This document shows, one piece after another, positions 1 to 64,000 of a stretch of DNA of 64,000 nt. This DNA comes from Saccharibacillus brassicae (lineage in GTDB: Bacteria; Bacillota; Bacilli; Paenibacillales; Paenibacillaceae): assembly GCF_006542275.1 (NCBI RefSeq), contig NZ_CP041217.1, positions 4,900,501 through 4,964,500 on the forward strand. Reading direction: 5' to 3'. The position numbers and the translations under genes are program-made. The number at the start of each line of letters is the position of its first letter. The stretch's first letter is position 1. Below the pieces are notes generated by a model. It searched no databases. It was not told the DNA's origin and saw only the letters and a list, made by a program, of their open reading frames with translations.

Positions 1-219
1 CTTTTCCTGTTCCCGGAATTGATAACGTTTGACCCGGCTCAGGTTCTGTCCGAAGAACAGATACAGGATGAACCCGGCGATCGGCAGGAAAAAGAGGACC
101 ATCAGCCAGGCCCAGGTCACGCCGATGTCGCGCCGCTCGAGGAAAACGACGGTGAGCGCCAACAATAAATTCAGGACGAGCAAAAACCAGGGGGCTTGAC
201 CGAACCAATACAATTCCAA
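1..219 (-). CDS. cls: Cardiolipin synthase, N-terminal part (cut by window edge)
   Basis: The 73 visible codons begin with an aromatic patch (LYWFGQAPW), then two membrane segments flanking the short ERRD loop and a WAWLMVLFFLPIAGFILYLF stretch ending in FFGQNLS. This is the PLDc_N module at the front of bacterial cardiolipin synthases, which condense two phosphatidylglycerols in the membrane. The two HKD catalytic motifs lie beyond the window. The start is taken as TTG at 219 because GGAGG (229-233) sits nine bases upstream; an in-frame TTG at 228 touches the GGAGG and is unlikely. The gene is divergent from the kinase operon. Confidence 0.8.
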   Translation of the reverse strand, partial: MELYWFGQAPWFLLVLNLLLALTVVFLERRDIGVTWAWLMVLFFLPIAGFILYLFFGQNLSRVKRYQFREQEK

Positions 220-444
220 TTGCTGCAACCTCCGCTTTCGATTAAAAGTGCGTTAAAGGGATTCCACGGATGGAACCATATTCATATAGGACAATAGAAG
301 CACTTTAGCCAGTTTACCCGATTGTGATCAATAAGTGAACAATTCAAGGCTGCTGGGACGCGAAAAAGTCAAAAAAGCGTCAAACGTAGCCCGAACGGGC
401 CATTTGAAGACGGACGGTTTTGGTTAAAATTTAAGAGGAAAGCC

Positions 445-1455
445 ATGCCGTCAAAACGGAAAACAGGAGGACGCATGAGTTATAAGCAGATCAAATGGCT
501 GATTTTGTTCGTGCCGACGGTCGTTGTCGGCTTGTGGGAATACGTCCGGCATCAATTCCTGATGCCGGTCTTGTCCATGGACGCCGGCAATGTGCTGACG
601 CCGATTCTCGTGTTTCTCGTCAGCGTGACGCTGCTGCGCCGGCTGTTCGCCATGCTGGAGCGTATGCAGCTTGAGCTGACGCAGGCGCGCGGCATGAAAG
701 CGAGCCTCGAAGCGCGCGAAGAACTGGCGCGCGAACTGCACGACGGGATCGCGCAGTCGCTGTTCCTGCTGTCGGTCAAGCTTGACCGGATGGAGCGGGG
801 CGCCGATGAAGCGGGACTCGGCGACCAGCTCGGCGCGGTGCGCCGCACGGTCCACGAAGTGGACCGGTACGTTCGCCAGGCGCTGGCGAACCTCAAAGAG
901 CCGGCGCGCGCCGGCACGCCGCAGGCTGCGGCCGCCGGGGGAGCGCCGGCTCCGGGCGCAGCGGCGTACGCGGGCGAAGAAGCGGCGAAGCCGGAAGCGC
1001 CGCCCAAGCGCGGCGCGAGACAGCCGGGCGAAGCCGCTGCCGCAGGCGCGCCCGGCTCGGCCTATGCGGCCGAGGAATCGATGGCCGCGCGCGTCGGGCG
1101 GCTGGCGGTCGAGGCGATGATCGACGTGAGTGTCGATTGGAGCCTGCCCGACGAAGCGCTGGCGACGCGCGAGAAGGCGGAGCTGCTCGCCTGCATCCGC
1201 GAAGCGGTCATCAACGTGCGCAAGCATGCGCATGCGACGCGCACGGAAGTGACCGGCCGGGGTTCGGCTGCCGGCTGGACGGTCGAGATCGCGGACGACG
1301 GACGCGGATTTGAGGGAGATCCGCTGGCGGCGCCCGGCCGCTACGGGCTGAAGATCATGGCCGACCGGGCCGCCGAAATGGGCTGGACATTCGAGCTGGA
1401 CAACAAGCCGGGACGGACTTCGGTTCGTCTGGGCAGAGGGGAGGCGAGCGTATGA
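445..1455 (+). CDS. NarL-type sensor histidine kinase
   Basis: A 336-residue membrane kinase. Two hydrophobic segments (about residues 18-35 and 50-65) are joined by a short loop, so there is no sizeable external sensor domain. The HisKA_3 box RELHDGIAQ carries the phospho-acceptor His99. An Ala/Pro/Gly-rich stretch (about 150-205) separates it from the HATPase_c domain, with its N-box (REAVINVRKHAHA), G1 (DDGRGF) and G2 (GRYGLKIMADRA) motifs. The stop overlaps the response regulator start as ATGA, so the two are translationally coupled. Start: ATG 445 has AGAGG six bases away; ATG 475 has AGGAGG only four bases away and is a real alternative. Kinase family is clear; the signal is unknown, though the copper genes downstream suggest one. 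Confidence 0.9.
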   Translation: MPSKRKTGGRMSYKQIKWLILFVPTVVVGLWEYVRHQFLMPVLSMDAGNVLTPILVFLVSVTLLRRLFAMLERMQLELTQARGMKASLEAREELARELHDGIAQSLFLLSVKLDRMERGADEAGLGDQLGAVRRTVHEVDRYVRQALANLKEPARAGTPQAAAAGGAPAPGAAAYAGEEAAKPEAPPKRGARQPGEAAAAGAPGSAYAAEESMAARVGRLAVEAMIDVSVDWSLPDEALATREKAELLACIREAVINVRKHAHATRTEVTGRGSAAGWTVEIADDGRGFEGDPLAAPGRYGLKIMADRAAEMGWTFELDNKPGRTSVRLGRGEASV

Positions 1456-2117
1456 ACCGGTGCCGCGTATTGGTCGTGGACGACCACAAGCATGCGCAGG
1501 AAGCGATCTGCGACATTTTGTCGCTCGATCCGTCGTTCGAAGTGGTCGGCGTCGTCTCGGACGGCGCGGCAGCGATCTCTTTTACCGAACAATGGATGCC
1601 CGACCTCATTCTTATGGATATCCGCATGAGCGGCATGGGCGGGCTGGAAGCGACGGGGCGGATCAAAATGTCTTATCCGTACGTCAAAATCGTCATCATT
1701 ACCGTATCCGACGATATTGCCTACCTGCTGGAAGCGCTGAAGCAGGGCGCGCAGGGATATCTGCTCAAAAATCTCGCTCCGTCGACCTGGATCGAATATT
1801 TGCGGGCGATCGTCAGCGAAGAAGCGCCGCTCAGCCGTGAACTCGCTTTTCAGATTCTCAAGGAATTTTCGGCGCCGGCCGCCGAACCCGAAAGCGGCGA
1901 TACGCTGACCGGTAGGGAACGCGAAATTTTGCGGCAGGTCGCTTCCGGGCTGACCAACCGCGAAGCGGCCGAAGTGCTCGGCATTTCCGAACATACGGTC
2001 AAAAACCATCTCAAAAATATTTTGCAAAAGCTGCAGCTGCAAAACCGCGTCCAGCTGACCCGCTACGCGATGGAAAAAGGCTGGGTCGGCCGCGACGGAT
2101 TCGGCGGCGAGCGCTGA
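1452..2117 (+). CDS. NarL/LuxR-family response regulator
   Basis: A 221-residue cytoplasmic regulator, partner of the overlapping kinase. The receiver domain shows the acidic pair Asp10-Asp11, the phospho-acceptor Asp56 (LILMDIRMSG) and the conserved Lys of the YLLKN motif. The C-terminal LuxR-type helix-turn-helix (about 149-210) includes LTGREREILRQVASGLTNRE and HTVKNHLKNILQKL. The stop lies only 19 bases before the CopC/CopD gene start, with no terminator between, so the system and the copper genes are probably one transcript. That it responds to copper is inference from position only. Confidence 0.92.
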   Translation: MNRCRVLVVDDHKHAQEAICDILSLDPSFEVVGVVSDGAAAISFTEQWMPDLILMDIRMSGMGGLEATGRIKMSYPYVKIVIITVSDDIAYLLEALKQGAQGYLLKNLAPSTWIEYLRAIVSEEAPLSRELAFQILKEFSAPAAEPESGDTLTGREREILRQVASGLTNREAAEVLGISEHTVKNHLKNILQKLQLQNRVQLTRYAMEKGWVGRDGFGGER

Positions 2118-2136
2118 ACGGAAAGGAAGACACACC

Positions 2137-3816
2137 TTGAATTTATCGCTTAGCAGATGGAAGCGGCTGCCGCTTATGCTGCTTGCGGCATGGATTGCGG
2201 CGGCCGCCGTATTGCCGGGCTTCGCCTCGGCGCACGCTACTTTGCTGTCGTCCAACCCGGGCGACCAGACTTCGGTGGCGAACATGCCCGGCAGCCTTGA
2301 ACTGAATTTCAACGAGACGATCCAGGGCGAATTCCTGTCGATCGGAGTAACCAACACCAAAGGCGACGAGATGCCGATCGGCGAAGCCGCGGTGTCGCCG
2401 GAAGATTCGCATCTCGTCACGGCAAGCGTCGAAGGCGAATTCCCCGACGGCATCTACACGATGAAATGGCGCGTCGTCTCGGCCGACGGCCATCCGATCC
2501 GCGGCACGGTCCGCTTCGGCGTCGGTTCGGACGGCGTGCTGACCGACGCCGGCGTCTCCGGCGGCGAAGATAATTATACGCCGTCGGCGGACACGGTCGT
2601 CCAGCGCGCGGCGCTGTACACGCTGCTGTCGCTGACGGCGGGCAGCATGCTGTACCTCGCATTTCTGCTGCCGGCCGACCTGCGGAGCGTCAAGCGGGCG
2701 ACCCGCCCGGCCCGGATCGTGTTCTGGGCTTCGCAGGCGGGACTGCTGCTGGTTATCCTGATCGGGCTGCCGCTGCAGGCGAAGCTGTTCGCGGACGTGC
2801 CGTGGAGCGAAGCGTTCGGCCGCGAAATTTTGGCCCAGACGCTCGAAGGCACGTCTTCGGGACGGATGTTCCTGCTGCAAATCCTGCTGCTCATGCTGAT
2901 CGCGGGAGCGGTCGTCGTCAACGACGTCATGGGCTGGGGCAAAAGAGGCGGCCATTGGACGATCGTCATCGTCGGCTTTGCCTTGCTGCTCGTCACCAAA
3001 GCGCTGACCGGCCATGCGGCCGGTTCGCCGAACGTGTTCGGCCAGGTCATGGCGGACACGCTGCATCTGCTCGGCGCTTCGGTCTGGGTCGGCGGCATGC
3101 TCATGCTGCTGCTGGCGCTGCCGGCCGCGGCGGGCGAAGATCCTCCGTTCTGGCAAAAAGCGTTCCGCCGCTTCACGCCGTGGGCCTTCGCTTCGGTGAT
3201 CGCGCTCGTGCTGAGCGGGGTCGTCATGAGCCTTGCCCACGTACCGGCGTGGTCGGATCTGCTGACGAGCCTGTACGGCCGGCTGATTCTGGTCAAAGTC
3301 GCGCTGCTGCTCGTAATGCTGGGACTCGGGTTCGTGCATTTCCGGCGCGCCCGGCGTCAGGGCGATCGGCGCGGTACCGCTTCGCTGGCCGCCGAAATGG
3401 CCATCGGCCTCGTTGTGCTGGTCGTGGCGGGGCTGCTGACGAACGTGTCGACGCCGCAGCCTGTCGCGGCCGCGCCCGCGAACTTTGCGGCGACGCAGCC
3501 GTCCGAGGATGCGGAGAATGCGGTCATTACGCTTGAAGTCGCTCCGCTGAAGGTCGGAACTTCGACTTTCAAGGTCCGTTTTGCCGATGCGCAGGGGAAG
3601 CCGCGTACCGATTGGCAGCAGGTGACGCTAAACGTCGCGCCGCAGGCTTCGCCGGGCGACGGAACAGAGATGATCGCCGAAGCGCAGCCGGACGGCAGTT
3701 ATCAAGCGACCGGCTTGTATTTCGGCAGCGCGGGAGCGTGGAACGTCGACGTGCACGGACTGTCGGAGAAGTTCGAGCAGGCCGACCGGACGTTTACGAT
3801 GGACGTGCAGGACTAA
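2137..3816 (+). CDS. ycnJ: CopC-CopD-YtkA fusion, copper uptake/resistance protein (YcnJ-like)
   Basis: A 559-residue membrane protein. A signal peptide ends near residue 32 so that the mature protein starts with His33 (SAHATLLSSNP), the usual CopC copper-binding N-terminal His. The CopC beta-sandwich (33-127) ends with DGHPIRGTVRFGV. About eight transmembrane helices of a CopD domain follow (about 155-440), then an outside YtkA-like domain (about 465-555). This order matches Bacillus subtilis YcnJ, which is involved in copper acquisition. Start is TTG 2137, preceded by AAGGAAG at a seven-base spacing. It sits between the two-component system and a YcnI homologue. No YcnK-type repressor gene is present nearby. 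Confidence 0.88.
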   Translation: MNLSLSRWKRLPLMLLAAWIAAAAVLPGFASAHATLLSSNPGDQTSVANMPGSLELNFNETIQGEFLSIGVTNTKGDEMPIGEAAVSPEDSHLVTASVEGEFPDGIYTMKWRVVSADGHPIRGTVRFGVGSDGVLTDAGVSGGEDNYTPSADTVVQRAALYTLLSLTAGSMLYLAFLLPADLRSVKRATRPARIVFWASQAGLLLVILIGLPLQAKLFADVPWSEAFGREILAQTLEGTSSGRMFLLQILLLMLIAGAVVVNDVMGWGKRGGHWTIVIVGFALLLVTKALTGHAAGSPNVFGQVMADTLHLLGASVWVGGMLMLLLALPAAAGEDPPFWQKAFRRFTPWAFASVIALVLSGVVMSLAHVPAWSDLLTSLYGRLILVKVALLLVMLGLGFVHFRRARRQGDRRGTASLAAEMAIGLVVLVVAGLLTNVSTPQPVAAAPANFAATQPSEDAENAVITLEVAPLKVGTSTFKVRFADAQGKPRTDWQQVTLNVAPQASPGDGTEMIAEAQPDGSYQATGLYFGSAGAWNVDVHGLSEKFEQADRTFTMDVQD

Positions 3817-3869
3817 ATCCAGGCTGTAAAGCCGAACCATATAACAAAACAAAAGGCGGGATACAAGAA

Positions 3870-4688
3870 ATGACAAATGCAACCGAAACGAAGATGAACC
3901 GTACGTGGAAAAAACTGCTGGCTTTGGCGGCTCCGGCTTCCGCGGCGCTGCTGATGTTCACGGCGGTGGCCAGCGCGCACGTGACGGTTATGCCGAAAGA
4001 GTCGGGTACGGGAGCCTGGGAAACGTACACGATGAAAGTCCCGGTCGAAAAAGACGTCAATACGAATAAAGTCGTGCTCAAAATGCCGGAAGGCGCCGAG
4101 TTCCAACAGTACGAGCCGATTCCGGGCTGGACGACCGCGGTCGACGAGACGGCCGGTACGGTGACGTGGGAAGCGGAAGGGGACGGCATCGCGGCCGGTC
4201 AATTCCAACGCTTTACGTTCGTCGTCAAAAACCCGGAACAGGCGGGCGATATGGCCTGGGACGCGTTCCAGTATTACGCGGACGGCAGCATCGTGGAATG
4301 GACGGGCGACGAAGACGCCGCCACGCCGCATTCGATGACGACGATCGGCGCGGAAGCCGGCGAGACGGCCGCGAACGCGCACGGCCAGGCTGCGGCCGCG
4401 GGCGAAGCGACGCCGCCTGCCGAGGCGGGTGAAGACGAAGCGGCGGTGAGCGATCCGGCGGCTGCGCCGGCCGACGGCGCCGCAGCGGAGACTCCGGCCG
4501 ACACGACCGGGGCTGCGGATACGCAGGAAGCGTCCGCCGTGTCCGATCCGGCGTCGGTTCCGGCCGACTCGGCATCCGATACGCCGGCCGCGCAGTCCAG
4601 CAATACGCTGCTGTACGTGACGCTCGCCCTGTCGATCGTGGCGATCGGCTTGTCGGGCGCTGCGCTGGCAGCTCGCAAGCGCAAGTAA
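3870..4688 (+). CDS. ycnI: YcnI-like copper-binding protein (DUF1775)
   Basis: A 272-residue exported, membrane-anchored protein. The signal peptide ends at VASAH, exposing His37 at the mature N-terminus; in the YcnI family this His with a conserved Trp forms a copper-binding brace. The DUF1775 domain (37-160) contains VPVEKDVNTNKVVLKMP and PGWTTAVD. A low-complexity Ala/Glu/Pro linker (about 165-240) leads to one C-terminal transmembrane helix and an ARKRK tail. ATG 3870 is chosen because AAGGCGGG lies upstream; in-frame codons further upstream overlap ycnJ. Pairing with the CopC-CopD gene repeats the ycnJ-ycnI order of Bacillus. Confidence 0.87.
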   Translation: MTNATETKMNRTWKKLLALAAPASAALLMFTAVASAHVTVMPKESGTGAWETYTMKVPVEKDVNTNKVVLKMPEGAEFQQYEPIPGWTTAVDETAGTVTWEAEGDGIAAGQFQRFTFVVKNPEQAGDMAWDAFQYYADGSIVEWTGDEDAATPHSMTTIGAEAGETAANAHGQAAAAGEATPPAEAGEDEAAVSDPAAAPADGAAAETPADTTGAADTQEASAVSDPASVPADSASDTPAAQSSNTLLYVTLALSIVAIGLSGAALAARKRK

Positions 4689-4781
4689 AACGTCCGGTTT
4701 CGGATCAACGGGACCAAACGGAACGCAAGCAAGGCGAATCCGATAGATAAGATTGAACCCAAACAAGATTCAACCCAAACG

Positions 4782-4818
4782 TGCGGCCGAACAGGAATCC
4801 TGTTCGGCCGCATTTTTT
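4782..4818 (+). terminator. Rho-independent terminator after the copper operon
   Basis: A perfect 15-bp stem (TGCGGCCGAACAGGA and its complement) around a single central base, followed by six T. It closes the kinase-to-ycnI transcript. Just before it (4751-4780) is a 16-bp direct repeat, GATTGAACCCAAACAA / GATTCAACCCAAAC. Confidence 0.85.
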
Positions 4819-4874
4819 GATAGGCGTCTTTTTCCAACTTCGTATTCGTTTTGGCTTGGAAGTTTATTGCGAAT

Positions 4875-4921
4875 TTTATTTCGAACTTTACTTCGAACTT
4901 TGCTGCGACTTTACTTCAAAG
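4875..4921. repeat. Four imperfect 12-bp tandem repeats
   Basis: TTTATTTCGAAC, TTTACTTCGAAC, TTTGCTGCGAC (one base short) and TTTACTTCAAAG follow each other in the gap before the CBS-domain gene. No function can be read from them. Confidence 0.7.
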
Positions 4922-5051
4922 TTACACTTTTCCCGAACGGCGCTGATCTTCAAGCCGTAAGATGACGGATAACGTACGGCAGGAACAACAGCCAAGCACG
5001 CGCGGTGTATCGACGAAGCCGCCGCGCCTTGAAGAGAAGGAGCTGGAGAAG

Positions 5052-5564
5052 ATGACTTTAACCCATGAAGGAAATAGTCGCCGCGTCGGCGTGAACAGCG
5101 GCGAGGCTCACCATACGATCGACCCGACGAGCGACCGGAACGCACAAGGAGTCAGCGAAGGTACGCCGGACCGGCATGCCGTGGGGGCGGCCGGATGGTC
5201 CGTAGTCTCCGCCGCCGTACTGCCGGCTTCCGCGACCTGCGGCGTGATGCAGGCGCTGCTGCTGGAGCGGCCGCAGGAAGCATGCGTCGTCGTATGCGAC
5301 AGCCGCCTGCGCCCTTCCGGCATGCTCATGAGCGAGACGTTCTATATGCAGACGACCGCCGAGTACGAGCCGGACCATTTCCGCGATTTGGCGATCGGCC
5401 GCATCATGAATCCCGATCCGCTGATCGTCGACTTCGACACCCCGATCGATCTCGTGCGCGAGCGGGCGAAGAACCGTTCGTCGCGTACACGCCGGGACGC
5501 CGTCATCGTCACCCGCGACGGCCAATTTTTCGGCGTCCTCCAGATGGAACAGCTGGCGGAGTGA
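5052..5564 (+). CDS. CBS-domain protein
   Basis: About 170 residues. The C-terminal 130 form a likely CBS pair: ACVVVCDSRLRPSGMLMS and the IMNPDPLIVDFDTPIDLVRE stretch, ending DAVIVTRDGQFFGVLQMEQL. This resembles the CBS modules found with EAL/GGDEF proteins, here alone. Such modules usually bind adenine nucleotides and regulate a partner; none is identified here. The N-terminal 40 residues look disordered. ATG 5052 is chosen because AAGGAG (5037-5042) lies nine bases upstream; ATG 4962 would add 30 residues but has no ribosome binding site. It is a single-gene unit between two terminators. Confidence 0.6.
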   Translation: MTLTHEGNSRRVGVNSGEAHHTIDPTSDRNAQGVSEGTPDRHAVGAAGWSVVSAAVLPASATCGVMQALLLERPQEACVVVCDSRLRPSGMLMSETFYMQTTAEYEPDHFRDLAIGRIMNPDPLIVDFDTPIDLVRERAKNRSSRTRRDAVIVTRDGQFFGVLQMEQLAE

Positions 5565-5675
5565 AGCCGCGAAGCGGCCCGGTTCCCGATTGCCGATTCC
5601 CGATTGCCGAACAAATGGCGGCAGGGAAAAACTTTTTGGCCTCCGTGCCGAGCGCCGCTTGCCTGGAATAGCCTG

Positions 5676-5710
5676 AAAACCCGACTCCCTAGACGGAGGG
5701 TCGGGTTTTT
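5676..5710 (+). terminator. Rho-independent terminator after the CBS gene
   Basis: AAAACCCGAC pairs with GTCGGGTTTT, with CCCT/AGGG inside, and the stem runs into five T. A direct repeat of CCGATTGCCGATTC lies just upstream (about 5585-5611). Confidence 0.75.
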
Positions 5711-5871
5711 GGCGTGTTTCGGGAACCGCAAAGGTATAGACCCGATAACGGAAGCGAAAAAAGGCGGAGCAAAGGGGGAACAGGACGTCTGGAGGACGGC
5801 CGAGAATTGTAACGGATACGATCCGTTATCCGTTAGCCAAGCCAAGCCAAAAGCGCAGAAGTCCAAATCAT

Positions 5872-5906
5872 GGACAGTCTGCTACATAACATGATATATT
5901 GTTATA
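5872..5906 (+). promoter_or_regulatory. Promoter and putative operator of the mannoside regulator
   Basis: TGGACA (5872-5877), 18 bases, then TATATT (5896-5901) form a sigma-A-like promoter. Over the -10 lies an inverted repeat, ATAACATGATATATTGTTAT (5887-5906), with 6-bp arms. A related ACAT...TGTTAT pattern lies in the spacer of the GH125 promoter, so autoregulation by the downstream gene product is likely. The operator call is inference. Confidence 0.5.
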
Positions 5907-5937
5907 TAAACGTTAAACAGAAGCGGAGGAAAGCCTT

Positions 5938-7107
5938 TTGAAAGAGTTATCTTCTTCGATTCCCATGTACGAGAAAATATTCAACGAAACGCGCAGCTTG
6001 ATCGAGACCGGCGTGTACCGCAGCGGCGACAAGATCCCGTCGGAGAAAGAACTGGCCGACGCCTACAACGTCAGTCGGATCACGAGCAAAAAAGCGCTTG
6101 ATCTGCTGGCCGCCGAAGGCGCGATCGTGCGGATGCCGGGGCGGGGGTCTTTTGTCAGCCCGGATTCGCCCGACGGACCGCGGCCGGGGCGGGCTGCGTC
6201 GGCGCAGACTGCCGAGCGTGCCGTCCCCGCGGCGAAAGAAAAAATGATCGGGCTGGTGCTGACCGACTTTTCCGCCAGTTACGGCACGCGCCTGCTCTAC
6301 AGCATGGAAGAATTCACCCGGAAAAACGACTGCTTTTTGGTGCTGAGACGCACGTTCGGCGATCAGGCCAGCGAAGAATCGGCCATCCAGAAAATGCGCG
6401 GCCTCGGCGTGGACGGGCTGATCGTTTTTCCGGCGCAGGGCGAATATTTCAATGCGGAGATTTTGAAGCTCGTAATCGCCGAGTTCCCGCTTGTCCTCAT
6501 CGACCGCAAACTCAAAGGCGTGGCTGCCGCGTCGATCAGCACCGACAACGCGGAAGCCGCGGCGCTTGCTGTCAACCATTTGTTCGAACTCGGCCACCGC
6601 AATATCGCGCTGCTCTCGCCTCCGCCCCGCGATACGACGGCGATCGAGGAGCGGATCGAAGGCTTCGTGCGCGCCCATGCCGACTGCGGCATCGCGGCCG
6701 ACCGCGGGCTGTGGATGAACGACATCACGGCGACGCTGCCCGATGCTTTTTACGCGAGCAATATCGAACAAGAAATTCAGCGTATCGCGGAACATCTGGA
6801 GAGCCATCCGGACATCACCGCTTTTTTCGCGATCGAATATTATATTGCGCTGTTGGCCAAAGCCGCCGCGGAACGGTTGGGCAAAAAAGTGCCGCAGGAC
6901 CTTTCGATCGTCTGCTTCGACAGCCCTACGCTCAATGTGGGCGAAGGTTATCTGTTTACGCATATTCGTCAAAAAGAAGAAGAGATGGGCCGTCTCGCGA
7001 TCGAGAGCGTACTGGGCATCCTCGCCGGCACCCAACCCGCTGCCGAAGTGAGGCTGCCCGCCGAACTCGTTCCCGGTTCTTCGACGGCCGCGGCGAGAAA
7101 AGGCTGA
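5938..7107 (+). CDS. GntR-HTH / LacI-type effector-domain transcription regulator (AraR-like)
   Basis: A 389-residue repressor-like protein. Residues 8-75 form a GntR winged helix (GDKIPSEKELADAYNVSRIT, then GRGSFVSP). Residues 100-385 form a periplasmic-binding-protein-like effector domain of LacI type (MIGLVLTDFS, GVDGLIVFPAQGEYF, LFELGHRNIALLSP). This architecture is that of AraR, which senses a sugar. Start is TTG 5938 with GGAGG eight bases upstream. It lies just before the GH125/ABC/GH76 operon on the same strand, separated by a terminator and a separate promoter. It most likely represses that operon and responds to a mannose-containing sugar; the ligand is inference. Confidence 0.88.
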   Translation: MKELSSSIPMYEKIFNETRSLIETGVYRSGDKIPSEKELADAYNVSRITSKKALDLLAAEGAIVRMPGRGSFVSPDSPDGPRPGRAASAQTAERAVPAAKEKMIGLVLTDFSASYGTRLLYSMEEFTRKNDCFLVLRRTFGDQASEESAIQKMRGLGVDGLIVFPAQGEYFNAEILKLVIAEFPLVLIDRKLKGVAAASISTDNAEAAALAVNHLFELGHRNIALLSPPPRDTTAIEERIEGFVRAHADCGIAADRGLWMNDITATLPDAFYASNIEQEIQRIAEHLESHPDITAFFAIEYYIALLAKAAAERLGKKVPQDLSIVCFDSPTLNVGEGYLFTHIRQKEEEMGRLAIESVLGILAGTQPAAEVRLPAELVPGSSTAAARKG

Positions 7108-7211
7108 AGCGGGAGTTATAAAAGGCGACAGGCGGCTGTAACGCATTCTTCTCACAAATTTTTCGCAGCTAGGATCGATTGCGCACAGATTGGACTTTTG
7201 CTGAAACTTGA

Positions 7212-7240
7212 GGACTTCGCCCCCGGCGAAGTCCCTTTTT
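7212..7240 (+). terminator. Terminator after the mannoside regulator gene
   Basis: A GGACTTCGCC / GGCGAAGTCC stem with a short C loop is followed by CTTTTT. It separates the regulator transcript from the GH125 operon promoter. Confidence 0.75.
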
Positions 7241-7280
7241 GCTGCATATACCAACATAGTGCGAAATTTTAAATAATATA

Positions 7281-7309
7281 TTGACATTAATATGTTATGC
7301 CAATATACT
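7281..7309 (+). promoter_or_regulatory. Promoter of the GH125-ABC-GH76 operon, with operator-like spacer
   Basis: TTGACA (7281-7286), 17 bases, TATACT (7304-7309): a near-perfect sigma-A promoter. The spacer holds ACATTAATATGTTAT, resembling the inverted repeat in the regulator's own promoter, so a repressor bound there would block polymerase. The element is AT-rich compared with the surrounding genes. Confidence 0.65.
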
Positions 7310-7376
7310 CGATTTTGAGAGCGGTTACATAAAGAGACGCAGGAGATTGCAGTCTCGGAAAAGAGGGACGATACCG

Positions 7377-8660
7377 ATGCCAAACACGCAGGAAATCCCG
7401 CAGGCCCTAAAGCGTCTGACCGCGCAGGTGCAGGCCAGGCAGGGAAAGGAAGTCGCCGAGCGGTTCGAACGCTGCCTGGCCAATACGTGGAACACGACGC
7501 TCAAGAAGCAGGAAGACGGCACCACGTTCGTCATCACCGGCGATATCCCCGCCATGTGGCTGAGAGATTCGGCCGCGCAGGTCCGGCCGTTTCTGACGGC
7601 AAGCGAAGACCCGGAGATCGGCGACCTGATCGAAGGAGTGGTACGCCGGCAGTTCCGGTACGTGCTGCTCGACCCTTACGCCAACGCGTTTAACGAAAGC
7701 GCCAACGGACACGGGCATCAAGGCGACGAGACCGAATCCGGGCCGTGGATCTGGGAACGGAAATACGAGATCGATTCGCTCTGTTACCCGATTCAACTGG
7801 CCTACCTGCTCTGGAGAAACGCCGGCCGCGTCTCGCAGTTCGACGATACTTTCCGGCAGGGCGTCAGAATCATCATCGACACATGGCGGACAGAGCAGCA
7901 TCACGAGCGCGATTCAAGCTACCGCTTCGTGCGTACGAGCGGTGCGCCGACCGATACGCTGGAGCGAAACGGTCTCGGTACGAAGACCGGGTATACCGGC
8001 ATGACGTGGTCGGGCTTCCGGCCGAGCGACGACGCCTGCCGATACGGCTATCTGGTGCCGTCGAACGCTTTTGCCGTCGTGGCGCTCGGGTATGCCGCGG
8101 AGATCGCCCGGGACGTGCTCGGCGATGCCGAGCTCGCGGAAGCTGCGCAAGCGCTGGCCGGGGAACTCAGGGCGGGAATCGAAGAGAGCGGCGTGACGGA
8201 GCATCCGGAATTCGGCCGATTGTACGCGTACGAAGCGGACGGGCTCGGTGCGTTCAACCTGATGGACGACGCCAATGTGCCGAGCCTGCTGTCGCTGCCG
8301 TATCTCGGCTACTGCGGCGCCGACGATCCGCTGTACCAAACGACGCGGTCATTCGTGCTCAGTGCGGACAATCCTTATTTTTACGCCGGCCAAGCCGCTT
8401 CCGGAATCGGCAGTCCGCATACGCCGCCGAATTATATCTGGCCTATCGCGCTGGCGATGCAGGGCATGACGGCGGGGGACGAAGCGGAGCGCGAGCGGAT
8501 GCTGGAACTGCTCATGACGACGGACGGAGGGACGGGCTACATGCACGAAGGGTTCCACGCGGACCAGCCCGAACAGTTCACGCGTCCGTGGTTCTCCTGG
8601 GCGAACATGATGTTCTGCGAACTGGCGCTGATGTGCAGCGGAATCGTCGTCAGGAAGTAA
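7377..8660 (+). CDS. GH125 exo-alpha-1,6-mannosidase
   Basis: A 427-residue protein without signal peptide, matching family GH125, metal-independent enzymes that release terminal alpha-1,6-linked mannose. Diagnostic stretches are GDIPAMWLRDSAAQVRPF, NESANGHGHQGD, TGMTWSGFRPSDDA and YMHEGFHADQPEQFTRPWFS. Asp218/Asp219 and Glu391 fall at or within two residues of the acid and base reported for the streptococcal GH125 enzyme (Asp220, Glu393; from memory). ATG 7377 has GAGGGA upstream; earlier in-frame codons reach back into the promoter. It is first in an operon with a sugar importer and a GH76 protein, so it probably trims imported alpha-mannosides in the cytoplasm. Confidence 0.9.
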   Translation: MPNTQEIPQALKRLTAQVQARQGKEVAERFERCLANTWNTTLKKQEDGTTFVITGDIPAMWLRDSAAQVRPFLTASEDPEIGDLIEGVVRRQFRYVLLDPYANAFNESANGHGHQGDETESGPWIWERKYEIDSLCYPIQLAYLLWRNAGRVSQFDDTFRQGVRIIIDTWRTEQHHERDSSYRFVRTSGAPTDTLERNGLGTKTGYTGMTWSGFRPSDDACRYGYLVPSNAFAVVALGYAAEIARDVLGDAELAEAAQALAGELRAGIEESGVTEHPEFGRLYAYEADGLGAFNLMDDANVPSLLSLPYLGYCGADDPLYQTTRSFVLSADNPYFYAGQAASGIGSPHTPPNYIWPIALAMQGMTAGDEAERERMLELLMTTDGGTGYMHEGFHADQPEQFTRPWFSWANMMFCELALMCSGIVVRK

Positions 8661-8724
8661 CGGGAAGGCGCGCGCCGGCGGGTCCGGCCGCGAAGCTTGC
8701 ATTCGAAACGAGGAGGCGGAGAAT

Positions 8725-10002
8725 TTGAGAAAAGTCATTGCGGCCATGGCCGCGGCGGTGCTGATGGTCGGTCTGCTGGCGGGCTGCGGAGGAAGCGGCG
8801 GAGCGGCGGACGGGCAAAGCGCAAGCGGCAAAAAGACGCTGACGCTGTGGGGCGACTGGGGCGGGGACGGGCAGGAGCAGATCCAGACGATGGTCAAGGC
8901 GTTCAACGCTTCGCAGGACAAGATCGAAGTGAAATACGTGCTGCAGCAGGACGTAATCACGAAGTTTCTGACGGCGGCGACGAACGGCGGCACGCCGGAC
9001 ATCGTCTTCTGGGACCGCTGGCGGACATCGCTCTACGCACCCAAAAACGTGCTGCATCCGGTCGACGAATACGTCGAGCGCGACGGTCTGGACCGGGCCG
9101 ATTTTTACGAAGAAGCGCTGAAGGAATTGACGTACCAGGACAAACTGTACGGCCTTCCGCTGACCGTCGATACCCGCGCTCTTTTTTACAACAAAAAGAT
9201 GCTGGACGAAGCCGGGCTGCAGCCGCCCAAGACGTGGGACGATCTGGCGAACGTCGCCAAAACGCTTACCAAATGGGACGGCAGCAAACTGAACGTGGCG
9301 GGCATGTCGCTCGGCGACCCCGGATTGTTCAGCATGTATATCCGCCAGGCCGGCGGCAGCGTCATGACCGAAGACGGCAAAGTGAACGTCAATACCGAAG
9401 CCGGCAAGCAGGTGCTTGATCTGTGGGGCCGCATGATGAACGAAGACAAAGTGTACAAAGTCGGCTTCGAAGAAGGGCTCGGCGAAGGCGCGGACGCGTT
9501 CGTGACCGGCAAAGTCGCCATGCTGTACACGGGCCCGTGGATGCTGAGCACGTACGACAAATACGGCAAAGATCTGGAATACGGCATCGTGCCGCCCGTG
9601 GCCGGTCCGGCCGGCGACACCGGAGGCAATATGGGCGGATTCGGCCTCGTCATTCCGCAGGGATCGAAAAATCCGGACGAAGCGTGGGAGTTTATCAAAT
9701 GGTGGACCGCCAACAAAGACAATGCGCTGCTGTGGGCCAAAACGAGCCAGAACATTCCCGGGTTCCGTCCCGCGGTCGAAGATCCGTATTTCTCGGAAGA
9801 CGAGCGCTGGAAGCCGTTCCTCGAAGCGCTGGAATACGCCAAAGTCCGTCCGACCCATCCCGGTTATTCGGTCATGGAAGAGAACGCCCTGATCCCGAAT
9901 CTGGAACTGTTCCTGCAAAACAAGCAGAGCGCCGAAGACACGCTGCAAAAAGCGCAAACGGACGGCGATCGCCTGCTTCAGGAAAACGCGGTCGTGCAGT
10001 AA
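8725..10002 (+). CDS. Sugar ABC transporter substrate-binding lipoprotein
   Basis: A 425-residue extracellular solute-binding protein (family 1, MalE/UgpB type). The lipobox LLAGC places the lipidated Cys at residue 21. The mature protein opens with KTLTLWGDWGGDG and contains the family's KLYGLPLTVDTRALFYNKK and MLYTGPWMLSTY stretches. Start is TTG 8725 after AGGAGG. Followed by two permease genes. Lying between GH125 and GH76 genes, it most likely binds alpha-manno-oligosaccharides; the ligand is inference from context. Confidence 0.92.
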   Translation: MRKVIAAMAAAVLMVGLLAGCGGSGGAADGQSASGKKTLTLWGDWGGDGQEQIQTMVKAFNASQDKIEVKYVLQQDVITKFLTAATNGGTPDIVFWDRWRTSLYAPKNVLHPVDEYVERDGLDRADFYEEALKELTYQDKLYGLPLTVDTRALFYNKKMLDEAGLQPPKTWDDLANVAKTLTKWDGSKLNVAGMSLGDPGLFSMYIRQAGGSVMTEDGKVNVNTEAGKQVLDLWGRMMNEDKVYKVGFEEGLGEGADAFVTGKVAMLYTGPWMLSTYDKYGKDLEYGIVPPVAGPAGDTGGNMGGFGLVIPQGSKNPDEAWEFIKWWTANKDNALLWAKTSQNIPGFRPAVEDPYFSEDERWKPFLEALEYAKVRPTHPGYSVMEENALIPNLELFLQNKQSAEDTLQKAQTDGDRLLQENAVVQ

Positions 10003-10156
10003 ACACGGCAGCCTAGCCATACGGCAACGCGGTAATACGACAATACGGCAGCATCGGTAAAAAAGCACGGACCGGACTTTTCGACAGATCCGGCCCGCCA
10101 CATAAAACGCGTACCTCGCCGGAGAGTCCGACAGGCGCGCACGGAGGGACAAGCGC

Positions 10157-11074
10157 ATGATATCAGCCGGAAAATTGGAAAAATCGCGTTCGTCGGCTGC
10201 CAGACTCGGCCGGCACCAGGCGCGAATGGGCTATCTGTTCATTCTGCCGACCATGCTGCTGTTCGCGGTCTTCATGATCATTCCCGTCGGCATGGCGCTG
10301 TATCTCAGCTTCACGAATTACGACGTGCTGAGCAAGAACGACTGGATCGGGCTGGCCAACTACAGCCGCCTGCTGCAGGACAATCTGTATTGGAAAACGT
10401 TCGTCAACGTCGGCTTCTACGCGATCGTGTTCGTGCCGTTCAATCTGTTGATCTCGCTGCTGCTTGCGGTACTGCTCAACCGCGCCGCCCGGGGCGTCAA
10501 AGTGCTGCGGACGTTCTATTACCTGCCGACGCTGACGTCGGCCGTTGCCGCGGCGACGGTCTGGCTGTGGCTGCTGCACCCCGAATACGGGATGGTCAAC
10601 GGCATTCTGTCCGGCTTCGGCATCGTCGGGCCCGCCTGGACGTCGCAGACCGAGACGGCGATGATCGCGATCATCATGATGACACTGTGGCAGAGCGTAG
10701 GCTCGAACATGATCATCTACCTGGCCGGGCTGCAGGGCATTCCCGACTATCTGTACGAATCGGCGCGGCTTGACGGCGCTTCGCGCTTCGACTGCCTGCG
10801 CTACATTACGTGGCCGCAGCTGCGGCCGACGACGTTCCTCGTGAGCACGATGGCGATCATCGGCGCGCTGCAGCTGTTCGACCAGGCGTTTGTCCTCACG
10901 CAGGGCGGACCGGCCAACGCGACTAAAACGCCGGTCTACCTGATCTATCAGCAGGGATTCAACCAGCTGCAAATGGGCTACGCTTCGGCGCAGGCGTTCG
11001 TGCTGGCGATGGCGATCCTCGTCTTCTCGCTGATCAGCATGCGCCTGAACAAATCGGAGGAGCCGATTCTGTAG
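10157..11074 (+). CDS. Sugar ABC transporter permease, MalF/UgpA type
   Basis: A 305-residue inner-membrane permease with about six helices. The coupling (EAA) loop is YESARLDGASRFDCLRYITW, with Glu201 starting the motif. The N-terminal hydrophilic tail is short, as in UgpA/MsmF-type permeases. ATG 10157 follows GGAGGG. A 154-base gap from the binding protein holds degenerate ATACGGCA repeats but no clear terminator. It pairs with the next permease. Confidence 0.92.
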   Translation: MISAGKLEKSRSSAARLGRHQARMGYLFILPTMLLFAVFMIIPVGMALYLSFTNYDVLSKNDWIGLANYSRLLQDNLYWKTFVNVGFYAIVFVPFNLLISLLLAVLLNRAARGVKVLRTFYYLPTLTSAVAAATVWLWLLHPEYGMVNGILSGFGIVGPAWTSQTETAMIAIIMMTLWQSVGSNMIIYLAGLQGIPDYLYESARLDGASRFDCLRYITWPQLRPTTFLVSTMAIIGALQLFDQAFVLTQGGPANATKTPVYLIYQQGFNQLQMGYASAQAFVLAMAILVFSLISMRLNKSEEPIL

Positions 11075-11122
11075 CGCAAACCGGCTGCGGATCGGGCTTT
11101 CACCCAAGGAGGGGAATCATCA

Positions 11123-12052
11123 ATGGGGACCGCGATAGGGCAAGGTGCGGGTTCAAGCAAACGCAAGTCGGATCGGATCAGTCCGCGGGCGCGGCGCAGA
11201 TGGAACGGAGCCGCTTTCTACGTCGTCGGCATCCTGATCGCGATCGTCATGTTCCTGCCGTTCTACTGGAGCGTCATGACGTCGTTCAAGCCGGACGAAG
11301 ACATGTTCAGCATGCCGATCCAATGGATTCCGACATCGTTCACGCTCGATCATTACCGCAAAGCGTTCACGACCGTGCCGTTCGGGCTGTATTTCTGGAA
11401 TTCGTTTTTCCTGGCGACGACCGGGGTCGTACTGAATCTGTTCTTCGGTTCGCTTAGCGGCTACGCGTTCGCCAAGCTGAAGTTCAAAGGCAATTCCGGC
11501 ATGTTCCGCCTGCTGCTGGCGGCGATGATGGTGCCGGGCATCGTGACGATGATTCCGAGCGTGTACGTGCTGCGCAACTTTCCGCTTATGGGCGGCAACG
11601 ATTTGTTCGGGGACGGCGGCATGGGACTGATGAACTCGTTCTGGGGCATTATTCTGCCGGGCGCTTCCGGCACGTTCGCCGTGTTCTTCATGCGGCAGTT
11701 TTTCCTCGCGCTGCCGTCAGACATGATGGAGATGGCGAGAATCGAAGGCTGCGGCGAGTTCCGGATCTTCTGGCGCATCTATCTGCCGCTGACCAAGCCG
11801 GCGCTTGCGACGCTCGGCATCTTCACGTTCCAGGCGGGCTGGAACAGCTTCCTGTGGCCGATGATCGTATTGAACGATCCCGACAAAGCGACGATCCAAA
11901 TGGGGCTGCAGGCGTTCTCGTTCAACTTCCAGACCGATTACGGACCGATGATGGCCGGGGCGCTGGTCGCGATCCTGCCGATCCTGATTCTGTTCCTGGC
12001 GCTGCAGCGCTATTTCATTCAAGGGATCGCGTTCAGCGGCATCAAGGGCTGA
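11123..12052 (+). CDS. Sugar ABC transporter permease, MalG/UgpE type
   Basis: A 309-residue permease with six predicted helices and the coupling motif EMARIEGCGEFRIFWRIYLP (Glu203). Its C-terminus (ALQRYFIQGIAFSGIKG) is the usual ending of the MalG/MsmG group. ATG 11123 follows AAGGAGGGG. No ATP-binding subunit is encoded in the operon, as is common in Firmicutes sugar importers that share an MsmX-type ATPase encoded elsewhere. Confidence 0.92.
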   Translation: MGTAIGQGAGSSKRKSDRISPRARRRWNGAAFYVVGILIAIVMFLPFYWSVMTSFKPDEDMFSMPIQWIPTSFTLDHYRKAFTTVPFGLYFWNSFFLATTGVVLNLFFGSLSGYAFAKLKFKGNSGMFRLLLAAMMVPGIVTMIPSVYVLRNFPLMGGNDLFGDGGMGLMNSFWGIILPGASGTFAVFFMRQFFLALPSDMMEMARIEGCGEFRIFWRIYLPLTKPALATLGIFTFQAGWNSFLWPMIVLNDPDKATIQMGLQAFSFNFQTDYGPMMAGALVAILPILILFLALQRYFIQGIAFSGIKG

Positions 12053-12144
12053 GGCATTAAGGCGGCTCGGCTTGGAAAAAGAAAACCCGTAACCGCAGAC
12101 GAGCACATCGCATCTGGGAAAACAAAGGAGAGAGGAGCGCGATC

Positions 12145-14331
12145 ATGACGGAAACAGGCGCAATCTGGGCAGGCCGGGCCGACGAGGCGCAGCGCGTGCT
12201 GGAAGAACGGTTCTGGAACGAAGGCTTGTCCATGTACGATATCGAGACGCCCTGCCCAGGCGGGACCTGCAACACGATTTTTCATTACTGGTGGATGGCG
12301 CACGCGGCCGACGTGCTGATCGACGCTTACGAGCGGACGGGCGAACCGTTCTACGCAAGCCGGCTCGGCAGTTTGTACGAAGGGGTGCTGGCGCGCAACG
12401 GCGGCGCCTGGCCGAACGAGCTGTACGACGACATGGAGTGGATGGCGCTGGCGTGGCTGCGCGCCTACGAAGCGACAGGCGAAGAACGGTACCGCAGCGC
12501 CGTATTACAACTGTGGGCGGATATCCGCACCGGCTGGAACGAAGAGATGGGCGGAGGCATCGCCTGGCACAAAAACCAGCCCGGCTACAAAAACACGCCG
12601 GCCAACGCGCCCGCCGTCATTCTCGCGGCGAGGCTGTACCGGACTTTCGGCAGCGAAGACGACCTGCACTGGGCGCGCCGCATCTATATGTGGCTGCAAG
12701 AGCACCTCGTGAATCCCGAGACCGGATTCGTCTGGGACGGGATGAACCGTGCCGGCGACGGAGCCATCGACTACGACTGGCAGTTTACGTACTGCCAGGG
12801 CGTGTTCGTCGGGGCGGCGGTCGAGCTGTACCGCTGCACCGGCGACCGCGCGTATGCCGCGGACGCCGCGCGCACGCTTGCTGCGGCGCGCGCGGAACTG
12901 GCCGGCGAAGACGGCGTGCTGCCTGCGGAAGGCGGAGGCGATGCCGGACTGTTCAAAGGCATCCTGGCGCGCTATGCGGCGGAGGCGGCCCTGTTCGCCG
13001 GCGAAGCGGCGGACGGTCTGTGCGAAGCCGCGACGTGGATCGGGCACAATGCGCGCGTGCTCTGGGCGCAGGGCCGGCGGGGCGAAGCGGCGCTGTTCGG
13101 CCCGGACTGGCGGCAGGGGCCGCAGGAGCCGGTCGTGCAGCTGTGCACGCAGCTCAGCGGCGTCATGCTGCTCGAAAGCGCGGCGAGGGTGGAGTCGCGG
13201 TTCGGAGCGGACCTGTTCGCGCGAGGCAGCGGCCGTGCAGGGCGGGAGCTTCGGCCGTCCGCAAATCTGTGGGACGTCCGGGCGGACGGTTTTCAGGAGA
13301 CCCTGTATGCCCGATACTACAGCGGGGAGACCGGCATTTTGAACCAATGGTTCCCGGCAGGAGCCAGGCCCGCGAACGAGAACTTCTATTATTGGTGGCA
13401 GGCGCACGTCATCGACACGTTCGTCGACGCGCTGGAGCGGACAGGCGACGCGAGGTACGCGCGCCGGATCTCGGACTTGAGCCGGAACCTGCGCCGGGCG
13501 AACGGCGGCACGTTCCTGCACCCTTATTACGACGACATGGAATGGTTGGCGCTTACGCTGCTGCGCGCTTATGCGGTCACGGGCGAGGAGAGCTACAAAG
13601 CGGACGTACTGGAATTGTGGGCGGATATCCGCACGGCGTGGAACGAGTTCTGCGGCGGCGGGATGGCTTGGAAAAAAGACCAGTTGGACTATAAAAACAC
13701 GCCGGCCAACGCGCCGGCCGCCATTTTGGCGGCGAGGCTGTATCGGCTGAGCGGCGACGCGGAAGATCTGGAATGGGCCGAGGAGATCTACGCCTGGAAC
13801 CGCGAACATTTGGTCGACCCGGAGACGGGCTTCGTCTGGGACGGAATGAACCGGCTCGGCGACGGAGCCATCGACTACGACTGGAAGTTCACGTACTGCC
13901 AGGGCGTCATGATCGGCGCGGGCGTCGAACTGTACCGCTGCACGGCCGAGCCGCGCTATCTGGAAGACGCGCTGCGCACGGCCGAAGCGTGCATCGATCA
14001 GCTGTGCGAACCGGACACGCTCAAGCTGCCGGACGAAGGCATCGACGATACCGGATTGTTCAAAGGCATCCTGATCCGCTATCTGCGGCTGCTGTTGGAA
14101 GAGCGGCCCGAACTTGACCGGGTGCGCCGCGTCATTGAGCAGAACGCGGAGCTGCTGTGGCGGCAGGGCCTCGACGCGGATACCGGACTATGCGGTCCGG
14201 ACTGGGCGGAAGTCCCTGCCGGGCCTGTGCAGCTCGCCGTGCAGCTCAGCGGCGTCATGCTGACGGAAGCCGCGGCGCGGCTTGCGAACGCCGCGTCGCC
14301 GCGCCCGCTGCTGCCGCAGCGCGGGTATTGA
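12145..14331 (+). CDS. Intracellular tandem GH76 (alpha-1,6-mannanase family) protein
   Basis: A 728-residue protein made of two homologous (alpha/alpha)6-barrel domains, about 6-350 and 378-720. Each carries the GH76 double-Asp signature YDDMEW (Asp95-Asp96 and Asp463-Asp464) and closely similar KNTPANAP and ETGFVWDGMNR stretches. GH76 enzymes cleave alpha-1,6-mannan internally. There is no signal peptide, lipobox or carbohydrate-binding module, so it should act inside the cell on oligosaccharides brought in by the preceding importer. It is the last gene of the operon, starting at ATG 12145 after AAAGGAGAGAGGAG. The duplication probably arose within one gene. Both catalytic pairs are present, so both halves could be active. 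Confidence 0.85.
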   Translation: MTETGAIWAGRADEAQRVLEERFWNEGLSMYDIETPCPGGTCNTIFHYWWMAHAADVLIDAYERTGEPFYASRLGSLYEGVLARNGGAWPNELYDDMEWMALAWLRAYEATGEERYRSAVLQLWADIRTGWNEEMGGGIAWHKNQPGYKNTPANAPAVILAARLYRTFGSEDDLHWARRIYMWLQEHLVNPETGFVWDGMNRAGDGAIDYDWQFTYCQGVFVGAAVELYRCTGDRAYAADAARTLAAARAELAGEDGVLPAEGGGDAGLFKGILARYAAEAALFAGEAADGLCEAATWIGHNARVLWAQGRRGEAALFGPDWRQGPQEPVVQLCTQLSGVMLLESAARVESRFGADLFARGSGRAGRELRPSANLWDVRADGFQETLYARYYSGETGILNQWFPAGARPANENFYYWWQAHVIDTFVDALERTGDARYARRISDLSRNLRRANGGTFLHPYYDDMEWLALTLLRAYAVTGEESYKADVLELWADIRTAWNEFCGGGMAWKKDQLDYKNTPANAPAAILAARLYRLSGDAEDLEWAEEIYAWNREHLVDPETGFVWDGMNRLGDGAIDYDWKFTYCQGVMIGAGVELYRCTAEPRYLEDALRTAEACIDQLCEPDTLKLPDEGIDDTGLFKGILIRYLRLLLEERPELDRVRRVIEQNAELLWRQGLDADTGLCGPDWAEVPAGPVQLAVQLSGVMLTEAAARLANAASPRPLLPQRGY

Positions 14332-14356
14332 AAGAGCGAGGCCGATTGAAGCGGCC

Positions 14357-14403
14357 GACACAAAAAGGAACGGAAGCCCGGAGCTTCCGTTCCTTTTTGT
14401 GTC
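14357..14403. terminator. Bidirectional terminator between convergent genes
   Basis: A 21-bp perfect stem (GACACAAAAAGGAACGGAAGC and its complement) around a five-base loop, with A and T tracts on the two sides. It serves both the GH76 gene and the minus-strand hydrolase. Confidence 0.9.
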
Positions 14404-14405
14404 GT

Positions 14406-15278
14406 TCACTTGCCGTTCACGCTGCTGCGATCCAGCCACGCGAACATTTTCGCCAGCACTGTCAGGCGTACCGGCTGCGGCATATGATGGCCGAGGCCGT
14501 CCAGCGTGATGAGCTCGGCCGGTTTGCCGAGCCGCTGAAGTTCTTCGTACATCCGCCGGGCATGGCCGTAATCGACCTGTTGGTCTTCGGTGCCGTGCAC
14601 GATCAGCACCGGGCATGGAATCCGGCTCGCCATATGGATCGGCGAACGTTCCGCGTACGTTTCGGGGATCTTGTACACGGAGCCCTGCAGCACCCTTTTC
14701 AGCATGCGGCGCAGATCGATCCGTTCTTCGTAGGTCCGGCCGAGGTCGGACAATCCGCCCCATAGAATGAGGTGCGAAGCCCCTTCGTGAATCGCGGCAT
14801 CCGTGCCGTTGATCGAGCCGCGGGAGAAGCCCATGACCGCGATCTGCGCCGGATCGGCGAACGGAATCGCCTGCGCCAGCCGGACGGCGACGCGGGAATC
14901 TTCCAGATCGACGCCGCCGAAGCGGTCGTGGCCGACGCCGCTCTCGCCGCCCCGGTAGCACGGGGCGACGACGATCCGGCCGAACGAAGCGAACTCGGCC
15001 AGCCAGTCGAGCCGTACCCGGCCCACGCTGCCGATCCCGCCGCGGCAGTACACGAATACCGGATACCGGCGCTGCGGTTCAATACTTTTCGCCGATTGGA
15101 CCGATCCGCCCGCGCTTGGCAGCACGCAGGCGACGGCCTGCGCCGTCAGTTCGTCGTCTCCGCATTCCCTGCGCAGGAAATCCTGGATCTGCTGGGCGGT
15201 CACCTGCAATTCCGGCGGCAGGGCGACGTAGCCCGCCACTCGAAGGCCGTCGGACAAATAAGTCACGCGATAAATCAT
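14406..15278 (-). CDS. Alpha/beta hydrolase, prolyl oligopeptidase/dienelactone hydrolase-like
   Basis: A 290-residue cytoplasmic hydrolase. The nucleophile elbow is GFSRG, the acid is in HGTEDQQVD, and the base is in DGLGHHMP, giving a full Ser-Asp-His triad. The oxyanion-side stretch YPVFVYCRGG and the serine region resemble peptidase S9/acyl-hydrolase relatives. ATG 15278 is used because AAGGAG lies seven bases upstream; TTG 15284 lies too close to it. The gene is alone, convergent with the mannoside operon and divergent from the sigma operon. The substrate is unknown. Confidence 0.78.
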   Translation of the reverse strand: MIYRVTYLSDGLRVAGYVALPPELQVTAQQIQDFLRRECGDDELTAQAVACVLPSAGGSVQSAKSIEPQRRYPVFVYCRGGIGSVGRVRLDWLAEFASFGRIVVAPCYRGGESGVGHDRFGGVDLEDSRVAVRLAQAIPFADPAQIAVMGFSRGSINGTDAAIHEGASHLILWGGLSDLGRTYEERIDLRRMLKRVLQGSVYKIPETYAERSPIHMASRIPCPVLIVHGTEDQQVDYGHARRMYEELQRLGKPAELITLDGLGHHMPQPVRLTVLAKMFAWLDRSSVNGK

Positions 15279-15510
15279 GGACAAGCTCCTTTCGCGCCGA
15301 TGCGCGCCGTTGTATAGTCGGAAGATAAGTTATATTTTACCGCGAACGCCGGACAAATTCGAATTTTCGGCGAATTTCCCGTGTTTTCCAGATAGAATTG
15401 CGTCCGTTTTCTTTTTTTTGCCGCGCGCTGATACATAATCCGTTCCTGCCCTGTCTTTCCAGTGTATATACGGCGATGAAGAGCGGCCGCACTTCGAAGG
15501 AGGTTCATCG

Positions 15511-16038
15511 ATGGACAATTTAGCACCGGAATCCGAAGCGTTTCGCGCGGTATTCCTTGAATATTACCCCGGCGTACGCCGGAAGCTGATCGCGCTCGTC
15601 AAGGACGAGGCGACAGCGGAAGATTTGGCGCAGGAAGTGTTTTTGCGGCTGTACCGCAATCCGCCGGACGATCCGAGAGTGATCGGCGCCTGGCTGCACC
15701 GGGTGTTGACCCGGATTGCGTACGACAATACGGACAGGCTCGTCCGGCAGCGCAAACTGCAGGAAAAAGAAGAACAATACTTCGACCGTCAGCGCACCTG
15801 GGAAAGCGGCGAAGAAGCGCTCGTGCGCAGCGAAGAGCGGGAGCAGATCAACGAGCTGCTCGGCGAACTGCCCGAACGCGACCGGCAGGCGCTCATGCTG
15901 CGCTACTCCGGCTACAGCTACGCGGAGATCGCCGAAGAAGTGCGGGTGAGCCCGCCGAGAGTCGGCTCGCTGCTGAGCCGCGCGGCCGACAAGCTGCGCA
16001 AGCGCGCCGCCGGCAAAAGCAGCGGATGGGAATGGTAA
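15511..16038 (+). CDS. ECF-family RNA polymerase sigma factor
   Basis: A 175-residue sigma-70 family protein. Region 2 (about 10-75) contains DEATAEDLAQEVFLRLYRNP, and region 4 (about 110-165) contains LPERDRQALMLRYSGYSYAE followed by the helix-turn-helix PPRVGSLLSRAADKLRKR. ATG 15511 follows GAAGGAGG. It heads an operon with a membrane anti-sigma-like protein and a two-gene ABC transporter, an arrangement typical of envelope-stress ECF systems in Paenibacillus-type bacteria. No self-promoter motif could be assigned with confidence. Confidence 0.93.
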   Translation: MDNLAPESEAFRAVFLEYYPGVRRKLIALVKDEATAEDLAQEVFLRLYRNPPDDPRVIGAWLHRVLTRIAYDNTDRLVRQRKLQEKEEQYFDRQRTWESGEEALVRSEEREQINELLGELPERDRQALMLRYSGYSYAEIAEEVRVSPPRVGSLLSRAADKLRKRAAGKSSGWEW

Positions 16039-16116
16039 AGGCGCGGGCATCGCGCATTGCGGATAGCAGGTATACAATCACGAACGATCATTTGAACTTT
16101 CGGGAGGAAACGAAAC

Positions 16117-17307
16117 ATGAACAAGCTTAACTCCGGCGAACGCGAAAACGAACGGAATCTGGCGAACGAAGCCTGGATGAAAATGGAAGAAACGCTGCGG
16201 CACGAACCGGTCAATCCGGCCTGGGCGACCTGGACGGAACGGGCCGCTCAAGCTTCGGCATCGAATGGCGCGGCGCCAACGGACGACAATCGGTCCCGGC
16301 ACGGGCAGTCCGCGAACGAGCCGGACGCGAAGCAGGTTCCGTCCCTGCTTGCGGCATCCGAAGCGCCAAGCGGCGCGCAGCCGCGCACGTCCGGCTCCGA
16401 CGGATCGACCGACGCCGCGCCGCCGGTATCTTTTCCGGCAGACCGCAGACGCCGCAAGCTTATGGTCCGTTTCGCAGCTGCGGCAGCCGCGGCAGTCGTC
16501 ATTGTCACGGCTGTCACTCCGGCGGGTAATCAGGCGCTGGCCGGCATTTTGAACAAATTCACGATACAGGACGTCGTGCTGGTGCAGGAATCGGATCTGG
16601 AGAACATGGTGCAGATGGTGTACGGAACAGGTGAAAACCGCGAGTCTGTCAACAAGTACGGCAGCTTCGTCAGCACGGCGCTGGAAAATGGCTTTGACCC
16701 CGATGCCTCGGCGGAAGAGATCCGGGCGGGTCTTGGCTACGCGCCGATTACGGCGGTACAGGGCCGGACCGGCTCGTTGAACGCTTCCCTCGGCAGCAAG
16801 ACCGAAATGAAGCTGCATGTGGCGGAAGTAAACGAGACTTTGAAACGACTCGGCGCGGAGCATCTGTTCCCGCAGGAAGCGGACGGCAAAGCGATTACGC
16901 TGACTTATCCGTCTTCGGTCATGTATAACTTCGGAACGGCCGACGGATGGGCCCAACTGACTCAATCCGAAATGCCTACCGTCCAATTCGATCCTTCTTT
17001 CCCGGTCGAAGACACGATGGATGCCGTCATCAATTTCCCTTATCTGCCTGGAGAGCTGAGAGAAAGCTTGCAGCAGGTGGCCGTATCGGACGGACGTCTG
17101 CCGCTGCCGATGTACGCGGACGGACAAGCGCAGAGCCTCGACTTTTCGGGTGTGAAAGTTACGTATGCTCAGAGCGAATCCGGAAGATCGCGGACCGCTT
17201 TCTGGGTGAAAAACGGACAGCTGTTCGAATTTGACGCGCATGATTCGTTCCCGGGCGGCGAAGAGGGCTTCCTCGACTTCGTGAAAGGACTGACGGCCCA
17301 GTGGTGA
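16117..17307 (+). CDS. Putative membrane-anchored anti-sigma factor
   Basis: A 396-residue protein with a cytoplasmic N-terminus (1-113), one transmembrane helix (about 116-134, Ala/Val rich) and a long extracytoplasmic part of about 260 residues. The N-terminus begins like sigma-binding tails (NEAWMKMEETLRHEPVNPAW). The outer part resembles the DUF4367-like sensor domains of such anti-sigma factors, but no domain is certain. Residues 45-110 are low-complexity. It follows the sigma gene by 78 bases, and its stop overlaps the ATPase gene, supporting one operon. Confidence 0.7.
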   Translation: MNKLNSGERENERNLANEAWMKMEETLRHEPVNPAWATWTERAAQASASNGAAPTDDNRSRHGQSANEPDAKQVPSLLAASEAPSGAQPRTSGSDGSTDAAPPVSFPADRRRRKLMVRFAAAAAAAVVIVTAVTPAGNQALAGILNKFTIQDVVLVQESDLENMVQMVYGTGENRESVNKYGSFVSTALENGFDPDASAEEIRAGLGYAPITAVQGRTGSLNASLGSKTEMKLHVAEVNETLKRLGAEHLFPQEADGKAITLTYPSSVMYNFGTADGWAQLTQSEMPTVQFDPSFPVEDTMDAVINFPYLPGELRESLQQVAVSDGRLPLPMYADGQAQSLDFSGVKVTYAQSESGRSRTAFWVKNGQLFEFDAHDSFPGGEEGFLDFVKGLTAQW

Positions 17308-18278
17308 CCCCGGACATTCCCGCTATTCAAACCCAGGATTTGAGCAAACTTTACGATAACGGACGCGGCTGCAGGAATATCACGTTGAGTATCGGACAAG
17401 GGGAAGCCTTCGGCTTCCTCGGTCCCAACGGGGCCGGCAAAAGCACATTCGTCAAAACGCTTGTCGGATTGGTCCGCGCAAGCGGCGGAGCAGGCACGCT
17501 GCTGGGGAATCCGATCGGCTCGCTTGAAGCCAGGCGCCATATCGGCTATCTGCCGGAACTGTACCGCTACCCCGAATGGCTGAGCGGCGAAGAAGTGATG
17601 AAGATGCATGCCGGACTGCTCAGTCTGCGGGGCGAGGAAGCGCGCAAGCGGATCAGAGCCGGGCTGGATGAAGTCGGCATCGGCAAACGCGGTTCCGACC
17701 GGGTCAAGCAGTACTCCAAAGGGATGCAGCAGCGGCTCGGACTTGCGTGTGCGCTGCTCGGCGATCCGCAGATCCTGTTTCTCGACGAACCTTCGTCCGC
17801 GATGGACCCGGTCGGACGGCGCGAAGTGCGCGAACTGCTGCTGGAATTGAAAAAAAGAGGCAAAACGCTGTTCCTTAACTCCCACTTGATGGAAGATGTC
17901 GAAACGGTATGCGACCGGATGGCGCTCATGCTGAACGGCGACATGATCCGCGGCGGCACGGTTGCGGACATGCTGAAGGTGAAGATCCGCTGGCGATTCA
18001 AAGTCGGCGGATTTTCGCCCGTCCTGCTCGATTGGCTGCGCGAGGAGAGCCGCCTGAACGTCGGGATGGCGCAGCCGCAAGACGCCGCCCCGACTTCGTG
18101 GGAAGCGCCGGTCTGGCTGGAAGCGGAACTGGACGGGGAAGAGCAGGCCGGGCTGCTGAACCTGCTGATCGTGGAACAGGGCATGACGCTGTACGAATCC
18201 GCGATGCACCGGGAGAAGCTGGAGGACTGGTTCCTTGAAGCGGTAGCGGGACGGGACCAGAGGGGGGAACAACGATGA
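17301..18278 (+). CDS. ABC transporter ATP-binding protein
   Basis: A 325-residue ATPase with Walker A GPNGAGKST, Walker B ILFLDEP and a His switch (LNSHLMEDVE). The signature motif is YSKGMQQRLGLA rather than LSGGQ, typical of drug- and bacitracin-type exporters. The C-terminal extension (about 225-325) is accessory. Start is GTG 17301, overlapping the anti-sigma stop by seven bases; the stop overlaps the permease start as ATGA. Likely an exporter under the control of the sigma factor two genes upstream; the substrate is unknown. Confidence 0.9.
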   Translation: MVTPDIPAIQTQDLSKLYDNGRGCRNITLSIGQGEAFGFLGPNGAGKSTFVKTLVGLVRASGGAGTLLGNPIGSLEARRHIGYLPELYRYPEWLSGEEVMKMHAGLLSLRGEEARKRIRAGLDEVGIGKRGSDRVKQYSKGMQQRLGLACALLGDPQILFLDEPSSAMDPVGRREVRELLLELKKRGKTLFLNSHLMEDVETVCDRMALMLNGDMIRGGTVADMLKVKIRWRFKVGGFSPVLLDWLREESRLNVGMAQPQDAAPTSWEAPVWLEAELDGEEQAGLLNLLIVEQGMTLYESAMHREKLEDWFLEAVAGRDQRGEQR

Positions 18279-19111
18279 ACACGATCATCAAGGCGACGTG
18301 GCAGGAGATGCTGCGCCGCAAAATGCTGCTCATTACGCTGGTGTTGACCGCGCTGTTTCTCGGCGTGTTCTGGTTTATCGCGGATACGGTAGCGCTCGAT
18401 AGCCGCAGCGGCGGCGATCTGCTCAGCCAGTTCGCCCGCCGCAGCGCGATTTTGTCGCTGGGCTTCTTTTTCGGAGGCTTCGTGATCGCTTTTCTGGCCA
18501 TTTTCAGTTCGTTTTCGGTCATCTCGGGCGAAGCGGAGCAGGGCGTGCTTCAATCGGTGCTGACCCGGCCGATTCCGCGCTGGAAGTGGTACGTCGGCCG
18601 CTGGATCGGCTACGTGTCGCTGATCGGAGGCTATGCGCTGCTGCTGTTTGCCGCCATGGTGCTGATCACGACCTTCCATGCCGGCATGACGCGCGATTAC
18701 GGCGATATCTTCACGTCGCTGCTGCTGTTCGTAGGCACCGTGCCGACGCTCGTCAGTTTGTCGATGCTCGGATCGAGCCTGTTCTCCGGCATCGGCAACG
18801 GCGTATTCATGACGATGCTGTACGGCGCGGGCTGGCTCGGGGGCATGGTGGAGAAAGTGCGCGGCTTCCTGCCGGTCGAGCCGCATGTGGAACAGACGCT
18901 GTCGCGCACCGGGGCGCTGCTGTCGCTGCTCATGCCGGCCGACGGCCTGAACCGCCGGATGCAGTACGTGCTGACGCAGGGCGCCGGGGAGACGATTCCT
19001 TTTCTGACCGGGGGCAGTCCGCCTTCGCAAACGTTCGTGGTCTATTCGATTTTTTTCACCCTGTTTGCGTTCGGCCTCGGATTGTGGTTATTTAAAAGAA
19101 AGGACTTTTAA
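18275..19111 (+). CDS. ABC-2 type transporter permease
   Basis: A 278-residue membrane protein with about six helices. It starts IKATWQEMLRRKMLLITLVL, has the SVISGEAEQGVLQSVLTRP loop common in ABC-2 permeases, and ends with a helix and a KRKDF tail. It overlaps the ATPase gene by four bases and completes the transporter. Last sure member of the sigma operon. Confidence 0.88.
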   Translation: MNTIIKATWQEMLRRKMLLITLVLTALFLGVFWFIADTVALDSRSGGDLLSQFARRSAILSLGFFFGGFVIAFLAIFSSFSVISGEAEQGVLQSVLTRPIPRWKWYVGRWIGYVSLIGGYALLLFAAMVLITTFHAGMTRDYGDIFTSLLLFVGTVPTLVSLSMLGSSLFSGIGNGVFMTMLYGAGWLGGMVEKVRGFLPVEPHVEQTLSRTGALLSLLMPADGLNRRMQYVLTQGAGETIPFLTGGSPPSQTFVVYSIFFTLFAFGLGLWLFKRKDF

Positions 19112-19189
19112 GCTTTTTTTCCGAGACTGTTCTGCATTCCGAGACTACCCTGCGTTTCCCGACTGTCCATATGAAGGGAGTGCCTGTTC

Positions 19190-19792
19190 ATGGGTCGACA
19201 AACGTACCAAATTCCGTTCGGAGCCGAGCCTGCCCGGCAATCGGTCAAAGGCACGCTGCTGTTCTACGATTCGTTCGAGGCGATCACCGACGAGCAACTG
19301 GAACAGGCCGCCGAAGTCGCGCTTGCCCGTTCGTTCGCGCAGCTGGTCCTGTATCCGCTGCACGAGGCGACGGTCAAGCGGCTTACCGGCGAAGCCGTCA
19401 GCGCTTTTTACAAACGAGACGACCGGCTGCACGAGTGGCGGCGCGATCAGCAGATCATGCGCAGCGTCACGGTGGAGAACTGGGACGGCAAACGCAAAAA
19501 GTATACGCCGCTCGAAGCGGCGCTGCGATTTGTAGACGAGAAGTATCCGTCGCCGCTATTTCTGTATCTGACCGCCGACACCGCCAACCGCTTCGCGTCG
19601 TTCGCCACGTTCGAAGAATGGATCGTGCGGATCCGGCTCGTGCTGGACGAAGCGCCGGAGCGCCCGCATCCGAGGCTTGAGCGATTCCGGCAGCGCTGGG
19701 ACACGGTCGACGAGCTGCTTGCGAAGCAGGCGCCGGCCGACGCGGAGAGCAAGCGTATCGCCAAGCATTCGGGCCACGGCGATTCCCGGTAA
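19190..19792 (+). CDS. Conserved hypothetical protein
   Basis: A 200-residue soluble protein that I do not recognise. It is rich in charged residues, with LEQAAEVALARSFAQLVLYP, PLHEATVKRLTGEAVSAFYK and SPLFLYLTADTANRFASF as its more ordered stretches. No signal peptide or membrane segment. ATG 19190 has AAGGGAG nine bases upstream. It lies 78 bases after the ABC permease and ends before a terminator, so it may be the tail of the sigma operon. Confidence 0.6.
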   Translation: MGRQTYQIPFGAEPARQSVKGTLLFYDSFEAITDEQLEQAAEVALARSFAQLVLYPLHEATVKRLTGEAVSAFYKRDDRLHEWRRDQQIMRSVTVENWDGKRKKYTPLEAALRFVDEKYPSPLFLYLTADTANRFASFATFEEWIVRIRLVLDEAPERPHPRLERFRQRWDTVDELLAKQAPADAESKRIAKHSGHGDSR

Positions 19793-19824
19793 GAGCAGGG
19801 CCGCCCGTGCCCGTGCGACGGCCC

Positions 19825-19858
19825 AACCGTTTCCCCGCTCGCGGAGAAACGGTTTTTT
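19825..19858 (+). terminator. Rho-independent terminator
   Basis: AACCGTTTC pairs with GAAACGGTT around an inner CCCGC/GCGGA, followed by six T. It closes the sigma-operon region. Confidence 0.8.
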
Positions 19859-20026
19859 GCTGTTTACCGGCATTTCCGCGCATTTTCACGTTATTTTCAA
19901 AAAAAATCAAAGCAGGGCTCGCCAACGAACGTTTTTACGGTTATAATGAAGGGTGGCCCTGTTCTATTGTAATCCGAGCAGCAAATTCCGGCCAAATCCG
20001 TCAGTTCAATGGAGGCTATTACCGCT

Positions 20027-21964
20027 TTGACCACTACTTATCCGTTTGCGTTCGATCCCGCGGCTCCGTTTTTGGAACAAGCTTCCGATTGGATCGCGGA
20101 CGTCTTTTACGATATTTTGCCCGAAGCCGGTTTTGAGACGCGCGATGAACAGATCTTCATGGCGTTCCAGCTGGAGCGTGCCTATAAAGAAAAAAGAACG
20201 ATTTTCGCCGAAGCGGGCGTCGGAACGGGCAAGACGCTCGTCTATCTGCTGTACGCCGCGCTGCATGCCCGGTATACGCGCAAGCCGGCTGTCATCGCCT
20301 GCGCCGACGAATCGCTGATCGAGCAGCTCGTGAAGCCGGAAGGCGACATCGCCAAGATCGCCCGGTACCTCGATCTCAACATCGACGTGCGGCTCGGCAA
20401 GTCCCAGGATCAATATCTGTGCCTCAACAAGCTCGAAGAAGTGCGCGGAGCGGGCGAGGAGGAGCAGGTGTTCCAGGAGATTTACGAGGAACTGCCGCCG
20501 TTCGTCCATTTCCCGGATACGCTGCAGGCGTTCTATCCGTACGGTAGCCGCAAAGACTATCCCGAGCTTGACGACAAGCAGTGGGACCGGGTCGGCTGGG
20601 ACGTGTTCCAGGACTGCCTGATCTGCCCGCGCCGCCACCGCTGCGGCCAGACGCTGTCGCGCGACCATTACCGCAAAGCGACCGACCTGATCGTCTGCTC
20701 GCACGACTTCTACATGGAACACGTATGGACGTTCGAAGCTCGCAAGCGCGAAGGCCAGCTGCCGCTGCTGCCCGAGCACAGCTCCGTCGTGTTCGACGAA
20801 GGCCATCTGCTGGAGACGGCCGCCCAGAGCGCGCTGACGTACAAGCTCAAGCATTCGGCGTTCGAGTCGATCGTCGTCCGGCTGCTCGAAGGCGAAGTGC
20901 GCGAATCGCTTGCGCTCGCGGTCGAACGTTCGATCGAGCGCAGCGACGACCTGTTCGAGCTGCTCGCCCGCTACAGCACGCCCGTTCCGGCTTCGGAGCG
21001 GAGCGAACTTCGACTGGCCGACGATCTGATGGCCGGCGTGGACCGGTTCCGCGCCGCCGTCGACGCGATTGAAGAAGAGATCGTGTTCGAGAGCGGCATG
21101 TTCAGCCTGGACGAATACCAGCTGCGCATCGTCGAGGAACATCTGGAGATGATGCAGACGGCGCTCGCGCTGTTCCGCAATCCGCAGCAGTTGATCTGCT
21201 GGACGCAGGACGACAGCGGCGATCTGACGCTCGTCCTGATGCCGAAGAAAGTGAAGGAGATTCTGAACGAGCGCGTCTTTTCCAAAAAGATGCCGATCAT
21301 CTTCTCCTCGGCCACTTTGTCGGCGGAGCAGTCGTTCGACTATATCGCGGACAGCCTCGGCGTGAGCGACTATCTGTCGTTCTCCGTCGCTTCGCCGTAC
21401 GATTACGAGCGCAGCATGAACGCTTCGCTGCATACGGAGACTTCCGTCGCGGCCAAGACCGATTACGTGCTCGAAGCGCTCCGGCGCCGGGAAGGCGGCT
21501 CGCTGCTGCTGTTCCCGTCGCGGGAAGAGCTGGATATTTTCCGCGCGGAAGCCGACTCCCGCGCGGAGTTCGCCGAATTCCCGATGCTGTACGAAGGCGA
21601 TGCGGAGATCAGCCGCCTGATCTCCGAGTTCCAGAACGGAACGTACGTCAACTTGTGCGCGGTCACGCTGTGGGAAGGACTCGACGTGCCGGGCGATTCG
21701 CTGAATCACGTCATCGTCTGGGAACTTCCGTTTCCTCCGAACGATCCTGTGTTCGCGGCCAAGCGCCGCGAATCCGCCGATCCGTTCGGCGAAGTGGACA
21801 TGCCGCACATGCTGCTCCGGCTTCGTCAGGGCATCGGCCGCTTGATCCGCACGAGCGGGGACAGCGGACGCGTCAGCATTTTCGGGCAAGCGATCCAACA
21901 ACAGAACGTGCGCGAAAGAATCGGCAGCCTGCTGCCGGTCAGCGCCGCAAAGGAGAATGAATAA
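20027..21964 (+). CDS. DinG/XPD-family ATP-dependent DNA helicase (YpvA-like)
   Basis: A 645-residue superfamily 2 helicase. Walker A is EAGVGTGKTLVYLL and motif II is VFDEGH (a DEGH box). Motif VI lies in LRLRQGIGRLIR. Cys residues at QYLCLNK and in DCLICPRRHRCGQT could form the 4Fe-4S cluster of the DinG/XPD group. Length matches Bacillus YpvA. The start is taken as TTG 20027 because GGAGG (20011-20015) lies 11 bases upstream and the protein then opens MTTTYPFAFDP; ATG 20009 has no ribosome binding site. The stop shares one base with the next start. A likely role is DNA repair or restart. Confidence 0.85.
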   Translation: MTTTYPFAFDPAAPFLEQASDWIADVFYDILPEAGFETRDEQIFMAFQLERAYKEKRTIFAEAGVGTGKTLVYLLYAALHARYTRKPAVIACADESLIEQLVKPEGDIAKIARYLDLNIDVRLGKSQDQYLCLNKLEEVRGAGEEEQVFQEIYEELPPFVHFPDTLQAFYPYGSRKDYPELDDKQWDRVGWDVFQDCLICPRRHRCGQTLSRDHYRKATDLIVCSHDFYMEHVWTFEARKREGQLPLLPEHSSVVFDEGHLLETAAQSALTYKLKHSAFESIVVRLLEGEVRESLALAVERSIERSDDLFELLARYSTPVPASERSELRLADDLMAGVDRFRAAVDAIEEEIVFESGMFSLDEYQLRIVEEHLEMMQTALALFRNPQQLICWTQDDSGDLTLVLMPKKVKEILNERVFSKKMPIIFSSATLSAEQSFDYIADSLGVSDYLSFSVASPYDYERSMNASLHTETSVAAKTDYVLEALRRREGGSLLLFPSREELDIFRAEADSRAEFAEFPMLYEGDAEISRLISEFQNGTYVNLCAVTLWEGLDVPGDSLNHVIVWELPFPPNDPVFAAKRRESADPFGEVDMPHMLLRLRQGIGRLIRTSGDSGRVSIFGQAIQQQNVRERIGSLLPVSAAKENE

Positions 21965-22260
21965 TGGAATTTACGGAGTATACGGTTGAGAAGATCAGAG
22001 ACGCTTTCGGAATCGTGCAGGGGGAACGTTACGAGTTCCTGATGGAGATGGAAGTGGACGAAGAAGACGAATTGTATACGCCGCAAGGTCTCCGGCTGCG
22101 TGTGCTGTACGGCGTGAACGGCGAAGAGAGACGGATCATCAAGCACGAGATCATCGAGCGCGGCACGCAAAAAGTGCTGGAATTCGATCTCGAAGACGAC
22201 GAGCTGGAAGAAACGAAAGCTTTCTGCGCGGCGCATTACATGGAAGCCGAGAAGCAGTAA
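21964..22260 (+). CDS. Small acidic protein (DUF6509-like)
   Basis: A 98-residue, strongly acidic cytoplasmic protein (EVDEEDELYTPQGLRL, EFDLEDDELEETKAF). It looks like the short Bacillales family DUF6509, sometimes mislabelled pullulanase; this is from memory. Its ATG overlaps the helicase stop by one base, so it is probably translationally coupled. Function unknown. Confidence 0.65.
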   Translation: MEFTEYTVEKIRDAFGIVQGERYEFLMEMEVDEEDELYTPQGLRLRVLYGVNGEERRIIKHEIIERGTQKVLEFDLEDDELEETKAFCAAHYMEAEKQ

Positions 22261-22314
22261 TCCGCTGCGGCTTCAGGCGGCCCCGGCGGCTTGATGCCGC
22301 TCGGCGTTCCGGCG

Positions 22315-22357
22315 AAAAGCCCCGATGTTTCCCTCAAGGGAAGCATCGGGGCTTTTT
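22315..22357. terminator. Terminator between convergent genes
   Basis: AAAGCCCCGATG pairs with CATCGGGGCTTT, with TTCCC/GGGAA inside and loop TCAA. T follows on the plus strand and A precedes, so it can serve both the helicase unit and the minus-strand gene. Confidence 0.88.
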
Positions 22358-22391
22358 GTCGCGTCCGAAGATTCGGGTTGTTCGCGAAGGA

Positions 22392-23081
22392 CTACGACAC
22401 GTCCCCGTCGAGTTCCAGCATCAGCAGGCTGATATCGTCTTCGAACGCCCAGTCGAGATACGCCGCCTTGAGTTTGCGGCTCAGCAGCTTCTCGATCGGC
22501 AGCTGTTCGAGGAAGCTGTCGAGCTCTACTTCCCGCTTCGTCACGCGCAGCTGGTTGTTGAAGCCTTTTTTGACCAGGCGCTTTTCGAGGCTGATCATCA
22601 ATCCGTAACGCAGAATCATGACGAAGCGCCCGTCCATGCGAAAAGATTCGATGCCGAGCGGAGGTTTTTGCACGCTGCTCGTCACGAGATCCACCTGCTG
22701 ATGCAGGTCGGCTTTGCCGGCGTACAAATCTTCGGGCATCGCTTCAATGACCGGATGGAAAAAGACGGCGATCATGGCTGTGTTCGTGCCGGATTTCCAG
22801 TCGATGAATACATTGGATACCTTTTTGTCCGAAGAAGCTTCGATTTTGGGCTTGAGCGACGGATAGATGAACTGGTCCAGCAGAATATGGATATGCGTGT
22901 ACCGTTCGTCCGGGTCATCGGGCAGCCGGCTGTCGCGCGCGTCGATCAATCCGTGCAGCAGGAACACGACGCAGCGTTCGTTCGAATAAATTTCCGTAGA
23001 CTCGGGAGGTTTACCGAATTGGCTTTTGCAAAGAAGGTCGGAATACGTCTCCAGCGAAGTGAACGATTCGGTTTCGGGCAT
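22392..23081 (-). CDS. Hypothetical protein, 229 residues
   Basis: A soluble protein I do not recognise. It has a central beta-rich region (VFIDWKSGTNTAMIAVFFHP) and ends LDWAFEDDISLLMLELDGDV. This tail faintly resembles the IDEAL motif of some Bacillus proteins, but not convincingly. The start is well supported: AAGGAG lies eight bases before ATG 23081. It is a single-gene unit, divergent from the GGDEF gene. Confidence 0.6.
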   Translation of the reverse strand: MPETESFTSLETYSDLLCKSQFGKPPESTEIYSNERCVVFLLHGLIDARDSRLPDDPDERYTHIHILLDQFIYPSLKPKIEASSDKKVSNVFIDWKSGTNTAMIAVFFHPVIEAMPEDLYAGKADLHQQVDLVTSSVQKPPLGIESFRMDGRFVMILRYGLMISLEKRLVKKGFNNQLRVTKREVELDSFLEQLPIEKLLSRKLKAAYLDWAFEDDISLLMLELDGDVS

Positions 23082-23279
23082 GGTAAAGACTCCTTTCGCG
23101 GAAAAAGTCAGGGAACATGGACACGCTCAAAAAACCCTTACACGCAAATTAACCGAAAATCCGGACGATTCAACCGCTCAGCGTCTATTTTTGGCGAAAT
23201 ACCGTTTAGAATCGGGCAAATGATTCCGATATGTAAGAAAGAAGCCCAAATCGAAGCGGCGCAAAGAGAGGGAACAACC

Positions 23280-24341
23280 ATGATTCGCGACTTATTCATC
23301 AACTTTTGCCTGCTGTCCACCTTTTTGTTTTTCGGAGATATGGCATACGGCAGGCTGCGCGCGCTGCTGAAGCCCAAGCCGTGGATGCTCAACGTCATGT
23401 ACGGTATCGGCTTGGGCTTTTTCGGCGTCCTGCAGCTGATCTTCACTTTCGAGATGCCCAACGGCATGCTGCTCGATTTTCGCCAGCTGTCGATCATGGT
23501 CGCAGCGGGCGTGGGCGGACCGTGGGCAGCCGTCATTGCGGCGGCGCTGATCGGCACGGGCCGCGTCCTGATCGCGGGCGGATTCACCCCGGCTTCGATG
23601 CTGGGTCTGGTCGCCACGCTGCTGACGATCGCTTTCGTCCTGCCGGCGTTTCTGGTCCGGGGATCGTTCCGCTTCCAGTGGACGCTTGCGTCGGTGTTGA
23701 CGACGCTGCTTGCGGCCGGGCTGCTGCTGTTCCGGCTGGGCGATTCGGCCCTGACCCTGATCGCGCTGCTCGGCGCCCTGCAGACGGCCGGCTGCGTGTT
23801 CACGTACCAGATGATCGTCCATCTGCGCAGCACGCGCCGCATACAGGATACGCTCAAGCAGGATATCGAGCACGATTTCCTGACCGGGCTGTACAATTCG
23901 CGCGGCTTCGAATCGAGATACCGGATGGCGCTCGCTTCCAAAAGCCCGTTCGCGCTGCTGCTGCTCGATATCGACCATTTCAAAAAAGTGAATGACACGT
24001 ACGGCCACCCGGCCGGCGACGCGGTGCTCGAACAGCTCGGCAAGCTGATCCGCGAGCATGTGCGCAAGATCGGCTGCGCTTCGCGCAAAGGAGGCGAGGA
24101 GTTCGCGGTCATCCTCCGTCCGTGCGACGCGAAGTGGGCGATCGACCAGGCCGACAAGCTGCGCAGGCAGATCGAACAGACGCCGTTCCTGCTGCCCGAC
24201 GGACGCCTGATCCCGATCACGATCTCGATCGGCATCGGCCTGTATCCGCGCTTCGCGGAAGGCGAATTGATCGAACGTACCGACCGGGCGCTGTATCAGG
24301 CCAAGCAGGAAGGACGGAACCGAGGCGTGTTGGCGGGATAG
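23280..24341 (+). CDS. Membrane diguanylate cyclase (5TM-5TMR_LYT + GGDEF)
   Basis: A 353-residue protein. Residues 1-180 form five or six membrane helices of the 5TMR_LYT sensor type (MPNGMLLDFRQLSIMVAAGV). The GGDEF domain (about 190-350) has an intact active site GGEEF at 271-275 and the substrate stretch LLLDIDHFKKVNDTYGHPAG, so it should make cyclic di-GMP. The upstream RxxD inhibitory site is absent. ATG 23280 is chosen because a GAGAGGGAA site is present; longer in-frame codons reach back through the divergent gene and are not coding. Signal unknown. Confidence 0.88.
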   Translation: MIRDLFINFCLLSTFLFFGDMAYGRLRALLKPKPWMLNVMYGIGLGFFGVLQLIFTFEMPNGMLLDFRQLSIMVAAGVGGPWAAVIAAALIGTGRVLIAGGFTPASMLGLVATLLTIAFVLPAFLVRGSFRFQWTLASVLTTLLAAGLLLFRLGDSALTLIALLGALQTAGCVFTYQMIVHLRSTRRIQDTLKQDIEHDFLTGLYNSRGFESRYRMALASKSPFALLLLDIDHFKKVNDTYGHPAGDAVLEQLGKLIREHVRKIGCASRKGGEEFAVILRPCDAKWAIDQADKLRRQIEQTPFLLPDGRLIPITISIGIGLYPRFAEGELIERTDRALYQAKQEGRNRGVLAG

Positions 24342-24511
24342 GAGGTTCAAGTCCGGCCGAACCGAATCGCTGCACGGACAGAAGCCTTGCGAAAGGCTTC
24401 TTTTTCGTTCGGATTTGTCCGAATGGTGTCCAAAGATGCTCGCCGCCTGCGGACATGCTACGATACAGGTACGCACAAAGCCGGCGCAGCGCCGGAGAAG
24501 GAAGGTCGACC

Positions 24512-26917
24512 ATGCTTCAGCTTCAGCACATTTTCAAAACCTACACGACCGGCGACTTCACACAGACCGCGCTCGACGACGTCAGTCTTTCTTTTCGCGC
24601 CAATGAATTCGTGGCTATTCTCGGACCGAGCGGTTCGGGCAAAACGACCTGCCTCAACCTGATCGGAGGGCTCGACCGGTACGACGAAGGCGATCTGCGC
24701 ATCAACGGCATGTCCACGCGGCAGTTCAAAGACCGCGACTGGGACGCTTACCGCAACAACAGCGTCGGATTCGTGTTCCAGAACTATAACCTGATCTCGC
24801 ATATGAGTGTGATCGGCAACGTCGAAATGGGCATGACGCTCAGCGGGATCGAGCCGTCCGTCCGTCGTCGCCAAGCCGAAGAAGTGCTTGAACGCGTAGG
24901 TTTGCGCGACCATATGCACAAAAAGCCGGGGCAGCTCTCGGGCGGACAGATGCAGCGCGTCGCGATCGCGCGGGCGCTCGCGAACGACCCGGACATCATT
25001 CTGGCCGACGAGCCGACAGGCGCGCTCGATACGACGACAAGCGGGCAGATCATGGACCTGATCCGCGAGATCGCCGGCGACAAGCTCGTCGTCATGGTGA
25101 CGCACAACCCGGAACTCGCCGAACGTTACGCCGACCGGATCGTCCAGTTCCGCGACGGGCAGGTCGTCTCGGACAGCAATCCGCCGGAAGACGAGTCCGC
25201 CGCGTCCGATTACAGCCTCAAAAAGACGGCCATGAGCTATCTCACCGCGCTCAAGCTGTCCGGCCGCAACATCGCGACCAAAAAATGGCGCACCGCGCTG
25301 ACCGCGTTCGCGTCGAGCATCGGAATCATCGGCATCGCGCTGATCCTGTCGCTCTCAAACGGCTTCGACCGGCAGATCAGCAAGTACGAATCGGGGGCGC
25401 TCTCGAACTTCCCCGTGACGATCAGCCGCACGGCGGCGAATATCGATTTCACCCAGCCGCCGCCGGGCACGCCGGGCGGCGACGATGTGGCGCTGCCGGA
25501 GTTCCCGCAGGAAGCGCAGGTGTATCCGTACGACCCGACGCTTAATACGGTGCTGCACCGCAACAACATTACGGATCAATACCTGGATTATCTCGACGGG
25601 ATCGACCCGAAGCTGCTGGACGCGATCTCGCTGTCCCGCGAAGCGAATCTGAACGTGCTCAAGCGGCCGGATGGCGCGAAAGCGTCGAACGTCGACTTGG
25701 GCGAAGCCGCGTTTACGACGTATCCGTCGAAGCCGGCAGGCGTATCCGGACCCAGCTATGTAGAGCAGGTATACGACGTGCTGGCCGGAGAGTACCCGAC
25801 CCGACCGACCGATCTCGTCCTGGTCGTCGATGCGTACAACCGCGTCGAGACGTCGACGCTCGAAGCGCTCGGCTTCGATTACGAAGCGTCGGCCGTCGAT
25901 TTCGGGCAGATCGTCGGTTCGACGTTCAAGCTGATTCCGAACGACAAATTTTATACCCGCCAAGCGGGCGGACTGTTCGTGCCGGCCGCCGCTTCGCGCT
26001 TGGATGCCCTGTACGACGATCCCGAGGCGACGACGCTTGCGATCGTGGGCATCGTGCGGGAACGGCAGGATTCGCCGATGTCCACAATGGACCCCGGCAT
26101 CGCCTACTCGGACGAACTCGCCGAACAATTTATCGCGAGCGCGCAATCTTCCGCCGTCGCAATCGCCCAGAAGAACAACCAGGCGGTCAATATCGTCAGC
26201 GGCAGGCCGTTCAGCCGCGCGGGAGCGTTCTCCGAGTTCGGCGGCATGAATTTTGGGCCTCCCGGCATGGGCGGCGGATCGGCTTCGGCAGCCGTCGATC
26301 CGGCCGACGCGGCCACGCCGCAGCAGGCGCTGGCCGCGCTCGGAGCATCCGCCCAGCCGGCTTCTGTCTCGCTGTACCCGAAAGATTTTAACGCCAAAGA
26401 AGGCATCGTCGACTACCTCGACACCTGGAACGTTGGCAAAGAATCCGACGAACAGGTCGTCTACACCGATCTGGCTGCGACCGTGACGAGCCTGTCGAGC
26501 GGCATCATGAACGGTATCACGATCGTGCTGATCGCGTTCGCTTCGATCTCGTTGTTCGTGTCGCTGATCATGATCGGCATCATCACGTACATTTCCGTGC
26601 TGGAGCGAACCAAAGAGATCGGCGTGCTGCGGGCGCTCGGCGCCCGCAAAAAAGACATCACCCGCGTGTTCAACGCCGAGACGTTTATTATCGGAGCGGC
26701 GTCCGGCCTGCTCGGCATCGGCATCGCGTACCTGTTGACGCTGCCGGTCAATGCCGTGCTGAAGTCGATGACCGACCTGTCGGGCGTCGCGGTGCTTGAT
26801 CCGCTGCATGCGCTGCTGCTCGTCGTGCTCAGCGTGGCGCTGACGATGCTCGGCGGATTCATCCCGGCCAAGTTCGCGTCGCGCAAAGATCCGGTGGCCG
26901 CGCTGCGCAGCGAATAA
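24512..26917 (+). CDS. MacB-like fused ABC transporter (ATPase + FtsX permease)
   Basis: An 801-residue fusion. The N-terminal ATPase (1-230) has Walker A GPSGSGKTT, signature LSGGQMQRVAIARAL and Walker B ILADEPTGALD. A first helix near 270 (TALTAFASSIGIIGIALILS) is followed by a large extracytoplasmic region (about 295-670) and three C-terminal helices with the FtsX motif ERTKEIGVLRALGARKKDIT. Such proteins usually drive conformational work or export of peptides across the envelope. ATG 24512 has GAAGGAAGG upstream. No separate partner is near except a tiny cationic peptide gene downstream. Confidence 0.9.
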   Translation: MLQLQHIFKTYTTGDFTQTALDDVSLSFRANEFVAILGPSGSGKTTCLNLIGGLDRYDEGDLRINGMSTRQFKDRDWDAYRNNSVGFVFQNYNLISHMSVIGNVEMGMTLSGIEPSVRRRQAEEVLERVGLRDHMHKKPGQLSGGQMQRVAIARALANDPDIILADEPTGALDTTTSGQIMDLIREIAGDKLVVMVTHNPELAERYADRIVQFRDGQVVSDSNPPEDESAASDYSLKKTAMSYLTALKLSGRNIATKKWRTALTAFASSIGIIGIALILSLSNGFDRQISKYESGALSNFPVTISRTAANIDFTQPPPGTPGGDDVALPEFPQEAQVYPYDPTLNTVLHRNNITDQYLDYLDGIDPKLLDAISLSREANLNVLKRPDGAKASNVDLGEAAFTTYPSKPAGVSGPSYVEQVYDVLAGEYPTRPTDLVLVVDAYNRVETSTLEALGFDYEASAVDFGQIVGSTFKLIPNDKFYTRQAGGLFVPAAASRLDALYDDPEATTLAIVGIVRERQDSPMSTMDPGIAYSDELAEQFIASAQSSAVAIAQKNNQAVNIVSGRPFSRAGAFSEFGGMNFGPPGMGGGSASAAVDPADAATPQQALAALGASAQPASVSLYPKDFNAKEGIVDYLDTWNVGKESDEQVVYTDLAATVTSLSSGIMNGITIVLIAFASISLFVSLIMIGIITYISVLERTKEIGVLRALGARKKDITRVFNAETFIIGAASGLLGIGIAYLLTLPVNAVLKSMTDLSGVAVLDPLHALLLVVLSVALTMLGGFIPAKFASRKDPVAALRSE

Positions 26918-27082
26918 GCGGGAACAAGCGGCGAATAAGCAGCACCCGGTGATTTTGCCGAAGTCGGCGTGGGAAATAAAGGAAAGCGCCGACCTGTTTC
27001 GCCGCTGGGCCGTTTGGGGAAAAAGCAGTAGAGCAAGCCGGCCCCGGCCGGATTCACTTTCCCGACGAGGAGGAGATCCATC

Positions 27083-27181
27083 ATGAGAAAACTTCTGCGT
27101 ACGGTCGGAACGATCGTTACCGTCGTCACGACTGCCAAACAAGTCATCAATCTGGTTCAAGGCATGCGCAAAAAGCGCTAA
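27083..27181 (+). CDS. Small cationic peptide, 32 residues
   Basis: A short gene with a strong AGGAGGAG site (27068-27075) seven bases before ATG 27083, and a perfect terminator 14 bases after its stop. The product starts MRKLLRTVGTIVTVV, has a mid hydrophobic/Thr-rich stretch, and ends QGMRKKR, giving seven or eight positive charges and none negative. It could be a membrane-active or membrane-associated peptide. It lies 165 bases after the fused ABC gene. I do not recognise the family. Confidence 0.6.
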   Translation: MRKLLRTVGTIVTVVTTAKQVINLVQGMRKKR

Positions 27182-27194
27182 GATCCTGACCGGC

Positions 27195-27219
27195 AAAGCC
27201 CCTGCACAGGGGCTTTTTT
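27195..27219 (+). terminator. Rho-independent terminator
   Basis: AAAGCCCCTG / CAGGGGCTTT stem with a two-base centre and a run of six T, closing the small peptide gene. Confidence 0.9.
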
Positions 27220-27258
27220 ATTTGGGGAGACAGCGGGGACCCGTTTTGAAAAGAAAGG

Positions 27259-27300
27259 TTGACAGCAGATTGATTTTATATTATCTTTAATTCAAGAGAT
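27259..27300 (+). promoter_or_regulatory. Promoter of the MarR gene with MhqR-like operator
   Basis: TTGACA (27259-27264), 16 bases, TTATCT (27281-27286). Overlapping the -10 is TATCTTTAATTCAAGAGA (27282-27299), an imperfect inverted repeat that agrees well with the MhqR box of Bacillus subtilis as I remember it (tATCTcgaAtTCgAGATa). This suggests autorepression by the gene that follows. Confidence 0.65.
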
Positions 27301-27358
27301 TCGAATTAAAAGAAATACGCCGGGAAAAAATCAACTACACTCAAGGAGGTGAATTCAA

Positions 27359-27865
27359 ATGACGGAGAACCGAACCGAAGCCGAACAGGCGCATACGTCG
27401 CCGACATCGCCGACATCGCCGGATAACGCTTCCGCCGACCGGGCAGCCGCGTTGAAGCTGTTCGTGATCCTGTCCAAAGCGTACAAGAACGTTATGGACC
27501 TGGCGGTGAAGGATATGAAGAAGCACGGCTTGTCGCCGTCGGAATTCACCATCCTCGAAGTGCTGTACCATAAAGGGCGCTTCCCGCTGCAGCAGATCGG
27601 AGAGAAAATTTTGATCACGAGCGGCAGCGTTACGTACAACATCGACAAGCTGGAGAAGCGGGAGCTGCTGCGGCGGGTGCCGAGCCCGGACGATCGCCGC
27701 GTCATCTATGCGGAGATTACGGATCAGGGCCGGGAATTGTTCGACCGGATCTTCCCCGAGCACGCGGACGAAGTGGGGCGGATCATGGGCGGGTTGACCG
27801 CGGACGAGACGGAAGCGGCAGCCGAGCTGCTGAAGAAGCTGGGCAAAGGGACGCAGCGCGGATAG
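27359..27865 (+). CDS. mhqR: MarR-family regulator, MhqR-like
   Basis: A 168-residue winged-helix repressor. The MarR core (about 35-150) contains HGLSPSEFTILEVLYHKG, the recognition region ITSGSVTYNIDKLEKREL and the wing SPDDRRVIYAEITDQG. The first 30 residues are a Thr/Ser/Pro-rich extra tail. The ribosome site AAGGAGGTGA is ideal. In Bacillus, MhqR senses quinones and controls ring-cleaving dioxygenases and the esterase MhqD; both types follow here, and matching operators precede this gene and the next. The name rests on that context. Confidence 0.82.
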   Translation: MTENRTEAEQAHTSPTSPTSPDNASADRAAALKLFVILSKAYKNVMDLAVKDMKKHGLSPSEFTILEVLYHKGRFPLQQIGEKILITSGSVTYNIDKLEKRELLRRVPSPDDRRVIYAEITDQGRELFDRIFPEHADEVGRIMGGLTADETEAAAELLKKLGKGTQRG

Positions 27866-27910
27866 CGCTCGTTCCTTCAGCCGCAGGAAGACCGGTTTCG
27901 TCGGGGTAAT

Positions 27911-27927
27911 ACTTTGAAATCAAGAAA
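27911..27927 (+). promoter_or_regulatory. MhqR-like operator before the dioxygenase gene
   Basis: ACTTTGAAATCAAGAAA resembles the box at 27282 (shared core TTTRAAWTCAAGA). It lies in the 125-base AT-rich gap between the regulator and the dioxygenase gene. A second half, ATTCAAAA, follows at once. Confidence 0.5.
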
Positions 27928-27990
27928 TTCAAAAACAAAATAAAAATAAAGCATACAAATACGGTAAACATACAAAAGGAGCGATTACTC

Positions 27991-28950
27991 ATGACTTTGC
28001 AAACGGCAGGCATCCACCATATTACGGCTTTTGCGGGCGATCCACAGGCCAACGTCGACTTTTACGCGGGCGTGCTCGGACTTCGAATGGTCAAAAAAAC
28101 GATCAATTTCGATGCGCCCGACGTCTATCACCTCTACTTCGGCAACGAAGAAGGGGCCCCCGGCACGATCATTACGTTTTTCCCGTTCCCGGGAGCCCGC
28201 AGAGGGCGGATCGGCGGCGGACAGGTCGGCTTCACGACTTACGTCATTCCGGAAGGGTCGATGGCGTTCTGGAGAGAGCGGCTGCACGGCCTCGGCATTT
28301 CGGTGACGGAAGCGGAGCGGTTCGGCGAACATTACTTGCAGTTCCGCGATAACGAAGGGCTGCAGTTGGAACTCGTCGAGCGCGCCGCGGGCGCGGCATC
28401 GACCTGGTCGTTCGGCGGCGTGCCGGCGGACAAAGCGATCAAAGGCTTCGGCGGCGCCGTGCTGTACAGCATCGAGCCGGAACGCACGGCCTACGTGCTG
28501 GAACAGGTGCTTGGGATGGAGAAAATCGGCGAGTTCGCCGGGTTTGCGCGCTTCCGGGCGACGGGCGATCTGGGCAACCTGATCGACCTGCCGATGAAAG
28601 CCGTTCCGCGCGGAGCGGGCGGCGCCGGTACGGTGCACCATATCGCCTGGCGCGCCAAAGACTTCGAAGAACACGAAGCATGGCGCGGCGTCGTGAACGG
28701 AGGCGGCTTCCAGCCGACGCCGGTCATCGACCGTCAATACTTCCATGCGGTCTATTTCCGGGAAGAAGGCGGCATCCTGTTCGAGATCGCGACCGATCCG
28801 CCGGGATTCGCGGTGGACGAAGCGCAGGAGAACCTGGGCGAAGTGCTCATGCTGCCGGCCTGGTACGAAGACAAACGGACACAGATCGAAGACGGCCTGC
28901 TGCCGATCAAGGTGCGGACTGTGAGCGCCGACACGAAGCGCGATAACTGA
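27991..28950 (+). CDS. Ring-cleaving dioxygenase, glyoxalase fold (MhqO/MhqA-like)
   Basis: A 319-residue protein with two vicinal-oxygen-chelate domains. The first opens GIHHITAFAGDPQANVDFYA, the second VHHIAWRAKDFEEHEAW. The metal ligands would be His in each HH pair and Glu in GILFEIATDPPGF. These match the MhqO/MhqA/YkcA family, thought to open the ring of quinone/catechol adducts. AAGGAG precedes ATG 27991. It is followed by an MhqD-like esterase. Confidence 0.85.
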   Translation: MTLQTAGIHHITAFAGDPQANVDFYAGVLGLRMVKKTINFDAPDVYHLYFGNEEGAPGTIITFFPFPGARRGRIGGGQVGFTTYVIPEGSMAFWRERLHGLGISVTEAERFGEHYLQFRDNEGLQLELVERAAGAASTWSFGGVPADKAIKGFGGAVLYSIEPERTAYVLEQVLGMEKIGEFAGFARFRATGDLGNLIDLPMKAVPRGAGGAGTVHHIAWRAKDFEEHEAWRGVVNGGGFQPTPVIDRQYFHAVYFREEGGILFEIATDPPGFAVDEAQENLGEVLMLPAWYEDKRTQIEDGLLPIKVRTVSADTKRDN

Positions 28951-29014
28951 GCAGACTGAGCGGACGATAGGAAAAGCACGACCCATACGGGCATAACGAG
29001 AGGAGAGTTACGAG

Positions 29015-29626
29015 ATGAAACATATTTTCCAAAAAGGGACGAATGAAACTCTGCCGACGGTAGTCGTTTTTCACGGAACGGGCGGCACCGAACAAGATCT
29101 GATTCCGCTTGCGGAAATGGTGGCGCCGGGCGCGTCGATCCTGTCGATCAAAGGCAATGTGTCGGAGAACGGCATGGCGCGCTTTTTCCGCCGGCTGGCG
29201 GAAGGCGTGTTCGACGAGGAAGATCTCGTCTTCCGCACGAACGAGATCCGCGACTTTTTGGGCGAAGCGGCGGAGCGGTACGGCTTCGACGTCTCGAATC
29301 TGGTTGCGCTCGGCTACTCGAACGGAGCGAACATCGCGGCGAGTCTGATGTTCCACTTCGACGGCGCTTTCCGCGGCGCGCTGCTGCACCATCCGATGGT
29401 GCCGATGCGCGGCCTCGCGCTGCCGGACATGAACGACGTGAGCGTCTTCGTCGGCGCGGGCCGCAACGACGGCATGGTGCCGGCCGCCAATACCGAAGAG
29501 TTGATCGGACTGCTGGAAGGCGCGGGCGCTTCGGTCAAGACGAACTGGGAGCACGCCGGGCATCAGCTGACGCGTACGGAAGCCGAAAGCGCGCGCCGCT
29601 GGTTCGCGGAACATTTCGCGGGCTGA
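29015..29626 (+). CDS. mhqD: Carboxylesterase/phospholipase-type hydrolase (MhqD-like)
   Basis: A 203-residue alpha/beta hydrolase with the nucleophile motif GYSNGA (Ser102), the oxyanion-side stretch FHGTGGTEQDL and the terminal His in EHAGHQLT. The acid is likely in GRNDGMVP. It matches MhqD/YodD of Bacillus, a member of the MhqR regulon. Start ATG 29015 has GAGAGGAG upstream. It lies 64 bases after the dioxygenase gene with no terminator between, so they are co-transcribed. Confidence 0.82.
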   Translation: MKHIFQKGTNETLPTVVVFHGTGGTEQDLIPLAEMVAPGASILSIKGNVSENGMARFFRRLAEGVFDEEDLVFRTNEIRDFLGEAAERYGFDVSNLVALGYSNGANIAASLMFHFDGAFRGALLHHPMVPMRGLALPDMNDVSVFVGAGRNDGMVPAANTEELIGLLEGAGASVKTNWEHAGHQLTRTEAESARRWFAEHFAG

Positions 29627-29701
29627 TCGGCTTGTGCACGGGCCGTGTTCATCTAACGGAAGCAGACAAGCCAAGCAAAGTCGGGCAGAGAAGAGTCCGG
29701 G

Positions 29702-29724
29702 AACCCGTCAACCGACGGGTTTTT
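29702..29724 (+). terminator. Rho-independent terminator after the mhq-like operon
   Basis: AACCCGTC / GACGGGTT stem, loop AACC, then TTTTT. Confidence 0.8.
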
Positions 29725-29827
29725 GGCGTGCCTTGCCGGACGGCGCCCGAACGCGCTACACTGGACGAAGCCGACCGGAGCCAACCGCTTCCGGGGCTTA
29801 CTCTATCAGTCGCGAAAGGATGCACCC

Positions 29828-30619
29828 ATGGAAATCATACTGCTTATCGCGGTCGGCATGTTCGCTTCGATCTGCGGCGCCGTGGCCGGACTCGGCGGCG
29901 GCTTCATTATCGTGCCGATTTTGGCGTTCACGTATATCGTGCCGGTATCGGACATTTCGGGCACGTCGATGGCCGTTCTGTTCGTCAGCGCCATCTCCAG
30001 CACGCTCGCTTACGCCGTGCAGAAAAAGGTCGATTACCGCAGCGGCCTCGCTTTTGCCGTCGCCATGATTCCGGGCTCGATTCTGGGCGCCTGGACAACG
30101 GGCATCGTCGAAAACAACGTGTTTTTCGTCTCGCTCGGCATTTTTCTCGTGCTCATGTCGATCTCGATCAATTTCAAGCCGACCCGAAGCCGCGGCGGCT
30201 TCCTGAAGCCGAACGTCAGCCGCAGCCTGCTCGACGCGTCGGGTATGAGACACGAATATTCGTTTAATATGACGTTTGCGGTCAGCGTCGCTTTTTTCGT
30301 CGGATTTCTGTCCAGCCTGTTCGGGATCGGCGGCGGCTCCGTCATGGTGCCGACGATGATTCTGTTCCTCGCTTTCCCGCCGCATATCGCGACCGCGACG
30401 TCGATGTTCTCGATTCTGCTCTCGTCTTTTGTCGGCACGATCTCGCATGCGGCTCTCGGGCACGTCATGTGGGACAAATTCATCTGGCTGGCGCTCGGAG
30501 CGCTTGCAGGCGGCCAGATCGGCGCCCGGATCGCGTCGAAGATTCCGGCCAAGACCGTCGTCCGCGTCTTGTCCGTCTGCCTGCTGCTGGCCGCCGTGCG
30601 CCTGATGTTCAAAGGCTGA
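29828..30619 (+). CDS. TauE/SafE-family membrane exporter
   Basis: A 263-residue membrane protein with about eight helices in two halves. Family marks are the Gly-rich GAVAGLGGGFIIVPIL near the start and SSLFGIGGGSVMVPTMILFL at the second half, the usual inverted duplication of sulfite/anion exporters. ATG 29828 has AAAGGA seven bases upstream; earlier in-frame codons lie in the terminator region. The substrate (sulfite, sulfonate or another organic anion) is not determinable. Confidence 0.88.
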   Translation: MEIILLIAVGMFASICGAVAGLGGGFIIVPILAFTYIVPVSDISGTSMAVLFVSAISSTLAYAVQKKVDYRSGLAFAVAMIPGSILGAWTTGIVENNVFFVSLGIFLVLMSISINFKPTRSRGGFLKPNVSRSLLDASGMRHEYSFNMTFAVSVAFFVGFLSSLFGIGGGSVMVPTMILFLAFPPHIATATSMFSILLSSFVGTISHAALGHVMWDKFIWLALGALAGGQIGARIASKIPAKTVVRVLSVCLLLAAVRLMFKG

Positions 30620-30668
30620 GGATAAACGCGAACTCGCCGTGCTGCGCCGAAATTTCGTTGCGTGCTTG

Positions 30669-30696
30669 ACCCGGACAGGAAGCTGTCCGGGTTATT
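30669..30696 (+). terminator. Probable weak terminator
   Basis: ACCCGGACAG / CTGTCCGGGT, a 10-bp stem with loop GAAG followed by TATT only. Placed after the TauE gene. Confidence 0.55.
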
Positions 30697-30766
30697 CGTG
30701 TACAATGAAACGGACGAACGCCCGGCGCAAGCCGCGCAAATCTACCGCAAAAGGAGTGCCAAGCGT

Positions 30767-32020
30767 ATGCAACCCACGACAAAAACCTTGACCCGCGAAG
30801 AAGCCCGGCGATTTTTGCTTGATTATCACGGATTATCGCCCGCTGTCGATGCTTCCGGCAAAGCCGGCATTATGGATTATGTCCGCCGCGTCGGCTGTAT
30901 CCAGTTCGATCCGCTGAACGTGGTCGGAACGAACCCGGAACTGGTGCTGCAGTCGCGCATTTCCGATTTCGAGCGCGGCATGCTGGAGCAGCTGCTGTAC
31001 GAAGACCGCAAACTGATCGACTATTGGGATAAAAACATGGCCATTTTCGCGATCGAAGACTGGCCGTATTTCGAGCGCTACCGGCAGCGTCATCAAGCAT
31101 GGCTCAAAGCGAACCCGGTCGCGGCAGCGGCCGTGCTGGAAGAGATTGAGCGGCGCGGGCCGCTCTGTTCGGCGGATCTGGCGTATGACGAGAAAGTGGA
31201 CTGGGCCTGGGGACCGACCCGCCTGGCCCGCGCCGCGCTGGAAGGGTCGTATTTTGCCGGCCGCCTCGTCGTGCACCGCAAAAAAGCGGGCCGCAAATAT
31301 TACGATTTGGCCGAGCGCGTCCTGCCCGCGGAACTGTACGGCCAACCCGACCGGTTCGCAAGCGACGAAGCGTACAACGAATGGGCGCTTCTGCGCCGGA
31401 TCGGCAGCGTCGGCCTGCTCTGGAACCGGCCGAGCGACGCGCTGCTCATGACGCACCTCAAAGCGCCGCAGCGGCTGGCCGCGTTCGAAGCGCTGCTTGC
31501 GCGGGGCGAGATCCGGCCGGTGGAGGTGGACGGGATCGACCGTCCGCTGTATATTCGTTCGAGCGATTACAGCTTGCTTGAACGGTCGCTTGCGGCAAAT
31601 CGGCAACCGACCGATCGCAGCCTGCTTGAAACGTCGCTTGCGCAAGGATCTCCCGGGCCAACGGCGATGCGGGCCTGCATTCTGGCTCCGCTCGACAATC
31701 TGCTGTGGGACCGCAGGCTGATCCTCGATTTGTTCGATTTCGATTATCGCTGGGAAGTGTACAAGCCGGCCGCGGAGCGCAAATACGGCTATTATGTGCT
31801 GCCTGTCGTGGCAGACGGCCGGTTCGTTGCCCGGTTCGAGCCGGAGAAGCAGCGCAAGGCCGCGCCGCTCGTGATCAAGCAGTGGTGGTGGGAAGCCGGC
31901 GAAGGGACGGAAGCGGAAGTGCGGCAGAGCGTGGAGCGGGCGCTGCACCGGTTTGCGCGCTCGCTGGGAACGACGTTCGAGGGAGTACTGCCGGAAGCCG
32001 AAGGTCCCGCCGCGTATTGA
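30767..32020 (+). CDS. YcaQ/AlkX-type DNA glycosylase (winged-helix family)
   Basis: A 417-residue protein of the HTH_42 family. The QxD catalytic motif of YcaQ/AlkZ-type glycosylases is visible as CIQFDPLNVVG (Gln46-Phe-Asp48), then LVLQSRI. The C-terminal wing includes WDRRLILDLFDFDYRWEVY and the ending LVIKQWWWEAG. Members remove bulky or crosslinked alkylated bases. ATG 30767 has AAGGAG ten bases upstream. An internal near-repeat (LLERSLA and LLETSLA, residues about 272-292) lengthens a loop and is mirrored in DNA. Single gene. Confidence 0.82.
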   Translation: MQPTTKTLTREEARRFLLDYHGLSPAVDASGKAGIMDYVRRVGCIQFDPLNVVGTNPELVLQSRISDFERGMLEQLLYEDRKLIDYWDKNMAIFAIEDWPYFERYRQRHQAWLKANPVAAAAVLEEIERRGPLCSADLAYDEKVDWAWGPTRLARAALEGSYFAGRLVVHRKKAGRKYYDLAERVLPAELYGQPDRFASDEAYNEWALLRRIGSVGLLWNRPSDALLMTHLKAPQRLAAFEALLARGEIRPVEVDGIDRPLYIRSSDYSLLERSLAANRQPTDRSLLETSLAQGSPGPTAMRACILAPLDNLLWDRRLILDLFDFDYRWEVYKPAAERKYGYYVLPVVADGRFVARFEPEKQRKAAPLVIKQWWWEAGEGTEAEVRQSVERALHRFARSLGTTFEGVLPEAEGPAAY

Positions 32021-32056
32021 CTTTAATCGTCCGGCGGTCTAAACTTCTGTAGGGAC

Positions 32057-32071
32057 TGATAACCGTTATCA
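32057..32071 (+). promoter_or_regulatory. Fur box
   Basis: TGATAACCGTTATCA is a perfect 7-1-7 palindrome, two bases per arm... precisely one base per arm off the Bacillus Fur consensus TGATAATNATTATCA. It precedes the siderophore-binding lipoprotein gene by about 45 bases, so that gene should be iron-repressed. Confidence 0.8.
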
Positions 32072-32115
32072 GAAGTTGGACGACACCCAGACATTCTTTC
32101 AAGGGGGATCATGTT

Positions 32116-33075
32116 TTGATGAACAAACAGAAATCGTTTTTGGCGGCGTTCCTGCTGCTGTTCGTACTCGTGCTGAGCGCGTGCGGCAATGCGGCTCCGG
32201 CCAAGGAAGCCGCGCCGACCGCGCCTGCGACAGATAAGGCGGCTGAAGCGCCGGCATCCGGCACGGTCACGTATCAATCCGAGACCGGCCCGGTCGACAT
32301 TCCGGCCAATCCGCAGCGGATCGTCGCTCTGACCTACGCGCCGAACATTTTGTCGATGGACGTTACGCCGGTCGGCGTCGACCAATGGACGGGTGCCAAC
32401 CCGCTCTTCACGGACAAATTGAAAGACGTGGCCGTCGTTTCCGAAGAAGATCCGGAAAGCGTCGCCGCGCAGGCGCCCGATCTGATCATCGCCGGCGCGA
32501 ACATGAAGAACCTGGATCAGCTGAGCAAAATCGCGCCGACGGTCGTATTCACGTGGGGCAAGCTGGATTATCTGGAGCAGCAGGTCGAAATCGGCAAGCT
32601 GCTGGGCAAGCAGGATGAAGCCCAAGCCTGGGTAGACGATTTCACGCAAAGAACGGCGGATATCGGCGGCAAGATCAAAGCGAAATACGGCGACGACGTC
32701 ACGGTGACGGCGATCGAAGTCGACGACAAAAACGCTTACGTCATGGGCGACAGCTGGGCTCGCGGCACGGAAATCCTGTATCAGGCAATGGGCCTGAAAA
32801 TGCCGGACAAAGTCAAGGAAGCCGTCGCGGCCGAAGGCTATTATTCGTTGTCGCTCGAAGTGCTGCCGGAATACATGGGCGATTTCGTCGCAGTCAGCCG
32901 CAGACTCGATGCCAGCAGCGAAATTATGGACTCTGCCGTATGGAAGCAAATTCCGGCCGTGCAGGAAGGCCATGTGATCGAGTTCGAATCGAGAGCTTCT
33001 TCGTACAGCGATCCGACGACGCTTGAGAACCTGCTCAGCATTTTCGAAAAAGGGTTCCTCGGCGAGTCGAAGTAA
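32116..33075 (+). CDS. Iron-siderophore ABC transporter binding lipoprotein
   Basis: A 319-residue periplasmic-binding-protein-like lipoprotein (FhuD/YfiY type). The lipobox LVLSAC puts the lipid-carrying Cys at residue 23. The Fe/B12-binding fold shows NPQRIVALTYAPNILSMD, QAPDLIIAGANMKNLDQL and a C-terminal FEKGFLGESK. A Fur box lies upstream, supporting iron uptake. Permease and ATPase genes are absent from the window, so it must use a transporter encoded elsewhere. TTG 32116 is eight bases from AAGGGGG; ATG 32119 is the alternative. A two-codon ATG-TTT-TGA lies across the start out of frame. Confidence 0.87.
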   Translation: MMNKQKSFLAAFLLLFVLVLSACGNAAPAKEAAPTAPATDKAAEAPASGTVTYQSETGPVDIPANPQRIVALTYAPNILSMDVTPVGVDQWTGANPLFTDKLKDVAVVSEEDPESVAAQAPDLIIAGANMKNLDQLSKIAPTVVFTWGKLDYLEQQVEIGKLLGKQDEAQAWVDDFTQRTADIGGKIKAKYGDDVTVTAIEVDDKNAYVMGDSWARGTEILYQAMGLKMPDKVKEAVAAEGYYSLSLEVLPEYMGDFVAVSRRLDASSEIMDSAVWKQIPAVQEGHVIEFESRASSYSDPTTLENLLSIFEKGFLGESK

Positions 33076-33149
33076 AACAAGGGGCGGCGGTTGGGAGCGT
33101 GCGCAGCCGTGCGGATTCGCGCGGGAATCGCGTGTCCGAACGCAGCCAG

Positions 33150-33206
33150 AAAAGCCCGGAAAACGGTATCCGATATGATCGGATACGCCGTTTTCCGGGC
33201 TTTTTT
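33150..33206. terminator. Strong terminator between convergent genes
   Basis: AAAAGCCCGGAAAACGG pairs with CCGTTTTCCGGGCTTTT, with TATCCGAT/ATCGGATA inside; A and T tracts allow use from both sides. Confidence 0.92.
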
Positions 33207-33229
33207 GCATACCGCGAAGCTTATGGCCG

Positions 33230-33961
33230 TCAGGAAAGTTTGCGCTCGCCGTCGCTGTCCAGGCCGCGGAACAGCGTGAAGACGACGATCAGGATCAACA
33301 GCGTGAGCAGGATCGGAATCCAGATGGCGCTGAACGCCAGGTGGACTTCCGCGATCCCGGCGATCAGCGCGCCGAAGCAGTAGATCAGCACGGCGCCGAA
33401 GCGCAGCCATGTCTCGCCGCCGATTCCGGCGCGCGCTTCGGAGTTGCGGGCGAAGGCTTTGCGGAAAAAAGCGATAAAGTCTTCGATCACGCTCGCCAGG
33501 TTGTTGGTCAGCACGGTGGTCGAGATGCCGGCGATGCCGAGCTTGCGCGCGGCGGTCGTCTGCATGCCCATCGCGCTGCTGAGCAGCAGGATCAGCACAT
33601 GCAGCAGCGTCTCGCTCATGACGGGTCCCGCCAGCGCCGCGAACAAGCCGTAGAACAGCAGCTCGATGCACAGGATCAGCGTGATTCGGGCCGGCCAGAA
33701 GCCTGTGGCCTTGCTGCCGCTGAGCAGCAGAGCCGCCGCCGCGTTGCCCGCGATAAAGCCGAGGCAGGCCAGTCCCGCGCGGAGAAAAGACAGCTCGGTG
33801 ACATGCGCGAACGACATGCCGAGGATGACGATATTGCCGGTCATGTTGGCGGTGAAGACGCGGCCGAGATGAATATAGCCGATCACGTCGACGATGCCGG
33901 CCGACAGGCACAGCAGCAGAAGGATTCCGCTGCGCCACATTTTGACGTGCAAAGCATTCAT
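33230..33961 (-). CDS. DUF1275 (YoaK-family) membrane protein
   Basis: A 243-residue protein with six or seven helices. The family signature AGIVDVIGYIHLGRVFTANM near the N-terminus and GMQTTAARKLGIAGISTTVL identify DUF1275/YoaK, whose function is unknown. The AAAGGA site abuts ATG 33961, leaving no spacing, so the true start may be the Met at residue 8 or translation may be weak. It is convergent with the siderophore gene. Confidence 0.85.
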   Translation of the reverse strand: MNALHVKMWRSGILLLLCLSAGIVDVIGYIHLGRVFTANMTGNIVILGMSFAHVTELSFLRAGLACLGFIAGNAAAALLLSGSKATGFWPARITLILCIELLFYGLFAALAGPVMSETLLHVLILLLSSAMGMQTTAARKLGIAGISTTVLTNNLASVIEDFIAFFRKAFARNSEARAGIGGETWLRFGAVLIYCFGALIAGIAEVHLAFSAIWIPILLTLLILIVVFTLFRGLDSDGERKLS

Positions 33962-34041
33962 TCCTTTCCGTTTGACGGCGCGCCTCGGCGATCCGGGTCC
34001 GCAAGCGGCGGAACCGGACCGCGGAAGCGCGCCGAAGCAAA

Positions 34042-34068
34042 ATTGAAGATTGAAGATTGAAGATTAAA
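34042..34068. repeat. 7-bp tandem repeat
   Basis: About four copies of ATTGAAG, the last one altered. Located upstream of the minus-strand DUF1275 gene. Confidence 0.7.
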
Positions 34069-34363
34069 GAGCCGTTCGGAGAGCCCACCGTTTAATTTTC
34101 GCAAGAAAATGGATCGATTTCAAGAAAATACGGAAAAGAAAATGAAAACCGCTCATGATCGGCTTTATATCGCGGTGAACGCAGTATCCGCTGACAAAAA
34201 GTAGGACAAAACGAGGCATTTTCCTGAAAAAGGGGTATGATTGAAAAAAGAGCATGACCGGCGTCGGCGCGGCGGATGCCGTTCGGCATTTGAGCGAATG
34301 AGCGAACAAATGAGCGAGCGAATCGCTGCGCCGGCGCCGCCTGCCCGGGAGAGGAGGGCCGCC

Positions 34364-34942
34364 ATGCCCGAAGCCACTTTGATAATAAGCGGCGCGCTGG
34401 CAGCGATCGTGCTGCTGCTCGTCGTACTGATCGTCGTCGCGAGCGTCCGCAACGGCATTACGCCGATGCCGACGAGCCCGTCGGTCCGGCGCGCGGTCAT
34501 GCAGCAGATCGGCCGCCCGGCGGACGACAGCGAGATCGTGGACGCCGGAGCCGGCTTCGGCACGCTTGCGCTGCAGCTGGCGCGGCGATTTCCGGCGTGC
34601 CGGGTAACCGGCATCGAGAACTCGATCGTGCCGCTGCTTGCGGCCCGGCTGCTCGGCCGGGCGAACCGGATGCCGCGAACCCGGCTCGTGTATCGGCGCG
34701 GCGATCTGTTTCGGTATCCGTACGAGTCGGCGGACGTGATCGTCTGCTATTTGCACCCGGCGGGCATGCGCCGGCTGGGACCGGTTTTGCGGGAGCGGGC
34801 GCGCGAAGGGACGAAGATCGTGAGCGTATTTTTTGCTTTTGACGATTGGGAACCGGACTCGGCCCTTGTCTGTTCCGATCTGTACCGGACCAAAGTGTAC
34901 GTCTACCGGGTGCGCAGGCATCCGCTCGATATTCGGGTATAA
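34364..34942 (+). CDS. Membrane-anchored methyltransferase-like protein
   Basis: A 192-residue protein with one N-terminal membrane helix (about 7-28, ending VVASVRNG) and a class I Rossmann methyltransferase-like core. The SAM-binding motif I is IVDAGAGFGTLALQLARRFP; motif II is VTGIENS, and VIVCYLHPAG stands at the motif IV position. The C-terminal half is short. ATG 34364 has AGGAGG seven bases upstream; TTG 34241 would add 41 Arg-rich residues and is less likely. The substrate is unknown. Confidence 0.7.
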   Translation: MPEATLIISGALAAIVLLLVVLIVVASVRNGITPMPTSPSVRRAVMQQIGRPADDSEIVDAGAGFGTLALQLARRFPACRVTGIENSIVPLLAARLLGRANRMPRTRLVYRRGDLFRYPYESADVIVCYLHPAGMRRLGPVLRERAREGTKIVSVFFAFDDWEPDSALVCSDLYRTKVYVYRVRRHPLDIRV

Positions 34943-35049
34943 CGTGTACAGGAAGCTGCGGCAGCGCCGCGTCTCCCGGCGCCGACGCTTCGTACAGACG
35001 CAGCGCTGCCGCATTCTCGTTATTTTCAACCAAAAGGAGCGAATGTAAA

Positions 35050-36030
35050 ATGGACACCGTCAAACTGGGTCGAACAGGATTGGACGTATCGAGGTTGTGT
35101 CTGGGCTGTATGAGTTACGGCATCCCCGATCGGGGCGCGCACGCGTGGACGATGGGCGAAGAAGAGAGCCGGCCGTTTATCCGCCAGGCGCTTGAGCTTG
35201 GGATCAACTTTTTCGATACGGCCAACGTATATTCCGACGGCACGAGCGAAGAGATCGTCGGCCGGGCGCTGCGCGATTTCGCCAATCGGGACGAGATCGT
35301 GCTCGCGACCAAAGTCCACGATACGATGCGCAAAGGGCCGAACGGCGGCGGATTGTCGCGCAAAGTCATCCTCAGCGAGATCGATCACAGCCTGCGCCGG
35401 CTCGGCACCGATTACGTCGACCTGTACCAGATTCACCGCTGGGACCCGCACACGCCGATCGAAGAAACGATGGAGGCGCTGCACGACGTCGTCAAAGCGG
35501 GCAAAGCCCGGTATATCGGCGCGTCCTCAATGTACGCCTGGCAGTTTCTCAAGGCGCAGCATACGGCGGAACGCGGCGGTTGGACAAAGTTCGTAAGCAT
35601 GCAAAATTACGTCAACCTGCTCTACCGCGAAGAAGAACGCGAGATGCTGCCGCTGTGCGAAGCGGAAGGCGTCGGCGTCATTCCGTGGAGCCCGCTTGCG
35701 CGCGGCCGCCTGACCCGCGATTGGGAAGAGACGAGCAAGCGCTCGGAGAACGACGCGTTCGGCCGTACGCTGTACGACAAGACGGCGGAAGCCGACCGCC
35801 GCGTCGTCGAAGCCGTCGCCGAAGTCGCCCGGGAACGCGGCGTTCCGCGGGCGCAGATCGCGCTGGCCTGGGTGCTGCAAAAGCGCCCCGTCACCGCCCC
35901 GATCGTCGGCGCGACCAAGCCGCACCATCTGGAAGACGCCGCTGCCGCGCTGTCGATCACGCTGACCGACGAGGAAATCCGCCGCCTGGAAGAGCCTTAC
36001 GTGCCGCATGCGGTGATCGGACACGCTTGA
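35050..36030 (+). CDS. Aldo/keto reductase
   Basis: A 326-residue NADPH-dependent (beta/alpha)8-barrel oxidoreductase. The catalytic tetrad is Asp56 and Tyr61 (FFDTANVY), Lys88 (LATKV) and His129 (YQIHRWD). Cofactor-side stretches are VGVIPWSPLARGRLTRDWEE and APIVGATKPHHLEDAAAAL. It resembles the yeast-Aad/YajO group of reductases. AAGGAG lies ten bases before ATG 35050; a two-codon ATG-TAA lies between. Single gene ended by a terminator. Confidence 0.9.
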   Translation: MDTVKLGRTGLDVSRLCLGCMSYGIPDRGAHAWTMGEEESRPFIRQALELGINFFDTANVYSDGTSEEIVGRALRDFANRDEIVLATKVHDTMRKGPNGGGLSRKVILSEIDHSLRRLGTDYVDLYQIHRWDPHTPIEETMEALHDVVKAGKARYIGASSMYAWQFLKAQHTAERGGWTKFVSMQNYVNLLYREEEREMLPLCEAEGVGVIPWSPLARGRLTRDWEETSKRSENDAFGRTLYDKTAEADRRVVEAVAEVARERGVPRAQIALAWVLQKRPVTAPIVGATKPHHLEDAAAALSITLTDEEIRRLEEPYVPHAVIGHA

Positions 36031-36142
36031 GTTTGAAGCGGTCTGCTCGGCGGTGTGGAGCGGACGGGGCGTGGGAGTGAAGCCGGAGGGAAAGCGGAAA
36101 GAAGCGTAGGAGAGAGCGCAAGCAAATGCAACAGCAGTATTG

Positions 36143-36175
36143 AAAGCGGGCCGCGTTCGAGCGGGTCGCTTTTTT
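36143..36175 (+). terminator. Terminator after the aldo/keto reductase gene
   Basis: AAAGCGGGCCGC pairs with GCGGGTCGCTTT with one mismatch and one G-U, followed by T. The rest of the 36031-36366 gap holds no gene; near its end it turns AT-rich with TTGATC (36309) and two TATAAT boxes (36334, 36350). Confidence 0.65.
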
Positions 36176-36366
36176 GCGGTTCGCTGGAGCGGAAAGTCCA
36201 CCGACAAATCCACCGACCGATCCAATCAGATGACGATCCGATCGAGCGATCCAGCAGCCGATCAATAAAGCAATACCAATAAATATGGTGTGGGAATATA
36301 TTCATAATTTGATCGATTTTCTATACACTTATTTATAATTTATTCCGACTATAATACGAGGAGGAG

Positions 36367-36660
36367 GTGAATAACATTTTAAGGGTTCTTTTACTTATTG
36401 GAGTTTCGATATTAAGCATTTGCGGCGGTCTAATGTTTTTAAGCTTGTTTATTACACTTTTATTAACTATGGGGGAAGGATTTATTATTTTTCCTGGGCC
36501 ACCAAAGAGACAAACGATCCTGTTTATGTTTTTAACTATTCTACCGTTTATTGTCGCTGTATACTTTCTAAACAGGAAGGATGACTATGTACTAATAATT
36601 ACGATTCTTTTTTTCTTTATTTCGGCATTCATTCTTGGCTTTATTTGGGCAACTTTATAA
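36367..36660 (+). CDS. Small AT-rich membrane protein
   Basis: A 97-residue protein with three or four hydrophobic helices (VLLLIGVSILSICGGLMFLS, TILFMFLTILPFIVAVYFL, VLIITILFFFISAFILGFIW). Not recognised. Its base composition is far more AT-rich than all neighbours, suggesting recent transfer. GTG 36367 is the only standard start, but it lies inside AGGAGGTGA, so the ribosome site would overlap the start. The codon correctly spaced from AGGAGG is ATT 36376, a rare start. Confidence 0.55.
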   Translation: MNNILRVLLLIGVSILSICGGLMFLSLFITLLLTMGEGFIIFPGPPKRQTILFMFLTILPFIVAVYFLNRKDDYVLIITILFFFISAFILGFIWATL

Positions 36661-36920
36661 ATTGATTTTTTCATCCCTCTACCGCTTTGAACAGGCGCTG
36701 TATGGAGTCCACTTGCTTCGCGAATGCCAAGGCATTGTCGAGCATGACAAGCACGAACGGGCACAGCAGATGTATACATATTTGTAAGAAGACGATGAAT
36801 CCCCCGAAGCGATTTGCCCGGCTGCGCTCCGTGATTTCGGCGCTCATCAAACAGGGCAAACCGCTCCTCGCTTCGCTAACCTGCGCGTTACGCTACCGCA
36901 CTTCACCGGTGGGGTCCTAA
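36661..36920. other. Gap without a confident gene
   Basis: The minus strand has an open stretch of 62 codons (36671-36859) whose last 32 read like a normal protein end (LLCPFVLVMLDNALAFAKQV), but it has no start with a ribosome site. It may be the remains of a broken gene. The plus-strand reading looks random. Confidence 0.3.
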
Positions 36921-37110
36921 TTAGTAACCGCCAATCCATCTAATTCGCCGAAAAAGACGCCTTTTACACGAATAACTGCGATAATCCAACTAATCCGCTG
37001 CATTTCATGCTTTTCTTGAGATTAGTTTGAAAATAGATGGATCTGTGCAGCTATTTGCGATTTCCGGGATCAAGCGTCGAAAATAGCTGGATTCACGCAG
37101 TTAATTTCGC
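36921..37110. repeat. Cluster of 33-36 bp imperfect palindromes (locus 1)
   Basis: Units lie at 36967-37000 (minus sense), 37026-37059 and 37075-37110, with a more degraded one near 36921-36951. In common orientation each reads roughly CGAAAATAGCTG - GATTnnnG - CAGTTATTTCG, the two ends being complementary. They begin about 100 bases after the stop of the nuclease-like gene. A related cluster lies at 45763-45954. Confidence 0.6.
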
Positions 37111-37208
37111 TCGTGACGGTATTTGAGCGAGAAGGTTACCGTTTATGCTGCCCATTCCGCCGATTCTGATAAGCCGCTCCATCCGGCCATCCGCCAGCCA
37201 GCTCCCCC

Positions 37209-37859
37209 TCACAAAAATTTCACCGCCGCCGGCTGCAGCACATAGCGGACGAGACGGCGGTTTTGCGGGCCGGTGCGGGGTTCGAACAGATTTTTTTGGC
37301 AAAGGGACCGCAGTAGATTGACCGCCGTGCGATGATCGATACGCAGATGGCTGCGCACGTCGATCGGGTGGAGAGGGCGTTCCAGCGTGCAGGCCAGGCG
37401 GATCACTTCCCGGTGCCGATAAGACATCGTTCGATTTGTGTCGCTCGGACTTTGGCTTTCCAGTCCCGCATCGCTACGCCTTTCATGTCGTCCCAGCACC
37501 ATACGCAGCAGCGTGAGACTTAATTCCGGATGTTGGAGAACGTCGTCTTCGGAAAAACAAATCACGTCGAAACCCATCGCTTTGAGAAACGTTTTCCGGT
37601 TCAGCTGTCGGCAAAAGCCGCGGCGGTCCATGTTCGAGACGTGCGAGCCGAAGCTTCTGAGTTCAATTAGGAGATAAGTCGGAGGGACGATCCAGGCAAA
37701 ATCGTAAAAATGGGACGTGCCGAGCCGGTCGGTCACTTCGTATTCGGGATGCAATCCGTCGAAGCCGCCCCGAAGCGGCCACCAGACGTTTTGGCAAAAA
37801 TATTTTTCGGCGTCTCCTTGTTCAAGCGCCGCCCGCACCCAATAACTCCACAGCCGCAA
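37209..37859 (-). CDS. DUF559/Vsr-like nuclease-fold protein with winged-helix tail
   Basis: A 216-residue protein. The middle part (about 38-125) looks like the DUF559 branch of PD-(D/E)xK nucleases: FYDFAW (Asp53), TYLLIELRSFGSH (Glu66, with Arg where Asp/Lys is usual), then RRGFCRQLNRKTFLKAMGF and VICFSEDDV. The C-terminal part (about 145-205) is a winged helix (MSYRHREVIRLACTLERPLH, DHRTAVNLLRSLCQKNLFEP). Start is TTG 37859. Its only ribosome site, GGAGGGG, is the 3' arm of the preceding terminator, with seven bases of spacing. Palindromic repeats lie just after its stop. Activity is unproven. Confidence 0.65.
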   Translation of the reverse strand: MRLWSYWVRAALEQGDAEKYFCQNVWWPLRGGFDGLHPEYEVTDRLGTSHFYDFAWIVPPTYLLIELRSFGSHVSNMDRRGFCRQLNRKTFLKAMGFDVICFSEDDVLQHPELSLTLLRMVLGRHERRSDAGLESQSPSDTNRTMSYRHREVIRLACTLERPLHPIDVRSHLRIDHRTAVNLLRSLCQKNLFEPRTGPQNRRLVRYVLQPAAVKFL

Positions 37860-37888
37860 AAAAAGCCCCTCCGCAAGGGAGGGGCTTT
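37858..37888 (-). terminator. Terminator after the 5'-nucleotidase gene
   Basis: On the minus strand AAAGCCCCTCCC pairs with GGAGGGGCTTT around TTGC, and the run of T ends inside the TTG start of the nuclease-like gene. Confidence 0.85.
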
Positions 37889-37929
37889 CGTGCGGATAGC
37901 CAAGGATTCGGCTCGGTCCGATCAGCGGA

Positions 37930-40155
37930 TCAAGAAGCCGAAGCGGCCGTAACGGCTTCGAGGATCGATTTCATCTCGGCCGGCAGAACGGTGTTTTTCG
38001 GCAGGAAGCTGCCAGGTTCGCCGGGGCTCAAGATGCCGGCATGGACGAGCTGGGCAACCGCCATACGCGCGTAAGGAGCTACGTTCGAAGCGTCTTCGAA
38101 CTGGCTCAGGACATACTTTTCGGTCACTGTCGGAAGCTTTTGCTTCAGTGCGGCAGCGAGAATCGTCGCCATTTCTTCGCGGGTGATGGAGCGGTCCGGA
38201 TTGAACTTGCCGGCGCCTGCGCCTTTGATCAGGTTGGCTTTGAACGCCTGGGCGATCGCATCGGCGTAAGGCGCGTTTTTGTTCACGTCGGTGAACGCGG
38301 CGCCGCTTGCGGCAGCGTTGTTCAGGCCGAGCGCTTTAACCAGCTCGGACACGAAGCTTGCACGCGACACGAAGTCGTTCGACGGCACCGGTGTCGGCGT
38401 TGGCGTAGGTGTCGGTACAGGCGTCGGCACCGGTGTAGGTACAGGTACCGGCGTAGGCGTCGGTGTCGGCGAAGGAGCCGTTACCGGACCGTCGGAATCG
38501 GGAACTTCCACGCCTTTAGCCGGGATGTTCACGATGCGGCCTTCGACTTTGGCTGTGATCGTTTTGCCGGCAAAAGTGTCGACGACGTATTTGTAGAACA
38601 CGTCGAGGTCGATCGGACCCGCGAGCGAAGCGCTGGCTTTGGTCAGCACTTTATAGTTGTCGCCGCCGCCTGCCATGAAGTTGTTCACGACTGCCGTGTA
38701 GGACTTGGCCGGATCGATCGGCGTGCCGTCTGTCAGCTGCAGGTCGCTTACGCGCTCGGCAACCGGCTTGTTCAGGTCGGCTTTGTATTTCAGGCCGGAA
38801 ATTTGCAGCGTTTTGGTGTTCGGCGAGCCGTCGGCGTTGGTGCCCCACTGCTGCTGAAGCAGTTCCTGCACCTGTGCGCCGGTCAGCGTCAGCTTCACGA
38901 GCGTGTTGCCGAAAGGCTGGATTTTCGCCAGATCGGCGAATGTAACGTCGCCTTTTGGCAGGTCCGCGCGGATGCCGCCCGGATTCATGAACGCGAAATC
39001 GGCTGGTGCGCCGTTGTCGCCGAAGTTCGCCGTGCGCATCGAGTCGGCGATCAGATTACCCAGCGCCGCTTCGTTGTTGTAAGCGTCCGTACGGGTTACG
39101 GAACCGTCGGTAACGCCGACCGGCTTGGTCAGCTCCGGATGTTTGTCCAGGTATTTTTGAAGCAGGGCTACGGAGTTCGCGTCCGGCGTCACGCCGGCTT
39201 GGAACGTCGTCGTAACGGTAGCGGATTTCTGCGTCACGTCGCCCGTTTGCGCGTCGATCATCAGCTTGATGTCTTCAAAAGCGGTACCGTACGAATAAGC
39301 CTGCACGATCAGCTTGCCGTTGACTTCGCCGTTGGCCAGCGCGTGGTTGTCGCCGGCGACGATGACGTCGATCGGGGAGTTGGCCGGCAGCGCTTTTGCC
39401 AGATCGGCCGCTTCGCCGGTCGTCACGCCTTCTTTGGTGGAAGCCGGGTCGTGGGCGAGCACGATGATCGTCTCCACGCCTTGATCCTGAAGTTCTTTGG
39501 CGTACTTGTTAACCGCCGCGACTTCTTCTTCGACGCTCAGGAAACGAACGCCTGCCGTGCCGGCAGGAGAGACTTTGGCCGGCGTCGATTTGGTGACGAG
39601 ACCGATAAAGGCGATTTTGACGCCGCCGACTTCTTTGATGACGTAAGGGTCGATCAGCGGTTTGCCGGTCGATTCTTCGATGACGTTCGCGTTCACGTAC
39701 TTGAAGTTCGAGCCTTTGTGCATCACGATGCCGTCTTTCGGATCGAGTCCGCCGTTGAGCTGCGCTTTGAGCGCCGCGATGCCCTGGTCGAATTCATGGT
39801 TGCCGAGCGAGCCGACGTCGAATTTCATCATGTTCATCCATTCGATGGTCGGTTCGTCGCGTTCCAGCGAAGAGATCGGAGCGGAAGCGCCGACGGAGTC
39901 GCCGTTATGGAACAGGAGCGTGTTCGCGTATTTGGCACGCGCTTCGTTCAAATATGTAGCGAGAATCGGCGCGGTTCCGGCCGGTTTGTCGGCAACCGTG
40001 GAAGTCGTATCCAACTGTCCGTGCAAATCGTTGATGCCCAGCAGATGGACTTCCACTTCGCCTGGCGCCGCCGAAGCGATATTTGCCGTACCCAGCACTT
40101 GAGCGGACAGCAGCGCTGCGGCCGCAAACCCGACACTCGTCTTTTTCCAATTCAT
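37930..40155 (-). CDS. SLH-anchored 5'-nucleotidase / 2',3'-cyclic phosphodiesterase
   Basis: A 741-residue secreted surface enzyme. A signal peptide ends near ASAAPGEVEV. The metallophosphoesterase domain (about 35-270) shows INDLHGQ, FHNGDSVGAS, LGNHEFDQG and VAGDNHA, with metal-binding Asp, His and Asn. The 5'-nucleotidase C-terminal domain (about 320-520) contains NPGGIRADLPKGDVTFADL. A Pro/Thr/Val repeat linker (about 565-595) leads to two S-layer homology repeats (FVSRASFVSELVKAL; FNPDRSITREEMATILAAAL) that hold the protein on the cell wall. It releases nucleosides and phosphate from external nucleotides. The Pro-rich linker DNA is repetitive (38390-38480). Confidence 0.9.
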   Translation of the reverse strand: MNWKKTSVGFAAAALLSAQVLGTANIASAAPGEVEVHLLGINDLHGQLDTTSTVADKPAGTAPILATYLNEARAKYANTLLFHNGDSVGASAPISSLERDEPTIEWMNMMKFDVGSLGNHEFDQGIAALKAQLNGGLDPKDGIVMHKGSNFKYVNANVIEESTGKPLIDPYVIKEVGGVKIAFIGLVTKSTPAKVSPAGTAGVRFLSVEEEVAAVNKYAKELQDQGVETIIVLAHDPASTKEGVTTGEAADLAKALPANSPIDVIVAGDNHALANGEVNGKLIVQAYSYGTAFEDIKLMIDAQTGDVTQKSATVTTTFQAGVTPDANSVALLQKYLDKHPELTKPVGVTDGSVTRTDAYNNEAALGNLIADSMRTANFGDNGAPADFAFMNPGGIRADLPKGDVTFADLAKIQPFGNTLVKLTLTGAQVQELLQQQWGTNADGSPNTKTLQISGLKYKADLNKPVAERVSDLQLTDGTPIDPAKSYTAVVNNFMAGGGDNYKVLTKASASLAGPIDLDVFYKYVVDTFAGKTITAKVEGRIVNIPAKGVEVPDSDGPVTAPSPTPTPTPVPVPTPVPTPVPTPTPTPTPVPSNDFVSRASFVSELVKALGLNNAAASGAAFTDVNKNAPYADAIAQAFKANLIKGAGAGKFNPDRSITREEMATILAAALKQKLPTVTEKYVLSQFEDASNVAPYARMAVAQLVHAGILSPGEPGSFLPKNTVLPAEMKSILEAVTAASAS

Positions 40156-40195
40156 TACGTTGTATTCCCCCTAGAAGTATGATCGATCCTGAGCC

Positions 40196-40225
40196 ATTGT
40201 ATCACACGGGATTTTTTTAAATCAA
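40196..40225 (-). promoter_or_regulatory. Promoter of the 5'-nucleotidase gene
   Basis: On the minus strand, TTGATT (40225-40220), 18 bases, TACAAT (40201-40196). The start codon follows 40 bases later. Confidence 0.5.
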
Positions 40226-40281
40226 AGGGTATGTAAACTCTATGTTAAATATATTTAAAATCGTTTTCGAAAAAAAGGAAT

Positions 40282-40311
40282 TTGACACGGCTTCTTCGGC
40301 CATGTTATAAA
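40282..40311 (+). promoter_or_regulatory. Promoter of the tyrS T-box leader
   Basis: TTGACA (40282-40287) and TATAAA (40306-40311), 18 bases apart (or TTATAA with 17), so transcription should start near 40317. Confidence 0.7.
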
Positions 40312-40316
40312 GTGAA

Positions 40317-40627
40317 TCAGCAAGTCTCCGGCCTGCGGAGCGTCATAACAAGCTTTGAAGGGAATCCAGTAGCGTTCGAACCCGTACTTTCAGAGAATCG
40401 GCGGTTGGTGCGAGCCGATAGACGAACGAACGTCAATTACGTCCCGGAGCTTCCCGTTACCGAACCCGCGATCGCGGAAGGAACGGGACGGACTCGTCCC
40501 CGTTATCGGACTTTATGAGAGGGAGACGCGCTTGCGGTATGGATGCAGGCGCCTTTCCAATCAGGGTGGTACCGCGATTAAGACTCGTCCCTGCAGAAAT
40601 GCAGCAGGCCGGGTCTTTTTTATTTTT
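40317..40627 (+). ncRNA. T-box leader (tyrosine)
   Basis: The T-box core AGGGTGGTACCGCG is at 40563-40576, followed by an alternative terminator (AAGACTCGTCCCTGC with GCAGCAGGCCGGGTCTT, then T). Upstream, the GGTTGGTGCGAGCC stretch near 40403 fits the Stem I apical region. The likely specifier codon is TAC (Tyr) at 40438-40440, followed by a purine, as expected for uncharged tRNA-Tyr sensing. It fills the 496-base gap before tyrS. Confidence 0.88.
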
Positions 40628-40651
40628 CCCATTTTGAAGGAGGATACGATC

Positions 40652-41950
40652 ATGAGCACCGAACACACCCCGATCGAGAATAACGCCCTGTTGGACGACC
40701 TGGAATACAGAGGCTTGATCTACCAGGTGACGCACCGCGAGGAACTTCAGCAGAAGCTGAGCAGCGAGAGCGTCACGCTCTACAACGGATTCGACCCGAC
40801 GGCGGACAGCCTGCATATCGGGCATCTGCTGCCGGTCCTGACGATGCGCCGCTTCCAGCAGGCCGGACACCGTCCGATCGCCCTCGTGGGCGGCGGCACC
40901 GGCATGATCGGCGATCCGAGCGGCCGTTCGACCGAACGTTCGCTCAATACGGCCGACACGGTCGCGGAATGGACGCTGAAGCTGCAAAACCAGCTGTCGC
41001 GCTTCCTCGACTTCGGCGACGGCGGAGCCGAAGTGCCGGCGAAGATGGTCAGCAACTACGACTGGCTCGGCCCGATCGGCATGATCGACTTCCTGCGCGA
41101 CGTCGGCAAGAACTTTACCGTCAACTACATGCTGGCCAAAGACTCTGTCGATTCCCGCCTGCAGCACGGCATCTCGTTTACCGAATTTTCGTACATGATT
41201 CTTCAGGCGTACGATTTCCAGCGTTTGTTCGAAGACGAAGGCTGCTCGCTGCAGCTCGGCGGAAGCGACCAGTGGGGCAACATCACCGCGGGTCTCGACC
41301 TGATCGGCAAAACGGGCGGCGAAGGCGCGTTCGGCATGACGATGCCCCTCGTAACCAAAAGCGACGGCAAAAAGTTCGGCAAGTCCGAATCCGGCGCGAT
41401 CTGGCTCGACCGCAGCAAGACGAGCGCGTACGCGTTCTACCAGTTCTGGATCAACACGGACGACGCGGACGTAATCAAGTTCCTCAAATACTTCACGTTC
41501 CTGAGCCGCGCAGAGATCGAAGCGCTTGAGAGCGAACATCTCAAAGCGCCGGAGAGACGCGAAGCGCAGCGCGAGCTGGCCCGCCGCGTGACGACGCTCG
41601 TGCACGGCGAAGAAGCCGTCGCAAGCGCCGAGAAGATTACGGCCGCCCTGTTCTCCGGCAGCTTTGCCGAGCTCAGCGAATCCGACCTGGCCGAAGCGCT
41701 GGCGGACATGCCGACGACGACCGTCGACGCTTCGTCCGAGCCGCTGCTGATCGACCTGCTGGTCGAAGCGGGCGCGGCACCGTCCAAAGGGCAGGCGCGC
41801 AAAGACATCCAAAGCGGAGCGGTATCCGTCAACGGGGAAAAGCGCACGTCGATCGAGACAGTCATCGGCGCGGAAGACCGCCTGCACGGCAGGACGCTCG
41901 TGCTGCGCCGCGGCAAAAAGAATTACTTCGTGGTCCGGTTCGAAGGCTGA
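40652..41950 (+). CDS. tyrS: Tyrosyl-tRNA synthetase
   Basis: A 432-residue class I synthetase that charges tRNA-Tyr. The HIGH motif is at 55-58, the KMSKS motif appears as KFGKS (241-245), and QLGGSDQWGNI and the tyrosine pocket are normal. The C-terminal S4 domain (about 365-430) binds the tRNA. AAGGAGG precedes ATG 40652. Regulated by the T-box leader upstream and ended by a terminator. Complete and ordinary in length. Confidence 0.97.
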   Translation: MSTEHTPIENNALLDDLEYRGLIYQVTHREELQQKLSSESVTLYNGFDPTADSLHIGHLLPVLTMRRFQQAGHRPIALVGGGTGMIGDPSGRSTERSLNTADTVAEWTLKLQNQLSRFLDFGDGGAEVPAKMVSNYDWLGPIGMIDFLRDVGKNFTVNYMLAKDSVDSRLQHGISFTEFSYMILQAYDFQRLFEDEGCSLQLGGSDQWGNITAGLDLIGKTGGEGAFGMTMPLVTKSDGKKFGKSESGAIWLDRSKTSAYAFYQFWINTDDADVIKFLKYFTFLSRAEIEALESEHLKAPERREAQRELARRVTTLVHGEEAVASAEKITAALFSGSFAELSESDLAEALADMPTTTVDASSEPLLIDLLVEAGAAPSKGQARKDIQSGAVSVNGEKRTSIETVIGAEDRLHGRTLVLRRGKKNYFVVRFEG

Positions 41951-41997
41951 GCTGCCAGAATGGATTAATCCCAGAAGTCACCGAAGTCTCCAATATG

Positions 41998-42035
41998 AAG
42001 CGGGCAGGGCGCCGAGGCGTCCGCCCGCTTTTTTT
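41998..42035 (+). terminator. Terminator after tyrS
   Basis: AAGCGGGC ... GCCCGCTT stem with inner GCGCC/GGCG and seven T. Confidence 0.88.
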
Positions 42036-42158
42036 GCGCACAAAAGCTATAATCCGGTTCTCAAAAGAGCGAAACGCAAGCTTGAGAACGTAAAACATAT
42101 AAAAAAAATACCGAAATCTATATTTTGTACAATTCAGACTCTGTTTATTCTACAGGGA

Positions 42159-45481
<3,323 letters not shown>

Positions 45482-45483
<2 letters not shown>

Positions 45484-45740
45484 GGCGGGGACAAGCGGAC
45501 GATAAGGCGGGGACAAGCGGACGATAAGGCGGGGACAAGCGGACGATAAGGCGGGGACCAAGGCTAGGACAAGGCTAGGGTAACGCGGTGACAGGCCGAG
45601 GATAAGGCTAGGACAAGCTTAGGACAACGCGGTAGATGGCTGCGACAAGGTGATAACAAGCCCAGGGACAAGCCTACTACAATGCGATAACAAGCCTGGG
45701 ACAAGCCGATAAGCCGAGGACAGCCCGGTACAGCCACAGC
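45482..45740. repeat. Tandem repeat array after the beta-galactosidase gene
   Basis: Three and a half near-perfect 22-bp copies beginning GGCGGGGACAAGCG (45484-45559), then about 180 bases of decayed copies sharing GGACAAG and GATAAC. The first copy includes part of the stop codon. No reading frame. Confidence 0.85.
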
Positions 45741-45762
45741 CGGCCTCAGTGCGGTTTACCAC

Positions 45763-45954
45763 GGGAAATAGATGCGCTGCGACAGCTATTTTGCCGGGTT
45801 ATCGGTTGCTGCGGAAATAAGTGCGCCACGACAGTTATTTTGGCCGAAATCTTTCTTTGGGCCGTCAAAAGAGCGGATTAAGTGTTGTGGCGCAGTTATT
45901 TGGCGAAAAGGAGTGTTTTTCGTCGAAATAACTGTAAATTCGCACTTATTGCCG
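45763..45954. repeat. Cluster of 33-36 bp imperfect palindromes (locus 2)
   Basis: Four units: 45763-45796, 45812-45846, 45873-45905 and 45922-45954. The pattern is GGAAATAAGTG - 6 to 9 bases - CAGTTATTTTGGC, with complementary ends, related to the cluster at 36921-37110. Confidence 0.6.
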
Positions 45955-46013
45955 TCGACTGCACGGTTTCGTGTTGGTGCAGGCTGCGATAGCGAGTTTT
46001 GCCGGGCCAGATT

Positions 46014-46085
46014 TATCGCTCTAGCTATATCTATCGCTCTAGCTATATCTATCGTTCCAGCTATATCTATCGTTCCAGCTATGGA
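46014..46085. repeat. Four 18-bp tandem repeats
   Basis: Exactly four copies of an 18-bp unit (TATCGCTCTAGCTATATC; later copies have TTCC for CTCT), each itself partly palindromic around AGCT. Confidence 0.9.
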
Positions 46086-46120
46086 TATAGCTATGGCGGT
46101 TAGGACGTAAGCAGATTGCA

Positions 46121-46148
46121 GAGGAACGGCTTCGGCCGTTCCTTTTTT
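46121..46148 (+). terminator. Hairpin with T tract
   Basis: AGGAACGGC / GCCGTTCCT, loop TTCG, then six T. It has no obvious gene of its own upstream, being 640 bases past lacZ; it may end read-through from the repeat region. Confidence 0.7.
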
Positions 46149-46302
46149 GCGTTTTCGCGCTGCGGTTCGATACGACCTCGACGCGGTAAGGACTTTTCGC
46201 GGATGTGCGGGGTGTACGGGTGGGGTCGGTTTTGCGGTATACTGGATTTGGCGGTATGGCAAGAACGCACAAGAAAAGAAACCTGAAAGTGAACGAAAAG
46301 CA

Positions 46303-46346
46303 AACGTAGAGAAAACGGAGAGCCAACGTAGAGAAAATGTAGAGCA
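46303..46346. repeat. Two 22-bp direct repeats before cysK
   Basis: Two copies starting AACGTAGAGAAAA, 22 bases apart, immediately before the ribosome site. Confidence 0.75.
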
Positions 46347-46365
46347 AACGGAAAGGAGCATCCCG

Positions 46366-47349
46366 ATGACCCATCCTTTTGAAGTCCAGAATAGCGGCAC
46401 ACGCGGCCGGATCGGCCCCGGCAGCGCACATCCGCGCGTGGTCGACAGCATCGTCGACCTGATCGGCCGTACGCCGCTGGTGCGTCTCGGCCGGACGGCT
46501 CCGGCGAACGCGGCGGATATTTACGTGAAGCTGGAATATTTCAATCCGTCGGGCAGCGTCAAAGACCGCGCCGCGCGCGGCTTGATCGAAGCGGCGGAGC
46601 AAGCCGGTCGGCTCGGCCCCGGCAGCACGCTGATCGAGCCGACGAGCGGCAATACCGGCATCGGTCTGGCGATGATCGCCGCGGCCCGCGGCTATCGCGT
46701 GATCCTGATCATGCCGGACAATATGTCGCGCGAGCGGATCAACCTGCTCAAAGCGTACGGAGCCGAAGTGGTGCTGACGCCGAGCGCCGAGCGGATGCCC
46801 GGCGCGATCGCCAAAGCGCTTGAGCTGCAGCGTTCGATTCCCGGCAGCTATATCCCGCAGCAGTTCGAAAATCCGGCCAATCCGAACGCGCACCGGGGAA
46901 CGACCGCGCTGGAAATTCTGGAACAGACCGAAGGAGTTCTGGACGCGTTCGTCGCAACGGCGGGAACGGGAGGGACGATCACCGGCACGGGAGAGACGCT
47001 GCGCGCCGCGCTGCCGGACCTGCATATCGCGGTGGTCGAACCGGAAGGCTCGCCTGTTCTGTCCGGCGGCGTACCGGGTCCGCACAAGCTGGTCGGGACG
47101 AGTCCCGGCTTCGTTCCTGCGATCCTGAACACCGGCGTGTACGACGAGATTATCCGTATTCAGGACGACGAGGCGCTGGGCACGATGCGCGACCTGGCCC
47201 GGCTCGAAGGCATGCTGCTCGGTCCGTCGTCCGGCGCTTCGGTCCACGCGGCCATGCGGATCGCCATGCGGCTAGGTCCGGGCAAAAAAGTCGTCTGCAT
47301 CGCGCCGGATACCGGCGAGCGCTATTTGAGCATGGGCCTATTCGATTAG
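46366..47349 (+). CDS. cysK: Cysteine synthase (O-acetylserine sulfhydrylase)
   Basis: A 327-residue PLP enzyme making cysteine from O-acetylserine and sulfide. The PLP-lysine is Lys66 in NPSGSVKDRAAR; TSGNTGIG binds the substrate, and GTGGTITGTGE holds the phosphate. The N-terminus is about 20 residues longer than usual (NSGTRGRIGPGSAHPR). AGGAG lies eight bases before ATG 46366. It could instead be a cystathionine-beta-synthase-like paralogue. Followed closely by a DinB-family gene. Confidence 0.9.
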   Translation: MTHPFEVQNSGTRGRIGPGSAHPRVVDSIVDLIGRTPLVRLGRTAPANAADIYVKLEYFNPSGSVKDRAARGLIEAAEQAGRLGPGSTLIEPTSGNTGIGLAMIAAARGYRVILIMPDNMSRERINLLKAYGAEVVLTPSAERMPGAIAKALELQRSIPGSYIPQQFENPANPNAHRGTTALEILEQTEGVLDAFVATAGTGGTITGTGETLRAALPDLHIAVVEPEGSPVLSGGVPGPHKLVGTSPGFVPAILNTGVYDEIIRIQDDEALGTMRDLARLEGMLLGPSSGASVHAAMRIAMRLGPGKKVVCIAPDTGERYLSMGLFD

Positions 47350-47367
47350 ACAGGGAGGAAGGCAAGC

Positions 47368-47910
47368 ATGGAACAGCAAAAGCTGCATATTTCCGCACTG
47401 CCCGGCTATCCGGAAGAAATCGGGCGCCAGCTGTGGATGATGGAAGACGTCCGCCGCGAGCTGCTGCAAAAATTGCAGGGCACCACGCAGGAAGAACTCG
47501 ACGCGGAGCTTGAAGGCAATCCGTCGACGGTCGGTTCGCTGCTGTACCATATCGCGGAAGTGGAGACGAGCTGGCTGCATTTCGACCTGCTGCAGCAGGA
47601 TCGGCTGGACCCGGAACTGGAGTCCTGGTTTCCGCGGGGCGCACGCAACGAATTCGGAGAAATCCATTCGCCCGCGGGCGAAAGTCTGGAGCATCACCTG
47701 AATCGGCTGGCCGCGGTCCGAAGCGATTTTCTGCATAAGTTCCGTTCGGTCGATCTGCGCGACTGGCGGACGTTCCGCAGCCTGCCGGACGAATATGACG
47801 TAACGCCGGAGTGGATCGTGTACCATCTGATTGAACACGAAGCCCATCACCGCGGACAAATTTTCCGCATTCTCGGTACGCTGCGCAGACGCGGCGCCCA
47901 GACCGAATAG
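47368..47910 (+). CDS. DinB-family protein
   Basis: A 180-residue four-helix-bundle protein. The three metal-binding His positions are probably in LYHIAEVE and HLIEHEAHHRGQI. DinB-like proteins include thiol transferases and stress proteins; the precise role is unknown. It starts 18 bases after the cysK stop with GGGAGGAAGG, so it is probably co-transcribed. Confidence 0.85.
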   Translation: MEQQKLHISALPGYPEEIGRQLWMMEDVRRELLQKLQGTTQEELDAELEGNPSTVGSLLYHIAEVETSWLHFDLLQQDRLDPELESWFPRGARNEFGEIHSPAGESLEHHLNRLAAVRSDFLHKFRSVDLRDWRTFRSLPDEYDVTPEWIVYHLIEHEAHHRGQIFRILGTLRRRGAQTE

Positions 47911-47934
47911 AGACGCGAACCGGACGCACGGAGC

Positions 47935-48012
47935 GGAACCGAACGGATAGGATAGGAAGGTACAGGATAGGAACGCATAGGATAGAAACGGAATAGGATA
48001 GGATAGGAAAAA
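47935..48012. repeat. Short degenerate repeats of GGATAGGA
   Basis: Seven or more copies of (A)GGATAGGA separated by a few bases, in the 323-base gap after the DinB gene. The rest of the gap has a pair of CTTGAGTCTTGC repeats (about 48140-48172) and an ATCTGT-rich stretch up to 48240. Confidence 0.75.
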
Positions 48013-48027
48013 AACTCGGCTTCACCG

Positions 48028-48062
48028 GAACAGCCCGCCTTCGCGAAGAAGGCGGGCTGTTC
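48028..48062. terminator. Strong hairpin, probable terminator
   Basis: GAACAGCCCGCCTTC and its complement, a 15-bp stem with loop GCGAA. There is no direct T tract on either strand. Confidence 0.6.
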
Positions 48063-48233
48063 GCGCGGAATCGGCAGGCGCTCTGGGAAGCCGGTCGATG
48101 CAATTTCCAGGCAATTTAGCGGAGCGCCGCTCGGCGGCCTGAGTCTTGCATTTGGCTGCTTGAGTCTTGCGCTCGGCTTTGGCTATCTGTCTCTCGCGTC
48201 TATCTACTTTTTATCTGTCTGGTTTCCATCTGT

Positions 48234-50465
48234 TTATCTGTCCAATAGAGGCGGTTGGTTTTTGTCCGTCACGATCTGGCCCGTATGCGCGTCGATCAAC
48301 CGAATGCCGCGGCCCGATTTCCGGTCGACGAGCGCGTAACGAAGTTCGTCGCGCTTTTCGCCGGAATCGTCGTCCGGGTAGACCGTCGCCCACGTCAGGC
48401 GCGGTTCGAGCGCGGCCAGCAGCCGGCGCTTGGCTTCGTCCGCGGACAGGGAAGGGACGAGCGGCAGCGATTCCAGCTCGGCCATGTCCAGATCGGCATC
48501 CATATAAAGGGTGACGCGCCCCGTCGTTCGATTCACGTTGATCGACACCTGATGGAAAAAGCCCGGTACGCCGTTTTTGCACACGGAGAAAATGAAAGCC
48601 GCCGTTCGGCGCCGGGCCGGAGGTTCCGCTTCAGACTTGTCAGGTCCATCAGATGTGTCAGGTCCATCAGGTTCATCGGACGCATTCAGCCGCAAATACG
48701 GAAACAGCAGCGGATCGGCCGCATGCAGCAGCGTCAGCGCAAGCTCAAGGCAGGCATCGTCGCTTAGGTCCAATTCGCCGACTTCTTCGTGCAGGTTCAT
48801 CAGTCCGCGGAGCCGGCCGCTGACCGTATCGAACCGGAGTTTGACCGTTCCTTCCAGGCGTTCGCGCATATAATCGTCCAGCGTATACGGTTTGACGCTT
48901 TCGGCCGTTCCGCCATGTTCGCCCACAGGCTTGCCTTCGTCCCGGCGGCGGTACACGACCGTTTTCTCGCGGCCGGTCGTTTGTTCGCGCAACAATTCGT
49001 AGTCGGCTTCCCGAATGCCCAACGTTTCCGGCAGGTCTGCCGGATCGGGAAGCGCCGTCCGAACGCCGCGGCGCATAAAGTCCGCGATCGGTTCGCGGCT
49101 TCCCGCGCATGGGTCAGGGATGTCCGCGGCAGGCAAATCGCCTGCCCCAGGCCGCGCCGGCTGCGAGCTCGGAAGCAGCGCGGAACGATGGGTCAGATAC
49201 GGATTCGGCATATAGACCAGATGCAGCCGGTTGTCGCCCGGCACATGCACTTCTTCGTGCAGCGTCATGAAATGCAGGTTCAGCTCCAGCTCCCGGTCGA
49301 TCTGCTCCAGCACCTGTTCGGGCGTTAACAGCCCATCCGGCAGAGCAGGCTCCGCTCTCGCGCCGAAATATTTGAATCCCGTCACGAATCCGGCGCGGTG
49401 CAGGTCGATCCAGAATCCCGAACGGGGCAGCGGCATTCCGGCGGCATGCTGGCTGAACGTGAAGAAGAGGCGGTCGCCGCGGTCTTCGGTCTCCGGGCCG
49501 TTGAACTGCTCGAACGCGTCGGGATAATGATCCCGCACGAAACGTTCGCCGATCTCCAGCAGTTCGTCCGGTTCCAGGCGTATCTGCCGGTCGGCTTCGT
49601 GGTACAGCCCGGGATCGGCCGCGTAATCGATCAGATCGCCGTCCGGCGTCAGCGTCACGGAGATGCCCGTATCGGTGCCCGGCTTCGTCCGGATGAACAG
49701 CAGTTCGCTTGCGGCGCCGTCGCGGGGGAACGCGTCTTCGATAAACGGAACCAGCTCGGATTCCGCGGCGGCGAAGTGCCGCCTGGTCAAAGCCTGGGCG
49801 CGTTCTCTCCATTGATGCAGCAGACTATGCAATTCCGATTCCAATTCCGATTCCAGTTCCATTTCCGTCTCCTCCCGTGCGGCGCGATCGTCTTCCAGCC
49901 GGGCCCGGACACGCCGGCGATCTTCGATCTCGCTTCGGTATTGTTTGCGCAGCAGCGTCAAGCCTTTGTGTTGATATGTCTTCACGGTGCCGAGCGGCAG
50001 TTCCAGCAGTTCGGCGATATCCGTCAATTTGAGATCGTGCATGTATTTCAACCGGATGACGGTGCGGTATTTGGGCGGCAGAATCGACAGCGCCTGCATC
50101 AGGTCGAGCCGCCGGTCGGTCTCTTCGCGCGGAGCGGCCAGCGTATTCGCTTCCGCTCCGCCCGTCGCTACCGTTCGGCGGCTGCTTTTGAGCAGGCTCA
50201 GCGAGACGTTAATAACGATACGAATCAGCCATGTGCGAAAATAGTTCGGGTGCTCCAGCGCGGGCAGCGCGGTAAAAGCGCGGCAGATCGCTTCCTGCAC
50301 CGCGTCTTCGGCGTCGGCGGCGCTGCGCACGTAATAGCCGGCGACCCGCAGCATTTGGGCACGTTCGGCGACGATCAGCTCGGCGAACGCCGAGGCGTCG
50401 CCCCGGGCCGCCCGCCGAACGCGTTCGTCGAAAGCGGCCCGTGTGGCAGGGGAATTCAAAGGCAT
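48234..50465 (-). CDS. ECF sigma factor fused to a YcdB/YcdC-like region
   Basis: A 743-residue protein. Residues 1-180 are an ECF sigma factor: region 2 (ASAFAELIVAERAQMLRVAG, DAEDAVQEAICRAFTALPAL) and region 4 (ILPPKYRTVIRLKYMHDLKL, LPLGTVKTYQHKGLTLLRKQ). An acidic helical linker (about 195-225) follows. The remaining 500 residues resemble two repeats of the YcdB/YcdC (DUF4901, PepSY-like) domain, for example RLFFTFSQHAAGMPLPRSGF with VTGFKYFG, and AAFIFSVCKNGVPGFFHQVS with NRTTGRVTLYMDADLDM. No signal peptide or membrane helix is present, so the fusion is cytoplasmic. No anti-sigma gene is adjacent. AAGGAG is only three bases from ATG 50465; TTG 50459 fits better. Confidence 0.75.
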   Translation of the reverse strand: MPLNSPATRAAFDERVRRAARGDASAFAELIVAERAQMLRVAGYYVRSAADAEDAVQEAICRAFTALPALEHPNYFRTWLIRIVINVSLSLLKSSRRTVATGGAEANTLAAPREETDRRLDLMQALSILPPKYRTVIRLKYMHDLKLTDIAELLELPLGTVKTYQHKGLTLLRKQYRSEIEDRRRVRARLEDDRAAREETEMELESELESELHSLLHQWRERAQALTRRHFAAAESELVPFIEDAFPRDGAASELLFIRTKPGTDTGISVTLTPDGDLIDYAADPGLYHEADRQIRLEPDELLEIGERFVRDHYPDAFEQFNGPETEDRGDRLFFTFSQHAAGMPLPRSGFWIDLHRAGFVTGFKYFGARAEPALPDGLLTPEQVLEQIDRELELNLHFMTLHEEVHVPGDNRLHLVYMPNPYLTHRSALLPSSQPARPGAGDLPAADIPDPCAGSREPIADFMRRGVRTALPDPADLPETLGIREADYELLREQTTGREKTVVYRRRDEGKPVGEHGGTAESVKPYTLDDYMRERLEGTVKLRFDTVSGRLRGLMNLHEEVGELDLSDDACLELALTLLHAADPLLFPYLRLNASDEPDGPDTSDGPDKSEAEPPARRRTAAFIFSVCKNGVPGFFHQVSINVNRTTGRVTLYMDADLDMAELESLPLVPSLSADEAKRRLLAALEPRLTWATVYPDDDSGEKRDELRYALVDRKSGRGIRLIDAHTGQIVTDKNQPPLLDR

Positions 50466-50735
50466 TCACTCCTTATTGGGATAGCGTTCACCGATTGGAC
50501 AGCCGGGAACGGAAAAAGGTTTTGTCTTTTTTCGAAAAAAGAGATTTGCTCCCGCGAAAAAGCCGCCATTCACGATTGCGTCCGTCGAAGCAAGGGGATA
50601 AGCAACGGGCCGAAGCCGCGCGTCTGCGCCAACAAACGGTTCATGACCGAAAACGGCGGGTATAAGGACCCCAAGCAGCGAAAGCCGGTCCACCGTCGGC
50701 AGAACACTTCGCATGCTTGATGAAGGAGGGGCACC

Positions 50736-51755
50736 ATGGCTCGACGCGACGCTTATTTCGACAACCTGAAAGTTCTGCTGATCGCGCTGGTCGCGGTCGG
50801 CCATCTGATTGAACCGCTCAGCGGCAGCGACCGTTTCCGTCCGCTGTACCTGTTCATCTATTCGTTCCATATTCCGCTGTTCGTGCTGATCTCGGGCTTT
50901 TTCTGCAAAAAGATCACGAGCGGCGATTACCGGATCAAAGTGGTCGGTTCGCTCATTGTGCCGTACCTGATTTTCGAAAGTTTGTATTCGCTGTTCGACT
51001 ATTTCGTTATGGGCTCGCCGACGCTGCGGTTCTCGTATTTTACACCGTATTGGCTCATGTGGTTCATCTTCAGCATGATCATCTGGAAAATGCTGCTGCC
51101 TTACGCGGTCAAAATCCGCTGGGCGCTGCCGATTTCGCTTGCGATCGCGATTCTGGCCGGCTACGCGGCGGATGCGCAGTATTATGCGAGCATTTCGCGC
51201 ACGATCGTCTTTTTCCCGTTTTTTCTGGCCGGCTATTATCTGGATAAAACGCATATCGACCGTCTGCGCACGCCTCTCCTCAAAGGGATCTCGGCGGCCG
51301 TGCTCGGTGCGTCGGCTTTCGTTATGGTAAACTATGGACAGGACTTCCGCGCCGAATGGTTCTACGGCAGCCTGCCGTACCGGGCGCTGGATCATCCCGA
51401 ATGGAGCGCGGGCCTTTACCGGGTCGGCGCTTACGCGGCGGCGGTGCTGATCGGCGGAGCGGTGATGATTCTCATGACGGGCCGGAACGTTCCGGTGCTG
51501 TCCGCACTCGGCCGCAACACGCTGTACGCGTACCTGCTGCACGGTTTTCTCGTCAAAGGACTGATCGCTTCCGGCTTCTACGAGACGTACGGCGAAGCGT
51601 CGTGGATGCTGCTGCTCATTCCGCTCGGCGTTCTGCTGGCGGCGGCGCTGTCTTCCGACTTCGTGCGCGCGCGCCTCGGTTGGCTGCTTGAACCGAAGCT
51701 CGATCGCCTGTACAAAAAGCAAAGCTCCGACGGCGGCGCGGAAGCGCGGCGTTAA
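50736..51755 (+). CDS. Acyltransferase-3 family membrane protein
   Basis: A 339-residue protein with about ten helices. The N-terminus RDAYFDNLKVLLIALVAVGH carries the conserved His of the acyltransferase-3 family, and FHIPLFVLISGFF and LGRNTLYAYLLHGFLVKGL are typical. Such proteins acylate cell-surface sugars or small molecules. GAAGGAGGGG precedes ATG 50736. Single gene divergent from the sigma fusion. Confidence 0.85.
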   Translation: MARRDAYFDNLKVLLIALVAVGHLIEPLSGSDRFRPLYLFIYSFHIPLFVLISGFFCKKITSGDYRIKVVGSLIVPYLIFESLYSLFDYFVMGSPTLRFSYFTPYWLMWFIFSMIIWKMLLPYAVKIRWALPISLAIAILAGYAADAQYYASISRTIVFFPFFLAGYYLDKTHIDRLRTPLLKGISAAVLGASAFVMVNYGQDFRAEWFYGSLPYRALDHPEWSAGLYRVGAYAAAVLIGGAVMILMTGRNVPVLSALGRNTLYAYLLHGFLVKGLIASGFYETYGEASWMLLLIPLGVLLAAALSSDFVRARLGWLLEPKLDRLYKKQSSDGGAEARR

Positions 51756-51821
51756 GACTGCGCTCCGCCCTCCGACGTCAACCTACACCCAGTCAAACTA
51801 CACCCATAAGGAGAGATCGAT

Positions 51822-52886
51822 ATGAGTCAATCGCAAGAACCTGTTCGCGGAGCAGAAGACCGCAAAGTCCGGCAGATCGGGGATATCCCGATCTCCGTGC
51901 TCGATCTGTCCCAGATTCTCGAAGGGCAGACGGCGGCCGACGCGTTCCGCGACAGCCTGAATCTGGCGCAGCACGCCGAGAAATGGGGCTATCACCGCTA
52001 CTGGGTCGCGGAACATCATAATATGCCGGGCGTCGCAAGCTCCGCCACGTCGGTCGTAATCGGCTATCTGGCCGCCGGCACGTCGACGATCCGGCTCGGC
52101 GCGGGCGGCATCATGCTGCCGAACCATGCGCCGCTCGTCATCGCCGAACAGTTCGGCACGCTGGAATCGATGTATCCGGGCCGGATCGACCTCGGTCTCG
52201 GCCGCGCGCCGGGCAGCGACCGCCGCACTTCGCTCGCGCTGCGGCGCGACCTCAACAGCGGGGAAGATTTCCCGGACCTGCTGGAAGAACTGCGCAGCTT
52301 TTTCGACGCTTCGAAGACGTCGTACCATGCGCCGATCCGCGCCGTGCCGGGCGAAGGGCTGGACATTCCGATCTGGCTGCTCGGCTCCAGCGATTTCAGC
52401 GCGCGCCTGGCCGCTTATCAGGGCCTTCCGTTCGCGTTCGCCGGGCATTTCTCGCCGGACTACCTCGACCGGGCGATCGAAGCGTACCGCAGCACGTTCC
52501 GTCCTTCCAAGACGCTGGATAAGCCGTACGTCATGCTGGGCGTATCGGTCATCGCCGCGGATACGCAGGAGAGAGCCGAATTCCTGTCGACGACGATGCA
52601 GCAGCAGGTCATCGCGCTGACCCGCGGCCGCCCGGGCAAAATCCAGCCGCCGGCCGACCTGTCCGCGCAGCTCGATCCGCTTGAGCTGTCCGCCGTGCGC
52701 AAGCGGATGGAATCTTCGATCGTCGGCGACCGCGAGACGGTCGAACGCCGCCTGCACCAGCTCATGGAGCGCACGCAGGCTGATGAGCTGATCGTGACGA
52801 GCGGCATCTACGATCACGCCGAACGGCTGCATTCGTACGAGATTTTGGCCGATATCGCCATTCCGGCAGGCCAGGCCGCGCTCTAA
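51822..52886 (+). CDS. LLM-class flavin-dependent oxidoreductase
   Basis: A 354-residue luciferase-like monooxygenase. Family stretches are [54 protein letters not shown] and [15 protein letters not shown]. The substrate and flavin partner are unknown. TAAGGAGAG precedes ATG 51822. It follows the acyltransferase gene by 66 bases and ends before a terminator-like hairpin. Confidence 0.92.
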
Positions 52887-52957
52887 TCCGTCTCCTGCTC
52901 TTTTACACACACGAACTTCTCCCCGATTCGATCGCTTCCGCAGATGCGCGTCCGTCT

Positions 52958-52980
52958 GCCCGATCGCGTCGGGGCTTTTT
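52958..52980 (+). terminator. Terminator after the monooxygenase gene
   Basis: GCCCGA / TCGGGGC stem with loop TCGCG, then TTTTT. Confidence 0.65.
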
Positions 52981-53132
52981 GTTTTCGCCCGCAAAACTTC
53001 ATTTTTCCCGCCCGAATTCCGATTAAGAACATATGTACGTAAATTGTTCAATCAATTTCGCTTTTTGACGCGATTTTGACAAATAAAGATGGTATAATTA
53101 ACAAATCACGCGCAAGGCAAGGAGGAAGCGGT

Positions 53133-53384
53133 TTGGCAAAAGGAAAAGTAGCAAAGCGGCCGACCCGCGACGAGTTTGTTCTGGAAGAAATAGGGAATCA
53201 ACTGACTGAGGCCTACCAGGAGAAATCCGTTGTGGAATTGACGGTCTGGGGAGTAACGGAAGCGGTTCGGGGTTTGATCGTCAAGATGGACCCGAGAACC
53301 GGAAGAGTACACGTCGAGCAAGGCGAAGAGACCCGCAAAGTCCCTTTCATGGACATCATGGCCGTGAACTATCCGCGCGATTGA
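53133..53384 (+). CDS. YolD-like small protein
   Basis: An 83-residue protein. The C-terminal part (VELTVWGVTEAVRGLIVKMD, then VPFMDIMAV) fits the YolD-like family, often paired with Y-family DNA polymerases in Bacillus; none is seen here. TTG 53133 has GGAGG seven bases upstream; the longer reading from 53076 lacks a site. A TATAAT lies at 53093-53098, with no good -35 at the usual distance. Ended by a terminator. Confidence 0.65.
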   Translation: MAKGKVAKRPTRDEFVLEEIGNQLTEAYQEKSVVELTVWGVTEAVRGLIVKMDPRTGRVHVEQGEETRKVPFMDIMAVNYPRD

Positions 53385-53446
53385 CGAACGTTTCGTCACG
53401 CAGCGTCCCTGCACCGCGGAAGAACAGGTCTTAGGAAATAAAAAAA

Positions 53447-53487
53447 GCTCTGCCCGAGCGTCTCACTTCTCGGATAGAGCCTTTTTT
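53447..53487. terminator. Terminator after the YolD-like gene
   Basis: GCTCTGCCCGAG pairs with CTCGGATAGAGC around a ten-base loop, with A before and T after, so it may work both ways. Confidence 0.8.
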
Positions 53488-53834
53488 CTGAGCGTTGGCC
53501 GCAGCCTGCGCTTTTTACGTTTATTGCGATTTCCCTTGCGTCGGGCAGCGCCCGCGCCGTCTTTTTGCGGAGGCGCAGTTAGAGGATCCTCAAGTCGGAT
53601 TGTCCAACGGCTTGACGTTTTCTTTTTCTCCACAACAAAAGTGAGGCGGGTGCGTATACGTAGCGGAGGGGCGGGGGAAGATTGAGAAGCGGAGCGTTCG
53701 CATTTAAAATCGTTTTTCCCACCTTAAACTTGTCCAATTCAATAAGAGGAAAATCGATTTTAACGGCGATCGAAAGCTCCCCCGCCCCGCAGCGTCTTCA
53801 ACGTAACGTATACAACTCGCACCCGAGAAACTTT
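53488..53834. other. Gap without a gene
   Basis: About 350 bases between the YolD terminator and the minus-strand trhO. No supported gene, repeat or hairpin with a T tract was seen. Confidence 0.5.
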
Positions 53835-54716
53835 TTACACCGCCGCTACGGACTCTTTGCACTCGTCCGAGCAGTAATGGCTGTGTTCGTCGGCGCACGA
53901 TTCGCACACCAGATGCTGGAGGTTGCAGACCGGGCAGTTGACGTACACGTCGGTCGGCTCGTCGCAGTGGTAACATCTGCCGACGATGCTCGGGTCCACC
54001 TGGTTGATCGGGACCGAGATGCGTTCGTCGAACACGTAACATTTGCCGTCGAACAGATCGCCCCGGACTTCTTCGTCCTTGCCGTAGGAGACGATGCCGC
54101 CTTCGAGCTGCGCGACGTCCGCAAAGCCTTCTTCGAGCATGAAGCCGGTCAACTTTTCGCAGCGGATGCCGCCCGTGCAGTAGGTCAGAATCGTTTTGTC
54201 TTTGTGCTCGGCCATGTTTTCGCGAATCCATTCCGGGAACTCGCGGAACGAATCGATATTCGGGCGTATCGCGTTGCGGAAATGGCCCAGATCGTATTCG
54301 TAGTCGGTCCGGCCGTCGAGCACGATCACGTCGTCGCGCTGAAGCTGTTCGTGAAATTGTTTGGGGGACAGGCGCTTGCCGGACGTTACGTTCGGGTCAA
54401 GCTCTTTGTCGTAGCGGAACGTGACCAATTCTTCTTTGTAGCGGACGAACAATTTTTTGAACGCATGATTTTCCGATTCGTCGATTTTGAACACGGTACC
54501 TTCGAAGCGGGCATCGGCCAGCAGGTCCTGCATATACTGCTCGGTCTGCTCGTGCGTGCCGGACAGCGTGCCGTTGATGCCTTCGCCGGCGATAAGGATC
54601 CGTCCTTTGACGCCGAGGTCTTTGCAGTATTGCAGATGCGCGGCCGCAAACTCTTCCGGTTGGTCGATTTGAACGAATTTATAGAAAAGCAAAATGCGGT
54701 AAGTTGGGTTTTCCAT
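53835..54716 (-). CDS. trhO: tRNA uridine(34) hydroxylase (rhodanese-like)
   Basis: A 293-residue enzyme of the UPF0176/YceA family, which hydroxylates wobble uridine of tRNAs using oxygen. The N-terminal acylphosphatase-like domain (GVKGRILIAGEGINGTLSGT) is followed by a rhodanese domain with catalytic Cys180 (YCTGGIRCEK). The C-terminal tail has paired Cys (CYHCDE, NCPVC, CESC, YCSDEC) that may bind zinc. AGGTGA precedes ATG 54716. Divergent from the MurB-like gene. Confidence 0.93.
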   Translation of the reverse strand: MENPTYRILLFYKFVQIDQPEEFAAAHLQYCKDLGVKGRILIAGEGINGTLSGTHEQTEQYMQDLLADARFEGTVFKIDESENHAFKKLFVRYKEELVTFRYDKELDPNVTSGKRLSPKQFHEQLQRDDVIVLDGRTDYEYDLGHFRNAIRPNIDSFREFPEWIRENMAEHKDKTILTYCTGGIRCEKLTGFMLEEGFADVAQLEGGIVSYGKDEEVRGDLFDGKCYVFDERISVPINQVDPSIVGRCYHCDEPTDVYVNCPVCNLQHLVCESCADEHSHYCSDECKESVAAV

Positions 54717-54905
54717 TTATGATCACCTGGGATTTCATTGATTTTTGCCGCCGCTTCCTGTAGGATGCTTGCGTGCAACTTAAAATTTTAGACGTTTTAT
54801 CGTCATTCGTCAATTGATTCCCCAAGATTCGCCGCGGGAATTTTATAATAAGAACATCCATAAGAGCTTCCAATCCGAAGAACGCCAAGAGGAGAGTTAC
54901 GCAAT

Positions 54906-55928
54906 ATGACTTCGCAAAACCAAACGTTTGAACGCCTGTGCCGTACAGGCACGAGCCTGTCCGTCCATTCGACCTACGAAATCGGCGGGGAAGCCCGCCA
55001 TCTGGCGCTGCCGCACACGATCGAGGAAGTGTCGACGATGCTCGAAGGCGCCACGTCCAAAGGGCTCGATCCGTTTCTGTTCGGCATGGGCTCCAACACG
55101 CTGTTTCCGGACCGTCCGTCCGACGACATGCTGTTCTTTTCGCTCAAGGAACATATCGAATTCAAGCTGCTGCCGGGCCGGCTGTTCGTCTCCGCGGGCA
55201 CCCCGATGACGCTGCTGGCGCTGTTCGGGCTGTACACGGGCATTCCTTCGTTCGACTTCATGTTCCTGCTGCCGGGCACGCTCGGAGCGGGCGTCTACAT
55301 GAACGCGAAATATTTCAGCCACCAGATCAGCGACGTGCTGGAGACGGCGTACGTGATCGACAAGGAACACCCGGAACGGGGCCTCATCTCCGTGCCGCTC
55401 TCCGGCTGCGAATACGGCTACAAAAAATCGGTGTTTATGCGCAAGCCGTGGATCGTCGTCGGCGCGGATCTCAAGCTGCCGGTCGATCCCCAACTGACGC
55501 CGGAGCAGACGGACGAGCTGTTCGCCAAGATCAAGTCCAAAAATTTGTCAACGTCGGTGCTGCCGAACTATTTCCGCCATTACACGAACGAGCTGAACGC
55601 GGCGGCGCGGGCCGGATACGAACTGCGTCAGGAACTGCTGGACGTCATCACCGACCGCGGCGGCAAAAAGCATTTCGATTACCCGTCGTGCGGCTCCGTG
55701 TTCAAAAACAACTATACGATCGGCGAGCCGATGGGCAAGCTGGTCGACCGGATCGGTCTGCGCGGAACGGTGCGGGGCGGCGCGATGATCTCCGACCATC
55801 ACGGCAACATTATCCAGAACCGCGGCGGGGCGACAGCGGAAGACGTAACGGATCTGGTGAAGCTGGTGCAGGAAAAAGTGGAAGCCGAGTTCGGATTCGT
55901 GCCGGAACCGGAATTGGTTATTGTCTAA
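54906..55928 (+). CDS. Divergent MurB-like protein (UDP-N-acetylmuramate dehydrogenase family)
   Basis: A 340-residue flavoprotein-like protein with the MurB order: FAD-binding half (STYEIGGEARHLALPHTIEE, FLLPGTLGAGVYMNAKYFSH) and C-terminal half (PSCGSVFKNN, MGKLVDRIGLRGTVRGGAMI, TAEDVTDLV). MurB makes the peptidoglycan precursor UDP-MurNAc. Here the usual GAYGGE is KYFSHQ and the YRxS motif is YKKS, so it is a divergent copy, perhaps with a changed role. AGGAGAG precedes ATG 54906. It is not in a cell-wall gene cluster. Confidence 0.75.
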   Translation: MTSQNQTFERLCRTGTSLSVHSTYEIGGEARHLALPHTIEEVSTMLEGATSKGLDPFLFGMGSNTLFPDRPSDDMLFFSLKEHIEFKLLPGRLFVSAGTPMTLLALFGLYTGIPSFDFMFLLPGTLGAGVYMNAKYFSHQISDVLETAYVIDKEHPERGLISVPLSGCEYGYKKSVFMRKPWIVVGADLKLPVDPQLTPEQTDELFAKIKSKNLSTSVLPNYFRHYTNELNAAARAGYELRQELLDVITDRGGKKHFDYPSCGSVFKNNYTIGEPMGKLVDRIGLRGTVRGGAMISDHHGNIIQNRGGATAEDVTDLVKLVQEKVEAEFGFVPEPELVIV

Positions 55929-56112
55929 CTTTCGCTCAAAAAAAGCGGTATTGTTCGGTTTTACGAAGTTTTTACAATTTTTCTCACAAATTTTACGAAA
56001 CGATGAACTTTCCTGCGGAAACCCATGCTAGAATGGAAATCGAGCGGTCTGATACCAAAATCAGATAGTTGCGAAAAATGTTCTCAAAACAGATCCAACA
56101 GGAGGCGGTTAA

Positions 56113-58974
56113 GTGGGAAAGTTTTCGTTTTTGAAGTCTAAAGGAATCAAGGCAGCACTTGCACTGTCCGTAGTGGCATCTATTCAGACCGGTGTGCTGA
56201 CTCCCGTTCCGGCGTCGGCCGAGACGGCGAACGATCCGGCACCTTTCATCGCGGCAAAAGTCGTCAACCAGAACGCGGGCAAAAAAGTTCTGTTCGACAA
56301 CACGCACGGCCAAACGGCTGGCGCGGCGGATTGGGTCATCGACGGCGGCTTCTCCGATTTCGGCAACGGAATCGCGGGCCAGGGGTACGATGTCAAGGAA
56401 CTGCGCAAGACGACGCCGATTACATACGCCGATCTGGCGGATTATGACGTGTTCGTAGTATCGGAACCGAATATTCCGTTCAAAACAAGCGAACAAGCAG
56501 CGATGCTGCAATACGTGCAGCAGGGCGGCAGCATTTTCTTCGTCGGCGATCATTACAACGCCGACCGCAACAAAAACCGCTGGGACGGTTCGGAGTCGAT
56601 CAACGGCTACCGCCGCGGCGCCTGGGAAGATCCGACCAAAGGCATGAGCGCGGAAGAGAAAAATTCCGCGGCGATGCAAGGGGTCGAAAGCTCCGATTGG
56701 CTCGGCGAAAACTTCGGCGTGCGGTTCCGTTATAACGCGCTGGGCGACCTTACGGCGAACAACATCGTAGCCGCCAACCAGGCATTCGGCATTACCGAAG
56801 GCGTGAACGGCGTCGCCATGCACGCAGGTTCGACGCTTGCAATCATGGACCCGGCCAAAGCCAAAGGCATCGTCTACCTGCCGAAAACGAACGCGGCATG
56901 GGGCAACGCCGTGGATCAGGGCGTCTATAATGGCGGTGGCATCGAAGAAGGCCCTTACGTGGCCGTATCCAAAGTGGGACTCGGCAAAGCGGCATTCATC
57001 GGCGATTCTTCGCCGGTCGAAGACGTGACGCCGAAATACCTGCGCGAAGAAACGGGCAGCAAAAAAACGACGTACGACGGCTTCAAAGAAGTCGACGACG
57101 CCAAACTGCTGCTGAACACGGTCAACTGGTTGGCGAATCAGGAGAGCTACACGAGCCTGAGCCAGGTCGACGGCTTGACGCTCGACCAGCCGACGCCGCT
57201 GCTGCCGTTCGAAGCGCCGGCCGCTTCGACCGAGCCGCAGGCGGAACCTTGGTCCGCTCCGGCAGCCGGCTACAAATGGTGGGACCCTACGACGTTCAAG
57301 CCGGGTTCGTACGGCTCGTCCGTCACGGTTACCCAGCCGGAATACAGCCTGATCCACCAGGATCAGCTGCCGAACGCGCAGGAATTCCAGATTCGCGTGC
57401 AAATCGGCAACCTGGCGCCTAACGCAACCGTGTCCGGCTACAGCGCCGGCATCTACACGACCGGCGGAACGCAGGTCGCGATGATCCAGAATCCGGACGG
57501 CACATGGCCGGCTTCGTACGGCTACAGCCAGTCGTTCAGCGTAACGGCCGATGCCAAGGGCAACGCTTACCGCGATCTCGGCATCCGCATCAAGCCGGGC
57601 ACATCCGGTGCGGCCAGCCTGCGTCTGCGCCAGAACGGTACGAACCTGATCACGAAGAGCGTGACGCTTGCGAACGTGCCGGCGCAGCCTCTTCCGGCGA
57701 TCGAAGAAGAAGAGCCGGGCAGCCAGATTCCCGAGCTGGGCACGATCGCTTCGGCCCGCACGCAGCCTGAAGGCACGGTCGTGACGCTTGAAGGCGTCGC
57801 GACGACGGAGCCGGGCGCTTTCGGCGGCCAGGCGTTCTACCTGCAGGACGCAACAGGCGGCATCTACGTCTACCAGAGCGAGAGCGGCTTTCGCCAGGGC
57901 GACAAGATCCGCGTAACGGCGCCGCTTGCGCTGTACAACACGGAGCTTGAACTGGTGACTCCGGTCGCGATCGAGAAGATCGGAACGGCCGACGTACCGG
58001 CTCCTGTCGTGGCTGCCGCCGCGACGGATGCCAATCAGGGCCAATTGATCCAACTGAAAAACGTGACGGTATCGAATCTCGCGGCGGCCACTCCGGCCGG
58101 CACGTTTGAATTCGACGCCGTGTCGGACAACGGCACGACGCGCGTTCGCGTCGACGGCCGTACCGGCCTGACGCAGGATCAATTCGCTTTCGCCGAAGGC
58201 GACAAGCTGGACGTGACGGGCGTGTCCGCGATCTTCCGCGGCGTGTTCCAACTCAAGCCGCGCGGCGCTTCGGACATCGTCAAAGCAGCCGTTGTGGTTG
58301 AACCTCCGGTCGAAGAACCGCCGGTGGAAGAGCCTCCGGTCGAACAGCCGACCGACGGTCCGGCAACGGCCGCTCCGGCCAAGCCGGTTCTGGCGGACGA
58401 TAACGGCCAGGACAACGGATTGAGAGACGGAAGCTACAACGTGACCATGAACCTGTGGTGGGGCAACAACGCCACTTCGTACAAGCTGTACGAAGAAGGC
58501 CAAGTGATCTCGGAAGGCAAACTCAAGGACGCTTCCCCGAACGCCCAGCAGTTGAGCGTTCCGGTCACGGGCAAAACGAACGGCACGTACAACTACGTGA
58601 TCGAACTGACCAACCGCTTCGGCACGAGCAAAAGCGAACAGCTGAAAGTCAAAGTCACAGACGCTTCGCCGGGCGAAGCGGTTCTGTCGAGCGACAACTG
58701 GGACGGCGACGGCAGCTACACGGTCACGATGAACCTGTGGTGGGGAACGAACGCTTCGGAGTACGAACTGTACGAGAACGGCAAGCTGATCGACAAGCAG
58801 AGCCTGACTGCGGCAACGCCGGGCGCACAGCGTGCCGTGACGGACGTGACAGGCAAAGAACCGGGCATCTACGCGTACAAAGCCGTGCTGAAAAACGCGG
58901 CCGGCGAAAAAGATACGTCCGTCCTGCGCGTCAAAGTGGATACCCTCAAGCAGCAGCAGAAAAAAGCTTCGTAA
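56113..58974 (+). CDS. Large secreted modular protein with OB-fold and chitinase-type Fn3 domains
   Basis: A 953-residue exported protein. A signal peptide ends near PASAETAND. Residues 45-360 look like a flavodoxin/ThuA-like unit (KVLFDNTHGQTAGAADWV, QGGSIFFVGDHYNADRNKNR). An all-beta part follows (about 380-535). Residues 545-720 form an OB-fold-like domain (GTIASARTQPEGTVVTLEGV) of the kind found in secreted nucleases. A Pro/Glu linker leads to two tandem Fn3-like modules (SYNVTMNLWWGNNATSYKLY; SYTVTMNLWWGTNASEYELY), typical of Paenibacillus chitinases. No catalytic domain is certain. GGAGG precedes GTG 56113. Confidence 0.75.
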   Translation: MGKFSFLKSKGIKAALALSVVASIQTGVLTPVPASAETANDPAPFIAAKVVNQNAGKKVLFDNTHGQTAGAADWVIDGGFSDFGNGIAGQGYDVKELRKTTPITYADLADYDVFVVSEPNIPFKTSEQAAMLQYVQQGGSIFFVGDHYNADRNKNRWDGSESINGYRRGAWEDPTKGMSAEEKNSAAMQGVESSDWLGENFGVRFRYNALGDLTANNIVAANQAFGITEGVNGVAMHAGSTLAIMDPAKAKGIVYLPKTNAAWGNAVDQGVYNGGGIEEGPYVAVSKVGLGKAAFIGDSSPVEDVTPKYLREETGSKKTTYDGFKEVDDAKLLLNTVNWLANQESYTSLSQVDGLTLDQPTPLLPFEAPAASTEPQAEPWSAPAAGYKWWDPTTFKPGSYGSSVTVTQPEYSLIHQDQLPNAQEFQIRVQIGNLAPNATVSGYSAGIYTTGGTQVAMIQNPDGTWPASYGYSQSFSVTADAKGNAYRDLGIRIKPGTSGAASLRLRQNGTNLITKSVTLANVPAQPLPAIEEEEPGSQIPELGTIASARTQPEGTVVTLEGVATTEPGAFGGQAFYLQDATGGIYVYQSESGFRQGDKIRVTAPLALYNTELELVTPVAIEKIGTADVPAPVVAAAATDANQGQLIQLKNVTVSNLAAATPAGTFEFDAVSDNGTTRVRVDGRTGLTQDQFAFAEGDKLDVTGVSAIFRGVFQLKPRGASDIVKAAVVVEPPVEEPPVEEPPVEQPTDGPATAAPAKPVLADDNGQDNGLRDGSYNVTMNLWWGNNATSYKLYEEGQVISEGKLKDASPNAQQLSVPVTGKTNGTYNYVIELTNRFGTSKSEQLKVKVTDASPGEAVLSSDNWDGDGSYTVTMNLWWGTNASEYELYENGKLIDKQSLTAATPGAQRAVTDVTGKEPGIYAYKAVLKNAAGEKDTSVLRVKVDTLKQQQKKAS

Positions 58975-59058
58975 TTTTTTTCACGACACGTCTTGTCATC
59001 CGTAAACGCCGGTAAAAGGTTCAACACTTGGCACCGGCTTGAACAGACCTGTCGCAGC

Positions 59059-59088
59059 AAGGATGCCGGGCAACCCGGCATCCTTTTT
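59059..59088 (+). terminator. Terminator after the secreted protein gene
   Basis: AAGGATGCCGGG / CCCGGCATCCTT stem with a three-base loop, then T. Confidence 0.9.
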
Positions 59089-59189
59089 GCGTTTCGGCAC
59101 GAATTTTGCTTCTGCGTTCCCCGAAATGCTAGGATGAACAATAAAAGTCCGCTTTTTCCGGGCGGGCGGATAACGGGGGAATCTCAGGT

Positions 59190-60317
59190 ATGGACAAGTT
59201 CAACGTATTCGGCGTTTCTTCGGCACTGATCGACCGCATCCGTCGGGATTATGCCGACGAGATCGCGATCGCCGCGTATTACGGCTCTTATCTCGACGGG
59301 ACGGCGACGGAGCGGTCCGATCTCGACTTTTTCTTTATTCCGGCGAATCCGCAAGGGGAAGCGGCCGCGCTGTCGTTTATCGTGAACGGGATCAGCTTCG
59401 ACTTCTGGCCGCTCAGCTGGGAACGGGCGGAACGGATGTCGAAGCTCGAAGACGGGCAGGCCGGCATTCTCGCCGACTGCAAGCTGCTCTATATGCGCGG
59501 GGACGAAGAGCTGGACCGGTTCAACGACCTGAAGCTGCGCATCAAGGATCTGCGTTCGTTCGAAGGGGAAGAGGCATTTATCGCCCTTGCGGAATCGAAG
59601 CTGCAGGCCGTCTATCCGATTCTGCACGATCTTCGCCGCGCAGGAACGGGACGCCCGCTGTCCGAGTATCGGCTGCAGGCGTATGAACTCATGACCGCGG
59701 CTTTCGAAGCCGTGGCCCTGATGAACCGGACGTATCTGCGCAAAAGCTGGGGCCGCAGCCTGACGCAGCTCTACGCGCTGCCGATCCGGCCCGCGGATCT
59801 GGAAGCGACGGTGCACACGCTGCTGCGCAGCGCCGACGTTCCCGGCATTGTGGCGGCGTGCGGGCATCTGGCCGATTCGCTTCGGGCGCTGATCGCGCAG
59901 CGGCGCAGCGAGACGCAGTCCGGGACGCCGGATCATGCCCGGCGCGGCCGCGGATTTTTCGAAGCGTTCCAGGGGCAGCTGAACCAGGTGCAGTTAGCCT
60001 GCGAACGCAAAGACTACGAAGCCGCTTTCTTCGCGGCTGCCCAGGCGGACGCCGACCTGAACGCTTTTCTCGTATTCTGCGAGACCGGCATCCGCAAATC
60101 CGGAGCCGACGCCATGCGCGAAGGGCGGAGGCTGGCCGAACGGGCGAAGCTGCCGCAGCTGACGTCGCTGCTTGATCCGGCCAGCCTGATCCCGCTTCAA
60201 TCGGCGGCGCACCGGCTCGGCATCGCGTTGGAGCGTTATCTGCGGGAACAAGGCGTGGATATTTTGAAATTCGAAGCTTTGGACGAGTTTCGCGCCTTTT
60301 TGCGGGATCGTGCCTGA
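59190..60317 (+). CDS. Nucleotidyltransferase-fold protein
   Basis: A 375-residue protein. The N-terminal pol-beta-type domain has Gly32-Ser33 and the Asp44/Asp46 pair (YGSYLDGTATERSDLDFFFI), the usual metal-binding pattern. The C-terminal 240 residues are helical, like substrate-binding parts of aminoglycoside- or tRNA-type nucleotidyltransferases, but no subfamily is clear. GGGGGAA lies upstream of ATG 59190. Single gene between terminators. Confidence 0.78.
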   Translation: MDKFNVFGVSSALIDRIRRDYADEIAIAAYYGSYLDGTATERSDLDFFFIPANPQGEAAALSFIVNGISFDFWPLSWERAERMSKLEDGQAGILADCKLLYMRGDEELDRFNDLKLRIKDLRSFEGEEAFIALAESKLQAVYPILHDLRRAGTGRPLSEYRLQAYELMTAAFEAVALMNRTYLRKSWGRSLTQLYALPIRPADLEATVHTLLRSADVPGIVAACGHLADSLRALIAQRRSETQSGTPDHARRGRGFFEAFQGQLNQVQLACERKDYEAAFFAAAQADADLNAFLVFCETGIRKSGADAMREGRRLAERAKLPQLTSLLDPASLIPLQSAAHRLGIALERYLREQGVDILKFEALDEFRAFLRDRA

Positions 60318-60371
60318 TTTCTTGATTTTCCGTATTTCAAAAACCGTCTTATTTCAAAAAGCGTCCTATCC

Positions 60372-60425
60372 AAAAAAAAGCATCGAATCGCAGCCGGAAC
60401 TTCCGCCGCGATCCGATGCTTTTTT
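60372..60425. terminator. Bidirectional terminator
   Basis: AAAAAAGCATCG...ATCGC pairs with GCGAT...CGATGCTTTTTT, between the convergent nucleotidyltransferase and LacI genes. Confidence 0.9.
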
Positions 60426-60434
60426 GGAATGCGT

Positions 60435-61463
60435 TCAGCTGCCGCGCAGCGTCGAACGCTTGGGCGAGACGCTCGATTCCCGCACGATGAGGCGCGGTTC
60501 GAACTGCACTTTTTCGTAATCGTCCCGGCTCTGTTCCCGGATACGCTTGAGCAGCAGTTCCGCGGCCAGACGCGCCACTTCGGTGCCCATGATCGAGACG
60601 GAACTGATCTGCGGGCTGCTGATCGTCGTCCACTGGTTGTTGTCGATGCCGACGACGGCCACGTCTTCGGGTACGCGCACGCCGAGTTCCTTGAACCGGT
60701 TCACGAGCCCGATCGCGACCATGTCGTTGACCGCGTAGACGGCGTCGGGCATATGGACCAGTCCGTGGAAATAATCCGCGGCGCGGATGCCTGTCTGCAG
60801 CGAGAAATCGTCGCCGAAATAGACGAGCGAAGCGTCGACGCGATCGAGCGACCGTTCGTAAGCCAGATAACGGTCTTCAATGACGTCTTTTTGCGTGCCT
60901 GCATAAGCGATTCTTGTGCGGCCGATCTGCGCTAGATGATCCATCACCAGCCGGCCTTCCAGCATCGAGAGGCAGACGACGTCCGCCTGCAGCGAATCGT
61001 CCAGCTGCTTGCCGTAATTGATGACGGAGATCGGCACTCCCGCTTTGTTGATCAGCTCCGGCAGCGTTTTGGGATAAGCGAGCGGCATGATGATCAGCCC
61101 GTCCACATGCAGCTTTTTGAGGTCGCGTACGACTTCGAGCTCCGCCCGGGCATTGCCGGCGGTGTTGATCTGGACGACGCGGTAACCGTGCGCCTTCGCC
61201 GCCTGCTCGACGGCCCAGGCGATATCGGGAATGATCGCGTTGCGAATATCGGGGACAGCCAGCGCGATCTGGTTGGTCAGCCGGACTTTGAGGCTTTGTG
61301 CCGACGTGTTCGGGACGAAGCCGAGTTCCTCGATCGTCTCCAGCACGCGCAGGCGCGTCTTCGCGCTGATGCCGTCCGCATTGTTGATCGCGCGGGAGAC
61401 GGTGGCAATGCCGACGTTCGCCTGCCGGGCGACGTCTTCGATCGTAACTTTTTTGGTGCTCAC
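60435..61463 (-). CDS. LacI-family transcription regulator
   Basis: A 342-residue repressor. The helix-turn-helix and hinge are at the N-terminus (VTIEDVARQANVGIATVSRA, LGFVPNTSAQSL), and the sugar-binding domain carries DGLIIMPLAYP, YAVNDMVAIGLVNRFKELG and VAVVGIDNNQWTTISSPQ. GTG 61463 is chosen because GAGG lies eight bases upstream; ATG 61469 is too close. Its operator-like sites lie in front of itself and of the divergent dehydrogenase gene, which it probably controls. Confidence 0.93.
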   Translation of the reverse strand: MSTKKVTIEDVARQANVGIATVSRAINNADGISAKTRLRVLETIEELGFVPNTSAQSLKVRLTNQIALAVPDIRNAIIPDIAWAVEQAAKAHGYRVVQINTAGNARAELEVVRDLKKLHVDGLIIMPLAYPKTLPELINKAGVPISVINYGKQLDDSLQADVVCLSMLEGRLVMDHLAQIGRTRIAYAGTQKDVIEDRYLAYERSLDRVDASLVYFGDDFSLQTGIRAADYFHGLVHMPDAVYAVNDMVAIGLVNRFKELGVRVPEDVAVVGIDNNQWTTISSPQISSVSIMGTEVARLAAELLLKRIREQSRDDYEKVQFEPRLIVRESSVSPKRSTLRGS

Positions 61464-61491
61464 GTACATAACCTCGCTTATTTATAGGATT

Positions 61492-61505
61492 GGAATCGTT
61501 TCCGG
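61492..61505 (-). promoter_or_regulatory. Putative LacI operator in its own promoter
   Basis: GGAATCGTTTCCGG, close to the perfect palindrome at 61693; suggests autoregulation. Confidence 0.55.
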
Positions 61506-61657
61506 TTCGTATGCGATCTCGTGCTCAGTCTCTTTATTATATCATCCGCGCCGCGGACAAGTCGCAAATTACGCCGTAGAAGCTTTAAAACTTTTATATT
61601 TGACCTTTTACACGGAAAAAAGAAGGATTCGCGCAAGGACATTTGCCTGATCTTCGT

Positions 61658-61706
61658 TTGACAATGTGACAGGAGTGTGACATATTTAATTCCGGAAACG
61701 TTTCCG
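61658..61706 (+). promoter_or_regulatory. Dehydrogenase promoter with LacI-type operator
   Basis: TTGACA (61658-61663), 17 bases, CATATT (61681-61686). The perfect palindrome CGGAAACGTTTCCG (61693-61706) begins at the expected transcription start, so bound repressor would block initiation. Two TGTGACA copies lie in and beside the spacer (61667, 61677). Confidence 0.65.
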
Positions 61707-61768
61707 AAAAGAGACGTGATTTGAGATTAACAGCAGTCGACCCACACTATCGAAGGAGATGACCGGCA

Positions 61769-62818
61769 ATGAAAGCATTGAGATGGCATGGACCGAAGGA
61801 TTTGCGTCTGGAGAAGATCGAGGAACCGGCGGCGAAGCCCGGCAAAGTGAAGATCAAAGTGGAATGGTGCGGCATCTGCGGCAGCGACCTGCACGAATAT
61901 ACGGCGGGGCCGATCTTTATTCCGGCCGGCAAACCGCATCCGATCACGGGCGAATCCGCTCCGGTCGTCATGGGCCACGAATTTTCGGGCCGCGTCGTGG
62001 AGACCGGCGAAGGCGTGACACGCGTCCAGGTCGGCGACCGCGTCGTCGTGGAGCCGATCTACGCTTGCGGCAAGTGCGAAGCGTGCCGCAAAGGCAAATA
62101 CAATCTGTGCGAAAACATGGGCTTCCTGGGCCTGGCCGGGGGCGGAGGCGGATTTTCCGAATACGTCGCAGCCGAAGAATACATGGTGCACAAAATTCCG
62201 GACAGTCTGTCCTATGAACAGGGCGCGCTGGTCGAACCGTCCGCGGTCGCGCTGCATGCCGTTCGCCAGAGTAAGCTCAAAGTCGGCGACAAAGCGGCCG
62301 TCTTCGGCGCCGGCCCGATCGGCCTGCTCGTGATCGAAGCGCTCAAAGCGTCGGGCGCCGCCGAGATCTACGCGATCGAGCTGTCGCCGGAGCGCAAAGC
62401 CAAAGCGGCCGAACTCGGCGCGATCGTGCTCGATCCCAAGGAAATCGACGTCGTGGCCGAGCTGCACGCCCGCACGAACGGCGGCGTGGACGTCGCCTAC
62501 GAAGTGACCGGCGTTCCGCCGGTGCTGACGCAGGCGCTCGAATCGACGAACATCGGCGGCGAGTTGATGATCGTCAGCATTTTCGAGACCGAAGCGCCGA
62601 TCCTGCCGAACCGCATCGTTATGAAGGAACGCACCGTGAAGGGCATCATCGGCTACCGCGACGTGTTCCCGGCGGTCATCAGCCTGATGGAGCAGGGTTA
62701 CTTCCCGGCCGACCGGCTCGTGACGAAGCGGATCGGGTTGGACGACGTGCTGGGCGAAGGGTTCGAGACGCTGCTCAAAGAGAAAAACCAGGTCAAGATT
62801 CTCGTCAAGGCGGAGTAA
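61769..62818 (+). CDS. bdhA: Zinc alcohol dehydrogenase, (R,R)-2,3-butanediol dehydrogenase type
   Basis: A 349-residue medium-chain dehydrogenase. Catalytic zinc ligands are Cys37 (GICGSD), His70-Glu71 (MGHEFSG) and a later Glu (LVEPSAVA); structural zinc Cys are 100, 103, 106 and 114. The NAD site is FGAGPIG. The length and the FIPAGKPHPITGESAPV loop match butanediol dehydrogenases, which interconvert acetoin and 2,3-butanediol; other polyol substrates remain possible. AAGGAGATG precedes ATG 61769. Likely regulated by the divergent LacI protein. Confidence 0.88.
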   Translation: MKALRWHGPKDLRLEKIEEPAAKPGKVKIKVEWCGICGSDLHEYTAGPIFIPAGKPHPITGESAPVVMGHEFSGRVVETGEGVTRVQVGDRVVVEPIYACGKCEACRKGKYNLCENMGFLGLAGGGGGFSEYVAAEEYMVHKIPDSLSYEQGALVEPSAVALHAVRQSKLKVGDKAAVFGAGPIGLLVIEALKASGAAEIYAIELSPERKAKAAELGAIVLDPKEIDVVAELHARTNGGVDVAYEVTGVPPVLTQALESTNIGGELMIVSIFETEAPILPNRIVMKERTVKGIIGYRDVFPAVISLMEQGYFPADRLVTKRIGLDDVLGEGFETLLKEKNQVKILVKAE

Positions 62819-62847
62819 GCCGGCCGGCTTGATCCCCGCTTGATCGT

Positions 62848-62887
62848 AAGGTCCGAATCGCCGCGCGGGCGGGGTTCGGACCTTTTT
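62848..62887 (+). terminator. Terminator after the dehydrogenase gene
   Basis: AAGGTCCGAA / TTCGGACCTT stem around a GC-rich loop, then T. Confidence 0.85.
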
Positions 62888-62916
62888 GCGCATTCTTTTT
62901 TCCGGACGGCGGCTAT

Positions 62917-62945
62917 TTGTAAAAGAAAGGGGTAACCTCTATACT
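62917..62945 (+). promoter_or_regulatory. Promoter of the alarmone synthetase gene
   Basis: TTGTAA (62917-62922), 17 bases, TATACT (62940-62945). Transcription should start near 62952, which argues against the in-frame GTG at 62950 as the start codon. Confidence 0.6.
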
Positions 62946-63039
62946 TAAAGTGACCGATATTCAAGGCATACGAATATTTTACAGGCAGCCGGACGCCGAG
63001 TTCCGACGCCTCGCGCAGAGAGGAACGAAACAGAAATTG

Positions 63040-63804
63040 ATGGAAAATAACGCTGTGGACCTGAAAAAAGAGTTAATCCCGATGGAGCAGCTCAAGTCGT
63101 TTCGCGACGAAGTGACCCGCTTCATGATGACGTACAAGTTTGCTCTCGACGAGATGGAGACCAAAATCGACATCCTGAAGCAGGAATTTCAGACGCTGCA
63201 CGACTACAGTCCGATTGAACATACGAAGTCGCGCCTCAAATCGCCGGAGAGCATCGTCAACAAGCTGATCCGCAAAAATTACGACATTTCGCTGGAGTCG
63301 ATCAAGACGCATATCCGCGATATTGCCGGCCTGCGCATTACGTGTTCGTTTATCTCCGACATTTATAAAGTGAGAGAGATGCTTCAGCAGCAGAACGACC
63401 TCAAAGTGCTGGACATCAAAGATTATATCGCCAACCCCAAATCGAACGGCTACCGCAGTCTGCATCTGTTGGTCGAAGTGCCGGTGTTTTTGTCCGACCG
63501 GACAGAGCATGTGTGCGTGGAACTTCAGATCCGCACGATCGCGATGGATTTCTGGGCCAGCCTGGAACATAAAATTTTTTATAAATACAATCAGGACGTG
63601 CCGGGAGAACTGCTGGGCGAATTGAAAGCCGCCGCCGACTCCGCAAGTTCGCTCGATCTGCAAATGGAGCGCCTGCAGCACGAAGTCCAGGCGATCAAGG
63701 ATGCGCACGACGCCGAGGAACACGAGCTGTTGAAGACGATCCATATCAACGGGCAGCAGTTCCGCATTCCTGGAACGCTGCTGGACATTTTGGCGCAAAG
63801 CTGA
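63040..63804 (+). CDS. Small alarmone synthetase (GTP pyrophosphokinase family)
   Basis: A 254-residue single-domain (p)ppGpp synthetase of the RelP/RelQ type. Key parts are SRLKSPESIVNKLIRKN, the DIAGLRITCSF motif, NPKSNGYRSLHL and VELQIRTIAMDFWASLEHK. There is no hydrolase, TGS or ACT domain. It is longer than usual at the N-terminus, and ATG 63040 has a ribosome site (AGAGGA) at an awkward distance; ATG 63082 is an alternative. Single gene with its own promoter and terminator. Confidence 0.88.
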   Translation: MENNAVDLKKELIPMEQLKSFRDEVTRFMMTYKFALDEMETKIDILKQEFQTLHDYSPIEHTKSRLKSPESIVNKLIRKNYDISLESIKTHIRDIAGLRITCSFISDIYKVREMLQQQNDLKVLDIKDYIANPKSNGYRSLHLLVEVPVFLSDRTEHVCVELQIRTIAMDFWASLEHKIFYKYNQDVPGELLGELKAAADSASSLDLQMERLQHEVQAIKDAHDAEEHELLKTIHINGQQFRIPGTLLDILAQS

Positions 63805-63812
63805 CAAGAATG

Positions 63813-63852
63813 AAAAAGACCGGGAGAAGAGATCTTCTAATCGGTCTTTTTT
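63813..63852 (+). terminator. Terminator after the alarmone synthetase gene
   Basis: AAAAGACCG ... CGGTCTTTT stem with inner AGAAGA/TCTTCT, followed by T. Confidence 0.85.
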
Positions 63853-64000
63853 CCTATATAATAGGTCAAACTATGCACAAAACCATTGATTTTACCGTCG
63901 GCGAATCGTAGTATAGGGTATACTTGGGAATTGTGCCGTGGACGAATGACGGCCGATTCAAACGGAAATTGCTGCTGCTATGGGGGAGGAGAAACCTTGC
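63853..64000 (+). other. Upstream region of a gene beyond the window
   Basis: GGGGGAGGAG (63981-63990) followed by TTG at 63997 looks like the ribosome site and start of a further plus-strand gene; an ATG at 63980 is an alternative. Nothing of the product is visible. Confidence 0.4.

Follow-up and report, generated by a model that had tools for sequence, protein, structure and literature searches.

A 64,000-nt stretch of a Saccharibacillus genome (hereafter the window) contains a reading frame that begins as an ECF sigma factor and runs on into a large YcdB/YcdC-like region, which raises the question of whether the two parts form one genuine protein and, if so, whether the second part regulates the first. 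The frame spans 743 codons at 48234-50465 on the minus strand, opens with ATG and holds no inner stop; its features are collected in Table 1. An earlier note had placed sigma regions 2 and 4 within residues 1-180, and Pfam locates both inside that interval with scores over the cut-off, while the region 3 family finds no match in the protein. The fusion protein scores 83.1 bits against the TIGR02937 sigma70-ECF model (cut-off 42.9) and 142.9 bits against the TIGR02954 sigma family, where it stays under the curated cut-off of 188.5; among solved structures, the sigma half is closest to SigW. The note had also held that the chain continues behind the sigma domains without a break or a membrane helix, and this is what we find: the frame is open throughout, and the highest 19-residue Kyte-Doolittle mean is 1.32, which by hydropathy leaves no membrane helix (0.97-1.80 for the corresponding maxima across eight Saccharibacillus fusions).

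Table 1. Positions in the window of the fusion gene, its domains and its putative expression signals.
Feature	Position	Strand	Evidence
ECF sigma factor - YcdB/YcdC fusion gene, 743 aa	48234..50465	-	Reading of the open frame; orthologues
Sigma-70 region 2, residues 33-98	50172..50369	-	Pfam PF04542 (Sigma70_r2), E 8e-12
Sigma-70 region 4, residues 120-170	49956..50108	-	Pfam PF08281 (Sigma70_r4_2), E 3.5e-12
Hypervariable linker, residues ~181-212	49830..49925	-	Alignments of fusions and sigma-less homologues
YcdB/YcdC module, residues ~213-743	48237..49829	-	End-to-end alignment with sigma-less homologues
DUF4901 repeat 1, residues 238-367	49365..49754	-	Pfam PF16244
DUF4901 repeat 2, residues 487-654	48504..49007	-	Pfam PF16244, E 5.9e-8 (C-terminal half scanned alone)
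Weak PepSY-like stretch, residues 673-732	48270..48449	-	Pfam PF03413, E 0.17, below cut-off
Internal Shine-Dalgarno-like GGGAGGAG	49869..49876	-	Linker comparison, Saccharibacillus genes
ATG in frame at codon 202, from which a free 542-aa module might be translated	49860..49862	-	ATG with Shine-Dalgarno
ECF-like promoter motif (AAAACC-N17-GTCCAAT), conserved; 28 nt upstream of the start codon	50494..50523	-	8 of 8 Saccharibacillus fusions

The remainder of the protein had been described as a soluble YcdB/YcdC region, and comparison of the C-terminal part with YcdB/YcdC profiles bears this out. DUF4901, the YcdB/YcdC repeated domain, matches the whole protein with E 3.5e-28 (99 bits against a cut-off of 27) in two stretches, and repeat 1 is the better of the two. 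Fourteen sigma-less homologues were aligned, two of which (G680 and a tandem copy in G013) cover only part of the module profile; the five that we inspected pair from first to last residue with the part behind the linker, indicating that a whole YcdB/YcdC protein and not a fragment stands behind the sigma domains. Among solved structures the module has no significant match (best E 1.6).

A further element of the earlier description, that the C-terminal part is of PepSY type, stood in part. The Pfam PepSY model (PF03413) reaches 12.6 bits on the fusion, below its cut-off of 24, and a more distant kinship appears through YpeB: a profile of 14 module sequences aligned by hhalign with a profile of four YpeB-like proteins gave 91% probability and E 9.6e-7 over 165 columns that span repeat 2 and the weak PepSY-like stretch. 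The DUF4901 model in turn gives 27.5-29.4 bits (cut-off 27) on three YpeB proteins (L212, L213 and L214) that were chosen because they already matched it. From these comparisons the YcdB/YcdC module appears to be distantly related to YpeB and PepSY-type proteins. YcdB/YcdC proteins and YpeB carry the same module as the fusion, YpeB as a distant relative, but are without its sigma half; DUF4901 also matches in B. subtilis. YpeB acts outside the cytosol. As YpeB passes the DUF4901 cut-off, annotation by that model alone may mislabel it.

The premise that YcdB/YcdC proteins are normally exported, from which the earlier note had started, found no support. N-terminal hydropathy is at most 0.87 in 16 of 18 sigma-less homologues of the C-terminal half; the values of G019 (1.49) and G876 (1.25) are as high as those of some exported proteins, and the sigma-less homologue in G147 has an inner hydropathic stretch of 1.73. 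Longer DUF4901 proteins carry a hydrophobic segment at the start, with S-layer domains in all three that were scanned, and these clearly exported proteins are a separate, longer class. Judged by hydropathy, the export premise fails for most close relatives of the module, and export of the module in the window protein is rejected on the same measure.

Could the joint between the two halves be an artefact of frameshift, assembly or annotation, the outcome that the earlier note had named as fatal to its reading? Full-length fusions occur in 8 of 16 Saccharibacillus genomes, namely the window genome and 7 of the 15 others, where identity to the window protein is 50-62% and the frames are open. The prediction that close relatives keep the fusion therefore holds within the genus, and it extends to at least 20 intact fusions elsewhere in the class: a family profile search over 394 genomes adds G318, G384 and 13 genomes with a 658-aa form, and wider samples (398 genomes of the phylum and 398 of the class) add G607, G928, G946, G863 and G1154. 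At least 28 intact fusions are thus present in four families of the class, and these counts are lower bounds, given that the family search and one wider sample scored two candidates per genome and the other sample up to three. In four pairs, the sigma half has dN/dS values of 0.12-0.24 and the C-terminal half values of 0.17-0.34, which places both under purifying selection. With 28 intact, open-framed fusions from separate genome assemblies and purifying selection running through both halves, a joining artefact has next to no chance of being correct, and we reject it on the strength of these orthologues. One copy of the 658-aa gene (G187, L154:4619-6594) is disrupted, leaving open pieces that code for 383 and 215 aa.

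The earlier note had found no anti-sigma gene, and a Pfam scan of the eight genes neighbouring the window fusion agrees, returning the PALP, DinB/MST, acyltransferase, luciferase-like, YolD, rhodanese, MurB and beta-galactosidase families. No anti-sigma-like frame lies directly downstream: a 317-aa frame at 47150-48103 (-), 130 nt downstream of the fusion, lies opposite the DinB and PALP genes and has no Pfam match. The best-scoring separate sigmas of the family are organised differently. We considered 11 of the 12 best-scoring non-fused loci in the family search (G093, at a contig end, was left out), and 10 of these have a downstream frame of 327-500 aa that carries a hydrophobic segment (1.6-2.4) and overlaps the sigma gene, overlap being counted from the first possible start; the two such frames that were scanned matched DUF4179 and DUF5643. 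The DUF4179/DUF5643 partner has its own overlapping gene with a hydrophobic segment, unlike the fused module, whereas none of the 28 fusions has an anti-sigma-like frame of 327-500 aa overlapping it or within 60 nt downstream. Probably the soluble PepSY-like module stands in for the usual separate membrane inhibitor.

Smaller genes do occur behind some fusions. In G384 the end of the fusion gene shares 19 nt with a 73-aa frame (L106:8114-8335) that contains a hydrophobic segment and matches no Pfam family. In S. endophyticus (L014:1124-1450) and S. sacchari (L015:1111-1443) the fusion is followed immediately by a small lipoprotein gene, which is found in pieces at this place in S. qingshengii (L013:3618-3845); the product has a SpaI-like (lantibiotic immunity) domain, just over the cut-off in S. 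endophyticus, and a relative of the gene is also found in G014, a genome without the fusion.

Evidence on how the fusion gene is controlled comes from its upstream region. All eight Saccharibacillus fusions have AAAACY-N17-RTCCAAT 24-34 nt before the start. Identity is 93-96% in the columns of the motif and falls to 29% over the 60 nt upstream. The motif contains the AAC of the ECF -35 element, and its -10 element reads RTCC where the ECF pattern has CGT. A wide form of the pattern, with the 17-nt spacer fixed, precedes 27 of 28 fusions (13 of these 27 being near-identical copies), 5 of 11 separate sigmas and none of 18 sigma-less YcdB homologues, and was widened after the sequences had been seen; the narrower first pattern gave 12 of 22, 5 of 11 and 0 of 18, respectively. 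The background amounts to 28 matches on both strands of 522 kb at 20 loci, or 0.011 per window searched, true sites included. In the single fusion without the pattern (G863) the contig ends 86 nt upstream, and in G607 and G928 the pattern lies 4 nt before the first TTG of the frame, such that the true start is probably further in. Because the motif goes with the sigma half, the fusion sigma likely autoregulates its own gene.

We found no sign of a wider regulon at strict-motif stringency across 16 genomes, in which no target beyond the fusion gene emerged. The strict motif occurs once in the 5.6-Mb window genome, at the fusion gene, and the eight genomes with a fusion hold 19 occurrences (8 at the fusion gene) against 23 in the eight without. 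A search of three genomes with the spacer fixed at 17 nt gave four further sites in the window genome, one in S. deserti and none in S. endophyticus. A second pattern match within the window, at 60340-60368 (+), lies between two convergent genes and is probably due to chance.

The linker offers a second signal. In 8 of 8 Saccharibacillus fusion genes it contains an in-frame ATG with a Shine-Dalgarno sequence 6-9 nt before it; across these genes, such a sequence precedes 8 of the 17 ATGs in the linker and 3 of the 97 in-frame ATGs elsewhere. We suggest that a free module may also be made from this internal start in Saccharibacillus. Alternatively, the ATG and its Shine-Dalgarno sequence may be a relic of two formerly separate genes or a by-product of the amino acids of the linker, with no free module produced, a reading to which we assign an appreciable but minority chance. 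When the genes were resampled synonymously, the chance of a Shine-Dalgarno sequence was 0.007-0.46 per gene, so that in kuerlensis (0.46) and endophyticus (0.45) the amino acids alone make it likely; the eight genes are, moreover, orthologues and not independent, which means that these chances must not be multiplied, and 10 of 11 fusions tested outside the genus are devoid of the internal start (the exception being G607). A relic or by-product accords poorly, however, with the excess over ATGs elsewhere in the genes, with the conservation of the Shine-Dalgarno columns (identity is 75% there and 35-42% in the adjoining columns of a linker whose length and sequence both vary) and with the Shine-Dalgarno word falling in different codon registers in different species.

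One explanation for these observations, and the one towards which we lean with some reserve, is that the fusion encodes an ECF sigma which activates its own gene and has its regulator attached in cis, probably as an inhibitory module released by an intracellular signal. The arrangement common among its nearest separate relatives, a sigma gene with an overlapping gene for an anti-sigma-like protein of a single membrane pass, would have been replaced by one chain of sigma domains, flexible linker and soluble PepSY-like module. The module would most likely fold back on the sigma domains and keep them off RNA polymerase, much as the PepSY protein YpeB may do with SleB, until an intracellular signal releases them. 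Sigma, once free, would then transcribe its own gene from the AAAACC-N17-GTCCAAT promoter, creating positive feedback. In Saccharibacillus the internal start would probably yield a free module as well, which could bind sigma in trans and set a threshold. The architecture and its conservation, the lack of an anti-sigma gene, selection on both halves, the promoter motif and the internal start signal are what the sequences show; inhibition by the module, the cytosolic signal, feedback on the gene itself and translation from the internal start are what we infer from them. More tentatively still, Saccharibacillus may make two proteins from one gene, with their ratio setting the switch, and many stand-alone YcdB/YcdC proteins of the class may descend from fusions by loss of the sigma half.

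The sign of the module's effect could be the opposite, given that the extension of ECF42 is needed for activity. The sigma would in that case be inactive without the module, as ECF42 with its TPR repeats, and would be completed by whatever protein or ligand the module binds. According to PMC8999054, ECF42 sigmas depend on their extensions for activity, and part of the extension seems to be required in ECF41; conservation of both halves suits an activator too. We nevertheless think an activating module unlikely, as the PepSY relative YpeB may hold its partner SleB inactive until degraded (PMC13393411) and a free module made from an internal start would be more natural for a titrating inhibitor. 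A more radical alternative is that the module has no effect on sigma at all and performs a cytosolic job of its own, the fusion ensuring that both are made together and sigma amplifying expression of the module. Sigma-less soluble YcdB proteins are common and stand among the fusions at several points of the C-terminal tree; that they are common also counts against the inhibitory reading, in that the module has some job without sigma. The sole target found is the fusion gene itself, and the free module is just what the internal start would produce. Such an arrangement would, however, leave the sigma without visible restraint in 28 fusions that have no overlapping anti-sigma-like gene, and the fusion has been kept in four families; we regard it as quite improbable. 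For the inhibitory module held in cis, YpeB is by analogy the nearest precedent for the module, and ECF41 and ECF42 are the nearest for the architecture.

Fused regulators are not new among ECF sigmas: at least 26 ECF groups carry N- or C-terminal extensions that are thought to regulate (PMC8999054). ECF41 (e.g., Ecf41Bli) resembles the fusion in joining an ECF sigma to a soluble C-terminal regulatory domain with no anti-sigma gene. Its extension is SnoaL-like and about 100 residues long, with a WLPEP motif in the linker between sigma2 and sigma4 (PMC3426412; PMC8999054), whereas the fusion has about 530 residues of YcdB/YcdC repeats in that place; the SnoaL family has no match in the fusion at E up to 10 (Pfam), and WLPEP is absent from all 19 fusion proteins checked. 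Sigmas that bear WLPEP, and are hence ECF41-like, are encoded in S. sacchari and the window genome (L139:2501-3781 and L140:2029-3042). ECF42 likewise shares with the fusion a large soluble C-terminal extension and the absence of an anti-sigma gene. Its extension consists of TPR repeats and a YCII-related protein is found in its neighbourhood (PMC8999054); the TPR family has no match in the fusion at E up to 10 (Pfam). ECF48, ECF52 and ECF53, with a fused membrane anti-sigma, have a transmembrane helix after the sigma domains, unlike the fusion with its low maximal hydropathy; the zinc-finger family has no Pfam match in the fusion.

A further group to consider is ECF264, whose reference protein (WP_037286607.1) is from Saccharibacillus sacchari, in the same genus as the window fusion. 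Table 2 of PMC8999054 places ECF264 among the groups with regulatory extensions, under the mechanism 'others', and gives it without a description of the extension. S. sacchari encodes two sigmas with long extensions, the YcdB fusion of 705 aa and one of 524 aa whose extension is different, and ECF264 may therefore stand for the YcdB/YcdC fusions or for the second of these proteins. The 524-aa protein (L138:4084-5658), the rival candidate for ECF264, is the counterpart of a 549-aa ECF sigma with DUF1835 (E 1.8e-6) in the window genome (L137:3226-4872 (-), C1 ~2312222-2313871). Our literature searches, which did not extend to the main ECF classification, found no described sigma with a YcdB/YcdC or DUF4901 extension; fused ECF regulators are known from ECF41 and ECF42, and YcdB/YcdC as the fused part may be undescribed, save possibly for ECF264. 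The so far uncharacterised YcdB/YcdC module gains a testable role as an intracellular regulator of sigma, and, if this is true, a PepSY-like holder has been put to use on transcription.

Finally, we considered how the fusion arose and spread. In phylogenies of the sigma half the fusions form one group, with support of 100/96 for 15 fusions and 83/89 for 17 fusions with other outgroups. The tree of the C-terminal half is interrupted in several places by sigma-less proteins, requiring six changes of which at least five are forced by supported branches. Both trees are unrooted, and the simplest reading of them is a single early fusion, after which the sigma half was lost several times; exchange of modules may instead account for the pattern. 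For a split ancestor, in which the genes for sigma and a free YcdB protein would be neighbours, we examined G825, G1035 and G1146, three loci where the profile match continued beyond a sigma stop codon, and rejected them: behind the sigma gene they have a frame of 452-466 aa that does not resemble the module. Likewise, no adjacent pair of sigma and YcdB genes occurs among the sigma-less loci listed.

Recent movement is evident for the 658-aa form. Its DNA is 92.5-98.6% identical across three genera, against 77.8-82.1% for a piece of rpoB, a comparison that covers nine of the 13 genomes and uses rpoB because MurB, tried as the transfer control, had no match in 13 genomes. The copies (L107, L110-L121) share a common block of ~2.1-2.6 kb with the promoter inside it, and their flanks differ. 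This comparison indicates that the 658-aa form has moved recently between genera by horizontal transfer; in collections of plasmids and phages it has no match, and the window module has none among the plasmids. Being a single gene with its own promoter that has moved between genera, a self-contained switch of this kind would suit synthetic circuits as a compact part. The flanks of some copies appear by eye to hold transposase remnants and short interspersed repeats, and in G289 (L118:1780-3176) a separate sigma gene with a 297-aa frame behind it lies ~2 kb upstream of the transferred fusion.

Module relatives were also found close to other genes. In Saccharibacillus sp. O23 a sigma-less relative lies 69 nt upstream of the fusion (L136:8322-9734), and this separate copy is another route to a free module; S. 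deserti retains a 182-aa remnant of such a relative directly upstream of its fusion (L131:5416-5964). In G330 (L108:4708-7597) the frame of a sigma-less YcdB-like protein and a ParB-like gene have 35 nt in common, which is another tie of the YcdB module to a DNA-binding protein.
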